A DNA stretch of 61,649 nucleotides from contig JACNLO010000075.1 in the NCBI GenBank assembly GCA_014381555.1, forward strand, positions 1 through 61,649, in the 5' to 3' direction. Each line of letters opens with the position of its first letter. Position 1 is the stretch's first letter. Shown one piece after another: positions 1 through 61,649 of the stretch. Under the pieces are notes generated by a model, which searched no databases, was not told where the DNA came from, and saw only the letters and a list, made by a program, of their open reading frames with translations. Position numbers and translations under genes: made by a program. Source of the stretch: Planctomycetota bacterium (lineage in GTDB: Bacteria; Planctomycetota; Phycisphaerae; Phycisphaerales; SM1A02).

Positions 1-69
1 CTGTGGTCACCTCTGTGTCTACCTCTGTGGTCACCTCTGTGTCTACCTCTGTGGTTACCTCTGAGGTAA
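1..69. repeat. 12-bp tandem array, copy 1 (cut by window edge)
   Basis: Units of 12 bp alternate between CTCTGTGGTCAC-like and CTCTGTGTCTAC-like forms. The right end closes with an inverted half unit, making the palindrome TTACCTC-T-GAGGTAA at 55-69. It lies downstream of the PilZ gene (minus strand) and contains no convincing gene. It is the same family, in the same orientation, as the copy at 10588-10686; the copy at 15661-15781 is inverted. The left end is outside the window. Confidence 0.9.
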
Positions 70-125
70 ACTCAGGTGGTCTAAAAGCGTAGAAATTGAT
101 GTGGGAAGGGACAAAGTCGCTGAAA

Positions 126-971
126 TCAGGCGGCGCGGAGTTGCGTGCGTTGTTGGATTGCCACTGCACGTGTTATTTGTTGGACCACGAACCTACGGTG
201 AGATGGGTTATATGAAAAGTCGAACATCATTCCCATGTATGTGGTGCCACCAGATTCAAGATGCCAATGCATCAACTTTGCAGTAACAGAAAGTTGTGGA
301 CCATCGACACCAGGAAGTGGAAAACGTAACCAATGCAATCTATGCCGCCCTACTCCACTAGCTTCACCAACAGGAACTTGTAATCCTATACCACCACCGC
401 CAATATTGACCAATGTTGCTGAAATTGGTGGCCCAACATCTGGCATCGCATCCTGATCTTCAAGAGCCATCGGCTTAGTATCGCCAGAAATGTAACGCTC
501 CATCTGCAATTGGCACATCCGTTCAGGAAAGGCGACTGACCTAGGGTCAAGTAATGGCCATGATGACACAGTCGGCATCACCAAAGTATCTGTACTAATT
601 CGATAATCGCGTCGTCGTTGACATCGTTCTACAGAGGTTGGCATTTGTAATTTCATTCCAATGCCATCTCTACCGTTGGCACGATATGAAATTTTCCCCA
701 AACAAACCGTTCTGAACATCCAACGATTTTGACCAATCGCAATAATTCCGAGCAATCGAACTCCTTCATCAAGAGGGAGTGGTTCACCAGCTGCTGTTGG
801 CATTTCAATCAGTATTTCGTCTTTCGATGTAGATATTAACTTCGCCCTCCAAATAAAATCTTGGCCCGTGGGCCCATCAGGTTCAAGAGCAATTTGCAGA
901 GATCCCTTGTGATCAACAAGCTGTTGTAGGCAACGACGCCATCCAGTAGTTCGTGAGCGATGTGCTGGCAT
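126..971 (-). CDS. PilZ-domain-like protein, putative c-di-GMP receptor
   Basis: Probably a cytosolic c-di-GMP receptor of the YcgR/PilZ type. The middle of the protein carries an arginine-rich stretch, Q-R-R-R-D-Y-R-I, like the RxxxR motif that opens a PilZ domain. About 90 residues later comes V-N-I-G-G-G-G-I-G, at the place of the second motif (D/N)xSxxG; here Ser is replaced by Gly. The region before resembles the N-terminal barrel of YcgR-like proteins. I chose the ATG at 971 because GGAG sits 9 nt upstream; the frame stays open to a GTG at 1013. It follows the methyltransferase gene after a 100-bp gap and may be its own unit. The motif match is by eye, so the family call is moderate. 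Confidence 0.55.
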   Translation of the reverse strand: MPAHRSRTTGWRRCLQQLVDHKGSLQIALEPDGPTGQDFIWRAKLISTSKDEILIEMPTAAGEPLPLDEGVRLLGIIAIGQNRWMFRTVCLGKISYRANGRDGIGMKLQMPTSVERCQRRRDYRISTDTLVMPTVSSWPLLDPRSVAFPERMCQLQMERYISGDTKPMALEDQDAMPDVGPPISATLVNIGGGGIGLQVPVGEASGVGRHRLHWLRFPLPGVDGPQLSVTAKLMHWHLESGGTTYMGMMFDFSYNPSHRRFVVQQITRAVAIQQRTQLRAA

Positions 972-1071
972 ATATCGGTTCTCCGTTAAGTTAGAGGAAG
1001 GTGAAGTCAACACATCGTCCGCTCAAAAAACACAATCAAGTTCAACACTACTTCATATGTAATATTCAGTT

Positions 1072-1743
1072 CTAAACCGCCTGCATGACCAGAATGGCCC
1101 CTTCAACCCGTACATCTGGTGCCGATAAGTCCGCCAGTTTAGCTGCCATTTTCAAGGCACCCATTGTCCACAAACGAATTGGGCAGTCGCTTTCTTGAAA
1201 CTCCCATGACTGTGAGTCTACTTGCCCTGCTTCACGAATTGTAAAAACTGCATCATTCTTCGCCCAAACAAGTTGCAAGGTTTCGTCTTCATTCACTCCG
1301 TTAGCCCAGCGTCCTTGCGCGACTTCAGGCCATAAATCTCCTGGTAGGTCATCCATAATTACTACACCCCCTTTTTTCAACGATTGCTTGAACAGTTTGA
1401 GTGCTCGAACCGCATCATCAACATCCCAGAGCAACATAAACGTTTGTCCACAACACACAACCGCATCAACCGGCGAGGAAAGCGGCAAAGCATCAAACAA
1501 ATCTGCATCTAGTAAATTCGCATCAACATCAATCTCGGCGCATCGCCTCCCACACGCATCAATTGCATTCGGGTCGTTGTCAATTCCAACAACTCGGTGG
1601 CCTGCAATTACAAGGGGAATCAAAATGCGGCCATCTCCACATCCAACATCAACAACATCGCATGAAGAATCGCCAAGCAATTTAAGTATTGTTTCTACCT
1701 GAACCTTTGATTGCTCTTCATCCATTGGAAGCCATTCATTCAT
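1072..1743 (-). CDS. class I SAM-dependent methyltransferase
   Basis: A 223-residue methyltransferase of unknown substrate. Motif I is clear: V-V-D-V-G-C-G-D-G-R near residues 31-40. It is followed by the acidic end of strand 2 (G-I-D-N-D-P) and a motif IV-like V-D-A-V-V-C-C-G, so the SAM-binding Rossmann fold is intact. The start codon overlaps the stop of the transglutaminase gene as ATGA at 1740-1743, so translation is probably coupled and this is the last gene of the atpC-scpB-DUF58-transglutaminase run. The substrate cannot be read from sequence. Confidence 0.8.
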   Translation of the reverse strand: MNEWLPMDEEQSKVQVETILKLLGDSSCDVVDVGCGDGRILIPLVIAGHRVVGIDNDPNAIDACGRRCAEIDVDANLLDADLFDALPLSSPVDAVVCCGQTFMLLWDVDDAVRALKLFKQSLKKGGVVIMDDLPGDLWPEVAQGRWANGVNEDETLQLVWAKNDAVFTIREAGQVDSQSWEFQESDCPIRLWTMGALKMAAKLADLSAPDVRVEGAILVMQAV

Positions 1744-3944
1744 TGAGATTCCTTTCCTAGCAACATGTCGAGTTCTCGAACTTTTTGCAATAATACTATT
1801 CGCTCACTGCGGCTTGGGCGATACCTACCGTACCGTATCTCGTAATACTTCGATGATAAATATAAAGCACTTATAACACATTCTTTCGACAAGTTTAACG
1901 ATTGCACCCATGTCATTGCTGGAATATGACTTGGACGAATAAAACCTAGCCGTGCGAAATTTCGTTGTAACTCAGCGTAAAACTCTACATTAATTACCGC
2001 AACGTTTTCTTCGTTGTCTTTTAACAAATTTAACAATTGTGATGTTCGTTTTCTCCGCCAACGAACTATAAGTAATGCGAATCCAAATAGAATCGCGGCA
2101 CCCATTACAAGATTTATCCATAACCTGCCCCCTGCACCGATATCAAACCAATTTGAAATACTCTTCAGAATGTTTTTGAAGGAGTTCGTTACTTCCTGCA
2201 GGTGTGCTTTCCAATTTGGGTTTACAGATGAAACAAAACGGCTCTGGATAAAAGTGTCATAACCGAACACATACTCTTGCCAAATGCTTTCTAGATAATC
2301 CCATTTAATACGAATGTTTTGAGCAAGCGTCATAGGCTCTTGAACAATCGGTGAGTTCGATGATGATGGAGTTGGATCAAATGTTTCCCACGCCAGCGGA
2401 CCTGTTTCTACTTCAACCCATGCATGTGCATCTCGCCCAAGAACAATATACGACTCACTTGATTCTTCCCAACGGTCAACATAAAAACCGGTCACAATCC
2501 TTGAAGGTATATCCACGGTATCGCACATCGCAACCATTGCAGCTGCAAAAAACTCACAATGCCCCCTCTTCATCCTCAAGAGAAACTCTGCGGTTGGGTC
2601 GTTTGCTCGAAGCATCGCTGCTTCTCTTAAAATTGGAACACCAGAGCTGCTTGTCGAATATGAAAATTCATTTGAGTGTAAATATGATTCAAACGCTAGA
2701 GCCACAATTCGCCTCGCCTCAAAAGAAGTTGGTACTCCACCTGGGTCAATTGAATTTGTTTTCATAATCTCTAACGCTAGTGCTAGCACATCTTTGTTTC
2801 GATAATAATTTTGTCTCTGCGAATATGGAGAAACTATTATGTCTTCGGGATCAATTTGAACACGATAACTCTGCAATGGAGCTGATCCGAGCACAATCCC
2901 CATGGTTGAATTCGCTAAATTCATCGTCACGGTTGTCGGAGGATCTGTCTCAATTCCAACTGGCTTGTACATAGAATAAATCTTGCCCATTGGTTGGAAG
3001 AGTGATACTTCCATGACTAGAGCATCTTCTCGATTACCAGTAGCAGTTAACGGGGTGAATACATCAGAGACTGTCTCTACGCTTGATTTGAAATGCGTTC
3101 CTGTTTCCCAAACACCCTCTCCCTGATATTCATTCAACGCTGCCCCTCGTAAACGCAAACCCTTTGGCAACCGAATTGATTCTCCAAATTTGTTGCGAAG
3201 AGAAACCGACATAATTTTTTTATTACTTAGTTGAATATCTTGATCTGGTTTCAATTCCATTCGTTCAAGGGTTTCATCCATCGCTATAAGTTGTTCGATT
3301 GAAAAATCTGACACCTTCCTAGGAATAGAAACAAAAAATATCACCGACCCAACAAACCCAAATAGTAAAAAGAATAGTGCGCTTCGACGAAATGTTTTTC
3401 GTACATGCAATCCTGTAATCGGTCTTGTCCACGGAGTTGGGTACTTGATTGGAACCGCATCATATCTCTCGCTTCTCATGGTTTCCATGCCTTGATGAAG
3501 TTGATAAAGCAACAAGACCCATGCAGCTAAACCCGACCAAACTATGAGCAAAAGCCCAAAGAATACACTGGTGGCATAAAGCGTACCGACTGCAAGTAGC
3601 AATAAACTCAACAGCAATAACTGTGCTTCATTTTCAACAGTTCGCTTCTCATACATTTTTACTACCGTAAGCCCAACAACAAATCTACCAAGCACTTCTG
3701 GAAGTTGACTTTGTATCACTATTGCATCGAACAAGGAATAAAAAAACCATACGATTATGAGTATCCGAGAAAGCCAGGCTGGTATCGATTTGCCACGGGG
3801 CCCTTCCGTAACATACCAACTTAGAGCTGCAAGTGTTCCTGCTATAACAAGCACGGAAATTGCATTTAATGCTACGCACTGTGCAAGGATTGCTGATAAC
3901 ACAAGTGAAAAGCGAAGTAGACGATATGACTTCAGAACTTTCAC
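1740..3944 (-). CDS. membrane transglutaminase-like protein (TgpA/DUF3488 type)
   Basis: A 734-residue inner-membrane protein. The N-terminal third has about five hydrophobic segments (DUF3488-like), followed by a periplasmic transglutaminase core and a last membrane segment near residue 600. The catalytic triad is readable: Cys463 in H-C-E-F-F, His507 in D-A-H-A-W-V-E-V and Asp523 in F-D-P-T-P. This is the TgpA architecture; family members are thought to act on envelope substrates that are still undefined. The gene overlaps both neighbours by 4 bp (ATGA), the classic DUF58-transglutaminase pair. The MoxR ATPase that usually precedes the pair is not in this operon. Confidence 0.88.
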   Translation of the reverse strand: MKVLKSYRLLRFSLVLSAILAQCVALNAISVLVIAGTLAALSWYVTEGPRGKSIPAWLSRILIIVWFFYSLFDAIVIQSQLPEVLGRFVVGLTVVKMYEKRTVENEAQLLLLSLLLLAVGTLYATSVFFGLLLIVWSGLAAWVLLLYQLHQGMETMRSERYDAVPIKYPTPWTRPITGLHVRKTFRRSALFFLLFGFVGSVIFFVSIPRKVSDFSIEQLIAMDETLERMELKPDQDIQLSNKKIMSVSLRNKFGESIRLPKGLRLRGAALNEYQGEGVWETGTHFKSSVETVSDVFTPLTATGNREDALVMEVSLFQPMGKIYSMYKPVGIETDPPTTVTMNLANSTMGIVLGSAPLQSYRVQIDPEDIIVSPYSQRQNYYRNKDVLALALEIMKTNSIDPGGVPTSFEARRIVALAFESYLHSNEFSYSTSSSGVPILREAAMLRANDPTAEFLLRMKRGHCEFFAAAMVAMCDTVDIPSRIVTGFYVDRWEESSESYIVLGRDAHAWVEVETGPLAWETFDPTPSSSNSPIVQEPMTLAQNIRIKWDYLESIWQEYVFGYDTFIQSRFVSSVNPNWKAHLQEVTNSFKNILKSISNWFDIGAGGRLWINLVMGAAILFGFALLIVRWRRKRTSQLLNLLKDNEENVAVINVEFYAELQRNFARLGFIRPSHIPAMTWVQSLNLSKECVISALYLSSKYYEIRYGRYRPSRSERIVLLQKVRELDMLLGKESQ

Positions 3945-5077
3945 GCTGATTCTCTTTTCGAGTGTTCAAGTATTAGTTCCTCGAGTTGATCTGCATGGAA
4001 ATACCAAGCATCACTCAAAGAGCCCAACGGTTTTGAACGGTCAGGGCGTATAACACACAAGCCCACCTGTTTCATGTCTGCAACTGGTCGAGCTGAAACT
4101 GAGTGACGAGTCTCATCAAGATTAATTGTTGCCAGAGATGACAACAAGCAATCAAGATGTCTAGCACCACTGTGAAAACCAACGATTCCAGGCAAATCAA
4201 ATCCTAAAATTGACAGCGAAATTTCTTGATCTTGTCGCACTGCCTCACTAAGTATTGAGGCACAGAATGATATTGCTTTTTCTTCCAACTCACGTTGGTT
4301 TCCACTGCACTTTAACTCATCCGTTGGTGTTGTTAGATCCAGAACAACTCTCATCTTTGGAAGTGTGGGTCTAGCTCGCAAGACGCACACGAGTTCACCA
4401 CGCCTCGCAGATGCTTTCCAAGCAATGTCGCCAATCCTATCGCCACTCACTAATTCACGAAGACCATAATAATCATCTCCTCCTCGACCTCGACGGCTAC
4501 TACGTTGTCCAAGTAGCCCACTTGAAACAATTGCACTAATAATTGATGGCTGAAGCAATTCTACTTTTGGATGGACAAGAACAGAGGCATGTTGGGAAAC
4601 TATTTTTTTTGAGCGGATCATCCCAAACGGGAAACTTGTTGTAACACGAATTTGATCGAAGATAGCTTCACCACGTTTTGTTGGCCAAAAGATTGCTTCA
4701 CCGTGAACTGTTTCTCCTGCACCTACTTCCATCACCCACCCACGCGCTTTTCTAAAATAATGTGACCAAGTCGCTCGTGATGCATTCTGTTCTTCAATCC
4801 ACAAACTAAACCCAGCAATTCGCCTAGCTGTGTTTGTTACTTCATATCGAACAATATATGGCTCACCTACTTTTGCTGGTTCAAGAACAACTCTTCGAAC
4901 TTCAATTCGACGCAATACAAGTTTTGTCCAAACAAGAGTAATTGCCATTGTTGACAACATTGCACCAAATAGCCACATTGGCAGGTTCTTACTTTGTAGG
5001 AAGGCTGATGGAGCAACAAGAGACACCAATATAATAAAGATAATTGTTGGATGAATTGAACTCGTGCTTTTTTTCAT
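3941..5077 (-). CDS. DUF58 (vWA-like) membrane protein
   Basis: A 378-residue protein with two hydrophobic segments at the N-terminus, a beta-rich middle, and the DUF58 signature G-D-R-I-G-D-I-A-W-K-A-S-A-R after Y-Y-G-L-R-E-L near residues 205-230. The C-terminal part has the vWA-like fold expected of the family (V-V-L-D-L-T-T-P). DUF58 proteins normally work with a MoxR AAA ATPase and a TgpA transglutaminase; the second partner follows directly with a 4-bp overlap. GGGAG abuts the chosen ATG with almost no spacer, so the start is somewhat uncertain. Exact function is unknown. Confidence 0.85.
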   Translation of the reverse strand: MKKSTSSIHPTIIFIILVSLVAPSAFLQSKNLPMWLFGAMLSTMAITLVWTKLVLRRIEVRRVVLEPAKVGEPYIVRYEVTNTARRIAGFSLWIEEQNASRATWSHYFRKARGWVMEVGAGETVHGEAIFWPTKRGEAIFDQIRVTTSFPFGMIRSKKIVSQHASVLVHPKVELLQPSIISAIVSSGLLGQRSSRRGRGGDDYYGLRELVSGDRIGDIAWKASARRGELVCVLRARPTLPKMRVVLDLTTPTDELKCSGNQRELEEKAISFCASILSEAVRQDQEISLSILGFDLPGIVGFHSGARHLDCLLSSLATINLDETRHSVSARPVADMKQVGLCVIRPDRSKPLGSLSDAWYFHADQLEELILEHSKRESA

Positions 5078-5105
5078 CTCCCGAATAATATGTCAGGAAC
5101 AAGTT

Positions 5106-5774
5106 TTATTCAGTGTTTTGTTCAACAACTTCCGTTGATTCGGAAACTTCTTCTTTAGATTCTTTGGGAGAATCTTCGGAAGTGGCGGGTTTCCACGATG
5201 GTTCCCGGACAAGGCCTTGTACATCTGGCAAGTCGTTCAAGTTTGCCAGACCAAAAATAGATAGAAACTCTTTAGTCGTTCCGTACAACATTGGTCTACC
5301 GAGTTCTTCAGCACGCCCAACGATTTTTACAAGCCGTCGTTCCATCAAACCGCGAAGCACTTCGCCACATGCAACACCACGAATAACTTCTATTTCAGCA
5401 CGCATGACTGGTTGACGATACGCAATTATCGAAAGTGTTTCGAGTGCTGCTTGAGATAGTTTTTGTTGCTGGCGCTGTTCGTGCAAACGCGAAACAAGTG
5501 GTGCAAGTTCTTCGCGTGTCATGACGCGGTACCCACCTGCGATACGTTCGATTCGAAAGGCGCGATTGTCTTTGTCGTACGAAGTGTTCAACGATTCAAT
5601 CGATGCCTTTATTTGCTTAGTTGCATCTTCGTCTTCGATTCCTAGAATCGTTTTCATTTTTGTCTCAGAAAGCGATCGTTCGCTTGCAAAAAGCAGTGCC
5701 TCCACTCGTTGCTCAAGTGGCATGCTAGAACAAGGTGTCTGTTGCAAATCCAAACTGCCTTGAGATTCCGACAT
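5106..5774 (-). CDS. scpB: segregation and condensation protein B
   Basis: ScpB, the winged-helix kleisin partner that joins ScpA and SMC in chromosome condensation. The core is typical: an N-terminal E-Q-R-V-E-A-L-L-F-A-S segment, then L-E-T-L-S-I-I-A-Y-R-Q-P, then E-E-L-G-R-P-M-L-Y-G-T-T in the second winged helix. Length (222) is normal except for an acidic Glu/Ser-rich C-terminal tail of about 25 residues. The start overlaps the atpC stop as TAATG. scpA is not nearby, although scpA-scpB are usually adjacent. Confidence 0.93.
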   Translation of the reverse strand: MSESQGSLDLQQTPCSSMPLEQRVEALLFASERSLSETKMKTILGIEDEDATKQIKASIESLNTSYDKDNRAFRIERIAGGYRVMTREELAPLVSRLHEQRQQQKLSQAALETLSIIAYRQPVMRAEIEVIRGVACGEVLRGLMERRLVKIVGRAEELGRPMLYGTTKEFLSIFGLANLNDLPDVQGLVREPSWKPATSEDSPKESKEEVSESTEVVEQNTE

Positions 5775-6169
5775 TATTTACTTGCGAGCGCCACTTTAGC
5801 TGTTGCGATTTTTTGAGCTTGCTCTACTGCGAGTCGATCTTTTTCATCGCTTGTCACTCGTGCGTTTGCCTCAGCCAACTCTGCTTTTGCTTCTTCAAGA
5901 TTTAGACCTTCTGCAGGAATTGCTCCTTCAGTCACAAGGGAAAGTCCCTCCCCATCAACGTGCGCGAAACCGCCTACGATGAGGTAGCTTTGTGAACCAT
6001 TTTCAGTATCAATTCTCAGGGTTCCTGGGGCAAGTGTTGAAAGAAGTGGCGCAAGACCCTTCATCATGCCGTACTGGCCATCCCATGATGGGAATGAAAC
6101 ATAGGTTGCTTGCCCGTCGAAGCATTCTTCGGTGGGAGTTACTATTTTGCAAGGGAATGTGTCAGCCAC
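5774..6169 (-). CDS. atpC: F-type ATP synthase epsilon subunit
   Basis: The epsilon subunit of F1, 131 residues: an N-terminal beta-sandwich (F-P-C-K-I-V-T-P, then a G-M-M-K-G-L-A-P-L-L-S segment) and a C-terminal helical hairpin rich in Ala/Glu/Lys. It couples rotation of the central stalk and can inhibit ATP hydrolysis. It stands apart from the other atp genes: none is in the window, and upstream is the divergent ahcY. It leads the operon with scpB. Moving atpC away from atpD is unusual in bacteria in general; whether it is normal in this lineage I cannot tell. Confidence 0.85.
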   Translation of the reverse strand: MADTFPCKIVTPTEECFDGQATYVSFPSWDGQYGMMKGLAPLLSTLAPGTLRIDTENGSQSYLIVGGFAHVDGEGLSLVTEGAIPAEGLNLEEAKAELAEANARVTSDEKDRLAVEQAQKIATAKVALASK

Positions 6170-6271
6170 TGGTTTATCCTATTAACTAAGGGTGAATCGA
6201 AGCGGGGTATGATACCGAAAATCAGCACAATACGCTTTCTTACAGCTACTTGTCTTGATACAATGCCACTT

Positions 6272-6289
6272 TATCCGAGAATCCGGATA
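6272..6289 (+). other. small inverted repeat upstream of ahcY
   Basis: TATCCG and CGGATA form a 6-bp stem with the loop AGAATC, 47 bp before the ahcY start, in the divergent atpC/ahcY spacer. It could be an operator or part of the leader. No SAM or SAH riboswitch consensus is visible. Significance is weak. Confidence 0.3.
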
Positions 6290-6335
6290 TATGGATAAAT
6301 CAGTCAGTTTGCAATTAAACAACAGGAGACGGACA

Positions 6336-7835
6336 GTGACCACCGAAACACCAACAATGACTACTTTTCTTAACACCAATTTAGACCTCTTCGCCCCTTG
6401 CGATTTCAAGGTGGCTGATTTATCTCCTGAAACCGTCGCGTATGGTCGCAAAGAAATCGAAATAGCAGAGCATGAAATGCCCGGCTTGATGGCACTTCGA
6501 AAGCAATACGGCGAATCCAAACCGCTTACTGGCGCTCGAATTACTGGTTCGTTGCACATGACAATTCAAACGGCGGTTTTAATTGAAACCCTTGTCGCTC
6601 TTGGAGCAGAAGTACGCTGGGCAAGTTGCAATATTTTCTCTACCCAAAATCATGCGGCTGCTGCAGTTGCTGTTGGGCCAAATGGAACTCCCGAAAACCC
6701 ACAAGGCATTCCCGTCTTTGCGTGGAAGGGTGAAACTCTTGAAGAATATTGGTGGTGCACATTCCAAGCATTACACTGGGGAGAAGGAAAAACACCAAGC
6801 TTGATTCTTGACGATGGTGGCGATGCAACCCTCGTTGTGCACAAAGGTGTTGAATACAACAAGTCAGGCACAGTGCCCTCAAGCGAAGGCGCTGGAAGTG
6901 AAGACGAACGCATCATTCTTGACTTGCTTGCCGACGTGCAAACATGGAACAATAAATTCTGGGAACAATATGCAGTTGAAGTCAACGGCGTAAGCGAAGA
7001 AACCACGACTGGTATTCATCGCATGTACCAAATGGCGAATAACAATACATTGTTATTCCCTGTGATTAATGTAAATGATTCCGTTACGAAAAGTAAATTT
7101 GACAATCTCTATGGCTGTCGGCACTCATGCGTGGACGGCATCATGCGTGCAACCGATGTGATGCTTGCTGGCAAAGTTGCGCTCGTTGCTGGATACGGCG
7201 ACGTTGGCAAAGGTTGCTGCCAAGCACTCAAGGGACAAGGTTGCCGAGTCATGGTGAGCGAAATCGATCCAATCTGCGCGTTGCAAGCGGCGATGGAGGG
7301 ATACGAAGTCGTACGCATGAACGATGTTGTTAGTGACATTGATGTCTTTGTTACTACAACTGGAAACTTCAACGTTATTACTGCTTCTCACATGTCCAAG
7401 ATGAAGCACAACGCAATTGTTGGCAACATTGGTCACTTCGATAATGAAATTGATATGGCTGGTCTTGAAAAACTTGATGGCATTGAAAAAATCAACATTA
7501 AGCCGCAAGTTGATGAATGGAAGTTTGCAGATGGTCATTCGATAATCGTGCTTGCTGAAGGCCGTCTTCTAAATCTTGGCTGTGCAACTGGCCACCCAAG
7601 TTTCGTGATGAGCAACTCCTTTACAAACCAAGTGCTTGCCCAAATGGAACTCCACTCAAACCACGGCAACTACGAGCACAAGGTCTACACGCTTTCCAAG
7701 AAACTCGACGAAATGGTTGCCCGCTTGCACCTTGACCAACTCGGCGTGCAGTTAACTGAACTTACACCTGAGCAAGCGGCTTATATCGACGTACCTGTTG
7801 AAGGTCCTTATAAAGCCGAGCATTACCGGTATTAA
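6336..7835 (+). CDS. ahcY: adenosylhomocysteinase (S-adenosyl-L-homocysteine hydrolase)
   Basis: Splits S-adenosylhomocysteine into adenosine and homocysteine, keeping methylation reactions running; cytosolic and NAD-bound. The 499-residue product shows N-terminal [10 protein letters not shown], the [12 protein letters not shown] substrate segment, and the NAD motif G-Y-G-D-V-G-K-G. It has the long insertion of about 40 residues typical of many bacterial forms and ends in the usual Y-K-A-E-H-Y-R-Y. I chose GTG 6336 because GGAG lies 7 nt upstream; the frame is open back to 6255 but that part looks non-coding. It is divergent from atpC and ends in the hairpin at 7845-7883. Confidence 0.95.
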
Positions 7836-7844
7836 TTGGTCGAG

Positions 7845-7883
7845 GTACACACGGAGAAAAACGTTGTTTTTCTCCGTGTGTAC
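7845..7883 (+). terminator. perfect 17-bp hairpin between ahcY and purF
   Basis: GTACACACGGAGAAAAA is followed by loop CGTTG and then by its exact complement, with no mismatch. The stem ends in A:T pairs next to the loop, so the U run is inside the stem, not after it. Best read as the ahcY transcription terminator, though it could also be a processing site. The purF start is 32 bp further on. Confidence 0.75.
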
Positions 7884-7915
7884 TAGAGCCTATACGGGTA
7901 TGATTCGCCCATCAG

Positions 7916-9817
7916 ATGAGCGACCGACTCACCCATGAATGCGGCCTTGCCTTTGTACGGCTTAGAAAGCCCCTGCACTACTACCAAGAGCAGTATGGTG
8001 ACGCTGCATGGGGATTGCGAAAAACGTATTTACTCATGCAAAAACAGTACAACCGTGGGCAAGATGGTGCTGGTCTTGGGGTTGTCAAATTCGATATGCC
8101 TGCAGGTGATCCTTTTCTTCTTCGAGTTCGGTCTGACAAACACAACGCGATTGAACGCATCTTCGATGTAATCACAGAAGACACTGAACGATTGGGTGAA
8201 TCGATTTCAGCAGAAACTGAAATGGACGCAAAACGCACTTGTCGCTTTCTTGGAGAAGCGTATCTTGGGCACCTTCGTTACGGAACGCATTCCAACAATT
8301 CCATGGCGAACTGTCATCCGTTTATTCGCAAAAGCAACATAGCAAGTCGAAACATTGCCCTCGCTGGCAACTTTAATATGACTAACTCAAGTGATTTATT
8401 CCGCCGCCTTGTTGAATACGGACTCGACCCAGTTGGCGATAACGACACGCAAGTTATTCTTGAAAAAATCAGCCACTTCCTCAACGACGAACACGAACGG
8501 CTTATCAAGAAACATGGCAATCTTGAAGGTCGAGACCTTGCCAAGACAATTTCTAAAGAACTTGATATTGGAAAGTTTCTTACAAAAGCAGCTCAATACT
8601 GGGATGGTGGATACGTTTTTGCTTCGTTAATAGGTAACGGGGATGCGTTTATATGCCGAGACCCTGCTGGCATTCGACCAGCATTTATCTACATAAACGA
8701 TGAAGTAGTTGCGTGCGCTTCCGAACGTGGCGCGCTTGCCAACGTTTTTAATGTTTCACCTGATGAGATACAACAAGTTGAACCCGGACACGTTGTCGTT
8801 ATTAAACGCAATGGCACCATCGAAGAAGTCGCCTTCACCGAGCAACTTGAAACAAGGCAATGCTCTTTTGAACGAATTTATTTTAGCCGAGGCAATGACC
8901 CACTAATCTATAATCAGCGCAAACGCCTAGGTGCAAATCTTGCTCCAAGAATTATGAAAGTCCTTGGGGATGATATTAAAAGGTCTTTCTTTAGTTACAT
9001 TCCAAATACTGCGGAAACTTGTTTTCTAGGATTGCTTGAAGCAGTTGGCGGTGCGTTGCGTTCAATTGAAGCCGATGTAATATGGGACAAAATCCAAGAT
9101 GGATCGGTCACTCGAACAGATCTCACAAAACTCAACAACACTAGGGTGCAAGCGGAACTTATTGCGCACAAGGACCAACGGTTACGTACTTTTATTACTC
9201 ACGATGCTGCCCGCCGCGATTTAGTCACGCATATCTACGATATTACTCGTGGCCTTATTGAAAAAGACGACACGCTTGTGGTTGTTGATGATTCTATTGT
9301 TCGAGGGACAACCTTGCGGGAATCTATCATCACTAGTTTATCGCAACTCCATCCAAAACGGATTGTGATTGTTAGTTCAGCACCTCCAATCATGTATCCA
9401 GACTGTTACGGAATTGACATGAGCCAAATCGGAAAATTTATCGCGTTTGAAGCAGCGATTTCATTAACAAAAGATGCGGGGAACGAAGCAATTCTTGATG
9501 AGATTGCACAGAAATGTAAAGAGCAAGAAGAACTTCCTGTTTCGCAAATGCAAAATCAAGTGAAGGCGCTCTACGAACAATTTTCGCTTAAAGAAATATC
9601 CTGCAAAATTGCAGAACTCGTCCGTCCAAGCGACCTTGCATGGAACGGACAACTTGATGTTATTTACCAAGACGTAGAAGGATTGCACGCTGCGATGCCT
9701 GCATACACAGGAGATTGGTACTTCACTGGGAATTACCCAACCCCGGGTGGTAACACTGTTGTCAATCGTGCCTATCTAAACTGGTTTGCTGGTGACGACG
9801 CTAAGCGTGCGTATTAA
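7916..9817 (+). CDS. purF: amidophosphoribosyltransferase-like protein (long PurF form)
   Basis: The first committed enzyme of purine synthesis: transfers glutamine amide nitrogen to PRPP. The N-terminal nucleophile glutaminase has its Cys at position 9 in H-E-C-G-L-A-F, so an 8-residue propeptide would be removed, and G-H-L-R-Y-G-T-H-S follows. The phosphoribosyltransferase half has the PRPP loop V-V-V-D-D-S-I-V-R-G-T-T near residues 453-465. At 633 residues it is longer than the common form of about 500 and matches the longer group known from Bacteroidota and some planctomycetes. ATG 7916 has no Shine-Dalgarno site, and a TATGAT at 7899-7904 suggests a very short leader. It overlaps the next, convergent gene by 4 bp. 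Confidence 0.85.
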   Translation: MSDRLTHECGLAFVRLRKPLHYYQEQYGDAAWGLRKTYLLMQKQYNRGQDGAGLGVVKFDMPAGDPFLLRVRSDKHNAIERIFDVITEDTERLGESISAETEMDAKRTCRFLGEAYLGHLRYGTHSNNSMANCHPFIRKSNIASRNIALAGNFNMTNSSDLFRRLVEYGLDPVGDNDTQVILEKISHFLNDEHERLIKKHGNLEGRDLAKTISKELDIGKFLTKAAQYWDGGYVFASLIGNGDAFICRDPAGIRPAFIYINDEVVACASERGALANVFNVSPDEIQQVEPGHVVVIKRNGTIEEVAFTEQLETRQCSFERIYFSRGNDPLIYNQRKRLGANLAPRIMKVLGDDIKRSFFSYIPNTAETCFLGLLEAVGGALRSIEADVIWDKIQDGSVTRTDLTKLNNTRVQAELIAHKDQRLRTFITHDAARRDLVTHIYDITRGLIEKDDTLVVVDDSIVRGTTLRESIITSLSQLHPKRIVIVSSAPPIMYPDCYGIDMSQIGKFIAFEAAISLTKDAGNEAILDEIAQKCKEQEELPVSQMQNQVKALYEQFSLKEISCKIAELVRPSDLAWNGQLDVIYQDVEGLHAAMPAYTGDWYFTGNYPTPGGNTVVNRAYLNWFAGDDAKRAY

Positions 9818-10265
9818 TTTACACCGTCAACAAACCACCGCTTACCACGCTTCTCAATTTTATGCCCTTCTTTGCGTAACCGCTTAGCTTGCTCTTCCAT
9901 GCCGCCCGGATATTTTGGGTTCAGTTCCCCTTCGCTTTGACAGTTCTCCACCAAGGCGTAATTCGTTTTCTTCCTTGATCTTCTAATTCTTGTGCTGCGT
10001 GAGAAGAAACCCAAGCAAAGATGCCACTACAGAGAGGGCACGTACTAGTTGCGTTATTTTCTTTTGTAAGTTTTTCTCGCATTTGTGCAATGGTCATCAC
10101 CTTGCCCTTGCGAACTTTTTTCATCTGCGCGTCAACTTGCAATGGTGAAGGGACAAGCATGCGATGACCCAAATGCAATGCACCTTTCCCCTTTGGTTTA
10201 ATGATTTTTGGAAGATCTTTAGAGTCTTCTAATTTTTCACACCAACTTTTTTTCACCCGTGCCAT
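9814..10265 (-). pseudogene. MGMT-family (alkyltransferase-like) protein gene with frameshift
   Basis: One gene in two frames. The first part (10265 to about 9930) gives M-A-R-V-K-K-S-W with C-P-L-C-S-G-I-F-A-W and I-T-P-W-W-R-T-V-K-A-K-G, then hits a stop. The other frame continues exactly as the family does: G-E-L-N-P-K-Y-P-G-G, ending K-R-W-F-V-D-G-V-N. Adding one G to the run of four (CCCC at 9927-9930 on plus) restores an intact product of about 150 residues. The family resembles the DNA-binding part of O6-alkylguanine transferases but has no P-C-H-R active site. It may be a true mutation, a sequencing error or slippage. Confidence 0.75.
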
Positions 10266-10283
10266 AGCACAAGGATACCAAAA

Positions 10284-10517
10284 TTACCCAGCCTTAGATA
10301 ATTGAGCTGAGCTTGAAACTTCCTTTGCCGCTTCCATTGCGGATTTCTTCATATCAAACTTCTTTAAAGCAGTAACAAGTTCTTCTGGTTTTTTAGTGAT
10401 TCGAGATGCCGTTTCTGCGATACGCTTTGCAGTAGGCCACAAATCATTTTGCATAGTTTGTTCAAGAGCATTCGCCAATTCAATGCATGTCCAATAATCA
10501 ACGGTTGTTTCAATCAT
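10284..10517 (-). CDS. small helical protein of unknown function
   Basis: A 77-residue, mostly helical, charged protein with no signal peptide or membrane segment. I do not recognise the family. The ATG at 10517 has AGAGG 9 nt upstream, good support for a real gene in a genome where such sites are rare. It ends 18 bp before the frameshifted MGMT-like gene, so the two are probably co-transcribed from the spacer that also holds the 12-bp array. Confidence 0.6.
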   Translation of the reverse strand: MIETTVDYWTCIELANALEQTMQNDLWPTAKRIAETASRITKKPEELVTALKKFDMKKSAMEAAKEVSSSAQLSKAG

Positions 10518-10587
10518 TTTTGAGTACCTCTTTTCGTGTTCCGCCCATCCCTATCGGCAGGTCTCTATCTAACGCTTGAATCCAACA

Positions 10588-10686
10588 TTACCTCTGTGTC
10601 GTCCTCTGTGGTTACCTCTGTGGTTACCTCTGTGTCGTCCTCTGTGGTTACCTCTGTGTAACCCTCTGAGGCTACCACAGAGGTAA
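10588..10686. repeat. 12-bp tandem array, copy 2, capped by inverted unit
   Basis: Eight to nine units of 12 bp, mainly CCTCTGTGGTTA with variants CCTCTGTGTCGT and CCTCTGTGTAAC. The last unit is inverted: TTACCTCTGTG (10648-10658) pairs with CACAGAGGTAA (10676-10686), enclosing the small palindrome CCTCTGAGG. It has the same orientation as copy 1 and is opposite to copy 3. It fills the spacer between the small helical gene (reading away) and the secreted protein gene (ending towards it), just before a terminator hairpin. Confidence 0.9.
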
Positions 10687-10699
10687 AAATGGATATAAA

Positions 10700-10730
10700 G
10701 TTCCTCGCGAAGGTCGGCTTCGCGAGGAAC
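10700..10730 (-). terminator. intrinsic terminator of the secreted-protein gene
   Basis: GTTCCTCGCGAAG and CTTCGCGAGGAAC form a perfect 13-bp stem with a 5-nt loop. Read on the minus strand it is followed by TTTATAT, and it lies 31 bp after the stop codon at 10761. Confidence 0.8.
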
Positions 10731-10760
10731 GGGATGTAAGGGAGAGAAAGAGTTAATAAA

Positions 10761-11609
10761 TTATTCTGGGAGTGGAACGGTGTCGCCTATGCCTTTGTAT
10801 ACGCCACGTTGCCAAGGGACTACTCCAGTTACAAAATCGTCATCCTCATCTTCGCAAGGATCGCAGCTTATGAAATCAACATAGAAGAGCCAACTGTCCG
10901 AGTTGCTACCCAAATCCGTTCCATTCCAATACCAGCCCAAAAGCGCTTGCTGCATACACGCAGCGCTAAAGGTAATACTCACGGTTGCTAATTCGCAATC
11001 GTAATCAAAGGCAACTTGGTTAAATGCCCACCCAACAATCGTTGGCGTTCCATCAAAACAAACTGTTGCACTTACTGATTGGCTAATCGGTGCTGGTTCA
11101 TAACCATTAATCCAACCTGACTCAAACACATGAACTTCATCAACAGGGAATGGAGAATCAACGCGTATCGTAACATTACCGTATTCATCAATACATGCAG
11201 TTCCATTTTGTAAAGCATCGATGATATCGCCCAAAGTTACCATGCATCCCTGTGACCAAACACGAAACCCAGTGTTACCAAACTGAGGATATTTACAAAC
11301 AAGTTGATCTGCGACCCAATCCAAATTGTTACATTCAGGACCACCACACACATACCCCAATGACATAGTGCATTGGCTAGGTGGAGGAGTACATGTATCA
11401 CAAGGTGGAATAGTGTCGCCAGGACCTTCATAATGACCACCACCTCCAATTGGCTCTCCATCAATATCACCGCCTGAAGGTGGTGCAATTCCTTGAATAG
11501 TGCTGCCGTGGTGGTTTGTGTGGGTGGCAGAAGCTAATTGAGACGAACAAAATAGCACTACTGCTCCAATGGGAAGAGAAACAATAAGGGTTTTTATAGT
11601 GATATTCAT
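10761..11609 (-). CDS. secreted Cys-rich protein of unknown function
   Basis: A 282-residue exported protein. Residues 1-29 form a signal peptide with likely cleavage after A-S-A. The mature part begins with a Gly/Pro-rich, Cys-containing linker (residues about 40-85) followed by a beta-rich domain with spaced cysteines. The motif G-D-T-I-P near residue 66 is echoed as G-D-T-V-P at the very C-terminus. I recognise no family. AAGGA precedes the ATG by 7 nt. It is transcribed away from the ECF sigma gene (103 bp apart) and lies inside the array-bracketed module, so it could be a target or partner of that sigma/kinase pair. Confidence 0.7.
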   Translation of the reverse strand: MNITIKTLIVSLPIGAVVLFCSSQLASATHTNHHGSTIQGIAPPSGGDIDGEPIGGGGHYEGPGDTIPPCDTCTPPPSQCTMSLGYVCGGPECNNLDWVADQLVCKYPQFGNTGFRVWSQGCMVTLGDIIDALQNGTACIDEYGNVTIRVDSPFPVDEVHVFESGWINGYEPAPISQSVSATVCFDGTPTIVGWAFNQVAFDYDCELATVSITFSAACMQQALLGWYWNGTDLGSNSDSWLFYVDFISCDPCEDEDDDFVTGVVPWQRGVYKGIGDTVPLPE

Positions 11610-11712
11610 TGTTCATTCCTTTCTAAAATATGGTTCGAGGTTACTTAAGGACAGGCGTACACAACCAACAAAACCCGCAACACTAGCCAATCACAAGGTA
11701 TACTCGCCATTT

Positions 11713-12222
11713 ATGACTCCCCAACCACTTAATGAATTGATGCCAGAGGTGTACGATGAACTTCGGCGACTTGCTGAAGCATCTATGAGGCATGAGCGTG
11801 CTGGTCACACTCTGCAAGCAACAGCCCTCGTTAATGAAATATATTTACGGCTAGGGCATCAAGAAGAAGCAAAATGGCAAAGTCGTGCTCATTTTTTCGC
11901 AGCAGCTGCTCAGGCAATTCGACGAATTTTAATCGACCATGCTCGAAAAAAGTATGCTGATAAACGTGGCGGAAACCGAAGCCGAGTTCCACTTGAAAAC
12001 GCTGTTGGGATTTGTGATTCAACCGAGGTCGAAATCCTTGATTTAGATTCTGCTCTACTTGAGTTAGAAGAAATAGATGCACGCGCAGCTAACGTTGTTG
12101 CCCTTCGTTTTTTTGGCGGTCTTAATATGGAAGAAATTTCCACTGTTATTGGCGTTTCTAAACGCACTGTTGAGGGCGATTGGACGACCGCAAAAGCATG
12201 GCTCAGAGGACGACTTGAGTAA
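11713..12222 (+). CDS. ECF-type RNA polymerase sigma factor (planctomycete STK-linked type)
   Basis: A 169-residue sigma-70 family factor. Region 2 includes H-T-L-Q-A-T-A-L-V-N-E-I-Y-L-R-L and R-R-I-L-I-D-H-A-R; region 4 is the helix-turn-helix N-M-E-E-I-S-T-V-I-G-V-S-K-R-T-V near residues 137-152. This matches the group found in planctomycetes next to Ser/Thr kinases rather than anti-sigma factors. The ATG at 11713 is the first that fits the family N-terminus; no Shine-Dalgarno site is seen. The stop overlaps the kinase start as TAATG, so the two proteins are probably made together. Confidence 0.88.
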   Translation: MTPQPLNELMPEVYDELRRLAEASMRHERAGHTLQATALVNEIYLRLGHQEEAKWQSRAHFFAAAAQAIRRILIDHARKKYADKRGGNRSRVPLENAVGICDSTEVEILDLDSALLELEEIDARAANVVALRFFGGLNMEEISTVIGVSKRTVEGDWTTAKAWLRGRLE

Positions 12223-14750
12223 TGAATCCAAATCAGTGGAAGCAAATCCGTGAATTGTTTTCTGCATCAAGAAAGATGACAAAAGAAGAGCAGTCTTCCT
12301 ACATTGAATCTAAAACCTCTGATCCACTTGTACTTAAAGAAGTGCGTACTTTGCTTGATAATGATCATGAAGACACATTTCTTGATAAACCAGCTCTCGG
12401 CGACAACTTTTCACTTTCTGATACTCAAACTCCCGAAAAGGGAATGACTGTTCAAGAACACCTTGTTGATGGATATACCATTTCTAAGATACTCGGAAGT
12501 GGAGCAAGCGGTATTGTGTATGAAGCAACGCAGCACGAACCAAAACGAAAAGTTGCCATTAAGGTTCTTCGTGCGAGCGCCATGGGAACCGATGAACAAA
12601 CACGGTTTCGAAGAGAAGCAGAGACTCTAGCAAAACTCGACCACCCAAATACCGCAACTGTGTTTGCAACAAACACGACGAAGGATGGATCACCCTGGAT
12701 GGCGATGGAATATATCAATGGTGCACGTCTTGACCAGTGGGCAACAAACGCGGGCGAACGTGAAATTGCCTGCGCCATGAAAAAAATTGGAGACGCTGTC
12801 CAACTCGCTCATTCGAACCACATTATTCATCGTGACTTAAAACCAGCCAATATATTAATGACAAAAGAGGGTGAACCAAAAGTTCTGGATTTTGGAGTAG
12901 CACGAGTAACTCGTGGGAAAGATTCCACATTACTCACTCAAACTGGTGCTGTAATTGGCACACAAAAATATATGAGCCCCGAGCAAGCAAGTGGGAGTTC
13001 TAATATTGATGAACGAAGCGATGTGTACGCTCTCGGAGTGATGCTGAAAGAACTACTAGACGCAAAATCACCAGCAGATTTGAGAATAATTGCCAAGAAG
13101 GCATCTGATGAATTTCCGCAACGACGATATAACAACGCAGGAGAATTTAGAGATGACTTGCAAAGGTGGCTTCTAAGTAAGCCAATCAAAGCAAAACGCG
13201 CTTCGCTATATTATTCCGCATCATTATGGGTCAAAAGACATAAAATTATTACTTCGCTCCTTTGTGTAATTGTCATTGCGGTTTGTTTCTCGATTAATCA
13301 GTTACAAACAAGAAATTGGATGCAATATGCATCTCTCATTCAGCAAGCACAGGTCGCGTATGAAGGTGGGAATCTAAGTCAAATGTCTACTTCACTTGAA
13401 GAATGTGATGAAACTTTTCGGAACTGGGAATGGAAGTGGCTACAACAACTCGCCACAAAGGGAGAACTTCCCGTCAAAACGTTGAGTGTTGGATCTGACG
13501 AACAGGGAAAACTTATTGCTGTGCTCCCAAATGGTGATGTCCTTGATTTAAGCAGCGGTCAAATTGTGTACAAAATTTCGCCAGAACCACATCTTGCGTT
13601 AATGTCCAAAGATTGTTCGACCGTAATAGCACAACAAAAAAACGGCGACTTATATGTTCATTCGATTAAAAACCCCGAACACCCCAGCACTAAACCCAGA
13701 AAAATTGATGCTGACACCTCAATCCCGAATATTTCCGCAATGGCAATTTCTGATAATGGGAACCACTTTGTAATTGCGCTTACTCCAACTCTTGACCCTA
13801 TGGACCTTAGCACAATAGATGCAAAAACTAGAATCTTAGGGTTCAACCTTGTGGAGGATAACGTTTACTTGGATGACCAATTGCACAATAGAATTTTGGA
13901 TACAAATTCGGCAATCGATGTTGCTGAAGACGGAACTACGATTGCATCATCTATTTTTGGAAACGTAATTGTATGGAGGTTCAATGAGATTACTGATCGC
14001 CGAGATTTTAAAGTGTCAAGCACTCCTTCCACCATTGCAATTCATCCAAATGGAAAAATGATTGCGGTTGCAAGTCTTGGCTCAAGTACTTCAAATATAA
14101 AAATATTGAAAATTCAAACCATGCTTCCCATAAAAGACTCACCAATTATTGTGCACGACCGTGGAATAATTTCAGTTGACCTATCGCATGATGGAACTTT
14201 GTTGGCTTCTATTGATAGTAACGGAATTATGAAAATAACTCCACTCGACGGGAGACCACCAATCGTTGAACTAATAATGGGAAAAGAGCAAATGGCAACC
14301 GTTTCATTTTCAACTGATGCAGACAAGGTTTTCATTCGGCAAAGCGACGGCTCTACTAGTTCTCGCTCAACAAATAGCAGAATTTATGAACGCAAAATAT
14401 GGAGTGGCATTAAATCTGCAACAATAAACAACACTTCACTTTATGTGGACATAGGCACGGGATACTACAAATACACCTTCGAAAGTGGAGATATAACAGA
14501 GGTTGATGTTATGCCTGATACGACCAACTCCTCGAACACTACACCCGATGGCAAACGCATTGCAACGATTGTTAAAGGCGGTTCAATTCAAATCTTCGAT
14601 AACAAGAACAACACGCCATTGCTAACAATCGATTGGCCGCAAACACAAATCGCTGCAACTGGATTCATCAACGATGGGCATACTCTCTGTGCAGTTTCAA
14701 TTGATGGAAAAATTAGAACCTGGAATATCCAACAAAAAACTAATCAGTAA
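12222..14750 (+). CDS. transmembrane Ser/Thr protein kinase with C-terminal beta-propeller
   Basis: An 842-residue Hanks-type kinase. After about 85 N-terminal residues comes the kinase domain: Gly loop G92-S-G94-A-S-G, Lys114 in V-A-I-K-V-L, catalytic H203-R-D205-L-K-P-A-N and D223-F-G. All key residues are present, so it should be active. A single membrane segment near residues 340-357 is followed by about 480 residues of repeating beta strands like a WD40 or related propeller, predicted outside the cytoplasm. Known logic of such pairs: the kinase controls the coupled ECF sigma factor, here presumably in response to something bound by the propeller. It overlaps the convergent secreted-protein gene by 7 bp. 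Confidence 0.88.
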   Translation: MNPNQWKQIRELFSASRKMTKEEQSSYIESKTSDPLVLKEVRTLLDNDHEDTFLDKPALGDNFSLSDTQTPEKGMTVQEHLVDGYTISKILGSGASGIVYEATQHEPKRKVAIKVLRASAMGTDEQTRFRREAETLAKLDHPNTATVFATNTTKDGSPWMAMEYINGARLDQWATNAGEREIACAMKKIGDAVQLAHSNHIIHRDLKPANILMTKEGEPKVLDFGVARVTRGKDSTLLTQTGAVIGTQKYMSPEQASGSSNIDERSDVYALGVMLKELLDAKSPADLRIIAKKASDEFPQRRYNNAGEFRDDLQRWLLSKPIKAKRASLYYSASLWVKRHKIITSLLCVIVIAVCFSINQLQTRNWMQYASLIQQAQVAYEGGNLSQMSTSLEECDETFRNWEWKWLQQLATKGELPVKTLSVGSDEQGKLIAVLPNGDVLDLSSGQIVYKISPEPHLALMSKDCSTVIAQQKNGDLYVHSIKNPEHPSTKPRKIDADTSIPNISAMAISDNGNHFVIALTPTLDPMDLSTIDAKTRILGFNLVEDNVYLDDQLHNRILDTNSAIDVAEDGTTIASSIFGNVIVWRFNEITDRRDFKVSSTPSTIAIHPNGKMIAVASLGSSTSNIKILKIQTMLPIKDSPIIVHDRGIISVDLSHDGTLLASIDSNGIMKITPLDGRPPIVELIMGKEQMATVSFSTDADKVFIRQSDGSTSSRSTNSRIYERKIWSGIKSATINNTSLYVDIGTGYYKYTFESGDITEVDVMPDTTNSSNTTPDGKRIATIVKGGSIQIFDNKNNTPLLTIDWPQTQIAATGFINDGHTLCAVSIDGKIRTWNIQQKTNQ

Positions 14751-15562
14751 ATTGGAAATGGTGGCGCATTATGGAAGTGTCCATTCTGCATTTGAATGAG
14801 ATATTCGATCCGCACTAATGGCATCGTTTGTGGAACTGAGAGGCCTGGTGGTGGTGTTGGTATTGATGGAGATGCGCCAAAACGCCAGCATCCATCTTCG
14901 CCAAGCCTATAGAGCAAGACTGTAATCAGTCCTTCCTCAGTAATAATAATAATCAACACTTCGCGTTCGTTCAGCGGAATCGTATACCGCTCTCCATTTG
15001 GCCCAGGGTTTGGAGGCGCACATTCTGAGCCACTGTCACCACGGTCCTCGCCCTCTAAGTATGAAAAACTCACCATCCAGCCACCCCAATTCCATCCATC
15101 CTTGGCAGTTGACATCGGCGGACGTTCAAGAATCACAACTCCGTCTGGAATCGGTTGAGCAGTAACCCCTTTACGATTTGTAGTTAATGGATATTTTGAC
15201 CCGTAATTAACAGCTCGAATATCAATAACTAGCCTTGAACCGATTGTAAAGAAGTTGCATTCGTAATATGGCTCTCCAAGTGCATCTGGAATAATGGGAA
15301 TCAATTCTATTGAGTTATCATCCTCAATAATCCACATCCACGTCACATAAGAATCTCCATTTTCTAGGGTGTGAATAGTCCCCTCAACATTAATCTCAAT
15401 AAAAACATTGTCCTCAACTTCTTCATACAACGTAAAGTAGAAAAAATCATCCGAATTCAACGACCGCCCTTCATCAATTTGACCACTACGTTGCATTGCG
15501 GATCCAATATCTGAATAGATAACGCTGGAGAGGAGAATCAGGATGAATCGTATGTATATCAT
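14744..15562 (-). CDS. secreted protein of unknown function
   Basis: About 272 residues. The N-terminus M-I-Y-I-R-F-I-L-I-L-L-S-S is a signal peptide with possible cleavage near S-A-M. The rest is beta-rich and acidic, with a Pro/Gly loop near residue 190; no known domain. I chose ATG 15562; the frame is open to a TTG at 15586. Its 3' end overlaps the kinase gene by 7 bp, tail to tail. Like the protein at 10761 it is exported, about 280 residues long and sits inside the two inverted arrays, but the two proteins show no obvious similarity. Confidence 0.6.
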   Translation of the reverse strand: MIYIRFILILLSSVIYSDIGSAMQRSGQIDEGRSLNSDDFFYFTLYEEVEDNVFIEINVEGTIHTLENGDSYVTWMWIIEDDNSIELIPIIPDALGEPYYECNFFTIGSRLVIDIRAVNYGSKYPLTTNRKGVTAQPIPDGVVILERPPMSTAKDGWNWGGWMVSFSYLEGEDRGDSGSECAPPNPGPNGERYTIPLNEREVLIIIITEEGLITVLLYRLGEDGCWRFGASPSIPTPPPGLSVPQTMPLVRIEYLIQMQNGHFHNAPPFPIY

Positions 15563-15660
15563 TATTTTGTATGAAGTTACTATCAATTAAGTATAAGTCG
15601 TATATCTTTAAAAGCGAGAATTGATACGTAAACCCGTAACATTTTTTGCTTCTTCTGAGA

Positions 15661-15781
15661 TTACCTCAGAGGTAGACACAGAGGTTACCTCAGAGGTAGA
15701 CACAGAGGTAGACACAGAGGTAGACACAGAGGTAGACACAGAGGTTACCTCAGAGGTAGACACAGAGGAAGACACAGAGGT
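15661..15781. repeat. 12-bp tandem array, copy 3 (inverted relative to copies 1 and 2)
   Basis: Ten units of 12 bp: GACACAGAGGTA repeated, interrupted three times (15661, 15685, 15745) by TTACCTCAGAGGTA, which is nearly palindromic. It reads as the reverse complement of copies 1 and 2. Because the unit is a multiple of three and has no stop, frames stay open on both strands (for example V-D-T-E repeats on plus), but no start context supports a protein. Confidence 0.9.
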
Positions 15782-15837
15782 CGTGCGAGGTATTATCGGA
15801 CGTTGCTTTGATTTGAGAATGAATGGTGGTTGGAGGG

Positions 15838-15866
15838 TTGCAAAATCAGTGTTTTTCTGGTCTAAT
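15838..15866 (+). promoter_or_regulatory. candidate sigma-70-like promoter of rpsD
   Basis: TTGCAA (15838-15843), a 17-bp spacer and TCTAAT (15861-15866). It lies 87 bp before the rpsD ATG, just after the 12-bp array. The 366-bp space from 15587 to 15952 thus holds the array, this promoter and the leader hairpin; I see no gene in it. Confidence 0.5.
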
Positions 15867-15895
15867 TCGCCGTTCCACACCCATTATTAGGGTTT

Positions 15896-15914
15896 GCGAT
15901 CGATGGTCGATTGC
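15896..15914 (+). promoter_or_regulatory. hairpin in the rpsD leader
   Basis: GCGATCGA and TCGATTGC pair over 8 bp (one G-U) around the loop TGG. It is in the predicted 5' leader of rpsD, 38 bp before the start. S4 is a known autoregulator of ribosomal operons, so a role in feedback is possible but unproven. Confidence 0.35.
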
Positions 15915-15952
15915 TTCTCTGGGTGATGTTTTTCAGAATCGGTGATTATCGT

Positions 15953-16552
15953 ATGGCTCGTTACCTCGGACCCAAAGTCAAACTCTCTCGTCGCGTCGGT
16001 GTTCCGATTGCAGACATTCCAAAGCACACTGCAAAACGGCAACTTACTCCCCCGGGACCTCATGGCTTTCGTGGTCGTAGGTTAAAGGATTATGGAGTTC
16101 GACTTGTTGAAAAACAAAAACTTCGATACCACTACAACATTCTTGAAAAACAGTTTCGTCGATACATCGCACGAGCGAGTCGACTACGTGGAAACACTGG
16201 TGAAGTTCTCCTCCAACTTTTAGAACAACGTCTTGACAACGTATTACGCCGAGCTGGTTTCGTTAGAACTATTTGGGCTGCAAGACAAATGGTTGTACAT
16301 GGACACGTTCTTGTGAATGGGAAGAAAGTTGACCGTCCAAGTTTTGCAGTTTCCACTGGAGATATCATCACGCTTCAACCAAAGGTACACGATCTCGCCC
16401 GTACGAATATGGAAACACTCGCTGGTCACATTGTTTCAGATTGGCTTACAATGAATCCATCTGAACTGACATGCACGGTTGTTGCACAACCAACACCTGA
16501 TCAAATACCATTCGATGTGAACACAAACCTAATTGTTGAATTTTACCGTTAA
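15953..16552 (+). CDS. rpsD: 30S ribosomal protein S4
   Basis: S4, a primary 16S rRNA binder and translational repressor, 199 residues. The family body is clear, with E-Q-R-L-D-N-V-L-R-R-A-G-F near residue 98 and the S4 RNA-binding fold V-H-G-H-V-L-V-N-G-K-K-V-D. The N-terminus lacks the zinc-binding cysteines of some S4 proteins (C-minus form). The start at 15953 matches the family M-A-R-Y-L-G-P. It is separate from the alpha operon (rpsM-rpsK-rpoA-rplQ, 45 kb region), where rpsD often lies between rpsK and rpoA. Confidence 0.96.
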   Translation: MARYLGPKVKLSRRVGVPIADIPKHTAKRQLTPPGPHGFRGRRLKDYGVRLVEKQKLRYHYNILEKQFRRYIARASRLRGNTGEVLLQLLEQRLDNVLRRAGFVRTIWAARQMVVHGHVLVNGKKVDRPSFAVSTGDIITLQPKVHDLARTNMETLAGHIVSDWLTMNPSELTCTVVAQPTPDQIPFDVNTNLIVEFYR

Positions 16553-16579
16553 TTAATAATCGGATAGGACGACCTTCTC

Positions 16580-18496
16580 ATGTTTAAGTTCCTTCGCAAG
16601 TACAGCGTCTGGATCCTCGGGTTCGGTGGTACCCTGTTGCTTATCGCATTCCTTGCTCCAAACGTTATTCAACGACTTGCACAAGAAGCTGGTTATGCAG
16701 GAACTGTTCAAGCTAAGGTTGGCGATGGTGAAGAAGTTGGATACGAACAATGGCAACAAAATGTAATCGAGTCACAAATTATCGATAGGATTGGCGGCTC
16801 GATTCCAGGAGTCGGTGCTGTAGAATCTCCATCCCACTGGTTTCTTCTCACTCGAGAAGCAGATCTTGCAGGCCTAATTCCTCCTATTCAAACCGTTGGG
16901 CTTAATGAACAAACTCTTCTCAATATTGCAAGGCAAACAGGATCAAGTCCTAAAACAGTTCTTGATGCTTTCGCACACTTAGAGGGCGTCCAACAACTTG
17001 TTCAAATGTACAAAAGCGCCGGACGTTTTTCAGATAGGCGCCTACACAAAGCAGCAGATGATTATTTTTCAACATCATCTATAGAGACAATAGTTATTCC
17101 TGCAAGACCCGAAGACAACGGGTCATTTTCTGAAGAAGCAATGCAATCTCAGCTTGATGCATGGGCAAACACACCTTATGGCGAGGGCGACCATGGATTT
17201 GGTTATAAACTTCCTGACAGGTTCAAAACAGAATGGCTAGTCATCCCTTCCGACTCCATCACTGAAACAGCTCGAAAGAGTGATAATTTTTCTTCTCGAG
17301 AACAGCGTAAATTCTGGAGAAGAAATGAAAATGACCCACGTTTTCCTGCAATTGACTCTTCATCATCTATTCCAGAAGAAGTTTCAAACGCATACCTTGA
17401 AAAACTTGCCACATTAAAACGCACAGAGATTGCTCGCAGTGCTTCAGAACATTTGAGAAACCCACGCCGAGGCTTAGATGAAGCGAATGGATTACTCATT
17501 CTTCCAGAAGATTGGTCATCACAACAACTTTCCTTTGTCGACCTTGCAACATCATTACAGGAAGAATTTGGCATTGCGTTACCTCAGTATGGAGCAAATG
17601 CAGATTGGACATCTACAGATGATGCTAATTCAACTCCAGTAATCGGCGAAGTACTCGCAGTGAACCAAGGCGATACACCAGTTGACTTCAGAACACTTGT
17701 TTCCTCTTGTAAAGAATTTGATGGAAGCGGCGTATTTCGCGTTCAAGAAAGTATTGCGGGCCCTGTGCTCGAAAATAACAATGGCGACCTCATCCTCTTT
17801 CGACTTACAGAAACTGATGCCGCACGCGTTCCAAACAACATTGCTGAAGTTGCAGATCAGGTCTCTTACGACCTAGGGCGCATCGCACGCTGGGAAACGC
17901 TTCAAGCTGAGTCTGATTTAATTGAACAACACGCACGCACCGAGGGAATGCTTGCCGCTTCGTTAAAGTACAACTCAGATATTAGTTCACCAATGACAGT
18001 CTCAATGATTGAAACAGGTGTACCCTCAATCCTTGACTCTGAAACTGCACGACCAATTATGGCACAATCTGTTGTACAACGAATTGCAATTGGGAACAGC
18101 ATCTCTGACATGTCCACTACGATTCCTGAACTGGAGCAGAATGACCCCGAGCTCATACAAGAAATAATGAATCGAACACATGAGTACCCACTCGATGTGC
18201 CAATCACTTCTCTACCTATCGACCAACAAGTTTTCATCGTGCAATCTCCAGAAAATATGGCGCTTGTCCTTGTGCGAGTCTCTCAATCCACACCCGCGAG
18301 TGTTGAGCTCGCCTCTTCCTTTACAGGTGGAACTACCGCTATCATTCAAACGATTTTGGCCTATGATGAACTTGGTGGGGTTGAATCTATTGGCGATACT
18401 TTTTCATTCGAAGCACTTGCAGCGAGGCACAATTTTGAACGTGGACCTCAGAATGTTGACGTAGAAACTGAAGACATTGAAGTTGAGGTCAACTAA
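16580..18496 (+). CDS. membrane-anchored PpiD-like protein (putative peptidyl-prolyl isomerase/chaperone)
   Basis: A 638-residue protein with one N-terminal membrane anchor (residues about 10-28, positive residues before it, so the body is periplasmic). The layout, a short F-R-K-Y cytosolic start, an anchor, then a long SurA_N-like helical region and a parvulin-like middle, resembles the PpiD/SurA-type proteins of planctomycetes. I cannot confirm an active parvulin domain, as the usual conserved residues are not clear. It starts 27 bp after rpsD and may share its transcript. It overlaps the next, convergent gene by 8 bp. Otherwise an envelope protein of unknown role. Confidence 0.5.
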   Translation: MFKFLRKYSVWILGFGGTLLLIAFLAPNVIQRLAQEAGYAGTVQAKVGDGEEVGYEQWQQNVIESQIIDRIGGSIPGVGAVESPSHWFLLTREADLAGLIPPIQTVGLNEQTLLNIARQTGSSPKTVLDAFAHLEGVQQLVQMYKSAGRFSDRRLHKAADDYFSTSSIETIVIPARPEDNGSFSEEAMQSQLDAWANTPYGEGDHGFGYKLPDRFKTEWLVIPSDSITETARKSDNFSSREQRKFWRRNENDPRFPAIDSSSSIPEEVSNAYLEKLATLKRTEIARSASEHLRNPRRGLDEANGLLILPEDWSSQQLSFVDLATSLQEEFGIALPQYGANADWTSTDDANSTPVIGEVLAVNQGDTPVDFRTLVSSCKEFDGSGVFRVQESIAGPVLENNNGDLILFRLTETDAARVPNNIAEVADQVSYDLGRIARWETLQAESDLIEQHARTEGMLAASLKYNSDISSPMTVSMIETGVPSILDSETARPIMAQSVVQRIAIGNSISDMSTTIPELEQNDPELIQEIMNRTHEYPLDVPITSLPIDQQVFIVQSPENMALVLVRVSQSTPASVELASSFTGGTTAIIQTILAYDELGGVESIGDTFSFEALAARHNFERGPQNVDVETEDIEVEVN

Positions 18497-18845
18497 CTTT
18501 TGATCCAGCTGGCATCTCGCGATCGCAACGCAAAACAGCAACATCTTCCGCCTCTTCACCATTTCGTTTTGTTGCTGCAATAACCATTCCCTCGCTTAGT
18601 TCACCACGAATTTTTCTTGGCTCTAGATTTGCCACGATGACAACTTGAGAACCCTCTAATTCTTCTGGTGCATACCATGCCTTCATGCCAGCACAAATTT
18701 GTCGACCTTCTGGTGTTCCATCATCAATTTGCAATTTCAAAAGTCGATCAGCATCGGGATGTAATTCAGCTTTAGTAACAGTAACAACGCGAAGGTCTAA
18801 CTTCGCAAATTCTTCGTACGCTATTTGGGGTAAAAAATCTGTCAT
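18489..18845 (-). CDS. free-standing tRNA-binding domain (MetRS C-terminal / CsaA type)
   Basis: A 118-residue OB-fold protein equal to the C-terminal dimerisation and tRNA-binding domain of methionyl-tRNA synthetase. Typical segments are L-D-L-R-V-V-T-V, E-L-H-P-D-A-D-R-L-L-K-L, Q-V-V-I-V-A-N-L-E-P-R and G-E-L-S-E-G-M-V-I-A-A. It is not fused to a synthetase here; it sits 12 bp after ileS and is probably co-transcribed with it. It could act in trans on MetRS or like CsaA as an RNA/protein-binding accessory factor. Confidence 0.85.
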   Translation of the reverse strand: MTDFLPQIAYEEFAKLDLRVVTVTKAELHPDADRLLKLQIDDGTPEGRQICAGMKAWYAPEELEGSQVVIVANLEPRKIRGELSEGMVIAATKRNGEEAEDVAVLRCDREMPAGSKVS

Positions 18846-18857
18846 ATTCCTAGCAGT

Positions 18858-21614
18858 CTACTCTACACCTACCGCTTTTGCATCTCTGTCACTAAGAGTT
18901 CCACCATCACTCCGTACTCTAACAGTCCCATCTCGTTTCCATGATCTATCGCATCTGAGCTCTTCCCGCAAATCTTGTACTTCAATAGCATCGCTACCAA
19001 ATGAAACTCGGGAAACTCCGCAAAGATCAGCAAGGTCATCTGCAACGAAGCCATTGAGCGATTCGGGAAGAATGAGCCCGGCGTCAAGGGGATTTTCTAT
19101 GCCGCGCTCTTTGGCTTCTTCTAGGTTTTTTAGCGTTTGGTCACGAACGTTCATAACAATCTCCCAACCGTCATCGCACACAAAATCAACCGTTCTGAAT
19201 TCTTGAAGGTGGACGCTTGCAGCATCATCACCATGCAATGCTCGCCAAGCCTCGTCGGCGGTGTGAGGAATAAATGGAGCAAGTAAACGAACAAGAACAT
19301 CTGAAATAATTCGAATGGTAGACTCTGTTTGAATTCTTCGTGAAGAATCTGCACTATCACAATAGAGGCGGTCTTTTACGGCGGCTAAGTAGATAGATGA
19401 AAGTGTATGGTTACAGAAATCATAGATGGTTTGCTGAGCAACCCTGAATTCATACGAACGCAGCGAAGCGCTCACGGTGTCCACTGTTTTTGCAAGTTCC
19501 CCGAGAACCCATGCATCTATTGATGTAGGCGTAACAGATTCAATTTCGAAATCACCGGCGTTACCAAGAAGGAAACGCAATGTATTTCGAACTTTACGAT
19601 AACTATCAGCAGCAAGTTCAAAAAATGACATGTCTACTTTGATGTCATTGTCGTATGCAAGCGATCCGACCCACCAACGACATACATCCGCGCCAAAATC
19701 TTTCAAAAGATCGTCCACATCTAAGGCGTTGCCACCACTCTTACTCATTTTCTTGCCATCTTTAGCAACCATAAAACCATGTGTAAGCACTGATTTAAAT
19801 GGAGATCGCCCAGTAGTAGCAAGAGCTGGAAGCATGGAGAGTTGGAACCAACCACGGTGCTGGTCGCTTCCCTCTAAGTATAAATCCATCGGGTATCCCT
19901 GCCCTCTTGCCTGCATAACTGCATGCCAAGAAGTTCCCGATTCAAACCAAACATCAAAAATGTCATGCATTTTTTCAAGCGTTGTCAAATCAATATTGTC
20001 TGGGTTTTCCCAGTGCTTGAGCAATACTTCAGGCGGTTGTGCAAACCAACTGTCTGATCCATGATCTTCAAAAACTTTCGCAACTGCCCGGACGGTTTCT
20101 GGTGTAAGCAAAAAAGTGCCATCACTTTGCACAAACGCAGGAATCGGTAAACCCCACGCTCGTTGCCTTGATAAACACCAGTCTGGTCTTGAGTCAAGCA
20201 TACCTCGCATTCTGTTTTGTCCCCAGCTTGGGACAAAAGTGATGTCGGTTTCTGTTGCATCAAGTGCCATCGCTCGAAGCGTTTTTCCTGAACTAAGTTC
20301 GGTATCAACTGCAACAAACCACTGCTCAGTCGAGCGAAATATAACTGGCGTTTTACTCCGCCAATCGTGTGGATAACTGTGCGTGTACATCGAAACGTGA
20401 TACAAATGATTGGTTTCTTTCAACTTGCTCACAACAACTTCATTTGCATCCCAAACAGATAAGCCCAATAAAAAGTCTGGCACTGTTTCGTCATATTCAC
20501 CGTTTGGTTTTACGGGACAATAAATATCTAGGTTGTTGGCAAGGCCAACGATGTAATCGTCTGTGCCATGACCTGGAGCTGTGTGTACTAAACCAGTGCC
20601 ATCCTCCAAAGTCACATGGTCACCACCAATTATCGGGCAAGATCTATTACAGTACACGTGGTCGTATTGCATGCCAACAAGCGCATCCCCTTTGCAAGTT
20701 CCAAGTACTTTTGGTGTAGTACCAGCCACACTCGCAACTTTTTCTACTAGTTCACTTGCGATTATTGCAACTTTATCATCGAGTTGAACAAGAGAGTATT
20801 CAAATCTTGGCGAAACGGTAATTGCCATATTCGCGACAAGCGTCCACGGTGTTGTTGTCCATATGAGAAACGATGGTGTTTCTGTGATTGAAACATCAAA
20901 CGCTTTTTCCAATGGCTCCTTGTCTACCGCATCGAAATGCACAAAAATGGATGGGTCCTCTCTGTCTTCATATTCAAGTTCCGCCTCTGCTAACGCAGTT
21001 TCGTTTGCAATTGACCAGTGCACTGGCTTCAATTGACGATACACCACGCCAGTCTCTACAAGATTTGCAAAAACCTCAAGCACTGAGGATTCGTACTTCG
21101 GATTCATCGTTAGGTACGGGTCATCATAATCAGCAAGCGTCAACAAATTTTGCATCTGAGCAGTTTGTAACTTTACAAATTTTTCAGCATACTTTTTGCA
21201 TTCGCGGCGAATAGCGATTCTTCGAGTATCATCATCTAGGGTTTTAAATTTTTCTATCTTTCCGGACTCAACCAGGTCCGTCATAACCTTGTGTTCAATT
21301 GGGAGTCCATGGCAATCCCAGCCTGGAGTAAATGGACACTTTTTCCCTGACATTAACTGCGTTCGGACAACGATGTCTTTCAATACTTTATTAAGTAAGT
21401 GGCCAACGTGAATCGAACCGTTCGCATATGGCGGCCCATCATGGAATACAAATGGCTCTGAGCCAGCTCTGGCTTCCTGAATCGAATCGTACAAATTTTC
21501 CTTATTCCATCGTTTTACTGATTGGGGTTCGTTTTGTGCAAGATTTCCACGCATCGGAAATGATGTCTTTGGAAGATTCAATGTTTTCTTGTAATTTGGC
21601 GTTGTCTGTGTCAT
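18858..21614 (-). CDS. ileS: isoleucyl-tRNA synthetase
   Basis: Charges tRNA-Ile; class I synthetase, 918 residues. The HIGH motif is H69-V-G-H72 and the KMSKS motif is K-M-S-K-S near residue 622; the editing domain and anticodon-binding region are present. The start M-T-Q-T-T-P at 21614 fits the family. Oddity: the C-terminal zinc ribbon is degenerate. Where C-x-x-C...C-x-x-C is expected, the sequence reads C888-D-R-S891...S908-D-R-D911, so three of four ligands are gone. A ZIP metal transporter gene ends 10 bp upstream and is likely in the same operon. Confidence 0.96.
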   Translation of the reverse strand: MTQTTPNYKKTLNLPKTSFPMRGNLAQNEPQSVKRWNKENLYDSIQEARAGSEPFVFHDGPPYANGSIHVGHLLNKVLKDIVVRTQLMSGKKCPFTPGWDCHGLPIEHKVMTDLVESGKIEKFKTLDDDTRRIAIRRECKKYAEKFVKLQTAQMQNLLTLADYDDPYLTMNPKYESSVLEVFANLVETGVVYRQLKPVHWSIANETALAEAELEYEDREDPSIFVHFDAVDKEPLEKAFDVSITETPSFLIWTTTPWTLVANMAITVSPRFEYSLVQLDDKVAIIASELVEKVASVAGTTPKVLGTCKGDALVGMQYDHVYCNRSCPIIGGDHVTLEDGTGLVHTAPGHGTDDYIVGLANNLDIYCPVKPNGEYDETVPDFLLGLSVWDANEVVVSKLKETNHLYHVSMYTHSYPHDWRSKTPVIFRSTEQWFVAVDTELSSGKTLRAMALDATETDITFVPSWGQNRMRGMLDSRPDWCLSRQRAWGLPIPAFVQSDGTFLLTPETVRAVAKVFEDHGSDSWFAQPPEVLLKHWENPDNIDLTTLEKMHDIFDVWFESGTSWHAVMQARGQGYPMDLYLEGSDQHRGWFQLSMLPALATTGRSPFKSVLTHGFMVAKDGKKMSKSGGNALDVDDLLKDFGADVCRWWVGSLAYDNDIKVDMSFFELAADSYRKVRNTLRFLLGNAGDFEIESVTPTSIDAWVLGELAKTVDTVSASLRSYEFRVAQQTIYDFCNHTLSSIYLAAVKDRLYCDSADSSRRIQTESTIRIISDVLVRLLAPFIPHTADEAWRALHGDDAASVHLQEFRTVDFVCDDGWEIVMNVRDQTLKNLEEAKERGIENPLDAGLILPESLNGFVADDLADLCGVSRVSFGSDAIEVQDLREELRCDRSWKRDGTVRVRSDGGTLSDRDAKAVGVE

Positions 21615-21624
21615 AGTAATTACT

Positions 21625-22416
21625 TCAATGTTCGTGCAGGATACTCGATTCGTCGTGATTGGCGTGTGAATCGTCATGCGAATGTAGTGAAGAAATACCC
21701 CACGCAATTGCAAGACCCAAGAGTAATGCAATAGTCAAACCGAACCGGTCATGTCTATGAAATTGTAATTCTGGAAGCAAGTCTGTCAGTGAAATACAAA
21801 GGAACATCCCAGCAGAAAATGCAAGTGCTGCAGAGACTGCGGTATCACTTGCGCCACCACTAAAGTAAAAGAATGCCACGCCAACTGGAACACCAAAGGC
21901 AAAAATAAAATTCGTAAATAGCGTTAGCGCTTTTGAGACTGAAGCAATTCGCATCATCGCAATAAGAGTTAATCCATCAAAGGGCTTATGCAATACGATT
22001 GCAACAAAAACACCCAAGGCAACTTCAACCCCTCCAGCAACCCAAGCAGCGCCAAGTGCAACGCCCGCTAAGACGCTGTGCAGAGAAAGTCCTGCTAAAG
22101 TACCGACCCATGTAAGTTTGTGTTCATGCTCACAACTGTGATGTTCCTTATCTGAAACATCGTGACAGTGTGATGGCAGGAACCGCTCAAGAAGGAAAAT
22201 CGCTAAAAAACCTGCAAGGAGCCAAAGCATGACATGCTTCGTTTCACCAAGATTCAATGATTCTGGGAGCAAATCAAGCGTCGCCACCCCTGCCATAACA
22301 CCCCCAATAAAACTCATCGCAAGTTGCATTCGGCGGTGAGTAGGCTCGATGAACATGGGTACAGCGCCGCCTAGTAATGATGCGAGGACAATAATTATTG
22401 AAAATAGGTACAGCAT
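21625..22416 (-). CDS. ZIP-family metal (zinc) transporter
   Basis: A ZIP-type permease, about 263 residues with some eight hydrophobic segments. The signature is in the fourth segment: S-L-H-S-V-L-A-G-V-A-L-G. A His-rich loop (H-C-H-D-V-S-D-K-E-H-H-S) lies between segments 3 and 4 and the C-terminus is also His-rich (H-S-H-D-D-S-H-A), as expected for Zn/Fe/Mn carriers. ATG 22416 is preferred; the frame opens at a TTG at 22431. It is divergent from mutS by 44 bp and leads ileS. Confidence 0.85.
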   Translation of the reverse strand: MLYLFSIIIVLASLLGGAVPMFIEPTHRRMQLAMSFIGGVMAGVATLDLLPESLNLGETKHVMLWLLAGFLAIFLLERFLPSHCHDVSDKEHHSCEHEHKLTWVGTLAGLSLHSVLAGVALGAAWVAGGVEVALGVFVAIVLHKPFDGLTLIAMMRIASVSKALTLFTNFIFAFGVPVGVAFFYFSGGASDTAVSAALAFSAGMFLCISLTDLLPELQFHRHDRFGLTIALLLGLAIAWGISSLHSHDDSHANHDESSILHEH

Positions 22417-22460
22417 GTGGTCAGAATTCAATCTAAAGAATTGTAGATTATATGTAGAAT

Positions 22461-25070
22461 ATGCTTATGACGCAGATAACTGCGGGCAAGAAGAGAAACA
22501 AGCCCCAGAACAATCCATGGTCCACACCCGCGATGCAACAGTATCGCGAAATGAAGAAAGCGCATCCAGAATGTGTTCTCTTCTTTCGCATGGGTGATTT
22601 CTATGAAATGTTTGATGAAGATGCTCGGGTTGTTTCAAAAACAATTGGATTAACACTTACAAAACGGGGCAATGGCCTGGACATGGCGGGTGTGCCACAT
22701 CATGCTGCTGAGGGATACATGCGTCGAATGGTAGAGCAAGGTTTTCGCGTTGCAGTGTGCGAACAACTTGAAGATCCCTCCCAAGCAAAAGGCGTTGTGA
22801 AACGGGGCGTAACCCGAGTCGTCACACCTGGAACACTTGTTGATGAATCATTACTTGATGAAACAAAATCAAATATGCTTGGCGCAATTCGGAGCGATGG
22901 AACGAACGTCTCGATAGCAGCTACAGAACTTTCTACAGGGACTTTTGAATTGCATCAATGTCCAATGCATAGACTTGGTGACACCCTTGAACGGCTTGGG
23001 CTATCTGAAGTTATTGTTGGTGAAGATGAAGAGGAATTGCAACAACATGCAGCGAGGTTTGCTATTGCACTCACCCTTCGTCCTGCGTGGATGTTTCATA
23101 TTGATGAGGGAAAGTCGGTACTCACCAAGCAGTTCGGAGTCACAACCGTTGAGGGATTTGGTCTATCTGATAATGACCCAAGAATTGGGCCTGCAGGCGC
23201 TCTCCTCGCTTACATTAAACACACCCAATCCAAAGATGCCTCGTTGTCTCACATTCGTCCACCTTCAATCAGGAATGAAACTTCATTTGTTTCACTTGAT
23301 GCAACAACTCTTCGCAGTTTAGAAATTGAACAAACTATCCGTGGCAATGTTGTCGAGGGCTCATTGCTTTGGGTTATGCAACGATGTAAAACGGCAATGG
23401 GGAAACGATTGCTCAGGCAGTGGCTCTGTGAACCACTTGCTGACAGAGTTGCTATCGAAAAACGTCAAGCAGTCGTGAAGGCGTTTATCGATGAGGGCGA
23501 AATGTTCCGAGATACACAAAGTTCGCTCGATAAAATACAAGATATTGCACGTATTGCTGGTAGAGTCGCGATGGGACGCGTTACGCCTCGTGATGTTGTT
23601 GCACTTGGGGCATCTATTTATTTGTGCAAAGAACTCGCAAATGTACTTTGTTCTCCAGCGATTTCTCACATCAAAAAACAAATTGATGATCTTGCAAAAA
23701 CACTGTTACCTCTTGCGCAAATAATTCAAACCCAATGCACCGATACACCTCCAGCGCATATGCGTGAAGGTGGGCTTTTTCGAGACGGGATCGATATTGA
23801 ACTCGATGAGGCACGCGAATTGCAACGCGATGCTGGATCCTGGCTTGCAAAATACCAGTCACAATTAAGTGAAGAAATCGGTATCAGTACTATGAAGGTT
23901 GGCTTCAATAAAGTATTTGGATATTACATCGAAGTCACACACGCACAAACCAAAAATGTTCCAGACACTTTTATTCGAAAACAGACTTTAAAAAATGCTG
24001 AACGATACATCACACCCGAATTAAAAGAGTTTGAAGATAATGTACTCAGTGCAGAATCTAAAGCCATCAATCGAGAACACGAACTTTACGACACGCTACT
24101 TCGACAAATTGCAAATCATGTCGCTTCAATTAGTTCGTTTTCTGATGTAGTTGCAACCATAGATACACTTGCAAGCTTCGCAGATACAGCGAAACGTTGC
24201 GATTATGTCAGGCCTACTCTAGTGGATGAATCTATTATTGATATTAAAGATGGGCGACACCCAGTGCTTGATCGTCTTCTTAAGGAAAAGTTTGTTCCAA
24301 ATGATTGTTCGTTCTATAGTTCAACTCTTGCACTGATTACAGGCCCAAACATGGCTGGTAAATCAACCTATATTCGGCAAGTGGCGTTGATTACATTACT
24401 CGCACACACTGGAAGTTTTGTACCAGCTAAATCTGCTACGGTTGGAATGGTTGACCGAATATTTACAAGAGTTGGTGCGAGTGACGAGTTGCACGCTGGG
24501 CAATCTACTTTTATGGTGGAGATGGTAGAAACAGCGAACATTCTTAACAATGCTACAAAGAAAAGTTTAGTTATTCTGGATGAAATTGGCAGAGGAACGA
24601 GCACGCTTGATGGACTTTCACTTGCGTGGGCAATTGCTGAGAAACTTGCGTTTAGAGGATGCAGAACATTATTCGCAACGCATTATCACGAACTTACTAC
24701 CCTTGCTGATCGAGAAGATGCTATCACTAATTTGCACGTCACCGTGCGTGAATGGCAAGATGAAATTATTTTCTTGTACGGCATAAAAGAGGGTCGCACT
24801 GATCGAAGCTACGGCATTCATGTCGCAAAAATTGCTGGTGTTCCCGATGATGTAGTAAAGAGAGCAAATGAATTACTTGAAAGCCTCACAGTCCACACTC
24901 AACAAGCTGGTGTAGAAAGTTCGCATCTTCCACCCGCTCCTCAAATGAGCCTATTCACAGAATATCTAACAAATCCACTCGTCGACGAACTCAAAGACCT
25001 CGACATCAATGCACTCTCCCCTATGGAAGCATTTGAGTTGTTGCGAGATCTTGCTAACCGAGCAAATTAA
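22461..25070 (+). CDS. mutS: DNA mismatch repair protein MutS
   Basis: Recognises mismatches and starts repair; 869 residues. The mismatch-reading F-Y-E is in M-G-D-F-Y-E-M-F near residue 50. The ATPase has G-P-N-M-A-G-K-S-T near residue 628, and the Walker B region reads L-V-I-L-D-E-I-G-R-G-T-S-T. The C-terminus is rich in Leu/Asp and matches the family. Either ATG 22461 or ATG 22467 may be used; no Shine-Dalgarno site is seen. mutL is not in the window. It ends before the shared hairpin at 25122-25148. Confidence 0.97.
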   Translation: MLMTQITAGKKRNKPQNNPWSTPAMQQYREMKKAHPECVLFFRMGDFYEMFDEDARVVSKTIGLTLTKRGNGLDMAGVPHHAAEGYMRRMVEQGFRVAVCEQLEDPSQAKGVVKRGVTRVVTPGTLVDESLLDETKSNMLGAIRSDGTNVSIAATELSTGTFELHQCPMHRLGDTLERLGLSEVIVGEDEEELQQHAARFAIALTLRPAWMFHIDEGKSVLTKQFGVTTVEGFGLSDNDPRIGPAGALLAYIKHTQSKDASLSHIRPPSIRNETSFVSLDATTLRSLEIEQTIRGNVVEGSLLWVMQRCKTAMGKRLLRQWLCEPLADRVAIEKRQAVVKAFIDEGEMFRDTQSSLDKIQDIARIAGRVAMGRVTPRDVVALGASIYLCKELANVLCSPAISHIKKQIDDLAKTLLPLAQIIQTQCTDTPPAHMREGGLFRDGIDIELDEARELQRDAGSWLAKYQSQLSEEIGISTMKVGFNKVFGYYIEVTHAQTKNVPDTFIRKQTLKNAERYITPELKEFEDNVLSAESKAINREHELYDTLLRQIANHVASISSFSDVVATIDTLASFADTAKRCDYVRPTLVDESIIDIKDGRHPVLDRLLKEKFVPNDCSFYSSTLALITGPNMAGKSTYIRQVALITLLAHTGSFVPAKSATVGMVDRIFTRVGASDELHAGQSTFMVEMVETANILNNATKKSLVILDEIGRGTSTLDGLSLAWAIAEKLAFRGCRTLFATHYHELTTLADREDAITNLHVTVREWQDEIIFLYGIKEGRTDRSYGIHVAKIAGVPDDVVKRANELLESLTVHTQQAGVESSHLPPAPQMSLFTEYLTNPLVDELKDLDINALSPMEAFELLRDLANRAN

Positions 25071-25121
25071 TCCACCAGCGGTAGATAAAACGGTTTATTT
25101 TCATACCAGTACTCGCGGGTA

Positions 25122-25148
25122 ATTAAACGACCCGCGGGATCGTTTAAT
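25122..25148. terminator. bidirectional hairpin between mutS and the thioredoxin-like gene
   Basis: ATTAAACGA and TCGTTTAAT pair over 9 bp around CCCGCGGGA. An overlapping alternative stem, CGCGGGT (25114-25120) with ACCCGCG (25130-25136), competes with it. The right arm contains the stop codon of the minus-strand gene. Its place between two convergent genes suggests a shared terminator. Confidence 0.55.
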
Positions 25149-25719
25149 CGCCGTGCTTCTGACGAAGGCGACCGCTAAGTCGTAGCAATAGTTGTACGCG
25201 TTCGAACTCATTTAACCATTCTTGCAATGTGGCGTCGAACTCGTCTTGAGGAGTTGCTATACCGGGGATGTCGCAAACATCACCAAGTTGCCGTGCCGAA
25301 ATTGCACGGTAGCGAGAAAGGGTTCTGTCTCCAAGCACACTTACAAATTCAAAATCTTCTGCCATAAATAAAACCGTTGGCACGCGATTGCCCGCGTTTA
25401 TTTTTATTTGGTCAGAGAGTTCAATCGAATCATCTCGGTCGAGCCATCGCAAATCTATTTTTGGAGATTCCTCTGCAATGGCTGCAAGCATTGGTCCTTG
25501 CGCAGAGCAATCACCGCACCATATTCCCGAAATAACAAGTACTTTCATTTCTCGAACAAAGCTTGCGAGTAATTCTTTTTGCGTTTCGCTAATCTGCGCT
25601 TGTTTCCCAATGGCATACCATGGCGCTGCTTTGTTGCCTGCATTTGAGAGATACTCCTCGTAGTCCGCGGCCTTATCGAACCACGCTTGCAATTGCTCTT
25701 TGGTTAATCTTGTAGTCAT
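25144..25719 (-). CDS. thioredoxin-like protein with W-C-G-D-C site
   Basis: A 191-residue cytosolic thioredoxin-fold protein (Thioredoxin_9-like). The redox site reads S-G-I-W-C-G-D-C-S near residue 70, and the cis-Pro is in G-N-R-V-P-T-V-L-F. No signal peptide. Members are assumed to be thiol reductases; substrates are not known. The start overlaps the stop of the upstream membrane-anchored protein gene (ATGA), so the two are co-translated. Confidence 0.8.
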   Translation of the reverse strand: MTTRLTKEQLQAWFDKAADYEEYLSNAGNKAAPWYAIGKQAQISETQKELLASFVREMKVLVISGIWCGDCSAQGPMLAAIAEESPKIDLRWLDRDDSIELSDQIKINAGNRVPTVLFMAEDFEFVSVLGDRTLSRYRAISARQLGDVCDIPGIATPQDEFDATLQEWLNEFERVQLLLRLSGRLRQKHGD

Positions 25720-26924
25720 AGTGGTTTTTTGATTCGTTCCAAAAGAATGTCCCGATTATTTTTGGTTGTTACCGCGTGTTCTATTGCTTTATTGTAAGCG
25801 GGGGTGAGGTAGTCCATTAAAAAATAGGGATTAATAATGGACGTTGGCTGAACCCACGGTTCTGTTGGAAACACATATTCTCCCGGTTGTTTCTCAAGAG
25901 CTTCCTCTTGCGCTTGAACAAAATAGGAGATTCGACGTTCATACTCTTCGCGCATTTCTTTGCGAGAAGCGAAGCACAAATCCGCAATTGGTGCAAAAAG
26001 AGCAGGCACGAGTGAGATGCTTTTAACTTCAACAGTAACTGCTTCGAGTTGCGAAAACGCATCCCGAGCATCAAGTGGGGCAATTCTGCCATCGCCATTC
26101 CCATCATCTGTATACATGCGTTGAAGCAAATCAAGGAGGAACATTTGTTCACCTTCAAACTGAATTGCAAGGTGATTATCGAGTGTTTGCAACTCGTTTG
26201 CAAGTCGATCTAGTTGTTCTTGCGAAAGTAATTCAGGTGTTTTATCAAGCACTTCTTGTAGCGTGGTAAATGCAAGGTTGTAAATGGAAAAAGAAACGAG
26301 ATCGTTAATAAGTAATGGATGCTCACGAACATGAGTTCCAAGCAAAAGCATAGTTCTCAAGTCCTCTTCGCAGCGTAATGCATCGCCAGAAATCGCAGCG
26401 TCTTTGGCATCCGCTACAACTAGTTTTGCCAAATTCCGCATTGGTGAAAGTTGTGGAAGTAGTATTGAAACCAGAAATCCATCGTGTGATGGCAACGTTT
26501 GCTGCGAAGCATATTGATAGGGAAAAAGTTCTTTGTCTTCTTCTGCTACTTTACCATCAAGTATATATCCCATGCCTTGCAAGACACTTGCGCTGCGAAT
26601 AGATCCCAACGTTTTGTGGTGTTGCAAAAGCCATTCGTTGACGTGGTTCCAACCCTCTTCGTCTGGCCAATTTGGTTCTTCAATCTCTTCTTCAATATAA
26701 ACTTCACCTGGCATTGGTATTTTTCGAAGTGCTATGCCTGCGTCTCTATAGAGAGGCCAAGCTCGCTGATTTTCTGGAACAGCTGCAGACTTTTCGTTCA
26801 ACAGTGCAACATAATCCACCGAGATTGTCACCGATCTGTTCATCGCAATCGCCACCCAAACGACATATGCCAACACGATACACACAAACGTTACGCATCC
26901 CCACTTGATCACTTTTCTCAACAT
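25716..26924 (-). CDS. membrane-anchored protein of unknown function with EF-hand-like loop
   Basis: A 402-residue protein with one N-terminal membrane segment (residues about 7-27) and a helical, Glu-rich periplasmic body. A calcium-loop-like stretch, D-D-G-N-G-D-G-R-I, lies near residue 280. I chose ATG 26924 because AGGAGG is 4 nt upstream, one of the best ribosome sites in the window. No family recognised; similar proteins are common in planctomycetes. It precedes the thioredoxin-like gene with a 4-bp overlap. Confidence 0.65.
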   Translation of the reverse strand: MLRKVIKWGCVTFVCIVLAYVVWVAIAMNRSVTISVDYVALLNEKSAAVPENQRAWPLYRDAGIALRKIPMPGEVYIEEEIEEPNWPDEEGWNHVNEWLLQHHKTLGSIRSASVLQGMGYILDGKVAEEDKELFPYQYASQQTLPSHDGFLVSILLPQLSPMRNLAKLVVADAKDAAISGDALRCEEDLRTMLLLGTHVREHPLLINDLVSFSIYNLAFTTLQEVLDKTPELLSQEQLDRLANELQTLDNHLAIQFEGEQMFLLDLLQRMYTDDGNGDGRIAPLDARDAFSQLEAVTVEVKSISLVPALFAPIADLCFASRKEMREEYERRISYFVQAQEEALEKQPGEYVFPTEPWVQPTSIINPYFLMDYLTPAYNKAIEHAVTTKNNRDILLERIKKPL

Positions 26925-26979
26925 ATTGCCTCCTAATACTCCCACAGTATACACCTGCATTGAATTTGTCTGAGCCGAA

Positions 26980-27978
26980 TTAGTTTTTTGTTAGTGTCCA
27001 GCAGTGTTCAAGGACATCACGAACACCATCAAGAGTAGCACCAGAGCACGAAATAACCGAATCGAGTTTAAGGTCGTTTGCAATGCTAGTAAGAATTGAG
27101 TCCCGCTCATCTGGTGGAAGCAAGTCTATTTTATTCAAGACAACAATTTCATCCTTTGCTGCAAGTTCGCCTGAGTATCGTTCAAGTTCGTTACGAATTG
27201 CCTTGTAATTAGAGACAGGATCACTCCCATCAACGGGCATCACATCGACCAAGTGCAGGATGGCACGTGTGCGTTCAATGTGTTTCAAGAACCGATGTCC
27301 AAGCCCTGCACCATCAGCAGCTCCTTCGATCAAACCCGGAATATCAGCAACAACCAACCTGCGATTCACATCCAACTCTGCGATTCCAAGGTGTGGTTGC
27401 AAAGTCGTAAAGGGATAATCTGCTACTTTTGGTCGTGCTGCAGAAATAGTCGATAGTAACGTCGACTTCCCAGCATTTGGCAAGCCAACCAAGCCGATGT
27501 CTGCAATCAGTTTCAATTCCAGATTCAGAATATGTTCTTCGATTGGCTCACCCGGCGTTGTTTCCCTTGGGGCCTGATTCGTTGCTGACTTAAAGTGTTC
27601 ATTTCCCCAGCCCCCCTTGCCACCCTTTGCAACAACCAACCGTTGACCGTCCTGTGAAATGTCCGCTAGCAGTTCACCTGTTTCTTCAAGGCGAACAATG
27701 GTTCCCAATGGAACCTTGACAACACAGTCCTCGCCATTGGCTCCATGCATTTGGCTCCCCTTGCCTTGAATGCCACGAGTTGCTCGATAGTGCGGGCGGT
27801 GTGTGACTGGTAATAGAGTATCCACGCTTTTATCACCAACGAGAATAACATCGCCCCCATCACCACCATCACCGCCATTGGGACCACCTTTTGGGATATA
27901 TTTTTCCCTGCGAAAACTCATGCATCCATCACCACCTTTGCCACTTCTAACAAAGATTCTGGCTCGATCGACTAACAT
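26980..27978 (-). CDS. obg: Obg/CgtA GTPase
   Basis: A ribosome-associated GTPase needed for 50S maturation and stress control. The N-terminal Obg fold is Gly-rich (G-G-P-N-G-G-D-G-G-D-G-G-D). The G domain has G1 G-L-P-N-A-G-K-S-T near residue 165, G3 D-I-P-G-L and G4 N-K-I-D. Length 332, without a C-terminal extension. It follows rpmA by 21 bp, the common rpmA-obg pair; rplU, which normally precedes rpmA, is absent. Confidence 0.96.
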   Translation of the reverse strand: MLVDRARIFVRSGKGGDGCMSFRREKYIPKGGPNGGDGGDGGDVILVGDKSVDTLLPVTHRPHYRATRGIQGKGSQMHGANGEDCVVKVPLGTIVRLEETGELLADISQDGQRLVVAKGGKGGWGNEHFKSATNQAPRETTPGEPIEEHILNLELKLIADIGLVGLPNAGKSTLLSTISAARPKVADYPFTTLQPHLGIAELDVNRRLVVADIPGLIEGAADGAGLGHRFLKHIERTRAILHLVDVMPVDGSDPVSNYKAIRNELERYSGELAAKDEIVVLNKIDLLPPDERDSILTSIANDLKLDSVISCSGATLDGVRDVLEHCWTLTKN

Positions 27979-27999
27979 TTGTTACTACGGTTTGACCGA

Positions 28000-28272
28000 T
28001 TAGTTTACGGCTGTAAACTGCGGAATCGATTCGTCACTTGGAACGATATCAACATACCGTCCTCTGAATCGAACTGTGCCGGGCTCTGTTGCGAACAATG
28101 TATCATCGTTGCCACGCCGAACCATATATCCAGCTTTGAACTTAGTTCCACACTGGCGAATAATGATAGAACCAGCTTTCGCAGTTTCGCCACTATATAG
28201 TTTGATACCACGATATTGCGGGTTTGAATCGCGTCCGTTATTGGTTGATCCACCACTCTTTTTATGGGCCAC
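28000..28272 (-). CDS. rpmA: 50S ribosomal protein L27
   Basis: L27, whose N-terminus reaches the peptidyl-transferase centre; 90 residues. It begins [16 protein letters not shown], so there is no cleavable leader as in Firmicutes. The start is a GTG with AAGGAG 7 nt upstream, which settles it. It is followed by obg. The usual partner rplU (L21) is not upstream; a secreted-protein gene ends there instead. Confidence 0.96.
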
Positions 28273-28292
28273 AGCAAAACTCCTTAAAAACA

Positions 28293-28309
28293 CCTCGCAA
28301 CATACGAGG
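28293..28309 (-). promoter_or_regulatory. terminator-like hairpin just before the rpmA ribosome site
   Basis: On the minus strand CCTCG and CGAGG (7-nt loop) are followed by TGTTTTTAAGGAG, so a short stem plus a U run runs straight into the rpmA Shine-Dalgarno site. This could be an attenuator or a leftover terminator. The stem is only 5 bp. Confidence 0.35.
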
Positions 28310-28321
28310 ACCCCGTATTGT

Positions 28322-28341
28322 ATCAAGCCAAAGGGCTTGAT
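28322..28341 (-). terminator. hairpin after the secreted-protein gene
   Basis: ATCAAGCC and GGCTTGAT form a perfect 8-bp stem with a 4-nt loop, 14 bp after the stop of the gene at 28355. There is no U run directly after it, so its strength is doubtful. Confidence 0.5.
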
Positions 28342-28354
28342 TCAACCCATTGAT

Positions 28355-29005
28355 TTAACGAAAAATCCACTTCCTTTTGACACCTTCTTTTGAAAGTGGG
28401 GTTCTGATGCTCACACCGCCATCCACTGGACGTCTTGGTAGTGGCTTCATGATGATGTCATCAATTTCACCATTAACACTCCATGAGAATTGAAGGACTC
28501 TGTGTAGTTTTGTTTTCTCGCCGGAGATTGGGTGAGTAATTTCAGCCGTATCGCCACTAACACCCCCTGCAAAAACTTGGATTTCGCGAACATCTTCTCG
28601 CCCTGCCTTCCAAATTGCAACGCTGCGAATTGCATTTTCCTCTCCTTGGAGCAAAGGACCGCTGGCATCGGATTGTGTTAACATCAAAGGGTCGCCATAG
28701 ATTGCTAAAATAGCAAGTTGAACACTGCGAGGGACTCCAACCCCATCAGGAATTATTTCACCCTTATCTGTAACAAGGTCAAACTGAGGAATCCATCGGT
28801 GATTCTCTTTTGTTTCGTTGGTAACTTCATAAACCAATGTCCAATACCCAACTCCAGTATCGGCTTCTCGATAGAACCGGAGATCACCAGTATCGAGGCG
28901 AAGTTGCCATCGATCTGCTCGATCCGTTGCTTTTGGGTATCCGTGACCCACTTGTACAATCGAAGTAAAGGCGGCCAGAAGAAGCATTAGTATAAGTGTT
29001 CGCAT
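28355..29005 (-). CDS. secreted protein of unknown function
   Basis: A 216-residue exported protein; the signal peptide is M-R-T-L-I-L-M-L-L-L-A-A-F and the mature part is a beta-rich domain. The segment G-Y-W-T-L-V-Y-E-V-T-N-E-T suggests a conserved strand pair seen in planctomycete envelope proteins, but I can name no family. Upstream is a divergent GNAT gene, 53 bp away. Confidence 0.6.
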   Translation of the reverse strand: MRTLILMLLLAAFTSIVQVGHGYPKATDRADRWQLRLDTGDLRFYREADTGVGYWTLVYEVTNETKENHRWIPQFDLVTDKGEIIPDGVGVPRSVQLAILAIYGDPLMLTQSDASGPLLQGEENAIRSVAIWKAGREDVREIQVFAGGVSGDTAEITHPISGEKTKLHRVLQFSWSVNGEIDDIIMKPLPRRPVDGGVSIRTPLSKEGVKRKWIFR

Positions 29006-29058
29006 AATTAATCCTCTAAACTACTTGCTATTCTAGCACTAGGATTCCCAAAATTGTG

Positions 29059-29928
29059 ATGATTGTTCAAAAGAATAGACACGAAGAGGCTGCCATAGCC
29101 ATACTCGGCAACAAAAGGCACGCTAGAGCACTGCTAGATACCCTTCAAACAAGGAACTCCAGTACGTTCCATTTCGTCGCTCAATCCAGTCGAAAGATTG
29201 ATCGTGCCATTCTCTTTATACATAATGCCGGAGCAACTACATCCTGCCTTGTCACTCCACCCAAAAAACACGAAGAGGTCAAGCGTATCTCAACACTCAT
29301 CCAAGAAGGGCTAGAAACCCTCAAGGGCAGAAACGTGCAACTTGCTCAAACGATTATGGCTAATAACGAGCCACTACTTGCAGAAGCATATTCCCATGCC
29401 GGCTTCGATAAACTCGCTATTTTAACATACATGGAGCGAGCAAAAACTGCACAGACTTATAACTCAACTCACGCTCTTCTAACATTCACTCCATCGACAA
29501 ATGTTTCGGATTCTCAGATTCAATCCGCTCTTCTAGAAACGTATGTTGATTCACTCGATTGTCCAAAAATTCACGGGCTTAGAAAAATTGAAGATATCGT
29601 TGCAGGACATCGAGGTCAAGGTATCCACGATGCGCAACTCTGGACTGTTGCTGAACTTGGAACAACCCTAGCAGGCATTCTTCTGTTGAATCCTGTTCCT
29701 GAAGCAGATTGTATGGAACTTGCATACCTAGGGTGCACGCCTTTTGCTCGCGGAAAAAGTGTGAGCGATGCCCTTGTGAAATTGGCTATTGAACAGTCCG
29801 CAGCATACGGTCTACCAAGAATAACACTCGCCGTAGATTCAACGAATTCGCCAGCTCTTGGCTTGTATAAACGATGGAATTTTCATCCAACTCGCAAGCG
29901 ATTAACAATGATTCAAAAGTTGTACTGA
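29059..29928 (+). CDS. GNAT-family N-acetyltransferase
   Basis: A 289-residue protein with a GNAT domain in the C-terminal half. The acetyl-CoA loop is A-R-G-K-S-V-S-D-A-L, close to the usual R-G-x-G-x-G/A, followed by the strand I-T-L-A-V-D-S-T-N and G-L-Y-K-R-W-N-F. The N-terminal half looks like a second, worn GNAT fold, so this may be a tandem protein. GTG 29056 and ATG 29059 are both possible starts. It ends three bases before the first DnaA box. Substrate unknown. Confidence 0.7.
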   Translation: MIVQKNRHEEAAIAILGNKRHARALLDTLQTRNSSTFHFVAQSSRKIDRAILFIHNAGATTSCLVTPPKKHEEVKRISTLIQEGLETLKGRNVQLAQTIMANNEPLLAEAYSHAGFDKLAILTYMERAKTAQTYNSTHALLTFTPSTNVSDSQIQSALLETYVDSLDCPKIHGLRKIEDIVAGHRGQGIHDAQLWTVAELGTTLAGILLLNPVPEADCMELAYLGCTPFARGKSVSDALVKLAIEQSAAYGLPRITLAVDSTNSPALGLYKRWNFHPTRKRLTMIQKLY

Positions 29929-29930
29929 AG

Positions 29931-29974
29931 TTGTCCACACATTGTTGACATTTGTGCACAAAGACAAAATATTT
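29931..29974 (+). promoter_or_regulatory. two DnaA-box-like sites and candidate dnaA promoter
   Basis: TTGTCCACA (29931-29939) and TTGTGCACA (29952-29960) each differ from TTATNCACA by one base. They share orientation and are 21 bp apart, two helical turns. Between and across them, TTGACA (29945-29950), 18 bp and ATATTT (29969-29974) look like a promoter, so DnaA could repress its own gene. An AT-rich run follows. Confidence 0.5.
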
Positions 29975-30224
29975 TTTTCTTCATCTCTGTTGACCTAGTA
30001 AAACACTTGAGTTACGTGCATCGAGTTGACAAAAAACGACAACCATCGAGAAAGAACCCTTGAAAAGTACAGCCAATTCTGTATTCTTCGCAGACCGCTC
30101 AGGGACGAGAGGTGCCGAGAATTTGTTGCATAAATCGCAACATATTTTTGGGGGCGGAAGTCGGAAGGACCCATTATTCCAACTTTGTTTTTGCCCGCAT
30201 TCGCGGATTGGTATTGCTCCTTTC
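29975..30224 (+). other. long dnaA leader or origin candidate, no clear gene
   Basis: About 250 bp between the DnaA boxes and the dnaA start. It begins AT-rich, then holds a small hairpin TGTTGC/GCAACA (30124-30142) followed by TATTTTT, which resembles a terminator, and a G-rich run. The dnaA frame is open through it from 30060, but the residues do not match DnaA and look non-coding. It may be part of oriC, but only two boxes are seen. Confidence 0.35.
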
Positions 30225-31607
30225 ATGTCCCCACAACTCGCCTCCTCAATTGAACAACGGCTCCGAGAAAAACTGAGCAACACCATTGGAGAGCGACCAT
30301 ACCGAATGTGGTTTTCAAACACTGACATGACATGCAGCAAAGATAGTGTCAATATCGTTGCAGCAACTCCACTTGCTGCAAATTGGATTTCAAATAGGTT
30401 CACCGCTGTCATTGAAGATGCTGCAAATGCAGCACTTGGTCAGAAAGTCCCTGTACATATTTCATTCCATGAAACAGCGGAACAAGATTCAAAACCACAC
30501 GCTCCTGAACGTACCCACAATCCAACCACTAAACGGAGAACAAACCGTAAACTATTACGCTTTGAGGATTTCATTGTTGGCAGTTGTAATCAACTTGCTC
30601 ATGCTGCGGCAAAACAAATCACAGAAGAAGATGGGAAAGTAATCTCACCACTCTTTATTCACGGAGCATGTGGTGTAGGTAAAACGCACCTTCTCCAAGC
30701 AATTTGTAGCCACGCAACAAAGACCACTCCCGGAAAAGTTCGCTACGTAACCGCAGAACAGTTCACGAACGAATTCATTGCAAGTTCTCGAAGCGGTGAA
30801 TTTAGTAGGTTCAGATCTCGATATCGCACCCTCGATCTTCTTGCAATCGACGATGTCCATTTCGTTGCTAACAAAGTTAAAACTCAAGAAGAACTTCTGC
30901 ACACCATAGATTCTGCTGGTTTGTCTGGGGCGAGACTCGTGCTCGCTTCTGACGAAGACCCACGACATATTCGGCGTCTAAATCGAGCACTTACAAATCG
31001 CCTTGTTGCGGGAATGATTGCAGAAATCCAACGTCCAGACCGCGATACAAGGTGTAATATTATTCACAAATTAACTCGCCAACATGGCATTGCGATTACT
31101 TTAGGCGCGGTTGATCGCCTTGCAAGCCAAGCCGTTGGCTCAGTTCGTGAGATTGAGGGCACGGTCACTCGATTGCGTGCCACAGCTGTTCTGCTCTGTA
31201 GCGATGAAAGTGACACGATTGGTATCGATGCCGTTGAACGCCTCCTACGATCAACACCCCCAACCTCGCTCCCAATTCGAATTGCTGATGTTATAGAAGT
31301 AACTGCAAACCGCTCTGGTCTAAGCATCCAAGATATCAAGGGTCCATCACGGGCATCCAATATTGTGTTCTGGAGAAGCATTGCTTCGTATCTTGGAAGG
31401 AAACTTACAAAACATAGTTATCCAGAACTCGCAATCGCAATTGGCAGAAAAAACCACTCCACTGTCCACGCAGCGGTAAAACGAATTACACAGTTGCTTG
31501 AACAACCAACGACTATTGCATCGCTAAATGGCGAAAAGTTTGATGTCAAGGAACTTATCGACCAATTGACCTGGGCGATACGATCAAAGGCTAATGAACG
31601 CACTTGA
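30225..31607 (+). CDS. dnaA: chromosomal replication initiator DnaA
   Basis: Binds the origin and opens it; 460 residues. Domain I (residues 1-75) has the usual W-F pattern; the AAA+ domain has Walker A G-A-C-G-V-G-K-T at 147-154 and Walker B L-L-A-I-D-D ending at 210; domain IV carries R-K-N-H-S-T-V-H-A-A near residue 410. The Walker A start G-A-C-G is less common than G-G-x-G. ATG 30225 fits the family. dnaN, recF and gyrB do not follow; instead a HEAT-like secreted protein does. Confidence 0.95.
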   Translation: MSPQLASSIEQRLREKLSNTIGERPYRMWFSNTDMTCSKDSVNIVAATPLAANWISNRFTAVIEDAANAALGQKVPVHISFHETAEQDSKPHAPERTHNPTTKRRTNRKLLRFEDFIVGSCNQLAHAAAKQITEEDGKVISPLFIHGACGVGKTHLLQAICSHATKTTPGKVRYVTAEQFTNEFIASSRSGEFSRFRSRYRTLDLLAIDDVHFVANKVKTQEELLHTIDSAGLSGARLVLASDEDPRHIRRLNRALTNRLVAGMIAEIQRPDRDTRCNIIHKLTRQHGIAITLGAVDRLASQAVGSVREIEGTVTRLRATAVLLCSDESDTIGIDAVERLLRSTPPTSLPIRIADVIEVTANRSGLSIQDIKGPSRASNIVFWRSIASYLGRKLTKHSYPELAIAIGRKNHSTVHAAVKRITQLLEQPTTIASLNGEKFDVKELIDQLTWAIRSKANERT

Positions 31608-31662
31608 AGAGAGGGGAATAAAAGTGGTTCCGAAAGGATTTGGACACACTAGAATTGGTGAG

Positions 31663-31694
31663 GAGAAGCAGATTACAGGATGTGACTGCTTCTC
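31663..31694 (+). other. 9-bp inverted repeat downstream of dnaA
   Basis: GAGAAGCAG and CTGCTTCTC are exact complements around a 14-nt loop, 56 bp after the dnaA stop. There is no U run after it, so it is a weak terminator candidate or an RNA processing site. Confidence 0.4.
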
Positions 31695-31744
31695 TGAGCC
31701 AATTTAAGACTGACATACCTGATTATGTTGCTACAATCACACCT

Positions 31745-33235
31745 ATGTGCTTCATGATTAGAATTGCTGCTATTGTCTTAGTATCAACTGTTGGTACAAG
31801 TGCAATTGGATTGAACGATAGCGACCATTCTGAGGCAGCGCTTCGACAACTTCATCGGGCGACAAAATCGCAACGTGGCGGACAACATTTGTTAAGTCTC
31901 GCTGCACTTAGAACATTGCGCGATCCTGACCTTAGACCATTCTTCCAACAATTTTCTCAACACTCCGAATGGGCCGTTCAAGTTCACGCCGTTCTTGGTA
32001 TTGCTGAACTGAGCGAAGATCAAACCATCGACCCATGGCTCGTCCAACAAATCGCTCCTACTGCACGCGAGCATGTCGTAGCCCAAGCACTTGATGATGG
32101 TCTTTTTCAACAAGAACAAATTGAAGCACTCTTAAAATGGCCACTTCTTGAAACTTCTCCTAGGTTATTACTACTTGCAGATTTGCAACTCCTAACTGGA
32201 ACTGTCAACAAAGAGGAGCTTCAAAAACTTGCGAACAATACAGATCTTACTGTAGCCATGTTTGCCGCATTACTTTCTGGTGACGCCAAGAGCATTGAGA
32301 AAACAACTCAAATCCTCCGAAGAGCAACAAAGAGTGATCGCAGTACTGCTCTACAACGAACGAATCAACTAATTCGCCAGTACAAACTGACGAGTGCGAG
32401 CGCTTGGCTTCAGGCATTACTCGAGAAAAGGGCCGTTGCCTTAACAGATCAAGAAAGATATTGGACGCTCTATACCCTTCTAGCTATTGACACCAAAGCA
32501 GGTTTGGACTTATGGGAAAGGGCTTTTCCAACAGAGCCAGAACGTATCGACCAAGTTAATTACCTCTTGCTCCTACTTGAATCGGGAATTGTTCCAAACA
32601 CTAAACATATAGAGCGGTTGAAAATCGATCTTGATGACCCACTTCTTGGTCTCATGGTTCGTGCCGGAAATATCAATAGAGACCCATCAAAAATAACTAA
32701 TGAAGACATTGAAAACCTTGTTCTACTCGTTGAACAGGGGCATCGTTCTTCTGTTGAGTGGGCATTTCGAGTCGTAGATAATCGCCTTACAAATTCACAA
32801 GCTGAATCATTTTATATACCACTTGCAACAATTCCTGAATCGACTAATCCTCGGAGAAAAGTTGTCGCTGCAGAAGCCTTCACTAATCTCATTGATATCT
32901 CCCCTGAATCTGCTTGGAAAATTTTACGAGCAGCTAAAGATGACAGCGATCAACAACAACTATTACTATTGGCCATGCTTCAAATTTCTAACGATGGCGT
33001 TGTGAATGAAGCTACTAAACTAAGAAGAATTGGCCTGAACAAGGCGGATATCATGACGCTACTTCTCATTGCTCGGGGACCAACACCACTTCAAGAAAAT
33101 GACCAAGAGTATTTAGGAATCATCGCTGCGGGTGGCGGACATATTTCTCCTGCCCTTGAAACACAAGCAGCTTGGCTTTATCTCAGAAGAATGGGTCTCG
33201 CGGACAAGGCTCTCGCTGCTGTCAGACCACAGTAA
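31745..33235 (+). CDS. exported HEAT-like repeat protein
   Basis: About 496 residues. The start M-C-F-M-I-R-I-A-A-I-V-L-V-S-T gives a signal peptide; upstream in-frame codons do not look coding. The rest is almost wholly helical, with repeated pairs of amphipathic helices (for example L-A-A-L-R-T-L-R-D-P-D-L), the look of HEAT/ARM repeats. It is probably a protein-binding scaffold outside the cytoplasm. The DegT-family gene starts 7 bp after its stop, so they are likely one transcript. Confidence 0.6.
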   Translation: MCFMIRIAAIVLVSTVGTSAIGLNDSDHSEAALRQLHRATKSQRGGQHLLSLAALRTLRDPDLRPFFQQFSQHSEWAVQVHAVLGIAELSEDQTIDPWLVQQIAPTAREHVVAQALDDGLFQQEQIEALLKWPLLETSPRLLLLADLQLLTGTVNKEELQKLANNTDLTVAMFAALLSGDAKSIEKTTQILRRATKSDRSTALQRTNQLIRQYKLTSASAWLQALLEKRAVALTDQERYWTLYTLLAIDTKAGLDLWERAFPTEPERIDQVNYLLLLLESGIVPNTKHIERLKIDLDDPLLGLMVRAGNINRDPSKITNEDIENLVLLVEQGHRSSVEWAFRVVDNRLTNSQAESFYIPLATIPESTNPRRKVVAAEAFTNLIDISPESAWKILRAAKDDSDQQQLLLLAMLQISNDGVVNEATKLRRIGLNKADIMTLLLIARGPTPLQENDQEYLGIIAAGGGHISPALETQAAWLYLRRMGLADKALAAVRPQ

Positions 33236-33242
33236 TTTAATC

Positions 33243-34409
33243 GTGTCTTCAAATATACCATTATGTTGTGCAGATATCACTGACCGTGAAATACGGGCTG
33301 CTAGTGATGCTCTTCGTGGGGAACAACTTGTCTTGGGACCCTGGACGACAAGTTTTGAGAGAGCTGTATCTAAGCATGCTAATAGTTCTTTTGGCATTGC
33401 GACAAACTCGTCTCAAAGTGCGATGCACATTACACTTGAATCACTTGGTGTACAAGCTGGCGATGAAGTCGTAACGCCTGCATTTTCTTTCCCCTCAATT
33501 GCATCCACGATTCATCGCATGGGAGCAACCCCGGTTTTTGCTGATTGTGAGGCTAGAACACTGAACATGAATGCTCGTGATGTTTCACAAAAAATTACGC
33601 CTGCAACAAAAGCAATAATTGCGTCGCATACTTTTGGGAATCCTGCTGGGATAGATGACATCGCCCGGGTTGCGCAGGAGGCAGAATTACCGCTTGTTGA
33701 AGATGCAAGCCAAGCGATAGCAAGCAAACTTCATAATCGCCAAGTTGGTTCCTTTGGAAGAGTAGCTATTTTTGCATTCCACTCAACAACACAATTAACA
33801 AGTGTTGAGGGTGGAGTGATTACAACTGATGATGATACGCTCGCAGAACAATGTCGATTACGACGTAACCACGGATTTTCTGTAGACCCGTCACTCTCAA
33901 TTGATGAACTCCATCGAGTTAGAACTGACGAGCTAATGAGAACAATGGGGCATGGGTATCGACTCAGTGAAGTTCACGCAGCAGTAGGTACCGTACAGAT
34001 GAAACGTCTCGAAGAAATAATGCAACGTCGTGATACCATTGCTCAATGGTATACACAACGACTTGGGGGTGTTCCAGGAATCATGTGCCCAACTATAGAG
34101 CACGGTGTAGAAATGAGCTGGGACGGTTTTGTTGTACGTCTAAGTGATAATTTTAGTAGGAATGATCGTGACGAAATTATCCGAGGGTTGCATCGTCATG
34201 AAATTGGGGCTGCTGATTATTATCAATCCGTGCCGACGCTTCCTCTTTTTTCAGACCAGAACAAGACCGATCTCTGCCCAGTATCTGACTCATTATCTCA
34301 GAGAACGATTGCGCTCCCCTTCTACACTACGATGACGCACCGCGAGGTATCGATTGTCTGTCAAACATTAGAGTTAATGTTAACCCGAAGCACATTTTCT
34401 GATTCTTAA
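33243..34409 (+). CDS. DegT/DnrJ/EryC1/StrS-family protein lacking the PLP lysine
   Basis: A 388-residue fold-type I protein of the sugar aminotransferase family. Family marks: G-P-W-T near residue 32, N-S-S-Q-S-A-M-H near 55-62, P-A-F-S-F-P-S near 79-85, and V-E-D-A-S with Asp154, which holds the PLP ring. The catalytic segment, normally F-H-x-x-K-x-L-T-x-x-E-G-G, reads F-H180-S-T-T183-Q-L-T-S-V-E-G-G, so the Schiff-base Lys is Thr (codon ACA, one base from AAA). It may bind PLP but not act as an aminotransferase. The start is a GTG without a Shine-Dalgarno site. Confidence 0.8.
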   Translation: MSSNIPLCCADITDREIRAASDALRGEQLVLGPWTTSFERAVSKHANSSFGIATNSSQSAMHITLESLGVQAGDEVVTPAFSFPSIASTIHRMGATPVFADCEARTLNMNARDVSQKITPATKAIIASHTFGNPAGIDDIARVAQEAELPLVEDASQAIASKLHNRQVGSFGRVAIFAFHSTTQLTSVEGGVITTDDDTLAEQCRLRRNHGFSVDPSLSIDELHRVRTDELMRTMGHGYRLSEVHAAVGTVQMKRLEEIMQRRDTIAQWYTQRLGGVPGIMCPTIEHGVEMSWDGFVVRLSDNFSRNDRDEIIRGLHRHEIGAADYYQSVPTLPLFSDQNKTDLCPVSDSLSQRTIALPFYTTMTHREVSIVCQTLELMLTRSTFSDS

Positions 34410-35557
34410 CTTGTTTTAATCAGTTCCATTTGCTTTTGTTTTTGGTTCTTTTGTTTTTGAACTTGAACAACAGGAATTTCTGTAGCGTCTGTTTCTGCTT
34501 CTACAATTGCTTGCAAAACCTTGAACTTTCTAGGACCTTTCAATGCATCGATTGTCTTCTTAGCAACCTCAAAATCCATCGCTAAAATTTGCCTTGCTTC
34601 TTCATATGGATGTTCTATCTGTTTAAAAACAACTGTTTCACGGGGTCGTCTTCGACGATCAGCAATAAAACCAGCCACTAAAAGAGCAAGCAAGCCAATA
34701 ACTAGCGCAACTTGTTTAGCACTTGAATTTTCTTCAGGCACTTGACCAGTTGAAGCAAGTTGGTCATCAACAATTTGAAATTCAACTTTGGATTCAGGAG
34801 AGATAGATGCAACGGTTGTTCGAAGCGTGTCTAATGCTATTTTCTCACCGCCAACTTGTTTCCCTTTGTTGACAATCCACGAGGTTGGCAATGCTATCTG
34901 AATAAATGGTTTCGCGTCATCATTCCATGGAATTAAAACTTCTGATGAATCGGGTCTTTTCAACAAAACTGTGACTTTCGCGGTGCTCAACCCAAGCGCG
35001 GCTTCGATTCTCTTCTGTAACAAATCCGTTTTCACTTGTGGCATTCTTGTGAGGGTAACATCTGAGCACTCGGCACCAGTGAAGGCATCAATTACGGTGA
35101 CTTGTTCTGTTGACAAGCCAGCGGTAGCCCCTGACACTAGTTTTTGAATTGCTTTGATTGTTGCAAATGGAAGCATGCCATTTGTAGGTTCAACTGATAC
35201 ACATGCAGTCATTGGGCGTCGTGGGGTTCCTATTCCAGTCACCTCGTTATCTGAAAGTACAACGGTTGTATTTGAAACACCATGTAGACTGTCAATCATC
35301 GATGCGATTTCTCGTTGCCTCGATGATCGAAGTTCATCCCTTTTCTCAATCGATGTCTTGGGCATTAATTGTGACCAAAACGGTTTGTCTTTAGTTTCTT
35401 CTTGCTCTTCATCCATTGCAAAATGAGTAGATGATGATTCAATGTCGTTCGCATCTGTAACCTGATCTTCATAGTCGATATTAACTGACCAAAGAATTCC
35501 AGCAGTGAAACCAATAAAACCAAAAGCGAATAGTGATTTTTTGAGTTGGCTATTCAT
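34406..35557 (-). CDS. FliF-like membrane ring protein, short
   Basis: About 383 residues, with a membrane segment near the N-terminus (residues about 9-25) and another near residue 290. Between them is a periplasmic part with the FliF/YscJ ring-building look: I-A-S-M-I-D-S-L-H-G-V-S-N-T-T-V, and L-V-S-G-A-T-A-G-L-S-T-E-Q-V-T-V-I-D, close to the FliF motif. The C-terminal helical tail is Gln/Lys-rich. FliF is usually about 550 residues; this one is shorter and has no flagellar neighbours. It may be a diverged MS-ring or a ring of another export system. It overlaps the convergent DegT-like gene by 4 bp. Confidence 0.5.
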   Translation of the reverse strand: MNSQLKKSLFAFGFIGFTAGILWSVNIDYEDQVTDANDIESSSTHFAMDEEQEETKDKPFWSQLMPKTSIEKRDELRSSRQREIASMIDSLHGVSNTTVVLSDNEVTGIGTPRRPMTACVSVEPTNGMLPFATIKAIQKLVSGATAGLSTEQVTVIDAFTGAECSDVTLTRMPQVKTDLLQKRIEAALGLSTAKVTVLLKRPDSSEVLIPWNDDAKPFIQIALPTSWIVNKGKQVGGEKIALDTLRTTVASISPESKVEFQIVDDQLASTGQVPEENSSAKQVALVIGLLALLVAGFIADRRRRPRETVVFKQIEHPYEEARQILAMDFEVAKKTIDALKGPRKFKVLQAIVEAETDATEIPVVQVQKQKNQKQKQMELIKTS

Positions 35558-35706
35558 AGCGCGGGGTGCCCTCTTCTTCAATTAATGTCGTTTTGTGTGT
35601 CATATTGTCTGTTACGAATCATCCTCTCCGTGCTCATGTATTCAATGAGCGATAGACATTATCAATGCATCCGTGCACTGCGTTACTTAACATCGGCGTT
35701 TATATA

Positions 35707-36681
35707 TCAAGAACCTTCATTTTTTTGTTTTTTTAAGGTCGCCTTTCGAGTCCTCAACAGTATAAATAAAGAAAGTAGAAGTGCGGCTATCAGAAACGGA
35801 TATTTTTCAAGAAAGGACAATCCATAAAGAAATTCTTGCTTCAACTCTATTCTGCCTACCTCTCTTCCAGAGGGCCACCCAATATCAACAACCGAAGTTG
35901 TGCCGTTTCGCTCCACACCAAGAATACTTAGCCCAAGCGGTGAAGCCACCACTGACCACCGTCCTTTTGGGACGTCAAAAGACCCTATTTCGATTGGGGC
36001 TGACTCCTGAAGGCCAATAATTTGGCCACGTTGGCCTTCTGTGAAAATCAATAAGGGCCATCGATCTTTGATAAGTACTTCTCTAAAAGTGCCTTGCATC
36101 TCCACAACCTCCCCTCCCTGCCACTTCCCTTCGATGAGCGACCATAATTCTGCTCCTAGTTGGTGTGGGGCAACCGCAAGAAGCTCTCCCTCTAGACTTG
36201 CAACACTCGCACTTGCAAGATTGAGTGATGGAAGCTCCTCCCAGACAGATCCATTAAATGAGTGAAGTTGTAAAGTGTCCCCGCCATAACAAACGACGAT
36301 TGAACTTCCCAAAGACACAACTCCCGTTGGGGTCTCTTCAACTTCAAGTACGCTCTGTAACGAAATGTTCCTTGAGTGAGCTTGGCGATTCTCTCTCGTA
36401 AGTTGCAAGGTGTACAACGATGTGCCAGACACATCGTCAACAAACCAAATATTTCCCTCATGAAGAACCATATCTACAGGCCGACGACTCAGCCGTTGAA
36501 CTGGGGTGAAAGCGTCATTTGAAATCCGCCTACAGATTGAATAGTCAAACCCTTTAGTACTCGAATCAAAATTCAAAACCGTTGGATCTTGATCTCCTAC
36601 AAACCAAACTTCGTTGCCATTTCCAATTGATGCGAGAGGTTGCGCCGAACATAAACAAAGAAGGATTCCAATCGTACTCAT
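35707..36681 (-). CDS. exported propeller-like protein with C-terminal membrane anchor
   Basis: A 324-residue protein with a short signal-like N-terminus, a beta-rich body of repeated strands (E-G-N-I-W-F-V-D-D, G-S-S-I-V-V-C-Y-G-G) like a propeller, and a C-terminal membrane segment near residues 293-309 followed by a Lys-rich end. It probably faces the periplasm, tethered at its C-terminus. It overlaps the upstream lipoprotein gene by 4 bp (ATGA). The 125 bp before the FliF-like gene hold only a 6-bp stem (GCTCAT/ATGAGC) and a T-rich stretch. Family unknown. Confidence 0.55.
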   Translation of the reverse strand: MSTIGILLCLCSAQPLASIGNGNEVWFVGDQDPTVLNFDSSTKGFDYSICRRISNDAFTPVQRLSRRPVDMVLHEGNIWFVDDVSGTSLYTLQLTRENRQAHSRNISLQSVLEVEETPTGVVSLGSSIVVCYGGDTLQLHSFNGSVWEELPSLNLASASVASLEGELLAVAPHQLGAELWSLIEGKWQGGEVVEMQGTFREVLIKDRWPLLIFTEGQRGQIIGLQESAPIEIGSFDVPKGRWSVVASPLGLSILGVERNGTTSVVDIGWPSGREVGRIELKQEFLYGLSFLEKYPFLIAALLLSLFILLRTRKATLKKQKNEGS

Positions 36682-37454
36682 GTGCCCATTCTTATCTTGC
36701 TTGGCTGCAAAGATTCTTTGAGATATTCAAGGTCCATCACGCGGTCCATTGGTTCTTCATCAACAAGAGTTGACAAAAACGAAAAATCTATTTTAACTTC
36801 TGTGCCCCCTTGATTATCTGTAAAATCAATGAGCCCACCAGTTTCTGGCCAATGTAATTCATGGAGATTTTCTTTTTCAACTCGAATGCTTCTGCGATGC
36901 AATGAGTTCATCACGCGTTTTTCTTTTGTAACACTTAACTCCAGCGGTCGATTGCCATCTTGTGTAAAACTCGCGGTCCATGTTCGCTGAACTGAATCGA
37001 TTATGGTGATGATTCCATCATGCACTGTCGTCTCGCCTTCAGGAAGTGGATTCAAGCCAAGCAAAATCAAAGCTACATCGATATCGTTAAACATACCTTG
37101 CTCCCCACCTATTGTGAGCGTTGATTCATCGCCCATCATGTCAAAGAACCAAAAGTTTTTTCCCTCGCCTCCAAACCATGCGATGAGTTCGCCGAGTTTA
37201 GAAATGCGGAGTGAAATTGAATCGCCCTGCTTCCAAAAATCTAAGTCGCCCTGCTCTTTGTGGGTACCTTTATCGTCAGTCCATCGAAACTCAATCACTC
37301 CTCTACCAACTAGGTTCTCGAACTGAGACGTCCGTTGTGCTTGATTCGTTTGTATCGTTGAGATGTCCAAAGATTCATTCGAGGGAGTGACCTTTGCCAC
37401 GCAACCACTTACGAAAATTAACAAAAAAAATATGGTAAAAAAATTGGGATTCAT
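36678..37454 (-). CDS. putative lipoprotein
   Basis: A 258-residue protein whose signal peptide ends in the lipobox F-V-S-G-C with Cys at residue 18, so it should be lipid-anchored. The body is beta-rich, starting with V-G-R-G-V-I-E-F-R-W, recalling the LolB/LolA-like or DUF4292 fold of outer-membrane lipoproteins, but the match is loose. It overlaps both neighbours by 4 bp, so three envelope genes are tightly coupled. Confidence 0.65.
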   Translation of the reverse strand: MNPNFFTIFFLLIFVSGCVAKVTPSNESLDISTIQTNQAQRTSQFENLVGRGVIEFRWTDDKGTHKEQGDLDFWKQGDSISLRISKLGELIAWFGGEGKNFWFFDMMGDESTLTIGGEQGMFNDIDVALILLGLNPLPEGETTVHDGIITIIDSVQRTWTASFTQDGNRPLELSVTKEKRVMNSLHRRSIRVEKENLHELHWPETGGLIDFTDNQGGTEVKIDFSFLSTLVDEEPMDRVMDLEYLKESLQPSKIRMGT

Positions 37455-37966
37455 AGGTCGCCCTGCAGAATTTCACCTAGTTGCTCAGATAAATCCTGAA
37501 TTTCTTCATCTGCTATTCCTGGATTTTTCACCTTCACTGGCTCCCCGTCAGTCCCCCTAAACCTCAATAACCAAAGTTCTCCACCCTCAAAATCCTCTCG
37601 ACCCACGAGTTGAAGCTTTCGTTTACGCAGTAAAACGAGCGCCAAAATGTAACGAAATGCGATCCGCTGTGGCTTTTCGTCGTCTGCTAATCGTTCAAAC
37701 AAATCTATGAGAACCTCATCATCAATCAAAATATCGGGCTTTTTACCAGCTTCAGGGACGATATACTTCCAATTACTAAATAATCGGGCTGGGCGGTCTC
37801 CTTGATTCCATGCCTCTTGGCAATAATCAAATCTTGTAAACCCCTCGTCTTCCTCCCTTTCGCATAATGCCGCTATTGCGAATGTGTTTGGCTCGAGTGG
37901 TTCGCCTGTAGAAGCGCAGACTCCAGTTGGTCGAGAGACGCCTTGTGAATTTCCAAATCGTGACAT
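37451..37966 (-). CDS. conserved planctomycete protein with C-x-S-T-G-E-P motif
   Basis: A 171-residue cytosolic protein. The N-terminus has V-C-A-S-T-G-E-P-L-E-P, then A-A-L-C-E-R-E-E-D and F-D-Y-C-Q-E-A-W, i.e. several spaced Cys that could form a metal site. I recall a widespread planctomycete family of this type without known function. It leads the lipoprotein-propeller operon with a 4-bp overlap and is divergent from cdaA, 40 bp away. Confidence 0.7.
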   Translation of the reverse strand: MSRFGNSQGVSRPTGVCASTGEPLEPNTFAIAALCEREEDEGFTRFDYCQEAWNQGDRPARLFSNWKYIVPEAGKKPDILIDDEVLIDLFERLADDEKPQRIAFRYILALVLLRKRKLQLVGREDFEGGELWLLRFRGTDGEPVKVKNPGIADEEIQDLSEQLGEILQGDL

Positions 37967-38010
37967 ACATGAGAATCCTACGGTATCCGCGTATACTTTG
38001 ACATACATGA
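37961..38010. promoter_or_regulatory. divergent promoter region with 12-bp direct repeat
   Basis: TGACATACATGA occurs at 37961-37972, covering the start codon of the minus-strand gene, and again at 37999-38010, covering the ATG of cdaA. TATACT at 37992-37997 could be the cdaA -10, which would give a very short leader. The repeat may be chance or an operator for both directions. Confidence 0.35.
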
Positions 38011-38870
38011 CGTGGACAATTTTTGGTTACGACGTATTTGAGACAATAATCGAGCTACTCATCATTTGGCTGAGTGTCTTTTTAGCATTCAGATTCCTCC
38101 AAGGGACTCGTGGAGGCGGTGTTATTCGAGGGCTCGTTGTGCTTCTCCTCCCCCTCTGGCTTCTCCAAGTACTTGCAGATTGGACAGGTCATTTTGATCG
38201 CCTCGATTTTTTCGCAGAGCAATTTTTGACCTACGTTTTTTTATTACTCATTATTATTTTCCAGCCAGAATTACGTCAAGCTGCAGTTCGAGTTAGCCAG
38301 TCGGAACTTTTTGCGCGTTTTAGAAATACACCATCAGTTGGCGGAACAACTATTTCTGCAATAGCTGATGCTTCTGTTTTCCTTAGCCGCAATCAATTCG
38401 GAGGGCTCATTGCAATTGAAAGAGACAATAGTACTAACGATCACGTAGTCGGCGGACAATCATTAGATGCAGAAGTAAACTCTCCTTTGTTGAAATCAAT
38501 TTTTTGGCCGAATAATCCATTGCATGATCTTGGATGCATTGTCCGAGGCGATCGAATTGTTACAGCAAGTGTGCAATTCCCTTTAGCAGATGATTCTGCG
38601 ATGCTGTCTTCTGATCTTGGTTCAAGACATCGTGCAGGAGTAGGTTTATCGATGCGTTGTGATGCGTTGATTATTATCATTAGTGAACAAACTGGTCGTA
38701 TCTCTTTTGCTGAGCATGGCGTGCTTACCACGATTAACCGAGACGATCTTGAAGTTGAATTAGCGCAACGACTCAATCCAAAATCTGATACCTCTTCCCA
38801 AGAACAAAATACTGATTCAGAAGATGTCACATCATCGACGAGCATCGCTCCAGGGGAATCAACCAAATGA
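38007..38870 (+). CDS. cdaA: CdaA-type diadenylate cyclase (variant DGA motif)
   Basis: Makes c-di-AMP from two ATP; 287 residues. Three N-terminal membrane segments (residues about 13-27, 40-56, 72-84) precede the DAC domain, which opens with F-Q-P-E-L-R. The RHR motif is intact (G-S-R207-H-R209). The DGA motif is changed: L-H-D174-L-G-C-I-V in place of L-H-D-G-A-V-I-I; the metal-binding Asp is kept. It overlaps cdaR by 4 bp (ATGA), the usual cdaA-cdaR pair, which supports the call. Activity is likely but not certain. Confidence 0.85.
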   Translation: MTWTIFGYDVFETIIELLIIWLSVFLAFRFLQGTRGGGVIRGLVVLLLPLWLLQVLADWTGHFDRLDFFAEQFLTYVFLLLIIIFQPELRQAAVRVSQSELFARFRNTPSVGGTTISAIADASVFLSRNQFGGLIAIERDNSTNDHVVGGQSLDAEVNSPLLKSIFWPNNPLHDLGCIVRGDRIVTASVQFPLADDSAMLSSDLGSRHRAGVGLSMRCDALIIIISEQTGRISFAEHGVLTTINRDDLEVELAQRLNPKSDTSSQEQNTDSEDVTSSTSIAPGESTK

Positions 38871-39877
38871 AGCGTAAAGATGACACCCTTGCTATTTTGT
38901 TTGTCACTGTGTTGGCTGTCTTTATTTGGCTCTGGGCAGCGGCTCGAACGGAAGATGAGCGAAACATCAACACAACCCTGTATTTCGTGGCGCCCGAAGG
39001 TTCATCTAGTACGATTACTCCACAAATAAAACCAGTTCGGCTGTCGCTCAAGGGGCCTCGATCGGCGCTCAATGCTGCAGACGAAGCTTGCCTTGATGGT
39101 ATTTCAGTTTCAATCACTGCTGACGATGGAGAAGTTCCAATTGATCTTGCATCGGAAATTAACAAACTTGATGTCATCAGATCAACTGGTGCTGAAATTG
39201 TTGCTGTTAACCCAAGTTCATTAACCGTTGAAGTTCAAACAGTGGTTCTTGTTGATGCTGTTGTCGTTCCGTCGCTTCCAAGTGTTACGGTAAGTGGCGA
39301 TGTCACTGTCGACCCTGCAACTGTCACATTACGAATTCCACAACAACTTCAAAGAACGCTTCCAGAGGCGGTAACTGTAAACGCAATTGTCAGTGAAACT
39401 GTATTGGCACAATTACAACCAGGAGTTGTTCACACACTAGATGCATCCATTCAATTACCTGAAGTCTTAGACGAACATGGTGTTATCATTGAACCGAATC
39501 GAGTTTCACTTTCATTTAAAATTCAATCAAAAACTGACAAAGTAACTCTCCCTCAAGTCCGCGTTCTGATTGCTGCTCCTGCGGAGGATTATGCAGCATA
39601 CTCTGTTGCGCTGCCTGTAAAGATTATTCCAAATGTCACTATTGAAGCCGACAAAGAATTAATTGCATCAATTTCTTCAGGCGATGTTACGGTTTTTGCA
39701 ATTGTCCGGCTCGCTTCACAAGATATGGAAAAGAGAGTTGAAACAAAACTCGTCACTTCGTTTATGGCGATGCTCGACGATGACACAGGAGTCCAAGTGA
39801 AAGCAAAACCTGAGGACGCTGCCTCGCTTAACGTTGTGTTACAAATTGAACCGGTTCCCATACCCACAGCACCATAA
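38867..39877 (+). CDS. cdaR: YbbR/CdaR-like regulator of CdaA
   Basis: A 336-residue protein with one N-terminal membrane segment (residues about 9-26) and three or four YbbR-like beta domains outside the membrane. An example is the stretch V-R-L-S-L-K-G-P-R-S-A-L near residue 57. CdaR controls CdaA in Firmicutes; the overlap of start and stop here (ATGA) fits the same role. glmM, the usual third gene, is not next to it. It is convergent with tyrS. Confidence 0.8.
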   Translation: MKRKDDTLAILFVTVLAVFIWLWAAARTEDERNINTTLYFVAPEGSSSTITPQIKPVRLSLKGPRSALNAADEACLDGISVSITADDGEVPIDLASEINKLDVIRSTGAEIVAVNPSSLTVEVQTVVLVDAVVVPSLPSVTVSGDVTVDPATVTLRIPQQLQRTLPEAVTVNAIVSETVLAQLQPGVVHTLDASIQLPEVLDEHGVIIEPNRVSLSFKIQSKTDKVTLPQVRVLIAAPAEDYAAYSVALPVKIIPNVTIEADKELIASISSGDVTVFAIVRLASQDMEKRVETKLVTSFMAMLDDDTGVQVKAKPEDAASLNVVLQIEPVPIPTAP

Positions 39878-39896
39878 CACGGTTACGGCGTGTCGC

Positions 39897-39919
39897 ACCA
39901 TCCTCTAACATACGATGGT
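39897..39919. terminator. weak hairpin between cdaR and tyrS
   Basis: ACCATC and GATGGT pair over 6 bp with an 11-nt loop between two convergent genes. A plausible but weak shared terminator; no U run. Confidence 0.3.
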
Positions 39920-39940
39920 CAAGACCCGTCGTGATTTAGT

Positions 39941-41245
39941 TCAATTCCAGCGGGAAGCAAACCATGCTTTTTTACCGCGACGAAGCAAAATAGTTGTGCC
40001 ATGCAGTAAATCATCAGCAGTCAAAATACGATTCACAGCTTCTTCACCGTGTATCTTTTCACCGTTAATGGATATTGAGCCGTTTTGGAGAAATTCGCGA
40101 GCTTCACGTTTACTCTTGCACAATTCGGTTTGTGGCAGCAATTCAACAAGTGACGCCGCTTCACCGCCGAGCGCGCCTTTTGCAAACTCTCCCGCTGGCA
40201 CTTCAGAAAATACTTCACCAAGCATTTGAACATCAAGAGATGTGATGTCACCACCAAACAATGCTTTTGCGGCTTCGTTACATCGAGTTACATTTTCAAT
40301 TCCGTGGAAAATTTCCGTCATTGCATCTGCTAATGCGTGTTGCGCCGCGCGTTGATGTGGTGCTTCCGAATGCTCTTTCTCAATCGATTCAATCGTGGAT
40401 TGATCTAAAAATGTAAACCACCGAAGAAATTTCCCGGCATCTTCATCTGGAACATTTAACCAATATTGATGGAACGCGTAGGGGCTTGTGCGCTCTTCGG
40501 AAAGCCAGATTGCACCGTCTTCTGTTTTTCCAATCTTACTTCCGTCACTTGCTGTGACAAGTGGATTGGTTATCCCTGCACCGCGAAATATTGTGCCATC
40601 TTTTTCCAACATGTCACGTCGAATTAAATCTATCCCAGCAATAATATTCCCGTACTGATCACTTCCTGCAATTTGTATTGTGCAATCCATCTCACGTCGC
40701 AAATGTAAAAAATCGTACGCTTGCAAAATCATGTAACTAAATTCTGTGTATGAAATTCCTTGTTCACGATTATTTAATCGATCTTTCACGGAATCTTTTT
40801 GAATCATTGTGTTCACTGAAAAGTGTTTTCCGACATCGCGCAACACATCAAGAAATCCAAGTTCGCAAAGCCAGTCTGCGTTGTTCACAATTACAGCTGC
40901 ATTCTCGCCTTCAAAATCTAACACTTTTGTAAAACACCTCAACTGACCTTCGATATTCTTTGCGACTTGCTCTTTGGAAAGAAGTTGTCTCTCTGAATCT
41001 TTTCCTGATGGGTCGCCTATCAAACCCGTACCTCCACCCATGAGCACAATTGGCTTGTGCCCTGCGAGTTGCCAGTGTCTCAACATTTTTATTGGCATGT
41101 AATTGCCTATGGTGAGTGCATCTTTTGTTGGATCAAAACCGCAGTATGCAATTCTACTTCCAGAAGCAAGGTGTTTTTGCAACTCATCACCGCCCGTTGT
41201 TTGGTGGAGTAACCCTCGCCATTTGAGTTCATCTAAAAATTGCAT
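39941..41245 (-). CDS. tyrS: tyrosyl-tRNA synthetase
   Basis: Charges tRNA-Tyr; class I, 434 residues. Visible marks: Y-C-G-F-D-P-T near residue 34, the HIGH-like T-I-G-N, G-S-D-Q-Y-G-N near 196, and the KMSKS-like K-I-G-K-T. The C-terminal S4-like RNA-binding domain is present (S-K-R-E-A-R-E-F-L). The start fits the family. It sits 9 bp after the membrane-protein gene, in a run pheS-membrane protein-tyrS that unites two synthetases. Confidence 0.96.
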   Translation of the reverse strand: MQFLDELKWRGLLHQTTGGDELQKHLASGSRIAYCGFDPTKDALTIGNYMPIKMLRHWQLAGHKPIVLMGGGTGLIGDPSGKDSERQLLSKEQVAKNIEGQLRCFTKVLDFEGENAAVIVNNADWLCELGFLDVLRDVGKHFSVNTMIQKDSVKDRLNNREQGISYTEFSYMILQAYDFLHLRREMDCTIQIAGSDQYGNIIAGIDLIRRDMLEKDGTIFRGAGITNPLVTASDGSKIGKTEDGAIWLSEERTSPYAFHQYWLNVPDEDAGKFLRWFTFLDQSTIESIEKEHSEAPHQRAAQHALADAMTEIFHGIENVTRCNEAAKALFGGDITSLDVQMLGEVFSEVPAGEFAKGALGGEAASLVELLPQTELCKSKREAREFLQNGSISINGEKIHGEEAVNRILTADDLLHGTTILLRRGKKAWFASRWN

Positions 41246-41254
41246 GTGAGCAGT

Positions 41255-41782
41255 TTACCGCCAAGAAGCGACCTCGTTTCGAGTTTGTTTTCGATTCAAG
41301 TAAATCAACAAAAATACTGGCAAGACAAGATACATCGGCATAGAAATGACAATTTGAGCGAGGAACATCCCCTCTACTTCTGAATTTTGCTTCACTAAGT
41401 CCATGCGAGGAATCCAGTTCGCTACTGCTGCACCAAATGTAAACAAAATATAAAGGAGCGACCAAATGAGTAGGATTGGTCTTCCCCTGGGAGAACGTTG
41501 GAGAAGCGCCATGCCTGCTACAACAAGGATTATTGAAAAAACAATGTGGAGGGTGGAGGCAAGTGATGCAATCCATTGAGGAGGTGAAGTTGCATCTAGT
41601 TGCTCAAGAAGTTCTTCACTAAGTTCCCCGTTACCAAATGGAATTGCTGTGTGCAGTTGTTCTATTTCGGCCATACCAGTAAATGCAAGGCAACCACCAA
41701 AAAGCGATAGCCCACCAACAATAATACAACACGCACCGACGGTGGTTGGCCAAGTTGCGGAATATTGAATATCTTCACTCAA
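41255..41782 (-). CDS. four-helix membrane protein of unknown function
   Basis: 175 residues with about four hydrophobic segments (near 17-36, 72-92, 100-121, 142-162) and a polar loop between the first two. No family recognised. It overlaps pheS by 4 bp (ATGA) and precedes tyrS by 9 bp, so it is co-transcribed with two synthetases; the place where pheT would be expected is taken by this gene. Confidence 0.65.
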   Translation of the reverse strand: MSEDIQYSATWPTTVGACCIIVGGLSLFGGCLAFTGMAEIEQLHTAIPFGNGELSEELLEQLDATSPPQWIASLASTLHIVFSIILVVAGMALLQRSPRGRPILLIWSLLYILFTFGAAVANWIPRMDLVKQNSEVEGMFLAQIVISMPMYLVLPVFLLIYLNRKQTRNEVASWR

Positions 41783-42762
41783 AACTGGCGAAGAAACCGT
41801 GCATCATTTTCAAAGAGCCATCGAATATCTTGGATTCCATATTTGAGCATCGCAACTCGTTCTATACCTAATCCAAATGCATATCCCTGCCATTTGTCGT
41901 TGTCGTATCCCACTTGTTCAAACACATTTGGGTCAACCAAACCACAACCACCAATTTCAACCCACTGCCACTTTCCCTTGATTTTCATTTTCATATCAAC
42001 TTCTGCAGACGGTTCGGTGAATGGGAAAAAACTAGGACGGAACCGCACTTCGGCTTCTACACCGAAATACGCTTTTGCAAACTGAAACAAAGTTGTCTTT
42101 AAGTCAACCATGGAAACTTTTGGAGCGACTAACAACCCTTCACATTGATGAAACATACTAAAGTGTGTCGCATCGTGTGTGTCTGGTCGATAGACTCGCC
42201 CCACTGCAATAATTTTGATTGGAGGAGGAGTTGATTCCATAACACGAATTTGTACGGTCGATGTCTGACTCCGCAACATTCGATTACCACCCATAAAGTA
42301 ATTATCGACCGGGTCACGTGCAGGATGGTCTTGGGGAATGTTCAAAGCATTAAAATTATGATATTCGTCTTCGACTTCGGGGCCATACGCGACTGAGAAC
42401 CCCATTCGTCCAAAGACTTCGGTGATTTCATCGATTGTTTTACTGATGACATGCCGGCGGCCTTGAGCAACATCTTTGCCTGGCTCAGTCACATCCATTG
42501 GTGGGCGGGCAGAGGTACCCCCTGCAAGTTCCTGCTGACGTGCGTCAAACGCACACTCGAGAGCAGTTTTCACTTCATTCAGTCGTTTGCCGACTGCGGG
42601 CTTGTCTTCCTTAGATACATCCTTCATCATTGGCATCACACCCTTGAGACGCCCTTTTGAGCCAAGATATGAAATACGCCATGACTCTAGACCATCGACA
42701 GAATCAATAGCGACAATTTCTCCCATCGCATCTTCTTGGAGTTTATCGAGTGTCTCAAGCAT
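41779..42762 (-). CDS. pheS: phenylalanyl-tRNA synthetase alpha subunit
   Basis: Catalytic subunit of the alpha2-beta2 class II synthetase, 327 residues. Marks: Y-L-G-S-K-G-R-L-K near residue 32, motif 2 with F-H-Q-C-E-G-L, and motif 3 G-L-G-I-E-R-V-A-M-L near the C-terminus. ATG 42762 gives the normal N-terminal length; the frame opens earlier at 42834. pheT is not adjacent and not in the window, although the two are usually side by side. Confidence 0.94.
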   Translation of the reverse strand: MLETLDKLQEDAMGEIVAIDSVDGLESWRISYLGSKGRLKGVMPMMKDVSKEDKPAVGKRLNEVKTALECAFDARQQELAGGTSARPPMDVTEPGKDVAQGRRHVISKTIDEITEVFGRMGFSVAYGPEVEDEYHNFNALNIPQDHPARDPVDNYFMGGNRMLRSQTSTVQIRVMESTPPPIKIIAVGRVYRPDTHDATHFSMFHQCEGLLVAPKVSMVDLKTTLFQFAKAYFGVEAEVRFRPSFFPFTEPSAEVDMKMKIKGKWQWVEIGGCGLVDPNVFEQVGYDNDKWQGYAFGLGIERVAMLKYGIQDIRWLFENDARFLRQF

Positions 42763-42874
42763 TCGTGCATAGTACCAAGACTCTGTCCCCATTTGGCTCA
42801 GAGCCAAATGTGTGGACCAAATGGTGGGAGGCAAATGGTGGAGGGCGGAGGGAAATTGGGGCTGAACAGGTACT

Positions 42875-42905
42875 TAAAAAAACCGCCCCAAGAAGGGGCG
42901 GCTTT
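42875..42905 (-). terminator. strong intrinsic terminator of the ribosomal superoperon
   Basis: On the minus strand, GCCGCCCC, loop TTCTT, GGGGCGG and then TTTTTTT: a GC-rich 7-bp core extended by A:T pairs and a perfect U run, 41 nt after the rplQ stop. A second small stem (AATGGG/CCCATT) lies between it and rplQ. Confidence 0.92.
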
Positions 42906-42945
42906 AAAATGGGTTTCCCCATTGGGTATCAAATATGTACACCGA

Positions 42946-43716
42946 TTACTCTTCCTTAACGTCTGCTTCAGGAGTTTCGTCAGGGGTTTCAGAGGTTTCA
43001 TCACTAGCTTCAATTTCAGGGGCTTCCTCGGTAGTTTCCTCTGGAACTTCTGTTACTTCGGTCACCTCTTCACTTGCTTCAGCAGCAATCGTTTCATCGA
43101 CGATTTCTTCGGCAACATCCTCATCAGCATCCTGTGCTACGGAAGTAGAAACAAGAACTTTGTCAGCAAAATCACGTCGGCGCTGTTTCTGTGATCGCCT
43201 ACGAGAATCTCCACCACCAAGTTGAGGTCCTTCTTCTTCGCCCACTAGTTGCAAGATAACTAAGTCGGTGCCATCACCAAGTCGACGTTTACCAATTTTG
43301 ATAATTCTGGTATATCCACCATCTCGATCAGAAAACTTTGGAGCTACAACCGACATAATATGTTGTACTAGTCGGGGAGCTTTTCGAACTTCACCGTATC
43401 GGTTAAACTCAATGTCACTCTCGCTAGGCAAGTCGAAGTGGTCGTTCTGTTTCGCTGAATCAGGCACGTTTGGATCTGCAACCCAAGAATGGATTTTGCG
43501 ATCATTAATCATTTGCTCAATTCGTTTTCTTGAATTAAATCCACCACGTTTTGCAATAGTAATTATTTTTTCAACAAATGGCTGCACTGCTTTTGCTTTA
43601 GGCAATGTAGTTTCGATTTGCCCATGTTCAAATAGTCCAGCAGCGAGATTTCGAAGCATCGCAGTGCGATGTTCACTATCTCTGCACAATTGTTTTCCAT
43701 GGATTCGATGTCGCAT
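42946..43716 (-). CDS. rplQ: 50S ribosomal protein L17 with long acidic tail
   Basis: L17 lines the exit tunnel. The N-terminal body (residues 1 to about 150) is normal, M-R-H-R-I-H-G-K-Q-L through the R-T-A-M-L-R-N-L segment, with an insertion in the middle. Beyond it is an extra tail of about 100 residues, first Arg/Lys-rich then almost only Glu, Thr, Ala, Asp and Pro. Total 256, about twice the common 120-130. It is the last gene of the superoperon, followed by the strong terminator. Confidence 0.95.
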   Translation of the reverse strand: MRHRIHGKQLCRDSEHRTAMLRNLAAGLFEHGQIETTLPKAKAVQPFVEKIITIAKRGGFNSRKRIEQMINDRKIHSWVADPNVPDSAKQNDHFDLPSESDIEFNRYGEVRKAPRLVQHIMSVVAPKFSDRDGGYTRIIKIGKRRLGDGTDLVILQLVGEEEGPQLGGGDSRRRSQKQRRRDFADKVLVSTSVAQDADEDVAEEIVDETIAAEASEEVTEVTEVPEETTEEAPEIEASDETSETPDETPEADVKEE

Positions 43717-43752
43717 GGTCGTACTCCTTTACAAAAGACTTACGTCTTCTGA

Positions 43753-44904
43753 TTATTCCATTCCTTCAGAAGAACCAATAATTTCATCTTCTGGATTAGG
43801 GGTTGGATTTTCAATTTCTTCAATTTCTTCAATTTCTGCTTCAAATCCTTGTGCATCATCGTAAGAATCGTCATCGCTTTTGCCCATCGCTTTTTCTAAA
43901 TCGACAAAACCATCAACTCCAGGTGGCATCTGCATTGCGAGTGTCAAACCAAGATCTTCTAGTTTTCGTTTAATCTCACGTAGCGATGTTCGACCAAAAC
44001 TTCTCAACCCAAGCAACTCTCGGTCATTCAAAGAAACAAGTTGTGCTACGGTTTTGATTTGTGCAAGCTCGATACAATTCGATGATCGTACTGTCAAATC
44101 AAGGTCTGCTGTGGACATTTCTAATTTTCGTATTAGTTCTTCATCAACAGCAGCGGCTGCAGCGGCTTCAGCACTGACAACTGCCTTGCCAAGAGAGTCA
44201 AACTGTACAAACGCATTAAGGTGTTTACGTAAAATCTTTGCAGATTCAACCAGACACATTTCTGGGCTAACTGTTCCATCTGTCCAAATATCAAGAATCA
44301 ATCGATCAAAGTTTGTTTGTTGACCAACCCGAGTGTTCTCTACACGATATCGAACTCGTTGTACTGGGCTAAAGACTGCATCAATTGGAAGTTCCCCAAT
44401 AATTTGTTCGTCTTTAGTTGCGTATTGTTCAGCTGCAGGCACATACCCACGTCCTCGCTCTAGTGTCAATTCCATCTCGAAATCAATTTTGTCAGTCAAA
44501 GTTGCAATGACATGGTCTGGGTTATACACAGTGACCGATGAATCAGATTCTATCAAATCTGCTGTAACCTCACCCGGACCTGAAGCCGAAAGGCGTAGTA
44601 CTTTTGGTTCATCTGAGTCAACATCAACTATAAGACCTTTGACATTAAGCACAATATCAACCATATCTTGTTGAACACCTTGGATAGTGCAAAACTCATG
44701 TTCTGCACCCTTGACTCGAATTGATGTAATCGCAGAACCCTCAATTGTGCTGAGCAATATTCGACGAAGGCTATTACCAATCGTTGTTCCAAACCCGCGT
44801 TCAAACGGTTCTACAATAAAGCGACCAAATGTTTCGGTTGCTGATTTTTCTTCGAGGATAACACTTGCTGGAAGTTCTAAACCTCGCCATCGTACGTGCA
44901 TCAT
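43753..44904 (-). CDS. rpoA: RNA polymerase alpha subunit
   Basis: 383 residues. The N-terminal dimer domain shows G-T-T-I-G-N-S-L-R-R-I-L-L-S and G-A-E-H-E-F; the C-terminal domain shows L-N-D-R-E-L-L-G-L-R-S-F-G and S-L-R-E-I-K-R-K-L, which contacts UP elements and regulators. An acidic tail of about 45 residues follows the normal end. AAGGA is 8 nt before the ATG. A 133-bp spacer with a 6-bp hairpin separates it from rpsK; rpsD is missing between them. Confidence 0.97.
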   Translation of the reverse strand: MMHVRWRGLELPASVILEEKSATETFGRFIVEPFERGFGTTIGNSLRRILLSTIEGSAITSIRVKGAEHEFCTIQGVQQDMVDIVLNVKGLIVDVDSDEPKVLRLSASGPGEVTADLIESDSSVTVYNPDHVIATLTDKIDFEMELTLERGRGYVPAAEQYATKDEQIIGELPIDAVFSPVQRVRYRVENTRVGQQTNFDRLILDIWTDGTVSPEMCLVESAKILRKHLNAFVQFDSLGKAVVSAEAAAAAAVDEELIRKLEMSTADLDLTVRSSNCIELAQIKTVAQLVSLNDRELLGLRSFGRTSLREIKRKLEDLGLTLAMQMPPGVDGFVDLEKAMGKSDDDSYDDAQGFEAEIEEIEEIENPTPNPEDEIIGSSEGME

Positions 44905-44936
44905 TGTTCTGTTCCTTCTTACATTAGCAGTGGTCT

Positions 44937-44951
44937 GGGCAATTTTTGCCC
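44937..44951 (-). promoter_or_regulatory. hairpin in the rpsK-rpoA spacer
   Basis: GGGCAA and TTGCCC pair with a 3-nt loop, 33 nt before the rpoA start. On the minus strand it is preceded by a T-rich run. It could tune rpoA output within the operon; weak on its own. Confidence 0.4.
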
Positions 44952-45037
44952 TTCTTAAAAAACGCTTATCTCAGAATCGGATCGTGAAGGACTGCTGGCT
45001 CTCCACGCCCATCTCCAAGGAGCGAACTAATTCTTAT

Positions 45038-45409
45038 TTACACACGTCGTTGCTTCTTTGGACGGCATCCGTTGTGTGGTATTCCTGTGTGATCTTCAAC
45101 AGCAGTTATATTCATTCCATTTTGTTCGAGAGATGTAACCGCTGAATCTCGACCACCACCTGGACCTTTAAGCCGGATTTCAATTTCAGTTACACCCATG
45201 CGGCGGCCTTTTATAGCCACCTTTTCGGCTGCTCTTGCTGCGGCAAATGGTGTTGCCTTGCGAGCACCTTTGAACCCTACAGTGCCTGCAGAATCCCAAC
45301 AAAGGGTTTCGCCACTCAAATCAGTCATCGTGATAATCGTGTTGTTGAATGTTGCTTTGACATGGACGATTGCCTTGCCAATATTTTTTCTAATCTTTTT
45401 CTTAGCCAT
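45038..45409 (-). CDS. rpsK: 30S ribosomal protein S11
   Basis: S11, 123 residues, at the 30S platform. Family marks are A-T-F-N-N-T-I-I-T, G-F-K-G-A-R-K-A-T-P-F-A-A and the end H-N-G-C-R-P-K-K-Q-R-R-V. A 96-bp spacer with two hairpins separates it from rpsM, unlike the short gaps elsewhere in the operon. Confidence 0.97.
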   Translation of the reverse strand: MAKKKIRKNIGKAIVHVKATFNNTIITMTDLSGETLCWDSAGTVGFKGARKATPFAAARAAEKVAIKGRRMGVTEIEIRLKGPGGGRDSAVTSLEQNGMNITAVEDHTGIPHNGCRPKKQRRV

Positions 45410-45433
45410 TATTTTTTCCTTTTACGCTTTTGC

Positions 45434-45498
45434 GATTCCTGAATCTCTGTATTACGCACAGAGGAATCTTGCGAACATAATCGATAGAGTATCGATTA
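45434..45498 (-). promoter_or_regulatory. two hairpins in the rpsM-rpsK spacer
   Basis: TAATCGATA and TATCGATTA (45478-45498) form a perfect 9-bp stem with a 3-nt loop. Next to it, CTCTGT/ACAGAG (45445-45463) sits inside the outer pair GATTC/GAATC (45434-45468). Together they fill most of the 96-nt spacer and would form a structured RNA before rpsK, a fitting place for ribosomal-protein feedback or RNA processing. Confidence 0.55.
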
Positions 45499-45505
45499 CG
45501 CTACT

Positions 45506-45883
45506 TTATCCTTTTACGCCCTTCTTACCAGCAACAGTCTTCTTACGGCCCTTACGTGTACGTGCATTACATCGCGTTCTTTGACCTCTTGTAGGCAAGC
45601 CCTTTCGATGGCGCTCACCACGATACGAACGAATGTCGCGAAGGCGTTGGATATTTTGTTTTACCTGTCGACGGAGTGAACCTTCGACGATTAAATTTGA
45701 ATCAAGATAAAGAGCTATTCGACCAACCTCGTCATCAGTAAGATCACGAGCTTTTGTGTCTGGGTCGATTTTAGAATCTTCTAGAATATCGTCCGCAATC
45801 TTTGGACCAATGCCATAGATATAACGGAGCGAATATCGCACCTTCTTGTTTTCTGGGATGTCTACACCTGCAATACGTGGCAT
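45506..45883 (-). CDS. rpsM: 30S ribosomal protein S13
   Basis: S13, 125 residues, contacts the P-site tRNA and 50S bridge. Begins [10 protein letters not shown] and contains [19 protein letters not shown] and the basic tail R-T-R-K-G-R-K-K. Follows rpmJ by 25 bp. Confidence 0.97.
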
Positions 45884-45908
45884 ATTAGTTCTCCAATCTC
45901 ATAGGGGT

Positions 45909-46025
45909 TTAGCCCTGACGAGCTTTCAATCGTGGGTTCTTCTTGTTGATAACGTATCGTTTGCCTTTTCGGATGACGATTTGGCAATCTTTTGTTCTTC
46001 GTTTAATACTACTTTTAACTTTCAT
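45909..46025 (-). CDS. rpmJ: 50S ribosomal protein L36 (cysteine-poor form)
   Basis: A 38-residue protein: starts [10 protein letters not shown] and ends [11 protein letters not shown], with R-K-G-K-R-Y-V-I-N in the middle. Only one Cys (position 14) remains of the C-x-x-C...C...H zinc site, so this is the zinc-free type. It lies in the standard place between infA and rpsM. Confidence 0.93.
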
Positions 46026-46052
46026 AATTCTTACCTCTTAATTCTTAGTGAA

Positions 46053-46268
46053 TTAGTGTCTATATGTAATTCGACCTTTAGTCATGTCGTACTGGCTAAT
46101 CTCGACGGTTACTTTGTCGCCGGGTAAAATACGGATGTAAAAACGTCGCATTTTTCCGCTAATGTACGCGAGAATCTCGTGCCCATTCTCAAGTTTAACC
46201 TTAAACCTTGCATCAGGTAAGGCCTCAACAACTTCAGCTTCGAGTGTGATTTTTTCTTCTTTAGCCAT
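46053..46268 (-). CDS. infA: translation initiation factor IF-1
   Basis: 71 residues, an OB fold that binds the A site during initiation. [24 protein letters not shown] and G-D-K-V-T-V-E-I match the family. It follows secY by 11 bp; adk and map, often between them, are missing. Confidence 0.96.
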
Positions 46269-46279
46269 TCGATTATTGT

Positions 46280-47701
46280 CTATGCTCCACTTGTTCTCCT
46301 AGATATCCCACCAGTTCGTGTTTTAACTGATGAGTCGTAAAATCCTTTGTAATTTCGCATGAGTAAGTTTGCTTCAACTCGTTGAATTAAATCAAGACCG
46401 ACACTCACAACAATTAACAAACCTGTTCCACCGAGGAAGCTTGATACAAAGAACGGGATTTGCATTTCTTTTGATACGATTGACGGGATAACAGCAATTA
46501 CTGCCAAGAATCCTGCACCAACATACGTAATTCGTTCAACGACTGTTTCTAAATATTCTGCAGTCCTTGGACCAGGTCTCAAGCCAGGGATAAAGCTTCC
46601 ATTGTCCCGAAGTTGCCTTGCCATGTCTTCGGGACTGAAGACAATAGTCGTCCAAAAATAACTAAAAAAGTAAATCAAAATAATCTCAAGCACTATGTAA
46701 GGATATTCACCCATCTGGAAATTACTGTTTAAGAATGATGTTGTTGCTAACCACCAACTAGATGGATCTGGTGAGGCGGACGCTGCTGATTGAAGGTATC
46801 CAAAGAAAGCTGATGGAAAAATCAGGAGTGAACTCGCGAAAATAATGGGCATAACACCTGCGTGATTTACCCGGAGAGGTAAGTAGTGCCTTGCACCACC
46901 ATATGTTTTTCGACCACGAGTATGACGGGCTTGTTGAATGGGAATCCGTCTTTGTGCTACGGTAATAAGAATTGCGCCTGCAACAACAAAGATAAATGCT
47001 CCAATGAGGAACAAGACTCCAATGATGCCTATATTGCTTCCTGCGGATTGTTGCGATGTACTAAAGTTATCCCAAACCCATGTAAGGGCTTGAGGCATTC
47101 GGGCAATAATGCCGGCGGTCAAAATTAAGGAAACGCCATTCCCGATTCCGTATTTATCGATTTGTTCGCCGAGCCACATCAAGAAAACACTACCTGCAGT
47201 AAGTGCTGTAACGCCGGCAAGATAGAAGACTATCATTCCGCCTGGATTTAAGAACTCTGGTCTAATTAGTCCTTGACTAGCAATAAACTTCAACCACATC
47301 ATTGCTTGGATGAAACACATTGCAACAGTGGCATATCGTGTCCATTCTGTGATTTTTGCTTGCCCTGAAGCACCCTCTCTCTTGAGTTCTTGCAAGCGAG
47401 GCATCACTGATTGCAATAGTTGGAAAATAATGGAAGCCGTGATGTACGGCATAATTCCTAAACCAAAGATGGTTGATTGAGAAAACGAACCACCAGAGAA
47501 AATTGAAGCGTAATCAAGGAATTTTCCCCACCCGCTTGAGCTTTCGGTTGCTTTTTGGGCTGCTTCGACCATCTGCTGCTGGTTTACGCCTGCAAGTGGA
47601 ATCCAGAAGCCAATGCGATAAATTGCAATCATCGTCATAGTGAAGAACACACGATTTCGCAGTTCTGCAATTCTGAAAATGTTAATGATGGCTTGAATCA
47701 T
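46280..47701 (-). CDS. secY: protein translocase subunit SecY
   Basis: The channel of the Sec translocon, 473 residues with ten membrane segments. Marks: [11 protein letters not shown] at the first segment, [10 protein letters not shown] near residue 83, I-G-N-G-V-S-L-I-L near 186 and the late [10 protein letters not shown] loop. In the usual place after rplO. Confidence 0.97.
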
Positions 47702-47722
47702 TAGGGTGTAGTCCTACTCACT

Positions 47723-48298
47723 TTATTCTTCTTCTGATGACTCGGTTGGTTGAGTTTCAGTTTTATCTTCTACGATTGTTTCTGGTTTTTCTTCTTTCGC
47801 GTCTGGCTTTGTTTTTGTTTTAGCAGGCCATGCACGTTTCCATTTTTTCTTCTCGATTACAGTTGCGCTTCCGCCAGCTGCTTCAATTTTCTTCACAGCT
47901 GAAGCAGAAAACTTATCTGCAGTGATATTGAGTGCAATGGCAATGTCGCCTTGCCCAAGAATTTTTACAGGGTTGTTGAAGTTTCGAATTAAACCTGCTT
48001 CAACAAGCGCGGAAGCATCAACAGTTGCGCCTTTTTTAAACCTGTCAGCGATCGAAGCAAGATTAACAATGTGGTAGACAGTTTTAAAGTCCGCATTGGT
48101 AAAACCACGCTTTGGGATACGCCTAAAATATTGCATTTGGCCACCCTCAAACGCTGGACGTCTTGAGAAACCAGAACGCGAATGGGCACCCTTATGTCCA
48201 CGACCACTTGTCTTACCAGAGCCACTACCATGTCCGCGTCCAATCCGTTTTCGGGATTTGTACTTGCCTGCTTTTTCAGTTATTTCATGAATCATCAT
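47723..48298 (-). CDS. rplO: 50S ribosomal protein L15 with acidic tail
   Basis: L15, 191 residues. G-R-G-H-G-S-G-S-G-K-T-S-G-R-G-H-K-G near the N-terminus is diagnostic. The last 35 residues or so are Glu/Thr/Lys-rich and beyond the family norm. ATG 48298 is supported by GGAG 10 nt upstream. rpmD (L30), normally between rpsE and rplO, is absent; only 30 bp separate the two genes. Confidence 0.95.
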   Translation of the reverse strand: MMIHEITEKAGKYKSRKRIGRGHGSGSGKTSGRGHKGAHSRSGFSRRPAFEGGQMQYFRRIPKRGFTNADFKTVYHIVNLASIADRFKKGATVDASALVEAGLIRNFNNPVKILGQGDIAIALNITADKFSASAVKKIEAAGGSATVIEKKKWKRAWPAKTKTKPDAKEEKPETIVEDKTETQPTESSEEE

Positions 48299-48328
48299 GA
48301 CGTTTAATCTCCAAATCAAAGAACGACG

Positions 48329-48925
48329 TTATGTAGTCGCTTCCTTGGTACTCACTTCAGTTTTTTCATCATTCGCACTATCTTCTACAACAACACTTGG
48401 TACCGCTTCGTGCGATTGTTCCGTATGTGTTTTTTCAATTTCAACCTTGCGGAGTAATTGAACGGTTTCACGATTACGCAATTGGCGAAGACCATCAATA
48501 ACCGCTTTTGACAAGTTCTTATTATTTGTTGAACCATATGCCTTGGATAGACAATCTTGAACACCAACAAGATCAAGAACTGCGCGAACTGCTGCACCTG
48601 CGATAACACCTGTACCTGGTGATGCTGGAACAAGCCGAACGCTACATGCACCAAATCGTCCTGTTACTTCATGAGGGATGGTTGTTCCTGTTAAAGGGAA
48701 CTCACGCATTTCTCGCTTTGCTTTCTTTTGAGCTTTCTCAATAGCATTTGGAACTTGGTTAGCTTTTCCATACCCAAGACCAACACGACCCTGTCTGTCA
48801 CCACAGACAACCATCGCAGAAAAACTAAAACGGCGACCACCTTTAACGGTTGCAGCAGTTCGGTAAACGCCAACCGTGTTCGTGTCAACGCCACCTCTAT
48901 CATCATCATATTGTTTATTCATCAT
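48329..48925 (-). CDS. rpsE: 30S ribosomal protein S5 with acidic tail
   Basis: S5, 198 residues, at the mRNA entry site. [21 protein letters not shown] and the [11 protein letters not shown] loop are intact. A tail of about 35 residues rich in Glu, Ser, Thr and Val follows the normal end. Confidence 0.96.
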
Positions 48926-48943
48926 ATATAACTATCCTGTTCG

Positions 48944-49306
48944 TCAGAACTTTAATCCTGCTTCACGAGCGCTTTCTGCGAGTGCTTTTATTCGACCATG
49001 AAAACGGTATCCATTTCGATCAAAGATGACATTTTCAACGCCTGCCTTCTTTGCTTTTTTTGCGATGCGTGCCCCGATTTCTTTTGCAGCAGTGCAATTA
49101 CTACCAGCTTCTACTTTTCCGTCTTTTTCAATCGTTGACGCAGAGCAAATCGTGCGACCCGATGTGTCATCAATAACTTGGGCGTATGTATTCTTGCCAC
49201 TTCGAGTCACTGACAAACGTGGGCGAGATGGTGTTCCGAAGATATTCTTCCTAACACTTCGCTTACGCCTTGTGTATCTTTTAATTCTTGATGTAATTCG
49301 ATTCAT
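48944..49306 (-). CDS. rplR: 50S ribosomal protein L18
   Basis: L18, 120 residues, binds 5S rRNA. F-G-T-P-S-R-P-R-L-S-V-T-R-S, A-A-K-E-I-G-A-R-I-A and the end Y-R-F-H-G-R-I-K-A-L-A-E-S-A-R match the family. Standard position between rplF and rpsE. Confidence 0.97.
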   Translation of the reverse strand: MNRITSRIKRYTRRKRSVRKNIFGTPSRPRLSVTRSGKNTYAQVIDDTSGRTICSASTIEKDGKVEAGSNCTAAKEIGARIAKKAKKAGVENVIFDRNGYRFHGRIKALAESAREAGLKF

Positions 49307-49337
49307 CGTTATGTTCCTTGGTCGTACCTAATTGCGT

Positions 49338-49892
49338 TTAAACGCCAAATGCTTTCCCTGCCTTACGAATAATGATTTCATCGTGATACATGATGCCTTT
49401 GCCGTTGTATGGCTCTGGCTCACGTTTCGATCTGATTACTGCTGCAAACTGACCAACAGCTTGCTTGTCTGCTCCAGTAATAGTGATTTCAGTATCCTTT
49501 TCAATTTCAAACGTTACACCATCTGGTGCTTGAATATCAACAGTGTGGCAGTAGCCGATACTAAGAACAATTGTTTGTCCTTGCGCTTTTGCGTTCCAAC
49601 CAACACCTACTATTTTCAACTTCTTCGTGAAGCCCTTTGTGACACCTTCAACCATATTGTTAATACGGCTACGGGTTGTACCCCATAATGCTCTCGCTTG
49701 GCGTGTAACCTCTGCGCCTTCAGCAATCACACAATTAATCAAACCATCATCGAATTTCACATCCACTTCACTGCGCCAATCAAATGAGAGGTTTCCTTTT
49801 GGACCCTTTACACCGATCGAGCGATCGTTCGTGTTGAGATTTACCTCAACACCTGATGGAACTGCAATTGATTGTTTACCTATTCGTGACAT
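49338..49892 (-). CDS. rplF: 50S ribosomal protein L6
   Basis: L6, 184 residues, near the factor-binding site. M-S-R-I-G-K-Q-S-I-A-V-P-S-G-V at the start, V-E-G-V-T-K-G-F in the middle, and the C-terminal P-E-P-Y-N-G-K-G-I-M-Y loop. Position standard. Confidence 0.97.
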   Translation of the reverse strand: MSRIGKQSIAVPSGVEVNLNTNDRSIGVKGPKGNLSFDWRSEVDVKFDDGLINCVIAEGAEVTRQARALWGTTRSRINNMVEGVTKGFTKKLKIVGVGWNAKAQGQTIVLSIGYCHTVDIQAPDGVTFEIEKDTEITITGADKQAVGQFAAVIRSKREPEPYNGKGIMYHDEIIIRKAGKAFGV

Positions 49893-49911
49893 AATCTAGT
49901 CCTCTTTCGCC

Positions 49912-50310
49912 TTACTCGACTGTGGCAACAATTTCGCCACCAACATTTTCCTTACGGCATTTACGATCACTCATAATGCCACTACTTGTTGAAACAATCG
50001 CAATGCCAAGACCACCAAGAGGACGTGGAAGATCTTCCACACTTCGGTAGACCCTGCATCCGGGTTTGGACTCGCGCTTGATTGAGTTAATTACTTTTTC
50101 GCCTCGCTCACCGTAACGAAGATGAACGTCAAGTCTCCCTTGACGACCATCATCTATAACTTCAAAACTGTTAATGAAGCCCTCGTCAACGAGAACTTGC
50201 GCAACTCCGCGGTTTAACTTGTTATTAAGACAAGAAACGGTAGGTGCGTGATTCCTCACTGCGTTTCGAACACGTGTGAGCATATCGGCTGTTAGATCTT
50301 GTTGTGACAT
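49912..50310 (-). CDS. rpsH: 30S ribosomal protein S8
   Basis: S8, 132 residues, a central-domain binder and in many bacteria the repressor of the spc operon. D-M-L-T-R-V-R-N-A near the start and G-I-A-I-V-S-T-S-S-G-I-M-S-D near the end are diagnostic. ATG 50310 matches the family start; the frame opens further upstream. Confidence 0.96.
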   Translation of the reverse strand: MSQQDLTADMLTRVRNAVRNHAPTVSCLNNKLNRGVAQVLVDEGFINSFEVIDDGRQGRLDVHLRYGERGEKVINSIKRESKPGCRVYRSVEDLPRPLGGLGIAIVSTSSGIMSDRKCRKENVGGEIVATVE

Positions 50311-50362
50311 ATATTTACTCCATACATAGCTTGTTTCTGAGCCATGCAATATCTTCTCTGAT

Positions 50363-50548
50363 TTACCAACTTGCCTTACGCATTCCAGGAATTTTGCCTT
50401 CCAACGCTAATTGGCGAAGCATGATTCGGCTGATGCCAAATTTTCGGTAGACACCACGACCACGACCAGTGATCTGACATCGGTTTTTCTTGCGAGTTGA
50501 GAACTTTGGTTCTCGTTTCATTTGTTCAAATACACGTTTACTTGCCAT
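50363..50548 (-). CDS. rpsN: 30S ribosomal protein S14, short zinc-free form
   Basis: S14, 61 residues, the short type that usually has a C-x-x-C...C-x-x-C site. Here only [19 protein letters not shown] remains: one Cys, the other three positions filled by T, I/S and L. The zinc site is therefore lost. Confidence 0.95.
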
Positions 50549-50557
50549 GTTCGTTCC

Positions 50558-51136
50558 TTATTCCTCGTCTCGTACAAAAGGCATACCGAGTTCTTTTAAA
50601 ACATATTTGCTCAAGTCTGGATTTGAGTTCTCAAATACGATATTGATGTTCATTCCGTGGGAGAAGTTCACTTCAGCCATGTTGATTTCTGGCCACACTG
50701 CTTGTTCTGTTAAACCCATCGAATAATTCCCCGCTTGGTCAAAAGCAGTGTCCTTTAACCCTCTAAAGTCTTTAATTCGCGGAATTGCTAATGAAATTAA
50801 TCGATCTAGAAAGTGCCACATGTGATCCCCTCGCATAGTCACCATGAATGCTGATGGAGCACCCTCACGAACTTTAAAGTTCGCGACTGATTTCTTCGCC
50901 ATCAACATGATTGGCTTTTGCCCTGAGATAGTGCTCAATGTTGAAATCACAGTATCGCGAATTTCTGGTTTAAGCTTTTGGTTATCAAGGAATCGGCCAA
51001 TGCCAACATTCACGGTAATCTTGGCAAGCTTTGGAGCTCTACTAACATTACCCAACTTAAATTCCTTAAGTACATTTGATTTAACTTCGTCGTTATAACG
51101 AGTTTGCAATCTTGGTTTGTCAATTGTTGCGGTCAT
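50558..51136 (-). CDS. rplE: 50S ribosomal protein L5
   Basis: L5, 192 residues, binds 5S rRNA and contacts P-site tRNA. V-P-K/A-P-K-L-A-K-I-T-V-N-V-G-I-G near residue 33, R-G-D-H-M-W-H-F-L-D-R-L, and the Y-S-M-G-L-T-E-Q segment match. Four bases from rplX. Confidence 0.96.
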   Translation of the reverse strand: MTATIDKPRLQTRYNDEVKSNVLKEFKLGNVSRAPKLAKITVNVGIGRFLDNQKLKPEIRDTVISTLSTISGQKPIMLMAKKSVANFKVREGAPSAFMVTMRGDHMWHFLDRLISLAIPRIKDFRGLKDTAFDQAGNYSMGLTEQAVWPEINMAEVNFSHGMNINIVFENSNPDLSKYVLKELGMPFVRDEE

Positions 51137-51140
51137 GGCT

Positions 51141-51509
51141 TTACTTTCCTTTGCCTCTTGCGTCTGCTGAGTGAATCTCGCAAATGACTTTCTCTACCTT
51201 TTTGCCTTTATCATCTCGAACGAGGCCAATTCGTACTTTTGCGCCATTTTTTTGAGTTTCATAACGGACTCTTGCTGGTTTGCCATCAACTTCTGGGCTT
51301 ACATTGCTCATGTGGATTGACATTTCCTGCTTAATCACGCCGCCATTTGGATTAGCTTGGGATGGTTTAATGTTCTTTGAACGAACATTAACTCCCTTCA
51401 CAATGACACGGTCCTTCTTCGTGAGAACACGGAGAACCTCGCCGACAGCACCCTTATCATTGCCTGCGGTTACTACTACTTTATCGCCTTTACGGATATG
51501 CCTAGGCAT
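51141..51509 (-). CDS. rplX: 50S ribosomal protein L24
   Basis: L24, 122 residues, an early assembly protein. The KOW motif is H-I-R-K-G-D-K-V-V-V-T-A-G-N-D-K-G near the start, followed by V-K-G-V-N-V-R-S-K-N-I-K-P. The start overlaps the rplN stop as TAATG. Confidence 0.96.
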   Translation of the reverse strand: MPRHIRKGDKVVVTAGNDKGAVGEVLRVLTKKDRVIVKGVNVRSKNIKPSQANPNGGVIKQEMSIHMSNVSPEVDGKPARVRYETQKNGAKVRIGLVRDDKGKKVEKVICEIHSADARGKGK

Positions 51510-51895
51510 TACACCACCTCCGATGCAAGTGAAACTATTTTCATGTAATTCTTTTCGCGAAGTTCACGAGCAACAGCGCCAAAAATACGTGTACCAGTTG
51601 GGTTCATATCTTCATTGAGTAAAACGCAAGCATTTGAGTCGAATCTAACATATGAACCGTCAGTTCGTCGTGTTGGATATTTCGTTCGTACAATAACTGC
51701 ACGAATTTTGTCGCCTGACTTTACCTGAGAATTTGGCAATGCCTTTTTTACAGCACATACAACACGATCGCCAACACCCGCAGTACGCCGAGTATATTTG
51801 CCACGAGCAGTTGAGCCGCCAAGGACACTAATCACTAGCACCTCTTTTGCTCCGCTGTTGTCAGCAACTTCTAATCTAGATTCTTTTTGGATCAT
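51509..51895 (-). CDS. rplN: 50S ribosomal protein L14
   Basis: L14, 128 residues, at the 30S interface. [17 protein letters not shown] at the start, [10 protein letters not shown], and [11 protein letters not shown] near the end. TAATG overlap with rplX. Confidence 0.97.
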
Positions 51896-51919
51896 CGATC
51901 TGTTCCTTTATCAACTGCG

Positions 51920-52198
51920 TTAAACAATCGCAGCCTCAACAACGCGGGTTACGACCCACGATTTTGTTTTTGAAATAGGCCTACACTCAGCAATTTCAAC
52001 CTTATCTCCAAGGTTGACTTCATTATTTGCATCATGTGCTTGAATTTGAGTACGTTTCCGTACGTACTTTCCATACTTAGGGTGCTTCACGGAAAATTGA
52101 ATTTCCACTTTGCAGCTTTTATCTCGAGAGTCTGATGTTACAACACCAACTTTTCGAGATGCATTTTCTGGAATAATTATTTCTTTTAAGTGGCTCAT
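51920..52198 (-). CDS. rpsQ: 30S ribosomal protein S17
   Basis: S17, 92 residues, an OB-fold primary binder. [24 protein letters not shown], and [18 protein letters not shown] are diagnostic. Confidence 0.96.
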
Positions 52199-52210
52199 AG
52201 TTGGTACCTC

Positions 52211-52414
52211 TTATGCCTTCCCTGTTCTTTTGCTCCGCACAGTTTGCTCAGTTAGCAAACGAGCAATGTCTTTGCGGATTTTTTTGTATTGGGAAGTATC
52301 TTGGATTTTTTCCGTTACGCCTTGTGTCATAAGTTCGAAGCGCTTCTTACGAAGGTTGTCTACTTCGATTGCTAGTTCTTCATCGCCTAGTTTGTGAACT
52401 GCTTTCGCTTTCAT
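52211..52414 (-). CDS. rpmC: 50S ribosomal protein L29
   Basis: L29, 67 residues, two helices near the tunnel exit. L-R-K-K-R-F-E-L-M-T-Q-G and K-I-R-K-D-I-A-R-L-L-T-E fit the family. Lies between rplP and rpsQ as usual. Confidence 0.93.
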   Translation of the reverse strand: MKAKAVHKLGDEELAIEVDNLRKKRFELMTQGVTEKIQDTSQYKKIRKDIARLLTEQTVRSKRTGKA

Positions 52415-52434
52415 ATCTTCATTCCTTCTTCTGG

Positions 52435-52450
52435 TAACGCAACCGCGTTA
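52435..52450 (-). other. small hairpin at the rplP stop
   Basis: TAACGC and GCGTTA pair with a 4-nt loop; the right arm contains the rplP stop codon. Possible pausing or processing site between rplP and rpmC. Confidence 0.35.
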
Positions 52451-52867
52451 GACAGAGAGTCTCCGACCTACAAACCGGCAACGCACCGGCATTTTGTGTG
52501 CAACCCGAGCCATTGCCTGCTTGGCCATTTCTTCGGGTACTCCACTTATTTCAAAAAGGATTGTCCCTGGTTTAACGCGAGATGCCCAGAAATCTGTATC
52601 TGCTTTCCCTTTACCCATCCGGGTTTCAAGTGGTTTCTTAGAAATTGGTTTGTCTGGGAAAATCCTAATGACAACCTTACCTTGTCGGCGAAGGAAGTGT
52701 TGCGCTGCAATACGCCCAGCTTCGATTTGCCTAGCTGAAACCCAATGGGTATCCAACGATTGCAACCCATACTCACCAAATGCTACGTAGTTTCCTCGTG
52801 TAGCATTGCCTTTCATCTTCCCGCGCATTTGTTTGCGGAACTTAATTCGTTTTGGCATCCGTGGCAT
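52448..52867 (-). CDS. rplP: 50S ribosomal protein L16
   Basis: L16, 139 residues, near the A site. M-P-R-M-P-K-R-I-K-F-R-K-Q, A-F-G-E-Y-G-L-Q-S-L-D, and R-I-F-P-D-K-P-I-S-K-K-P-L-E-T-R-M-G match closely. Confidence 0.97.
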   Translation of the reverse strand: MPRMPKRIKFRKQMRGKMKGNATRGNYVAFGEYGLQSLDTHWVSARQIEAGRIAAQHFLRRQGKVVIRIFPDKPISKKPLETRMGKGKADTDFWASRVKPGTILFEISGVPEEMAKQAMARVAHKMPVRCRFVGRRLSV

Positions 52868-52887
52868 CGGACAATCTCCTTACAACA

Positions 52888-52906
52888 GTTCGGTACTTAG
52901 CCGAAC
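52888..52906 (-). other. small hairpin in the rpsC-rplP spacer
   Basis: GTTCGG and CCGAAC pair over 6 bp with a 7-nt loop in the 52-bp spacer between rpsC and rplP. Possible RNA processing or pausing site. Confidence 0.35.
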
Positions 52907-52919
52907 ATAAATACTTTCG

Positions 52920-53624
52920 TTAACGACGACCTCGAGCACGACCTCGAGCACCGGCTGCTCGTGAGTCTGTTTGCTCTTCTTCTGCGTCTGTGTACATACC
53001 CTTATAAATCCAAACCTTCACTCCAATAATTCCGTAGGTTGTTTCAGCGTGGACAATTGCGTAATCAACATTTGCTTGTAGGGTAGATAGTGGAATTGAA
53101 CCCTCACGCACAACAAACTTCCGAGCCATTTCAGCACCACCTAGACGACCAGAAATTTGAATTCTGATTCCCCTTGCACCATGCTGCATTGCGGATTCTG
53201 CACGTTGCTTAAGCATGCGTCTAAAGTTACCGCGTTTTCGCATCTGCTCACCAACTGCCTCAGCAATCAAACAAGCATCAGTGTCAGGGTTCATTACTTC
53301 CATAATCTTGACTTGGGCTTTGCGACCAGTCATTACTTGAAGATCTGCAACAAGCTTATCAATTTCCGATCCCTTTGGACCCACAACAAGACCGGGTCGT
53401 GCTGTCTTTACGATGACTGTTAACTCTTCACGAGTTCGTTCAATCAAAATATCTGAAACAGCAGCGAACGGTGGCGTGCGATTAAGACGTTTATCGACAA
53501 ACTCACGAATGCGGTAATCTTCAACTAGCAACTCAGCAAAGAGTGCTTTTGGTGCGTACCAACGTGACTTGTGCCCTTCGGTTATACCGACACGAAATCC
53601 AAATGGTTGAACTTTTTGTCCCAT
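52920..53624 (-). CDS. rpsC: 30S ribosomal protein S3
   Basis: S3, 234 residues, at the mRNA entry tunnel. M-G-Q-K-V-Q-P-F-G-F-R-V-G at the start, a KH motif V-V-G-P-K-G-S-E-I near residue 75, and M-R-K-R-G-N-F-R-R-M-L-K later. The tail is Arg/Gly/Ala-rich. The start overlaps the rplV stop (TAATG). Confidence 0.97.
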   Translation of the reverse strand: MGQKVQPFGFRVGITEGHKSRWYAPKALFAELLVEDYRIREFVDKRLNRTPPFAAVSDILIERTREELTVIVKTARPGLVVGPKGSEIDKLVADLQVMTGRKAQVKIMEVMNPDTDACLIAEAVGEQMRKRGNFRRMLKQRAESAMQHGARGIRIQISGRLGGAEMARKFVVREGSIPLSTLQANVDYAIVHAETTYGIIGVKVWIYKGMYTDAEEEQTDSRAAGARGRARGRR

Positions 53625-53956
53625 TATTTTTTCTCTCCAACAGCAATGATGAGGTGACTCGTCGGCTTGTGGATTGGGTGGGCTCGCCCACGATCCTTCG
53701 GACGCCATCGTTTAATTACAGAGCCCTCATCAACCCGTGACTCGGAAACATATAGTGATGAAACATCTGCATCTTGCTCTTCAGCATTTGCGATAGCACT
53801 ATTAAGAACTGATTTAAAATACCACGCCGCTCGCTTCTTGGAGAATTCCAATTGAGAGAGTGCGTCGTCTATTCGTTTTCCACGAATCAAATCTGCGACA
53901 AGACGCGCCTTTCGCGGTGAGATTCGAGCATATTTATGTGTTGCTTTGTATGTCAT
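53624..53956 (-). CDS. rplV: 50S ribosomal protein L22
   Basis: L22, 110 residues, whose hairpin lines the exit tunnel. R-I-S-P-R-K-A-R-L-V-A-D-L-I-R-G near the start and R-W-R-P-K-D-R-G-R-A-H-P-I in the hairpin are diagnostic. ATG 53956 fits the family; a TTG further up opens the frame. Confidence 0.96.
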   Translation of the reverse strand: MTYKATHKYARISPRKARLVADLIRGKRIDDALSQLEFSKKRAAWYFKSVLNSAIANAEEQDADVSSLYVSESRVDEGSVIKRWRPKDRGRAHPIHKPTSHLIIAVGEKK

Positions 53957-53974
53957 GGGTACTGCCTTCAAGCG

Positions 53975-54253
53975 TTACGACTTAATGCCTTCCTTCTTGT
54001 TGGTGTGGCCGCGAAACAATCGTGTGTGTGAGAACTCACCAAGTTTGTGACCAACCATATCTTCAGTAATAAAGACTTCCATGAATTGACGACCGTTGTG
54101 AACAAGGAATGTAAAACCAACAAATTCAGGAACAATCGTGCATGCACGTGCCCATGTTTTGATTGGCGATTTTTTTGGTCCAGCAGCCATCGCTTCTACT
54201 TTTCGGTAGAGCTTTTCGTCGACAAATGGGCCTTTTTTTAGTGATCTAGACAT
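53975..54253 (-). CDS. rpsS: 30S ribosomal protein S19
   Basis: S19, 92 residues, in the 30S head. [23 protein letters not shown], and [10 protein letters not shown] match. Confidence 0.97.
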
Positions 54254-54268
54254 ATATTCTTCCTAAGG

Positions 54269-55123
54269 TCAGAGTTTGAGTTGACCATAACGTTTACTCT
54301 TACGACGACGGAGGATGCGTGCATCCGTCCACTTCCCACGTTGCCTTGTGCGACCACCCTTCGACTTCGTGCCAGAAGCACTTGCTGGGGTACGTCCACC
54401 CTTGGAACGACCTTCACCACCACCAAGTGGGTGATCATGGTGACTCATAGCCATACCGCGGACTTTTGGTCTGCGACCGAGCCATCTATTTCGTCCTGCT
54501 TTTCCAAGTTTGACATTTTGATGATCGGTATTACCCAGTTGCCCAATCGTGGCACGGCAATCGACTGAAACTTGACGAATTTCACCAGAAGGCAAGACAA
54601 TTGTTGCCCAGCGACCTTCACGGTTACTTAACCGAGCAGCTGCTCCTGCAGAACGGCATAATGCACCACCTTTGCCTGGTTCAAATTCAATATTATGAAC
54701 CGTCAAACCAGTTGGGATAAATTTAAGTGGCATGCAATTACCAGACTTTGGTTCAATTGCACTGTTTGAACTTATTACTGTATCGCCATCTGTCAGACCG
54801 CGCGGTGCCAAGATGTACCGCTTTGTGCCATCTTCATATTGCACAAGGGCAATGTGGCAACTTCGGTTTGGATCATATTCAATTCCAAGAACAGTTGCGA
54901 CCATGTCATCTTTAAGACGACGGAAATCAATTTTACGGTAGCGACGCTTGTGACCACCCCCACGACCTTGCACGGTAATTTTGCCTTGATTGTTGCGTCC
55001 GCCATTTTTAGTTAGCGGTGCAAGCAATGATTTTTCTGGACGTTTTTTAGTCACTTCAACGTGAAGGTTCACGGAAGCATTTCTTCGTCCTGGTGTAATT
55101 GGTTTATAAACTCGAATAGCCAT
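54269..55123 (-). CDS. rplB: 50S ribosomal protein L2 (variant D-H-P-L loop)
   Basis: L2, 284 residues, holds the peptidyl-transferase region and subunit interface. I-T-P-G-R-R-N-A-S, G-G-G-H-K-R-R-Y-R-K-I-D-F-R-R and G-N-C-M-P-L are as expected. The conserved loop near residue 230, usually N-P-V-D-H-P-H-G-G-G-E-G, reads S-H-H-D-H-P-L-G-G-G-E-G. Confidence 0.97.
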   Translation of the reverse strand: MAIRVYKPITPGRRNASVNLHVEVTKKRPEKSLLAPLTKNGGRNNQGKITVQGRGGGHKRRYRKIDFRRLKDDMVATVLGIEYDPNRSCHIALVQYEDGTKRYILAPRGLTDGDTVISSNSAIEPKSGNCMPLKFIPTGLTVHNIEFEPGKGGALCRSAGAAARLSNREGRWATIVLPSGEIRQVSVDCRATIGQLGNTDHQNVKLGKAGRNRWLGRRPKVRGMAMSHHDHPLGGGEGRSKGGRTPASASGTKSKGGRTRQRGKWTDARILRRRKSKRYGQLKL

Positions 55124-55141
55124 TTGTATCTCCGCTCACTC

Positions 55142-55420
55142 TTAGAAGAGTTCGATGCGATCCTCCGCATGAAGTTTCACTACTGCACGTTTTTCACTTC
55201 CAACCCTAAACCATCCCATACGATTCCTTCGCATACGACCTTTTCTGATTTGGGTAGACACGGAAAGCACGCGGACACCGTAGATATCTTCTACAGCTCT
55301 TTTAATTTGCCCCTTACTTGCACGACGATCAACTTCAAAGGCATACCGATTATTTGCGGTAGCGTTGAATGTTGTTTTTTCGGTAACAAGTGGTTTTTTA
55401 ATAATTGTTGTAACTTCCAT
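55142..55420 (-). CDS. rplW: 50S ribosomal protein L23
   Basis: L23, 92 residues, the docking site of trigger factor and SRP at the tunnel exit. I-K-K-P-L-V-T-E-K-T-T-F near the start and Y-A-F-E-V-D-R-R-A-S-K-G-Q-I-K match. Start and rplD stop overlap (TAATG). Confidence 0.96.
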   Translation of the reverse strand: MEVTTIIKKPLVTEKTTFNATANNRYAFEVDRRASKGQIKRAVEDIYGVRVLSVSTQIRKGRMRRNRMGWFRVGSEKRAVVKLHAEDRIELF

Positions 55421-56073
55421 TACGCTGCTTCCTCATCTTTCTTCCAAGCGGAACCATCAAGGAACGCTTCAATAGAAGCTTTGTCTACGACAAGGTAGCG
55501 GTGGTTCAATAATTCAAACACATTGAGTTGATCAATTCGAATTGTGTCAACATTTTCAATGTTTCGAGCAGAAACAGCTGCGTTTCGATTTTCTGAATCG
55601 ACTGCAACTAAACAACTTCGATTAATGCCCACTGCGTCAAGAATCGATTTAAACTCTTTAGTTTTTGGATTTGCAAACTCAAGATCAACAATGCACTTCA
55701 CTTCACCATCTACTAACTTTGCTAGTAATGCATTCTTATTCGCGAGTTGGCGCATTTTCTTAGGCATGTCCTTGCGAAAATCTGCATGCGTTCGCGTCTT
55801 TGCAAAAGTGACGCCGCCACCTTTGCGAATATTGGAACGGACTTGTCCCATTCGGGCGTTGCCTGTTCCTTTTTGCTTGTATATTTTTCGAGTAGATCCC
55901 TCGACCATCCCTCGACTCTTGGTTCGTGCTGAACCTTGCCTACGGTTGGAATGGAACATGACATACGCTTGCTTTAGTAGCGTAGGTTTTACCTCGGTTC
56001 CGAGCACGGCTTCATCGATACTAAGCGTATCAACTTGCTTGCCCTTTTTATCATATATGGGAAGTTCAATCAT
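55420..56073 (-). CDS. rplD: 50S ribosomal protein L4
   Basis: L4, 217 residues, lines the tunnel; in many bacteria it represses its own operon. R-Q-G-S-A-R-T-K-S-R-G-M-V-E-G-S-T-R and K-Q-K-G-T-G-N-A-R-M-G are diagnostic. A 186-bp spacer separates it from rplC, far longer than the other gaps in the operon. Confidence 0.96.
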   Translation of the reverse strand: MIELPIYDKKGKQVDTLSIDEAVLGTEVKPTLLKQAYVMFHSNRRQGSARTKSRGMVEGSTRKIYKQKGTGNARMGQVRSNIRKGGGVTFAKTRTHADFRKDMPKKMRQLANKNALLAKLVDGEVKCIVDLEFANPKTKEFKSILDAVGINRSCLVAVDSENRNAAVSARNIENVDTIRIDQLNVFELLNHRYLVVDKASIEAFLDGSAWKKDEEAA

Positions 56074-56259
56074 AATCTTTAATCACCTGTGACGTTTCGT
56101 CTTTGTGTGCCTTGCTCTCTGATGCTGTCGGTAAGTCCTTTTGGAGCACTGCTCATGAAGGAGTCCGGTGGTTGCTCAGAAGAGATTGACTCGGCGTACT
56201 GTTGCGGTTTGTCGCGATCAACTGGTTCTCAAAAGAGCCTTGAAGATCTACCAATAAAC
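56074..56259 (-). other. unusual rplC-rplD spacer with possible small frame
   Basis: 186 nt where the two genes normally nearly touch. On the minus strand a frame of 44 codons runs after a TGA to a TAA 8 bp before the rplD ATG; it has one internal ATG, giving M-S-S-A-P-K-G-L-T-D-S and 14 more residues. No start site of quality is seen. A small stem (GGCTC/GAGAACC with a bulge) lies near 56225-56240. Could be a leader RNA or a tiny gene; undecided. Confidence 0.3.
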
Positions 56260-56934
56260 TTATTTACTGGCTGCAGTTGTTTTCTTCCTATTCAAACGTT
56301 TTGCTTCTCTAATGATGACCATGCCACTGTTTGGACCAGGGATTGAACCCTTCACCAAGAGCAAGTTTCGTTCACCATCTACTTTAATAACAGGCAAACT
56401 ACGACAAGTAATTTGCTTGTTGCCCATTTGACCGGGCATTCGTTTACCTTTTTTAGGTTTCGGACCAGTTCCTAGGTTTGTCGCATGTCCATTAATTGAA
56501 CCTGGACGACGATGTGCACGCTTCACGCCGTGCGATGCCTCTAAACCTTTAAAATTGTGGCGCTTCATACCACCTTGAAAGCCCTTACCTTTATTTGTGC
56601 CTACAACATCGACAAATTTGACATCGTCAAAAATTGAAACATCAATTGTTTGTCCTGGCTCCGAATCACCAACGTCATCTACGCGTACTTCGCGATGGAA
56701 TCTCTTGGGAGCAGTACCAGCTTTAGCATCATGTCCAATAATTGGCATAGTAGCACGACCTGGTCGCACATCTTCAAAACCAATTTGCAACGCATCGTAC
56801 CCTTCGACCTCTTGAGTTTTGACTTGAGTCACAACACAAGGACCAGCTTCTACGATAGTGACAGGGATGTTCGTACCATCTTCAAGAAAGTATCGAGACA
56901 TTCCAATTTTTCTTCCAAGCAATGTTTTTGACAT
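56260..56934 (-). CDS. rplC: 50S ribosomal protein L3
   Basis: L3, 224 residues, an early binder near the A site. L-G-R-K-I-G-M-S-R-Y-F at the start, G-K-G-F-Q-G-G-M-K-R-H-N-F near 120, and G-R/K-R-M-P-G-Q-M-G-N near 165 match. Confidence 0.97.
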   Translation of the reverse strand: MSKTLLGRKIGMSRYFLEDGTNIPVTIVEAGPCVVTQVKTQEVEGYDALQIGFEDVRPGRATMPIIGHDAKAGTAPKRFHREVRVDDVGDSEPGQTIDVSIFDDVKFVDVVGTNKGKGFQGGMKRHNFKGLEASHGVKRAHRRPGSINGHATNLGTGPKPKKGKRMPGQMGNKQITCRSLPVIKVDGERNLLLVKGSIPGPNSGMVIIREAKRLNRKKTTAASK

Positions 56935-57027
56935 TCGTGTTGTCCTTGAGGCAAAGGGTTATGGTCAGGGATCATTTTTGATTTGACCGGAGTGTTTGTT
57001 ACATTCGAAATATAAAAAGTTCCGAGG

Positions 57028-57330
57028 TTACGCTTTAATTTTCACAAAGACTCCTGCAGGAACAATGAGGCGATTGAGCGCTTCGATTGTTTGTGCATTT
57101 GGCTCTGAAATATCTATGATTCGTTTATGTGTTCTAATCTCAAATTGTTCCCGAGATTTTTTATTCACGAATGTTGAACGGTTCACTGTGTACACTTCAC
57201 GCCGTGTTGGTAATGGAACTGGACCCGCAACCCGCGCGCCGGTTCGTTTAGCATGATCAACAATTTCTTTCGCCGAAGCATCAAGTGCTTGGTGATCGTA
57301 GGCTTCCATTCTGATACGAATAATCGGCAT
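57028..57330 (-). CDS. rpsJ: 30S ribosomal protein S10
   Basis: S10, 100 residues, first gene of the superoperon; also NusE in antitermination. [23 protein letters not shown], and H-K-R-I-I-D-I are diagnostic. ATG 57330 fits the family start. tuf and fus, common upstream partners, are absent. Confidence 0.97.
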
Positions 57331-57361
57331 TGTAATTCCGTTCTCCATCTTCGAACAACAA

Positions 57362-57428
57362 GGTCTGCAACGCACAGACCATCACATACGCACCCTGCAT
57401 GGATGCAGAGGCGAGAATCGGGGATTCT
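57362..57428 (-). promoter_or_regulatory. three hairpins at the head of the ribosomal operon
   Basis: Stems GGTCTG/CAGACC (57362-57380), CTGCAT/ATGCAG (57395-57408) and AGAATC/GATTCT (57414-57428). The first two lie in the predicted 5' leader of rpsJ, the third overlaps the promoter -10 and start point. The first is a fair candidate for a feedback site. Confidence 0.45.
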
Positions 57429-57453
57429 ACCCTCACAAAGCAATACCTGTCAA
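57424..57453 (-). promoter_or_regulatory. promoter of the ribosomal superoperon
   Basis: On the minus strand TTGACA (57448-57453), an 18-bp spacer and TAGAAT (57424-57429): a full -35 match and a -10 with one change. It gives a leader of about 85 nt before rpsJ. It is the best sigma-70-like promoter in the window, as expected for a highly expressed operon. Confidence 0.75.
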
Positions 57454-57513
57454 TAGACATAGCGTTTTCATCACCGTTTTCAAGATCGTAATCCCCTGTT
57501 AAACTACTCGCTC

Positions 57514-58827
57514 ATGATTTCTACCACGGTATTCATTCTGCACACTGTTCTGGCCATGACACCGTTTCAAAACAGTGCTCTTGGGCTAAAAATGGATCTT
57601 CCTGAAGGTGCTGTTGTCATGGGAACACGTGACACCCCTCCTTTTTGCATAATCTCAAGTGGAAATGAGGATGATATGTGGCACTTGCGGCTCGAACGTG
57701 GCACAAACCCAGAGTCAAAAACAGTCAAAAAGCTCATTGAGCAATCAAAAACCGCTGGTTTAGATGAAAAACCAACAACAATACTTGCAAGCAATGCTAT
57801 GAAGGTCGGTGTTCTTGAGGGTTGGTGGAAAGTTGAACAAGGCACGACTGAAATAGGAAATACGATAGTTGGGCAATTAGCCATTCCAGCCCATGGGAAT
57901 CAGTTCATCATGGCCAGAATTCTCACTACAGATGTCGGTTGGAGAAGAAATAGTGTGATGCTCAAACAAATGCTCCAATCAATCGTTCCCATCGATCCTG
58001 TCGCCCTTGTGCAAGACAACTTGCAGGGCTTAGATGCTGCCACAAAACAACTTACGTCACTTAATGAAAAGCATCTTCGAACCCTCGTTGGCTTCAAGGA
58101 ATGGAGGAGGATTCAAAAAAGTAGTGATGGAAGTGGAAGAGCAAGTGATATTGGGTATGCCTTGGTTCAAATTGAGAGCGGGCATGTTGAAGAGGTTGAG
58201 CCACACATTGGGAAAGAAAAACTGCCCCCAAATGGGATCATTGTGCTGGTAACATCAAGAATTGTGCCTAATCCAGAAACTGGGGTTGTTATCGACTCTT
58301 ATGCTCGATATTGGATGAGTTGGGATGGGAAAGAAGAACGTTGGTCAAATCGAGTCACACGGTCAATTGGTAAAGCCAAAGCTACTGAAAGTGAAACGGG
58401 GCTTCGAAATCGCCCTGAGATTGGCTCTCCAAAATCAAGATTAATGGTTGTCCAACAAGATCTCACAGCAGATATTATCGAAACCCCATTCAAAGCACTC
58501 GCACAAGACCCATGGCTCCCCCGTGCACTTGTTTGGATTCTTGGACCAGTTCTATCAACAGTAGATGATGATGAACGTTTTATTTGGAAAACCTACGAGA
58601 ATAGCGGTGGAGTGCAACGTACTGTTGTAAGAACTGACAGCATCAAGAAATATGCCGACGGCACGCGAGTTATTACAACTCGTTTTGGCGAGGACAATGA
58701 TTCACTATGGACAACAATCGACCCACAAGGTCGAATGATTCTTCAAGAACAAAATGATGGTGCGTTTGTGACCGGCACCACCGAAGGTACATTGCGTTCT
58801 ATTTGGAGCCCTAGAAATTTATGGTAA
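57514..58827 (+). CDS. exported protein of unknown function
   Basis: 437 residues. Signal peptide M-I-S-T-T-V-F-I-L-H-T-V-L-A near residues 1-15; the mature part is mixed alpha/beta with no known domain. It is divergent from the ribosomal operon and convergent (1 bp apart) with the BshC-like gene. I can only say it is an envelope protein probably limited to planctomycetes. Confidence 0.6.
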   Translation: MISTTVFILHTVLAMTPFQNSALGLKMDLPEGAVVMGTRDTPPFCIISSGNEDDMWHLRLERGTNPESKTVKKLIEQSKTAGLDEKPTTILASNAMKVGVLEGWWKVEQGTTEIGNTIVGQLAIPAHGNQFIMARILTTDVGWRRNSVMLKQMLQSIVPIDPVALVQDNLQGLDAATKQLTSLNEKHLRTLVGFKEWRRIQKSSDGSGRASDIGYALVQIESGHVEEVEPHIGKEKLPPNGIIVLVTSRIVPNPETGVVIDSYARYWMSWDGKEERWSNRVTRSIGKAKATESETGLRNRPEIGSPKSRLMVVQQDLTADIIETPFKALAQDPWLPRALVWILGPVLSTVDDDERFIWKTYENSGGVQRTVVRTDSIKKYADGTRVITTRFGEDNDSLWTTIDPQGRMILQEQNDGAFVTGTTEGTLRSIWSPRNLW

Positions 58828-58828
58828 G

Positions 58829-59959
58829 TCACATCGAGTAGATGTCGTCCTGCAAATCGCACAATTGATCAACTGAATATAAGGGGAACGCCCAGTCACG
58901 ACGCTGTGAATTTTTTTGAGCTGCTTTAAGTGCAACAATGTCTAATGGTTGTTGTACGCCTTGTAACCAACGGCGCATCTTTTGAAACTCAACTTGTTTT
59001 TGATTTGATTTATATGGTGCTCTTTCAATTGCATCAAGATACGTAGCTTTTGTTTGCAAATCAAAAGAGGGCGAAAAATATTCTCGCCTGGCATCTGTTA
59101 TAGATTTGCTTTCCATCTTCAATCGCAATGTTGCTGATGCAAGAACAGCTGCACACGGTGAAACGCCAAGCCATGTTCTGCACCAGTGTTCCATTACAGC
59201 GTCATATTTCATTCCTCCAGTTCCATGAACGAATATGTCACATGCTACGAGACGTGCAATCAGTGTAAGTAACAATGCTCGCGGACGGAGTCCGCCATCT
59301 TCACCCTGCCAAACTGGCAACGAACCAGTTTGCAATAAAGGTATGTGCACATTTGGATTTCGAGTTAGTGAGTCATTGTAGTATTCGATACATTCTTCAG
59401 AGCTCGATTGCATCCTTGCAACAATCGCGTTTCCAAAAGTTGACTGCATAAGATCACTCGCAGAAATAACATGATGGACGCACGCCCATGGAGACATTAA
59501 CTTCACAAGCGCATTCGCAAATTGGGTTGCAGCTGTTTTACCCGCGGCTTCATGTAATGCAGATGAAAACGGATCAAAATCATGGATAATTGTTGCTCTT
59601 GTTTGATCGTTCATTGCGATGGAAGAATCTATAGTTGCAATCTCGATGTTTTGGTTTGGAGTTTGTAGAATTCCAACATCTCCCTTGTGATGATCGACTA
59701 CTAAGTAAACAAGAGCGCCGTCAATTTCTTTAGCAAGTCGATCTGCGGCAATAAACTTTGCAAGAATACCGGGATGAAAAAAAGTTGGTTGGTGCCCAAC
59801 AAGGACGATTGGCTTTTGAGTTGGGAGAGATAGTGTTTGGCGTAATTCTTCTTGCCAATGCGTTAGTGGCCTTCCAAACAATTCTCCAATAGCTGGGGAA
59901 ACAAGTGATTTCCAAACAGGAAAATCTGGGGAGATTGTCGAGATGGATTTTCTTATCAA
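58829..59959 (-). CDS. BshC-like protein of unknown function
   Basis: About 376 residues. The N-terminal part has V-L-V-G-H-Q-P-T-F-F-H-P-G-I, then L-V-V-D-H-H-K-G-D, recalling the V-T-G-Q-Q start of BshC (bacillithiol synthase) family proteins. Later L-R-P-R-A-L-L-L-T-L and F-V-H-G-T-G-G-M-K-Y-D resemble the same family's C-terminal part. bshA/bshB are not here, so a role in bacillithiol is unproven. The start is a TTG overlapping the stop of the glycosyltransferase as TTGA, so the pair is probably co-translated. Confidence 0.55.
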   Translation of the reverse strand: MIRKSISTISPDFPVWKSLVSPAIGELFGRPLTHWQEELRQTLSLPTQKPIVLVGHQPTFFHPGILAKFIAADRLAKEIDGALVYLVVDHHKGDVGILQTPNQNIEIATIDSSIAMNDQTRATIIHDFDPFSSALHEAAGKTAATQFANALVKLMSPWACVHHVISASDLMQSTFGNAIVARMQSSSEECIEYYNDSLTRNPNVHIPLLQTGSLPVWQGEDGGLRPRALLLTLIARLVACDIFVHGTGGMKYDAVMEHWCRTWLGVSPCAAVLASATLRLKMESKSITDARREYFSPSFDLQTKATYLDAIERAPYKSNQKQVEFQKMRRWLQGVQQPLDIVALKAAQKNSQRRDWAFPLYSVDQLCDLQDDIYSM

Positions 59960-60687
59960 CAAGGCACTTGTTCTCGTGCATTTGGAAGGAGCATTTCGTT
60001 TTTACGCAACTCATTGCAAAGAACGGCTCGATAATGGTCAAGTCGTTTCACTGGATCATCAAGTTGACCACCGAAGGTTCGGTTCGGGTCGTTGTAAATC
60101 ATGCGTACTGGGATTTCGCAAACACGCAACTCCCGAGCAGCGGCTTGTACCCAAAATTGAATGGGGAACGCGTAGCCGTTGACATCAAAGTTAAATGCGC
60201 CAAGAGTTGAGACGCGATACGCCTTAAAACCACAAAATGCATCTGTGATTTTAATACCAAGTGCGTCATGCAATTCTTGTGTCACTTGCCGATTAATGGC
60301 TTGGCGATCTTTGGGTGGCATATCGTTTTCAGGATGTACTTCTAAGTACCGACTACCAGAAATAATGTCTGCATCATCGCAATTAATACGTTCCATGAAT
60401 TGTGGAATCGATGCTGGTTCGTGTTGTTCATCGCAATCCATCGTGATGAGCCAATCGAAGTTATCTACGGCTGCCCAGCGGAACATGTCTTGCAAAGACC
60501 TGCCATAGCCACGATTTTCTGAATGACGGATGACTTCGACTTTATGACCAGCCAAAAGTGCAGGGGTTAGGTCATTCGAACCATCATCCACAATCAATAT
60601 GTCATCTGCGTATTTACAAACTTCGCTCAGAACAGAGTTTATGTATCTCGCTTCGTTATAAACAGGAATCCCAATTAATATTCGCAT
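59956..60687 (-). CDS. family-2 glycosyltransferase
   Basis: About 243 residues, GT-A fold, of the dolichol-phosphate mannosyltransferase-like kind. I-G-I-P-V-Y-N-E-A near the start, I-L-I-V-D-D-G-S-N-D, the metal-binding M-D-C-D near residue 90, and G-S-R-Y later. No membrane segment. Substrate unknown; the coupled BshC-like gene suggests a joint pathway. ATG 60687 or GTG 60693 may be used. Confidence 0.85.
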   Translation of the reverse strand: MRILIGIPVYNEARYINSVLSEVCKYADDILIVDDGSNDLTPALLAGHKVEVIRHSENRGYGRSLQDMFRWAAVDNFDWLITMDCDEQHEPASIPQFMERINCDDADIISGSRYLEVHPENDMPPKDRQAINRQVTQELHDALGIKITDAFCGFKAYRVSTLGAFNFDVNGYAFPIQFWVQAAARELRVCEIPVRMIYNDPNRTFGGQLDDPVKRLDHYRAVLCNELRKNEMLLPNAREQVPC

Positions 60688-60735
60688 CCTCACATTGTAT
60701 GGTCTGAGTGACTCTCAGGTTACAGTCACCATCAG

Positions 60736-60843
60736 TTATGGGCATACACCACAAACGGCAATCAAGATGAGCAAGTTCGCGAAATCAACTTCACCGTCAT
60801 TATCTAGAACACCAGCACATGGCGCAATGCGTTGCAAAAGCAA
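60736..60843 (-). pseudogene. remnant of a dockerin/EF-hand-like C-terminal tail
   Basis: A 35-codon open stretch reads P-C-A-G-V-L-D-N-D-G-E-V-D-F-A-N and then L-L-I-L-I-A-V, ending C-P. This is the typical end of secreted planctomycete proteins (D-x-D-G-x-V-D-x-x-D-L-L-x-L). It has no start and lies after the terminator of the Cys-rich gene, so it looks like the leftover end of a lost or rearranged secreted protein. Confidence 0.55.
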
Positions 60844-60848
60844 TTAAA

Positions 60849-60876
60849 AAAGGGCTCTGCCGAAGCAGAGCCCTTT
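60849..60876 (-). terminator. intrinsic terminator of the Cys-rich protein gene
   Basis: AAAGGGCTCTGC, loop CGAA and GCAGAGCCCTTT: a perfect 12-bp stem. On the minus strand it ends in TTTTTT, 32 bp after the stop. A second 8-bp stem (AATCACTT/AAGTGATT) lies between. Confidence 0.9.
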
Positions 60877-60907
60877 CGAGAAATCACTTAGAAGTGATTA
60901 GAGAGGC

Positions 60908-61649
60908 TTAATTGCAGTCACCGCCGTCATTGCCGAATTCGGCACAGTTAAGGAAAATGGCGTTGCCATTCCACTCGTATGTGCCGTCATCGCAATAACC
61001 ATCGCCAACCCACGATTCTGGGCAACAGTTGCCGTTACAGTCCTCGATTTCACCAGCTGGACATCCGCCGCCGCCACCGCAGTCACAATCACCGCCGTCG
61101 CATTGGAATTGGTCACAATTCAAGTAAATTGGTACACCGTTCCATTGGTATGTGCCATCGTCGCAGTAACCGTCTGCAACCCACGATTCTGGGCAACAGT
61201 TGCCGTTACAGTCCTCGATTTCACCGGCTGGACATCCGCCGCCGCCACCACATGGGTCGCTAGCACAAGATGAACCATCGCCTTGGTAAGCGCCACCCAT
61301 TGCATCACATTGGGCTGCTTCCATTTCTTGACATTGACTGTTTATGCAACACGCACCTGTTCCGCCACCGTCACAAGTACAGTCACCACCGTCGCAGTTA
61401 AATTCTGCACAGTTAAGATAGATAGCAACGCCTGCTGGACCGCCATAACCGTAGTCCGCAGGAATGTATGCACCATCATCACAGAAGCCATCGGCTATCC
61501 AATCGGTGTAAACAGCGTCTTCGAAGCATGTTCCCATACAGTCAGGGGAATATCCTGCCTCGCAACCACCGCCACCGCCACATGGGTCGCCGTTACAAGA
61601 TGAACCGTCACCGTTATAGGTACCGCCAGCAGCAGCACAATTTACTTCG
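60908..61649 (-). CDS. secreted Cys-rich protein with Notch/LNR-like repeats (5' end outside window)
   Basis: The frame is open to the window edge, so at least 246 residues of the C-terminus are seen. It holds three LNR-like units ending D-G-G-D-C, each with W-(V/I)-(A/G)-D-G-(Y/F)-C-D-D-G. Between them are Gly-rich linkers and two units of the C...G-D-G-S-S-C...D-P-C type common in planctomycete secreted proteins. Units two and three are nearly identical. The protein is surely exported and disulfide-rich; LNR units usually bind calcium. No catalytic domain is seen in this part. Confidence 0.8.
   Translation of the reverse strand, partial: EVNCAAAGGTYNGDGSSCNGDPCGGGGGCEAGYSPDCMGTCFEDAVYTDWIADGFCDDGAYIPADYGYGGPAGVAIYLNCAEFNCDGGDCTCDGGGTGACCINSQCQEMEAAQCDAMGGAYQGDGSSCASDPCGGGGGCPAGEIEDCNGNCCPESWVADGYCDDGTYQWNGVPIYLNCDQFQCDGGDCDCGGGGGCPAGEIEDCNGNCCPESWVGDGYCDDGTYEWNGNAIFLNCAEFGNDGGDCN

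Follow-up and report, generated by a model that had tools for sequence, protein, structure and literature searches.

In the window, the 61,649-nucleotide stretch of planctomycete DNA analysed here, exactly four genes lie between two arrays of one 12-bp repeat family that read in opposite directions. The genes encode an exported protein, an ECF sigma factor, a Hanks-type Ser/Thr kinase and a second exported protein (Table 1). This organization, described in an earlier sequence-only reading of the region, was confirmed from the positions of the repeat units and the coordinates of the genes, and the overlaps proposed in the same reading, the TAATG shared by the sigma factor and kinase genes and the tail-to-tail overlap of the kinase gene with that of exported protein 2 (7 bp), are both present. 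The locus was compared among 13 congeners, including G000 (the genome holding the window), G003, G004, G008, G009, G011 and G012.

Table 1. Coordinates of the four genes, the repeat arrays and associated features in the window.
Feature	Position	Strand	Details
Third array, same 12-bp family	1..67	+	At contig start, outside the four-gene block
Array 1, 12-bp family	10588..10691	+	7 units CCTCTGTG/CCTCTGAG and one inverted terminal unit
Intrinsic-terminator-like hairpin of exported gene 1	10700..10730	-	13 pairs; RNA fold z -7.7
Exported protein 1	10761..11609	-	282 aa; export judged by eye from N-terminus
Promoter-like motif TTGCGGGTTT-N13-CGCCTG	11652..11680	-	~43 nt before ATG of exported gene 1
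ECF sigma factor	11713..12222	+	169 aa from chosen start ATG 11713; PF07638, TIGR02999
Hanks-type Ser/Thr kinase	12222..14750	+	842 aa; kinase domain 85-286
Exported protein 2	14744..15562	-	272 aa from ATG; ORF opens at TTG 15586; export judged by eye
Promoter-like motif TTACGGGTTT-N13-CGCTTT	15611..15639	-	~49 nt before ATG of exported gene 2
Array 2, 12-bp family	15660..15785	-	10 units, none inverted

Array 1, with eight exact CCTCTGNG units at 10591-10683, immediately adjoins the distal side of the exported gene 1 terminator-like hairpin, of which counterparts were recognized by eye in G008 and G011, and array 2, whose units at 15665-15780 all read on the minus strand, sits upstream of the conserved rpsD promoter region. 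Both are detected by TRF (array 1 at 10588-10676 and array 2 at 15667-15781, the scores of the arrays in the window ranging from 86 to 167), and their DNA folds reach z-scores of -6.5 (+) and -5.0 (-) for array 1 and -4.0 on both strands for array 2.

Neither exported protein has a match in Pfam or NCBIfam. Exported protein 1 is 58% and 57% identical to its copies in G008 and G011, respectively, and its structure model, with a mean pLDDT of 40, was set aside. In the sigma factor, a QATA motif containing Thr37 occupies the site of the canonical ECF DAED and is retained in all three copies (G000, G008 and G011). The kinase contains a hydrophobic segment near residues 342-358, located by eye, and a C-terminal beta-propeller-like region at about 420-836, the only part for which its structure model was of use, with most of the kinase domain showing pLDDT values below 50. 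A Foldseek search with this model returned mostly WD40-type proteins as top matches, with TM-scores among the best 50 of 0.12-0.26 when normalized by query length and no higher than 0.52 by target length, thus supporting the propeller fold class but not its exact shape.

The promoter-like motif, with a spacing of 13, precedes both exported genes in G000, G008 and G011; it was built from the same six sites that it matches, the three sites of exported gene 1 being homologous DNA. With up to two mismatches allowed, the window contains only the two sites of the exported genes, and two or more such matches were found in 17 of 100 shuffled windows. Exact copies outside the cassette were absent from 191 partly overlapping loci comprising 1.52 Mb. 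General consensus scans gave numbers close to those of shuffled sequences (promoters 13 vs 12.9, terminators 7 vs 5.6).

The cassette in the genus and its proposed signalling pathway

The four genes are found in the same order and orientation and with the same overlaps in three of the 13 congeners (G000, G008 and G011), always beside rpsD. Genome-wide searches covered the kinase and exported protein 2. A full-length kinase match was obtained in three of the 61 genomes searched, which are the same three congeners, with none of the other kinase matches listed extending past query residue 371, and exported protein 2 is present in the same three of the 13 congeners, it and the full-length kinase both being absent from the other ten. 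The proposal of a self-contained signalling cassette is supported by the gene order, the joint absence of full-length kinase and exported protein 2 and the common promoter-like motif. As to the question whether the block moves or is missing as a unit, the full-length kinase and exported protein 2 are missing together, and no movement was seen, since the cassette occupies the same place in the same orientation in all three genomes.

Our preferred model of the cassette is as follows: the putative membrane kinase would sense an external signal through its beta-propeller-like region and phosphorylate the sigma factor, most likely at Thr37, located at the position of the acidic DAED of canonical ECFs. 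Once activated, the sigma factor would transcribe the two exported genes from their common motif. In this manner, the cassette probably induces the two secreted proteins that it encodes. The model finds a parallel in the ECF43 systems EcfP/PknT and EcfK/PknS, in which an ECF gene stands next to that of a Hanks-type kinase and a Thr motif replaces DAED (PMC8999054, PMC13147305). Here, the two genes are adjacent and overlapping in G000, G008 and G011, the DAED of region 2.2 is replaced in all three copies by QATA with a Thr at the putative phosphosite, equated with STTA/QTTA by eye from the motif (PMC8999054, PMC13147305), and, as in those systems, the locus contains no anti-sigma match. Unlike the ECF43 systems described there, the cassette comprises a sigma factor classified by the profiles PF07638 and TIGR02999 only, a kinase with a propeller-like region and, next to them, a pair of exported genes with a common promoter-like motif. 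Planctomycete kinase-linked groups listed in the same source also include ECF59, 61, 62 and 217, and groups other than ECF43 may retain DAED (PMC8999054). In its putative topology, the kinase also resembles WD40-bearing membrane Ser/Thr kinases of Planctomycetota, with the kinase domain inside and a C-terminal WD40-type region predicted outside (PMC11032199); it differs from them in sharing one conserved locus with a sigma factor gene and the two genes of exported proteins.

Arrays of the 12-bp family in the genome

The 12-bp family forms 14 arrays in G000, three in the window and 11 on eleven other contigs. The three-unit pattern has 109 matches (54+55) in the whole genome, compared with none for a reversed control, and the census is complete for the patterns used, the examined stretches holding all 54+55 three-unit and 71+71 two-unit matches. 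The arrays keep a strict register: of 133 pairs of neighbouring units, 126 share one orientation and are offset by 12 bp. They contain up to 36 units at one site and show higher-order periods of 24 and 36 bp, and four contigs (C55, C63, C76 and C83) have a terminus within an array. The 4-bp spacers between units are drawn from 13 sequences; among 126 spacers, 34 read TCTA, which places on the other strand a GTAG that may correspond to the 5' guide tetranucleotide (such as GT[AG]G) at the foot of REP hairpins. An assignment as CRISPR was rejected on account of this small set of spacers.

The arrays are dispersed and mainly extragenic, three of the 14 residing inside conserved ORFs and 11 elsewhere. 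Their sites include gene interiors and convergent and divergent gaps alike, and rpsD, an aminoacyl-tRNA-synthetase-like gene (PF00152) and, judging from its own sequence, what we take to be a transaldolase-like gene are located downstream of arrays. All three intragenic arrays are in frame and encode repeats of the Thr-Ser-Glu-Val (TSEV) type, and the one in nadA is absent from eight aligned congener sequences. As single-stranded DNA, the arrays form hairpins: all eight folds of six arrays (four from G000 and two from G003) were better than every one of 200 shuffles, with z-scores between -4.0 and -11.6. At the level of RNA, four array folds have z-scores of -2.5 to -5.3, three of which beat every shuffle.

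The family is also present in G003, whose arrays contain inverted units and long near-perfect palindromes, and in G012, and two array sites are common to G000 and G003. In eight of the 13 congeners there is no two-unit match anywhere. A reading of the arrays as a widespread bacterial repeat was also rejected; a search of the genome collection for the three-unit pattern returned 54 stretches, surveyed by title, three of which belong to contigs of G003 and G011, and there were three viral matches. Among the entries listed in the literature searches, none was a paper on the family, which is no proof that it is unpublished.

Relation of the arrays to the cassette and their origin

We favour, as the likelier interpretation, that two independent things adjoin at this locus, a four-gene sigma factor/kinase cassette and a dispersed family of REP-like hairpin repeats. 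The sequence-only reading had envisaged the arrays as recombination borders or insulators, and had named two observations that would speak against it, relatives keeping the four genes without arrays and arrays without link to the block. Both were made: G008 keeps the four genes and no arrays, and the family occurs at 12 other places in the genome; with G003 showing arrays at the rpsD site and no cassette, the idea is left unsupported. At the left edge in G008, a stretch bears, as judged by eye, some resemblance to one of the RAYT repeats of that genome.

The placement of arrays at both edges in opposite orientation would suit the ends of a mobile or invertible unit carrying the four genes, as would the variable purF-rpsD interval, which contains other genes in G004 and G008, and the patchy presence of the cassette on the tree, and in G011 an unrelated 13-bp repeat is found at both edges, the one fact favouring a role as borders. 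Such a unit is nevertheless very unlikely, given the cassette without arrays and the arrays without cassette, boundary repeats that are not constant between genomes, neither movement nor inversion in the three genomes, no recombinase or transposase family among the profile matches of the four genes, and simulations placing 14 arrays in the genome, in which a pair within 5.1 kb arose by chance in 37% of cases; the arrays as cassette borders are already largely refuted. The cassette is probably old in the genus and was lost from most species. Its separate entry into three species by recombination through the conserved purF/rpsD flanks appears doubtful, even if each of G000, G008 and G011 has a near relative without the cassette and about three gains would suffice instead of about six losses, as site and orientation are identical in all three and G000 and G008 form the closest pair for kinase and exported protein 2, as on the core tree. 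Moreover, G009 retains, upstream of rpsD at a contig end, a 13-residue remnant of exported protein 1 (E 5.9e-6 and 2.8e-5, compared with 0.018 for the best among 20 shuffled sets), the only one among nine genomes without the cassette to be clear of shuffles, which points to loss.

With respect to the arrays themselves, palindromic ends such as TTACCTCTGAGGTAA, the positions upstream of rpsD, the PF00152 gene and the transaldolase-like gene and the RNA folds described above would be compatible with functional sites that bind regulators or insulate the transcription of neighbours. The occupation of gene interiors and of convergent and divergent gaps, the eight congeners devoid of two-unit matches, the sequence just before rpsD, which is conserved without arrays, and the location of array 2 outside the motif of exported gene 2 render this quite improbable. 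Plain minisatellites, generated by slippage at scattered seed sequences without a transposase, would account for the strict register, the higher-order periods and the two sites common to G000 and G003, and none of the genomes G000, G003 and G012 yielded a cognate RAYT. We still hold this origin to be unlikely: the recurrence of one unit at fourteen scattered sites calls for a means of spreading, the inverted units and long palindromes in G003 are not products of slippage, and in G011 a RAYT gene has units of the family next to it.

In our reading, the arrays are instead REP-like elements whose tandem unit is unusually short and which probably owe their dispersal to a REP-associated tyrosine transposase (RAYT) that acts on single-stranded DNA. 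They would come to rest at sites where they cause little damage, namely downstream of terminators, in the gaps between genes and, given that the unit equals four codons, within variable loops in frame. In G011, a PF01797 gene has degenerate units of the 12-bp family starting at a distance of 141 bp and exact ones at 557 bp; its product reaches 66 bits, below the cut-off of 80 set for NCBIfam REP_Tyr_transpos. Short repeats adjoin all ten PF01797 genes of the genus, a count taken at these loci; the 12-bp repeat itself is located beside one of three RAYT genes in G011, on one side only, and beside neither of the two in G000, each of which resides among other repeats. Searches for PF01797 in G003 and G012, both of which contain the family, gave no match at E<=0.01, and a candidate driver of the arrays is seen only in G011.

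The dispersed short palindromes, mostly intergenic, and the several repeat families of the genus, each RAYT gene with its own repeat, resemble REPtrons formed by REP/BIME and RAYT (TnpA-REP), and in-frame copies inside genes are reported for other REP-type families (PMC2817692, PMC6006769, PMC3733652). Unlike REPs, with their units of 20-40 bp, and the REPtrons described there, the arrays have a 12-bp unit in strict head-to-tail register, up to the 36 copies mentioned above, and no cognate RAYT was found in the genome of the window. Rickettsia palindromic elements are longer palindromes and are not known as 12-bp tandem arrays. Like the family described here, they are palindromes inserted within protein genes (PMC3733652). 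The tandem repeats of Borgs occur both between and within genes, with intragenic units divisible by three, but are perfect and arise independently (PMC9879509), unlike the single imperfect hairpin-forming family at 14 sites found here. It is conceivable, though no better than tentative, that the arrays represent RAYT substrates of a new class, with a minimal unit of four codons dispersed and tandemly lengthened by a single-strand-acting transposase. Such a unit could be inserted into genes without damage, since its length agrees with the reading frame (Thr-Ser-Glu-Val). Its families would turn over between sister species and come to occupy the same intergenic sites time and again, the two cassette edges in G000 and G011 being an example.

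Biological significance

Two signals that resembled one, cassette and repeats, are now separated. The arrays provide a natural series within one genus, ranging from none to few to many and to different motifs, in which one may ask about the origin, dispersal and tandem growth of RAYT-linked repeats, and about their insertion into genes such as nadA with the reading frame left intact. They are also a warning for annotation, as they insert peptides into proteins and break assemblies. The cassette, in turn, offers a compact kinase-to-sigma pathway that lends itself to testing, as its phosphosite, promoter and outputs are predicted; the planctomycete group in which it occurs is represented here by metagenome assemblies.

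Distribution of the four-gene cassette

Two arrays of the 12-bp family in opposite orientation, the four genes between them and both gene overlaps were all confirmed on the window sequence. These genes, encoding exported protein 1, an ECF sigma factor, a kinase and exported protein 2, had been read as a signalling cassette, which is borne out by their conservation beside rpsD in the congeners G008 and G011, where order and orientation are as in the window's own genome (G000) and both the sigma-kinase overlap and the tail-to-tail overlap of the kinase and exported protein 2 genes are kept. With locus, order and orientation the same in all three genomes, no movement of the block is seen among them. 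Full-length kinase relatives were found in these three of 61 genomes (G008, 48%; G011, 44%), with none of the other kinase matches listed extending past query residue 371, and exported protein 2 is present in the same three of the 13 congeners.

The interval between purF and rpsD is a variable region of the genus. Without the cassette, purF adjoins rpsD in G001, G002, G003, G005 and G010, as does the end of purF in G007, and the interval of G004 holds three genes reading as RND efflux. RND-efflux-like genes were observed in this interval in both G004 and G008. The contigs of G006 and G009 end near rpsD, for which no match was found in G012. In a core tree of four proteins from 12 genomes, with purF missing for two and one protein partial in G004, G000 groups with G003 (support 96), G008 with G004 (100) and G011 with G005 (70), the latter two together with G002 (100). 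This placement of G000, G008 and G011 makes the presence of the cassette patchy, explicable by a single gain with some six losses or by some three gains. Upstream of rpsD in G009, 13 residues match the end of exported protein 1, 12 of them identical to G008 (E 2.8e-5; 5.9e-6 with the G011 and 0.012 with the G000 query, the best of 20 shuffled sets reaching 0.018). This remnant is likely a deletion scar pointing to cassette loss, which falls short of proof because the match lies at a contig end and YxGPGDxVP also occurs earlier in exported protein 1. A YxGxGDxVP-like motif is found twice in this protein, near residue 60 and at the C-terminus, in all three genomes.

Features of the cassette locus, the 12-bp arrays and the RAYT genes
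Feature	Location	Remark
Exported protein 1	window 10761-11609
Exported protein 1 remnant, last 13 residues	G009:C26 (L049), in the 255 bp ahead of rpsD	no cassette behind
RND-efflux-like genes, G004	L045:8564-14310	purF-rpsD interval
RND-efflux-like genes, G008	L046:1-3723	purF-rpsD interval
Third array of the 12-bp family	window 1-67	opens window
Shared G000/G003 array site 1		upstream of rpsD
Shared G000/G003 array site 2		convergent gap between dockerin-bearing and TIM-barrel genes
Array in nadA (PF02445)	G000:C10, L025:1454-1509	in frame, TSEV-type repeats
Array in amidotransferase-like gene	G000:C81, L033:4939-5007	in frame, TSEV-type repeats
Array in A24 prepilin-peptidase-type gene (PF06750)	G000:C69, L031:5032-5088	in frame, C-terminal end, TSEV-type repeats
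Ten Y1/RAYT-type transposase genes	L162-L171 (G000, G007, G008, G011)	each beside a different short palindromic/tandem repeat
60-bp higher-order repeat with 12-bp-family units	G011:C103, L044:4563-4952	just upstream of RAYT gene

Proposed role of the arrays as cassette borders

In the G000 assembly (1.99 Mb in 91 contigs, the window being C63), 14 sites carry arrays of three or more units; the window has three of them, and the other 11 lie on eleven other contigs. The stretches analysed account for all matches in the genome, 54 + 55 with three units and 71 + 71 with two, so this census is complete for these patterns; a reversed control pattern gave 0 matches in G000. Contig C55 ends, and C63, C76 and C83 start, inside similar arrays, which interrupt the assembly and could conceal genes. 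Exact three-unit matches among the 13 congeners are confined to G000 (109), G003 (13) and G011 (5), and among 48 more distant relatives to G036 (2). A looser two-unit pattern was detected in G000 (142), G003 (42), G011 (20), G012 (5) and G002 (1) and in none of the other eight, its control matching once, in G009. Two array sites are common to G000 and G003, and one to G003 and G012.

The sequence-only reading had suggested that the arrays could be recombination borders. Such a role, as ends of a mobile or invertible unit carrying the cassette, is not supported by these data. At rpsD, a pair of short arrays, each mostly in forward orientation, occurs in G003 in the absence of the cassette, and repeats are also seen by eye in the rpsD gap of G005, which equally lacks it. 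When 14 points are scattered at random over 1.99 Mb, 37% of 20,000 simulated runs contain two or more points no further than 5.1 kb apart, so that no special cause is needed for two arrays, the first with a single inverted unit at its end, around a short block. The best remaining fact for such borders comes from G011, where a 13-bp repeat is found at both cassette edges, in the same places as the two arrays in G000. We read this as site tolerance: across the 217 kb of G011 inspected, partly picked for arrays and RAYT genes and thus biased upward in its repeat count, this repeat forms five clusters, two of them the cassette edges, besides many rows of other repeats, and the 61.6 kb window has 11 gaps of at least 100 bp between greedily chosen ORFs. 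The many repeats and few long intergenic gaps make common landing sites plausible.

REP-like repeats, RAYT genes and arrays inside genes

Since a PF01797 gene was found beside a 12-bp-family array in G011, we searched the genus for this family of REP-associated tyrosine transposases (RAYT) and identified ten genes in four of 13 genomes (G000 and G007, two each; G008 and G011, three each). Short repeats of varying sequence adjoin all ten, with copies on both sides in five; TRF reports a tandem array in eight loci, the repeats of L165 and L167 being recognized by eye only. Its output for sampled stretches of G001, G002, G004-G006, G008, G009 and G012, 24-136 kb per genome, ranges from no row to two rows per genome. 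In G011, the RAYT gene on C103 is preceded, on one side only, by 12-bp-family units that are degenerate from 141 bp and exact from 557 bp, and that on C110 is adjoined by the 13-bp repeat GACCTGACCC.

The 12-bp arrays contain 85 copies of the unit CCTCTGTG, 59 of the nearly self-complementary CCTCTGAG and three of CCTCTGCG, with 4-bp spacers drawn from 13 sequences. We folded six arrays, two from G003 and four of G000's 14, with the cassette-flanking pair folded on both strands. Each of the eight DNA folds is more stable than all 200 of its shuffles (z from -4.0 to -11.6), with hairpins of 21 and 16 pairs in G003. RNA folds of the flanking pair show z values of -2.5 to -5.3, one strand being equalled by 4 of 200 shuffles.

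Three of the 14 arrays in G000 lie in frame within conserved ORFs, all in the TSEV-type frame. NadA carries the array region as an insertion within a variable loop ahead of the conserved GCGCATMSRN stretch, as seen in an alignment of G000 with eight congener sequences (two without N-terminal part; four more fragments, from G001, G005 twice and G010, stand outside it), where this loop is shorter in all eight and, among them, longest in G011. No nadA match was found in G004, G008 and G012. The stretch in the amidotransferase-like gene, whose glutamine-amidotransferase match is weak (PF13537, 21.5 bits against a cut-off of 25), is also longer than in relatives, but its variable surroundings weaken the claim of an insert. 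The remaining 11 arrays are outside conserved coding parts, although one overlaps the final codons of a chorismate-binding gene. Another lies within an ORF that opens before the probable start codon of a gene read from its sequence as transaldolase-like, a stretch taken as untranslated. Some arrays are also crossed by short ORFs.

We regard the arrays as REP-like since the presence of an own repeat at each RAYT gene and of copies inside genes matches published descriptions, which pair each TnpA-REP with its own repeat (PMC6006769) and place REPs within genes (PMC3733652, PMC6006769). Against this reading counts the score of the G011 RAYT for NCBIfam REP_Tyr_transpos (66 bits, cut-off 80). We do not file the arrays as REPs, because their unit is too short and the PF01797 search found no cognate RAYT in G000, G003 and G012. 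Slippage can account for much of the tandem growth, and no movement of the arrays was observed.

Sigma factor, kinase and probable control of the exported proteins

The sigma factor matches PF07638 and TIGR02999 and is the most conserved of the four cassette proteins (79-86% identity among the three genomes). In all three it carries QATA in place of the canonical ECF DAED. For EcfP and EcfK of ECF43, threonine phosphorylation in STTA/QTTA is described as supplying the missing acidic residues (PMC8999054, PMC13147305). Other kinase-linked ECF groups may keep DAED (PMC8999054). The kinase combines a Hanks-type domain (85-286, with HRDLKPAN and DFG) with a hydrophobic segment and, in the model, a repeated-strand region with WD40-type matches and ten-residue-block mean pLDDT mostly of 65-87; kinases with outside WD40 regions are described across the phylum (PMC11032199). 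Pfam and NCBIfam searches of the cassette genes gave no match to an anti-sigma family.

In G000, G008 and G011, both exported genes are preceded by a motif, TTRCGGKYTT-N13-CGCYTK, roughly 22-50 nt from their start codons. A dyad search found seven dyads in at least four of nine regions and none in 50 shuffled sets, although the exported protein 1 regions are mutually homologous and, with the sigma regions, form two strands of one gap, where the palindromic top dyad counts double. With as many as two mismatches allowed, the window contains two sites, both those of the exported genes (0.83 expected; two or more in 17 of 100 shuffled windows), and the examined 170 kb of G000 one more, with two mismatches. 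The window scan found no such motif ahead of the sigma gene in its own direction. Control of the two exported proteins seems to lie with the conserved kinase-sigma cassette itself, and the REP-like repeats, in an unusual tandem variant, happen to flank it: cassette and repeats are ordinary parts in an instructive arrangement.
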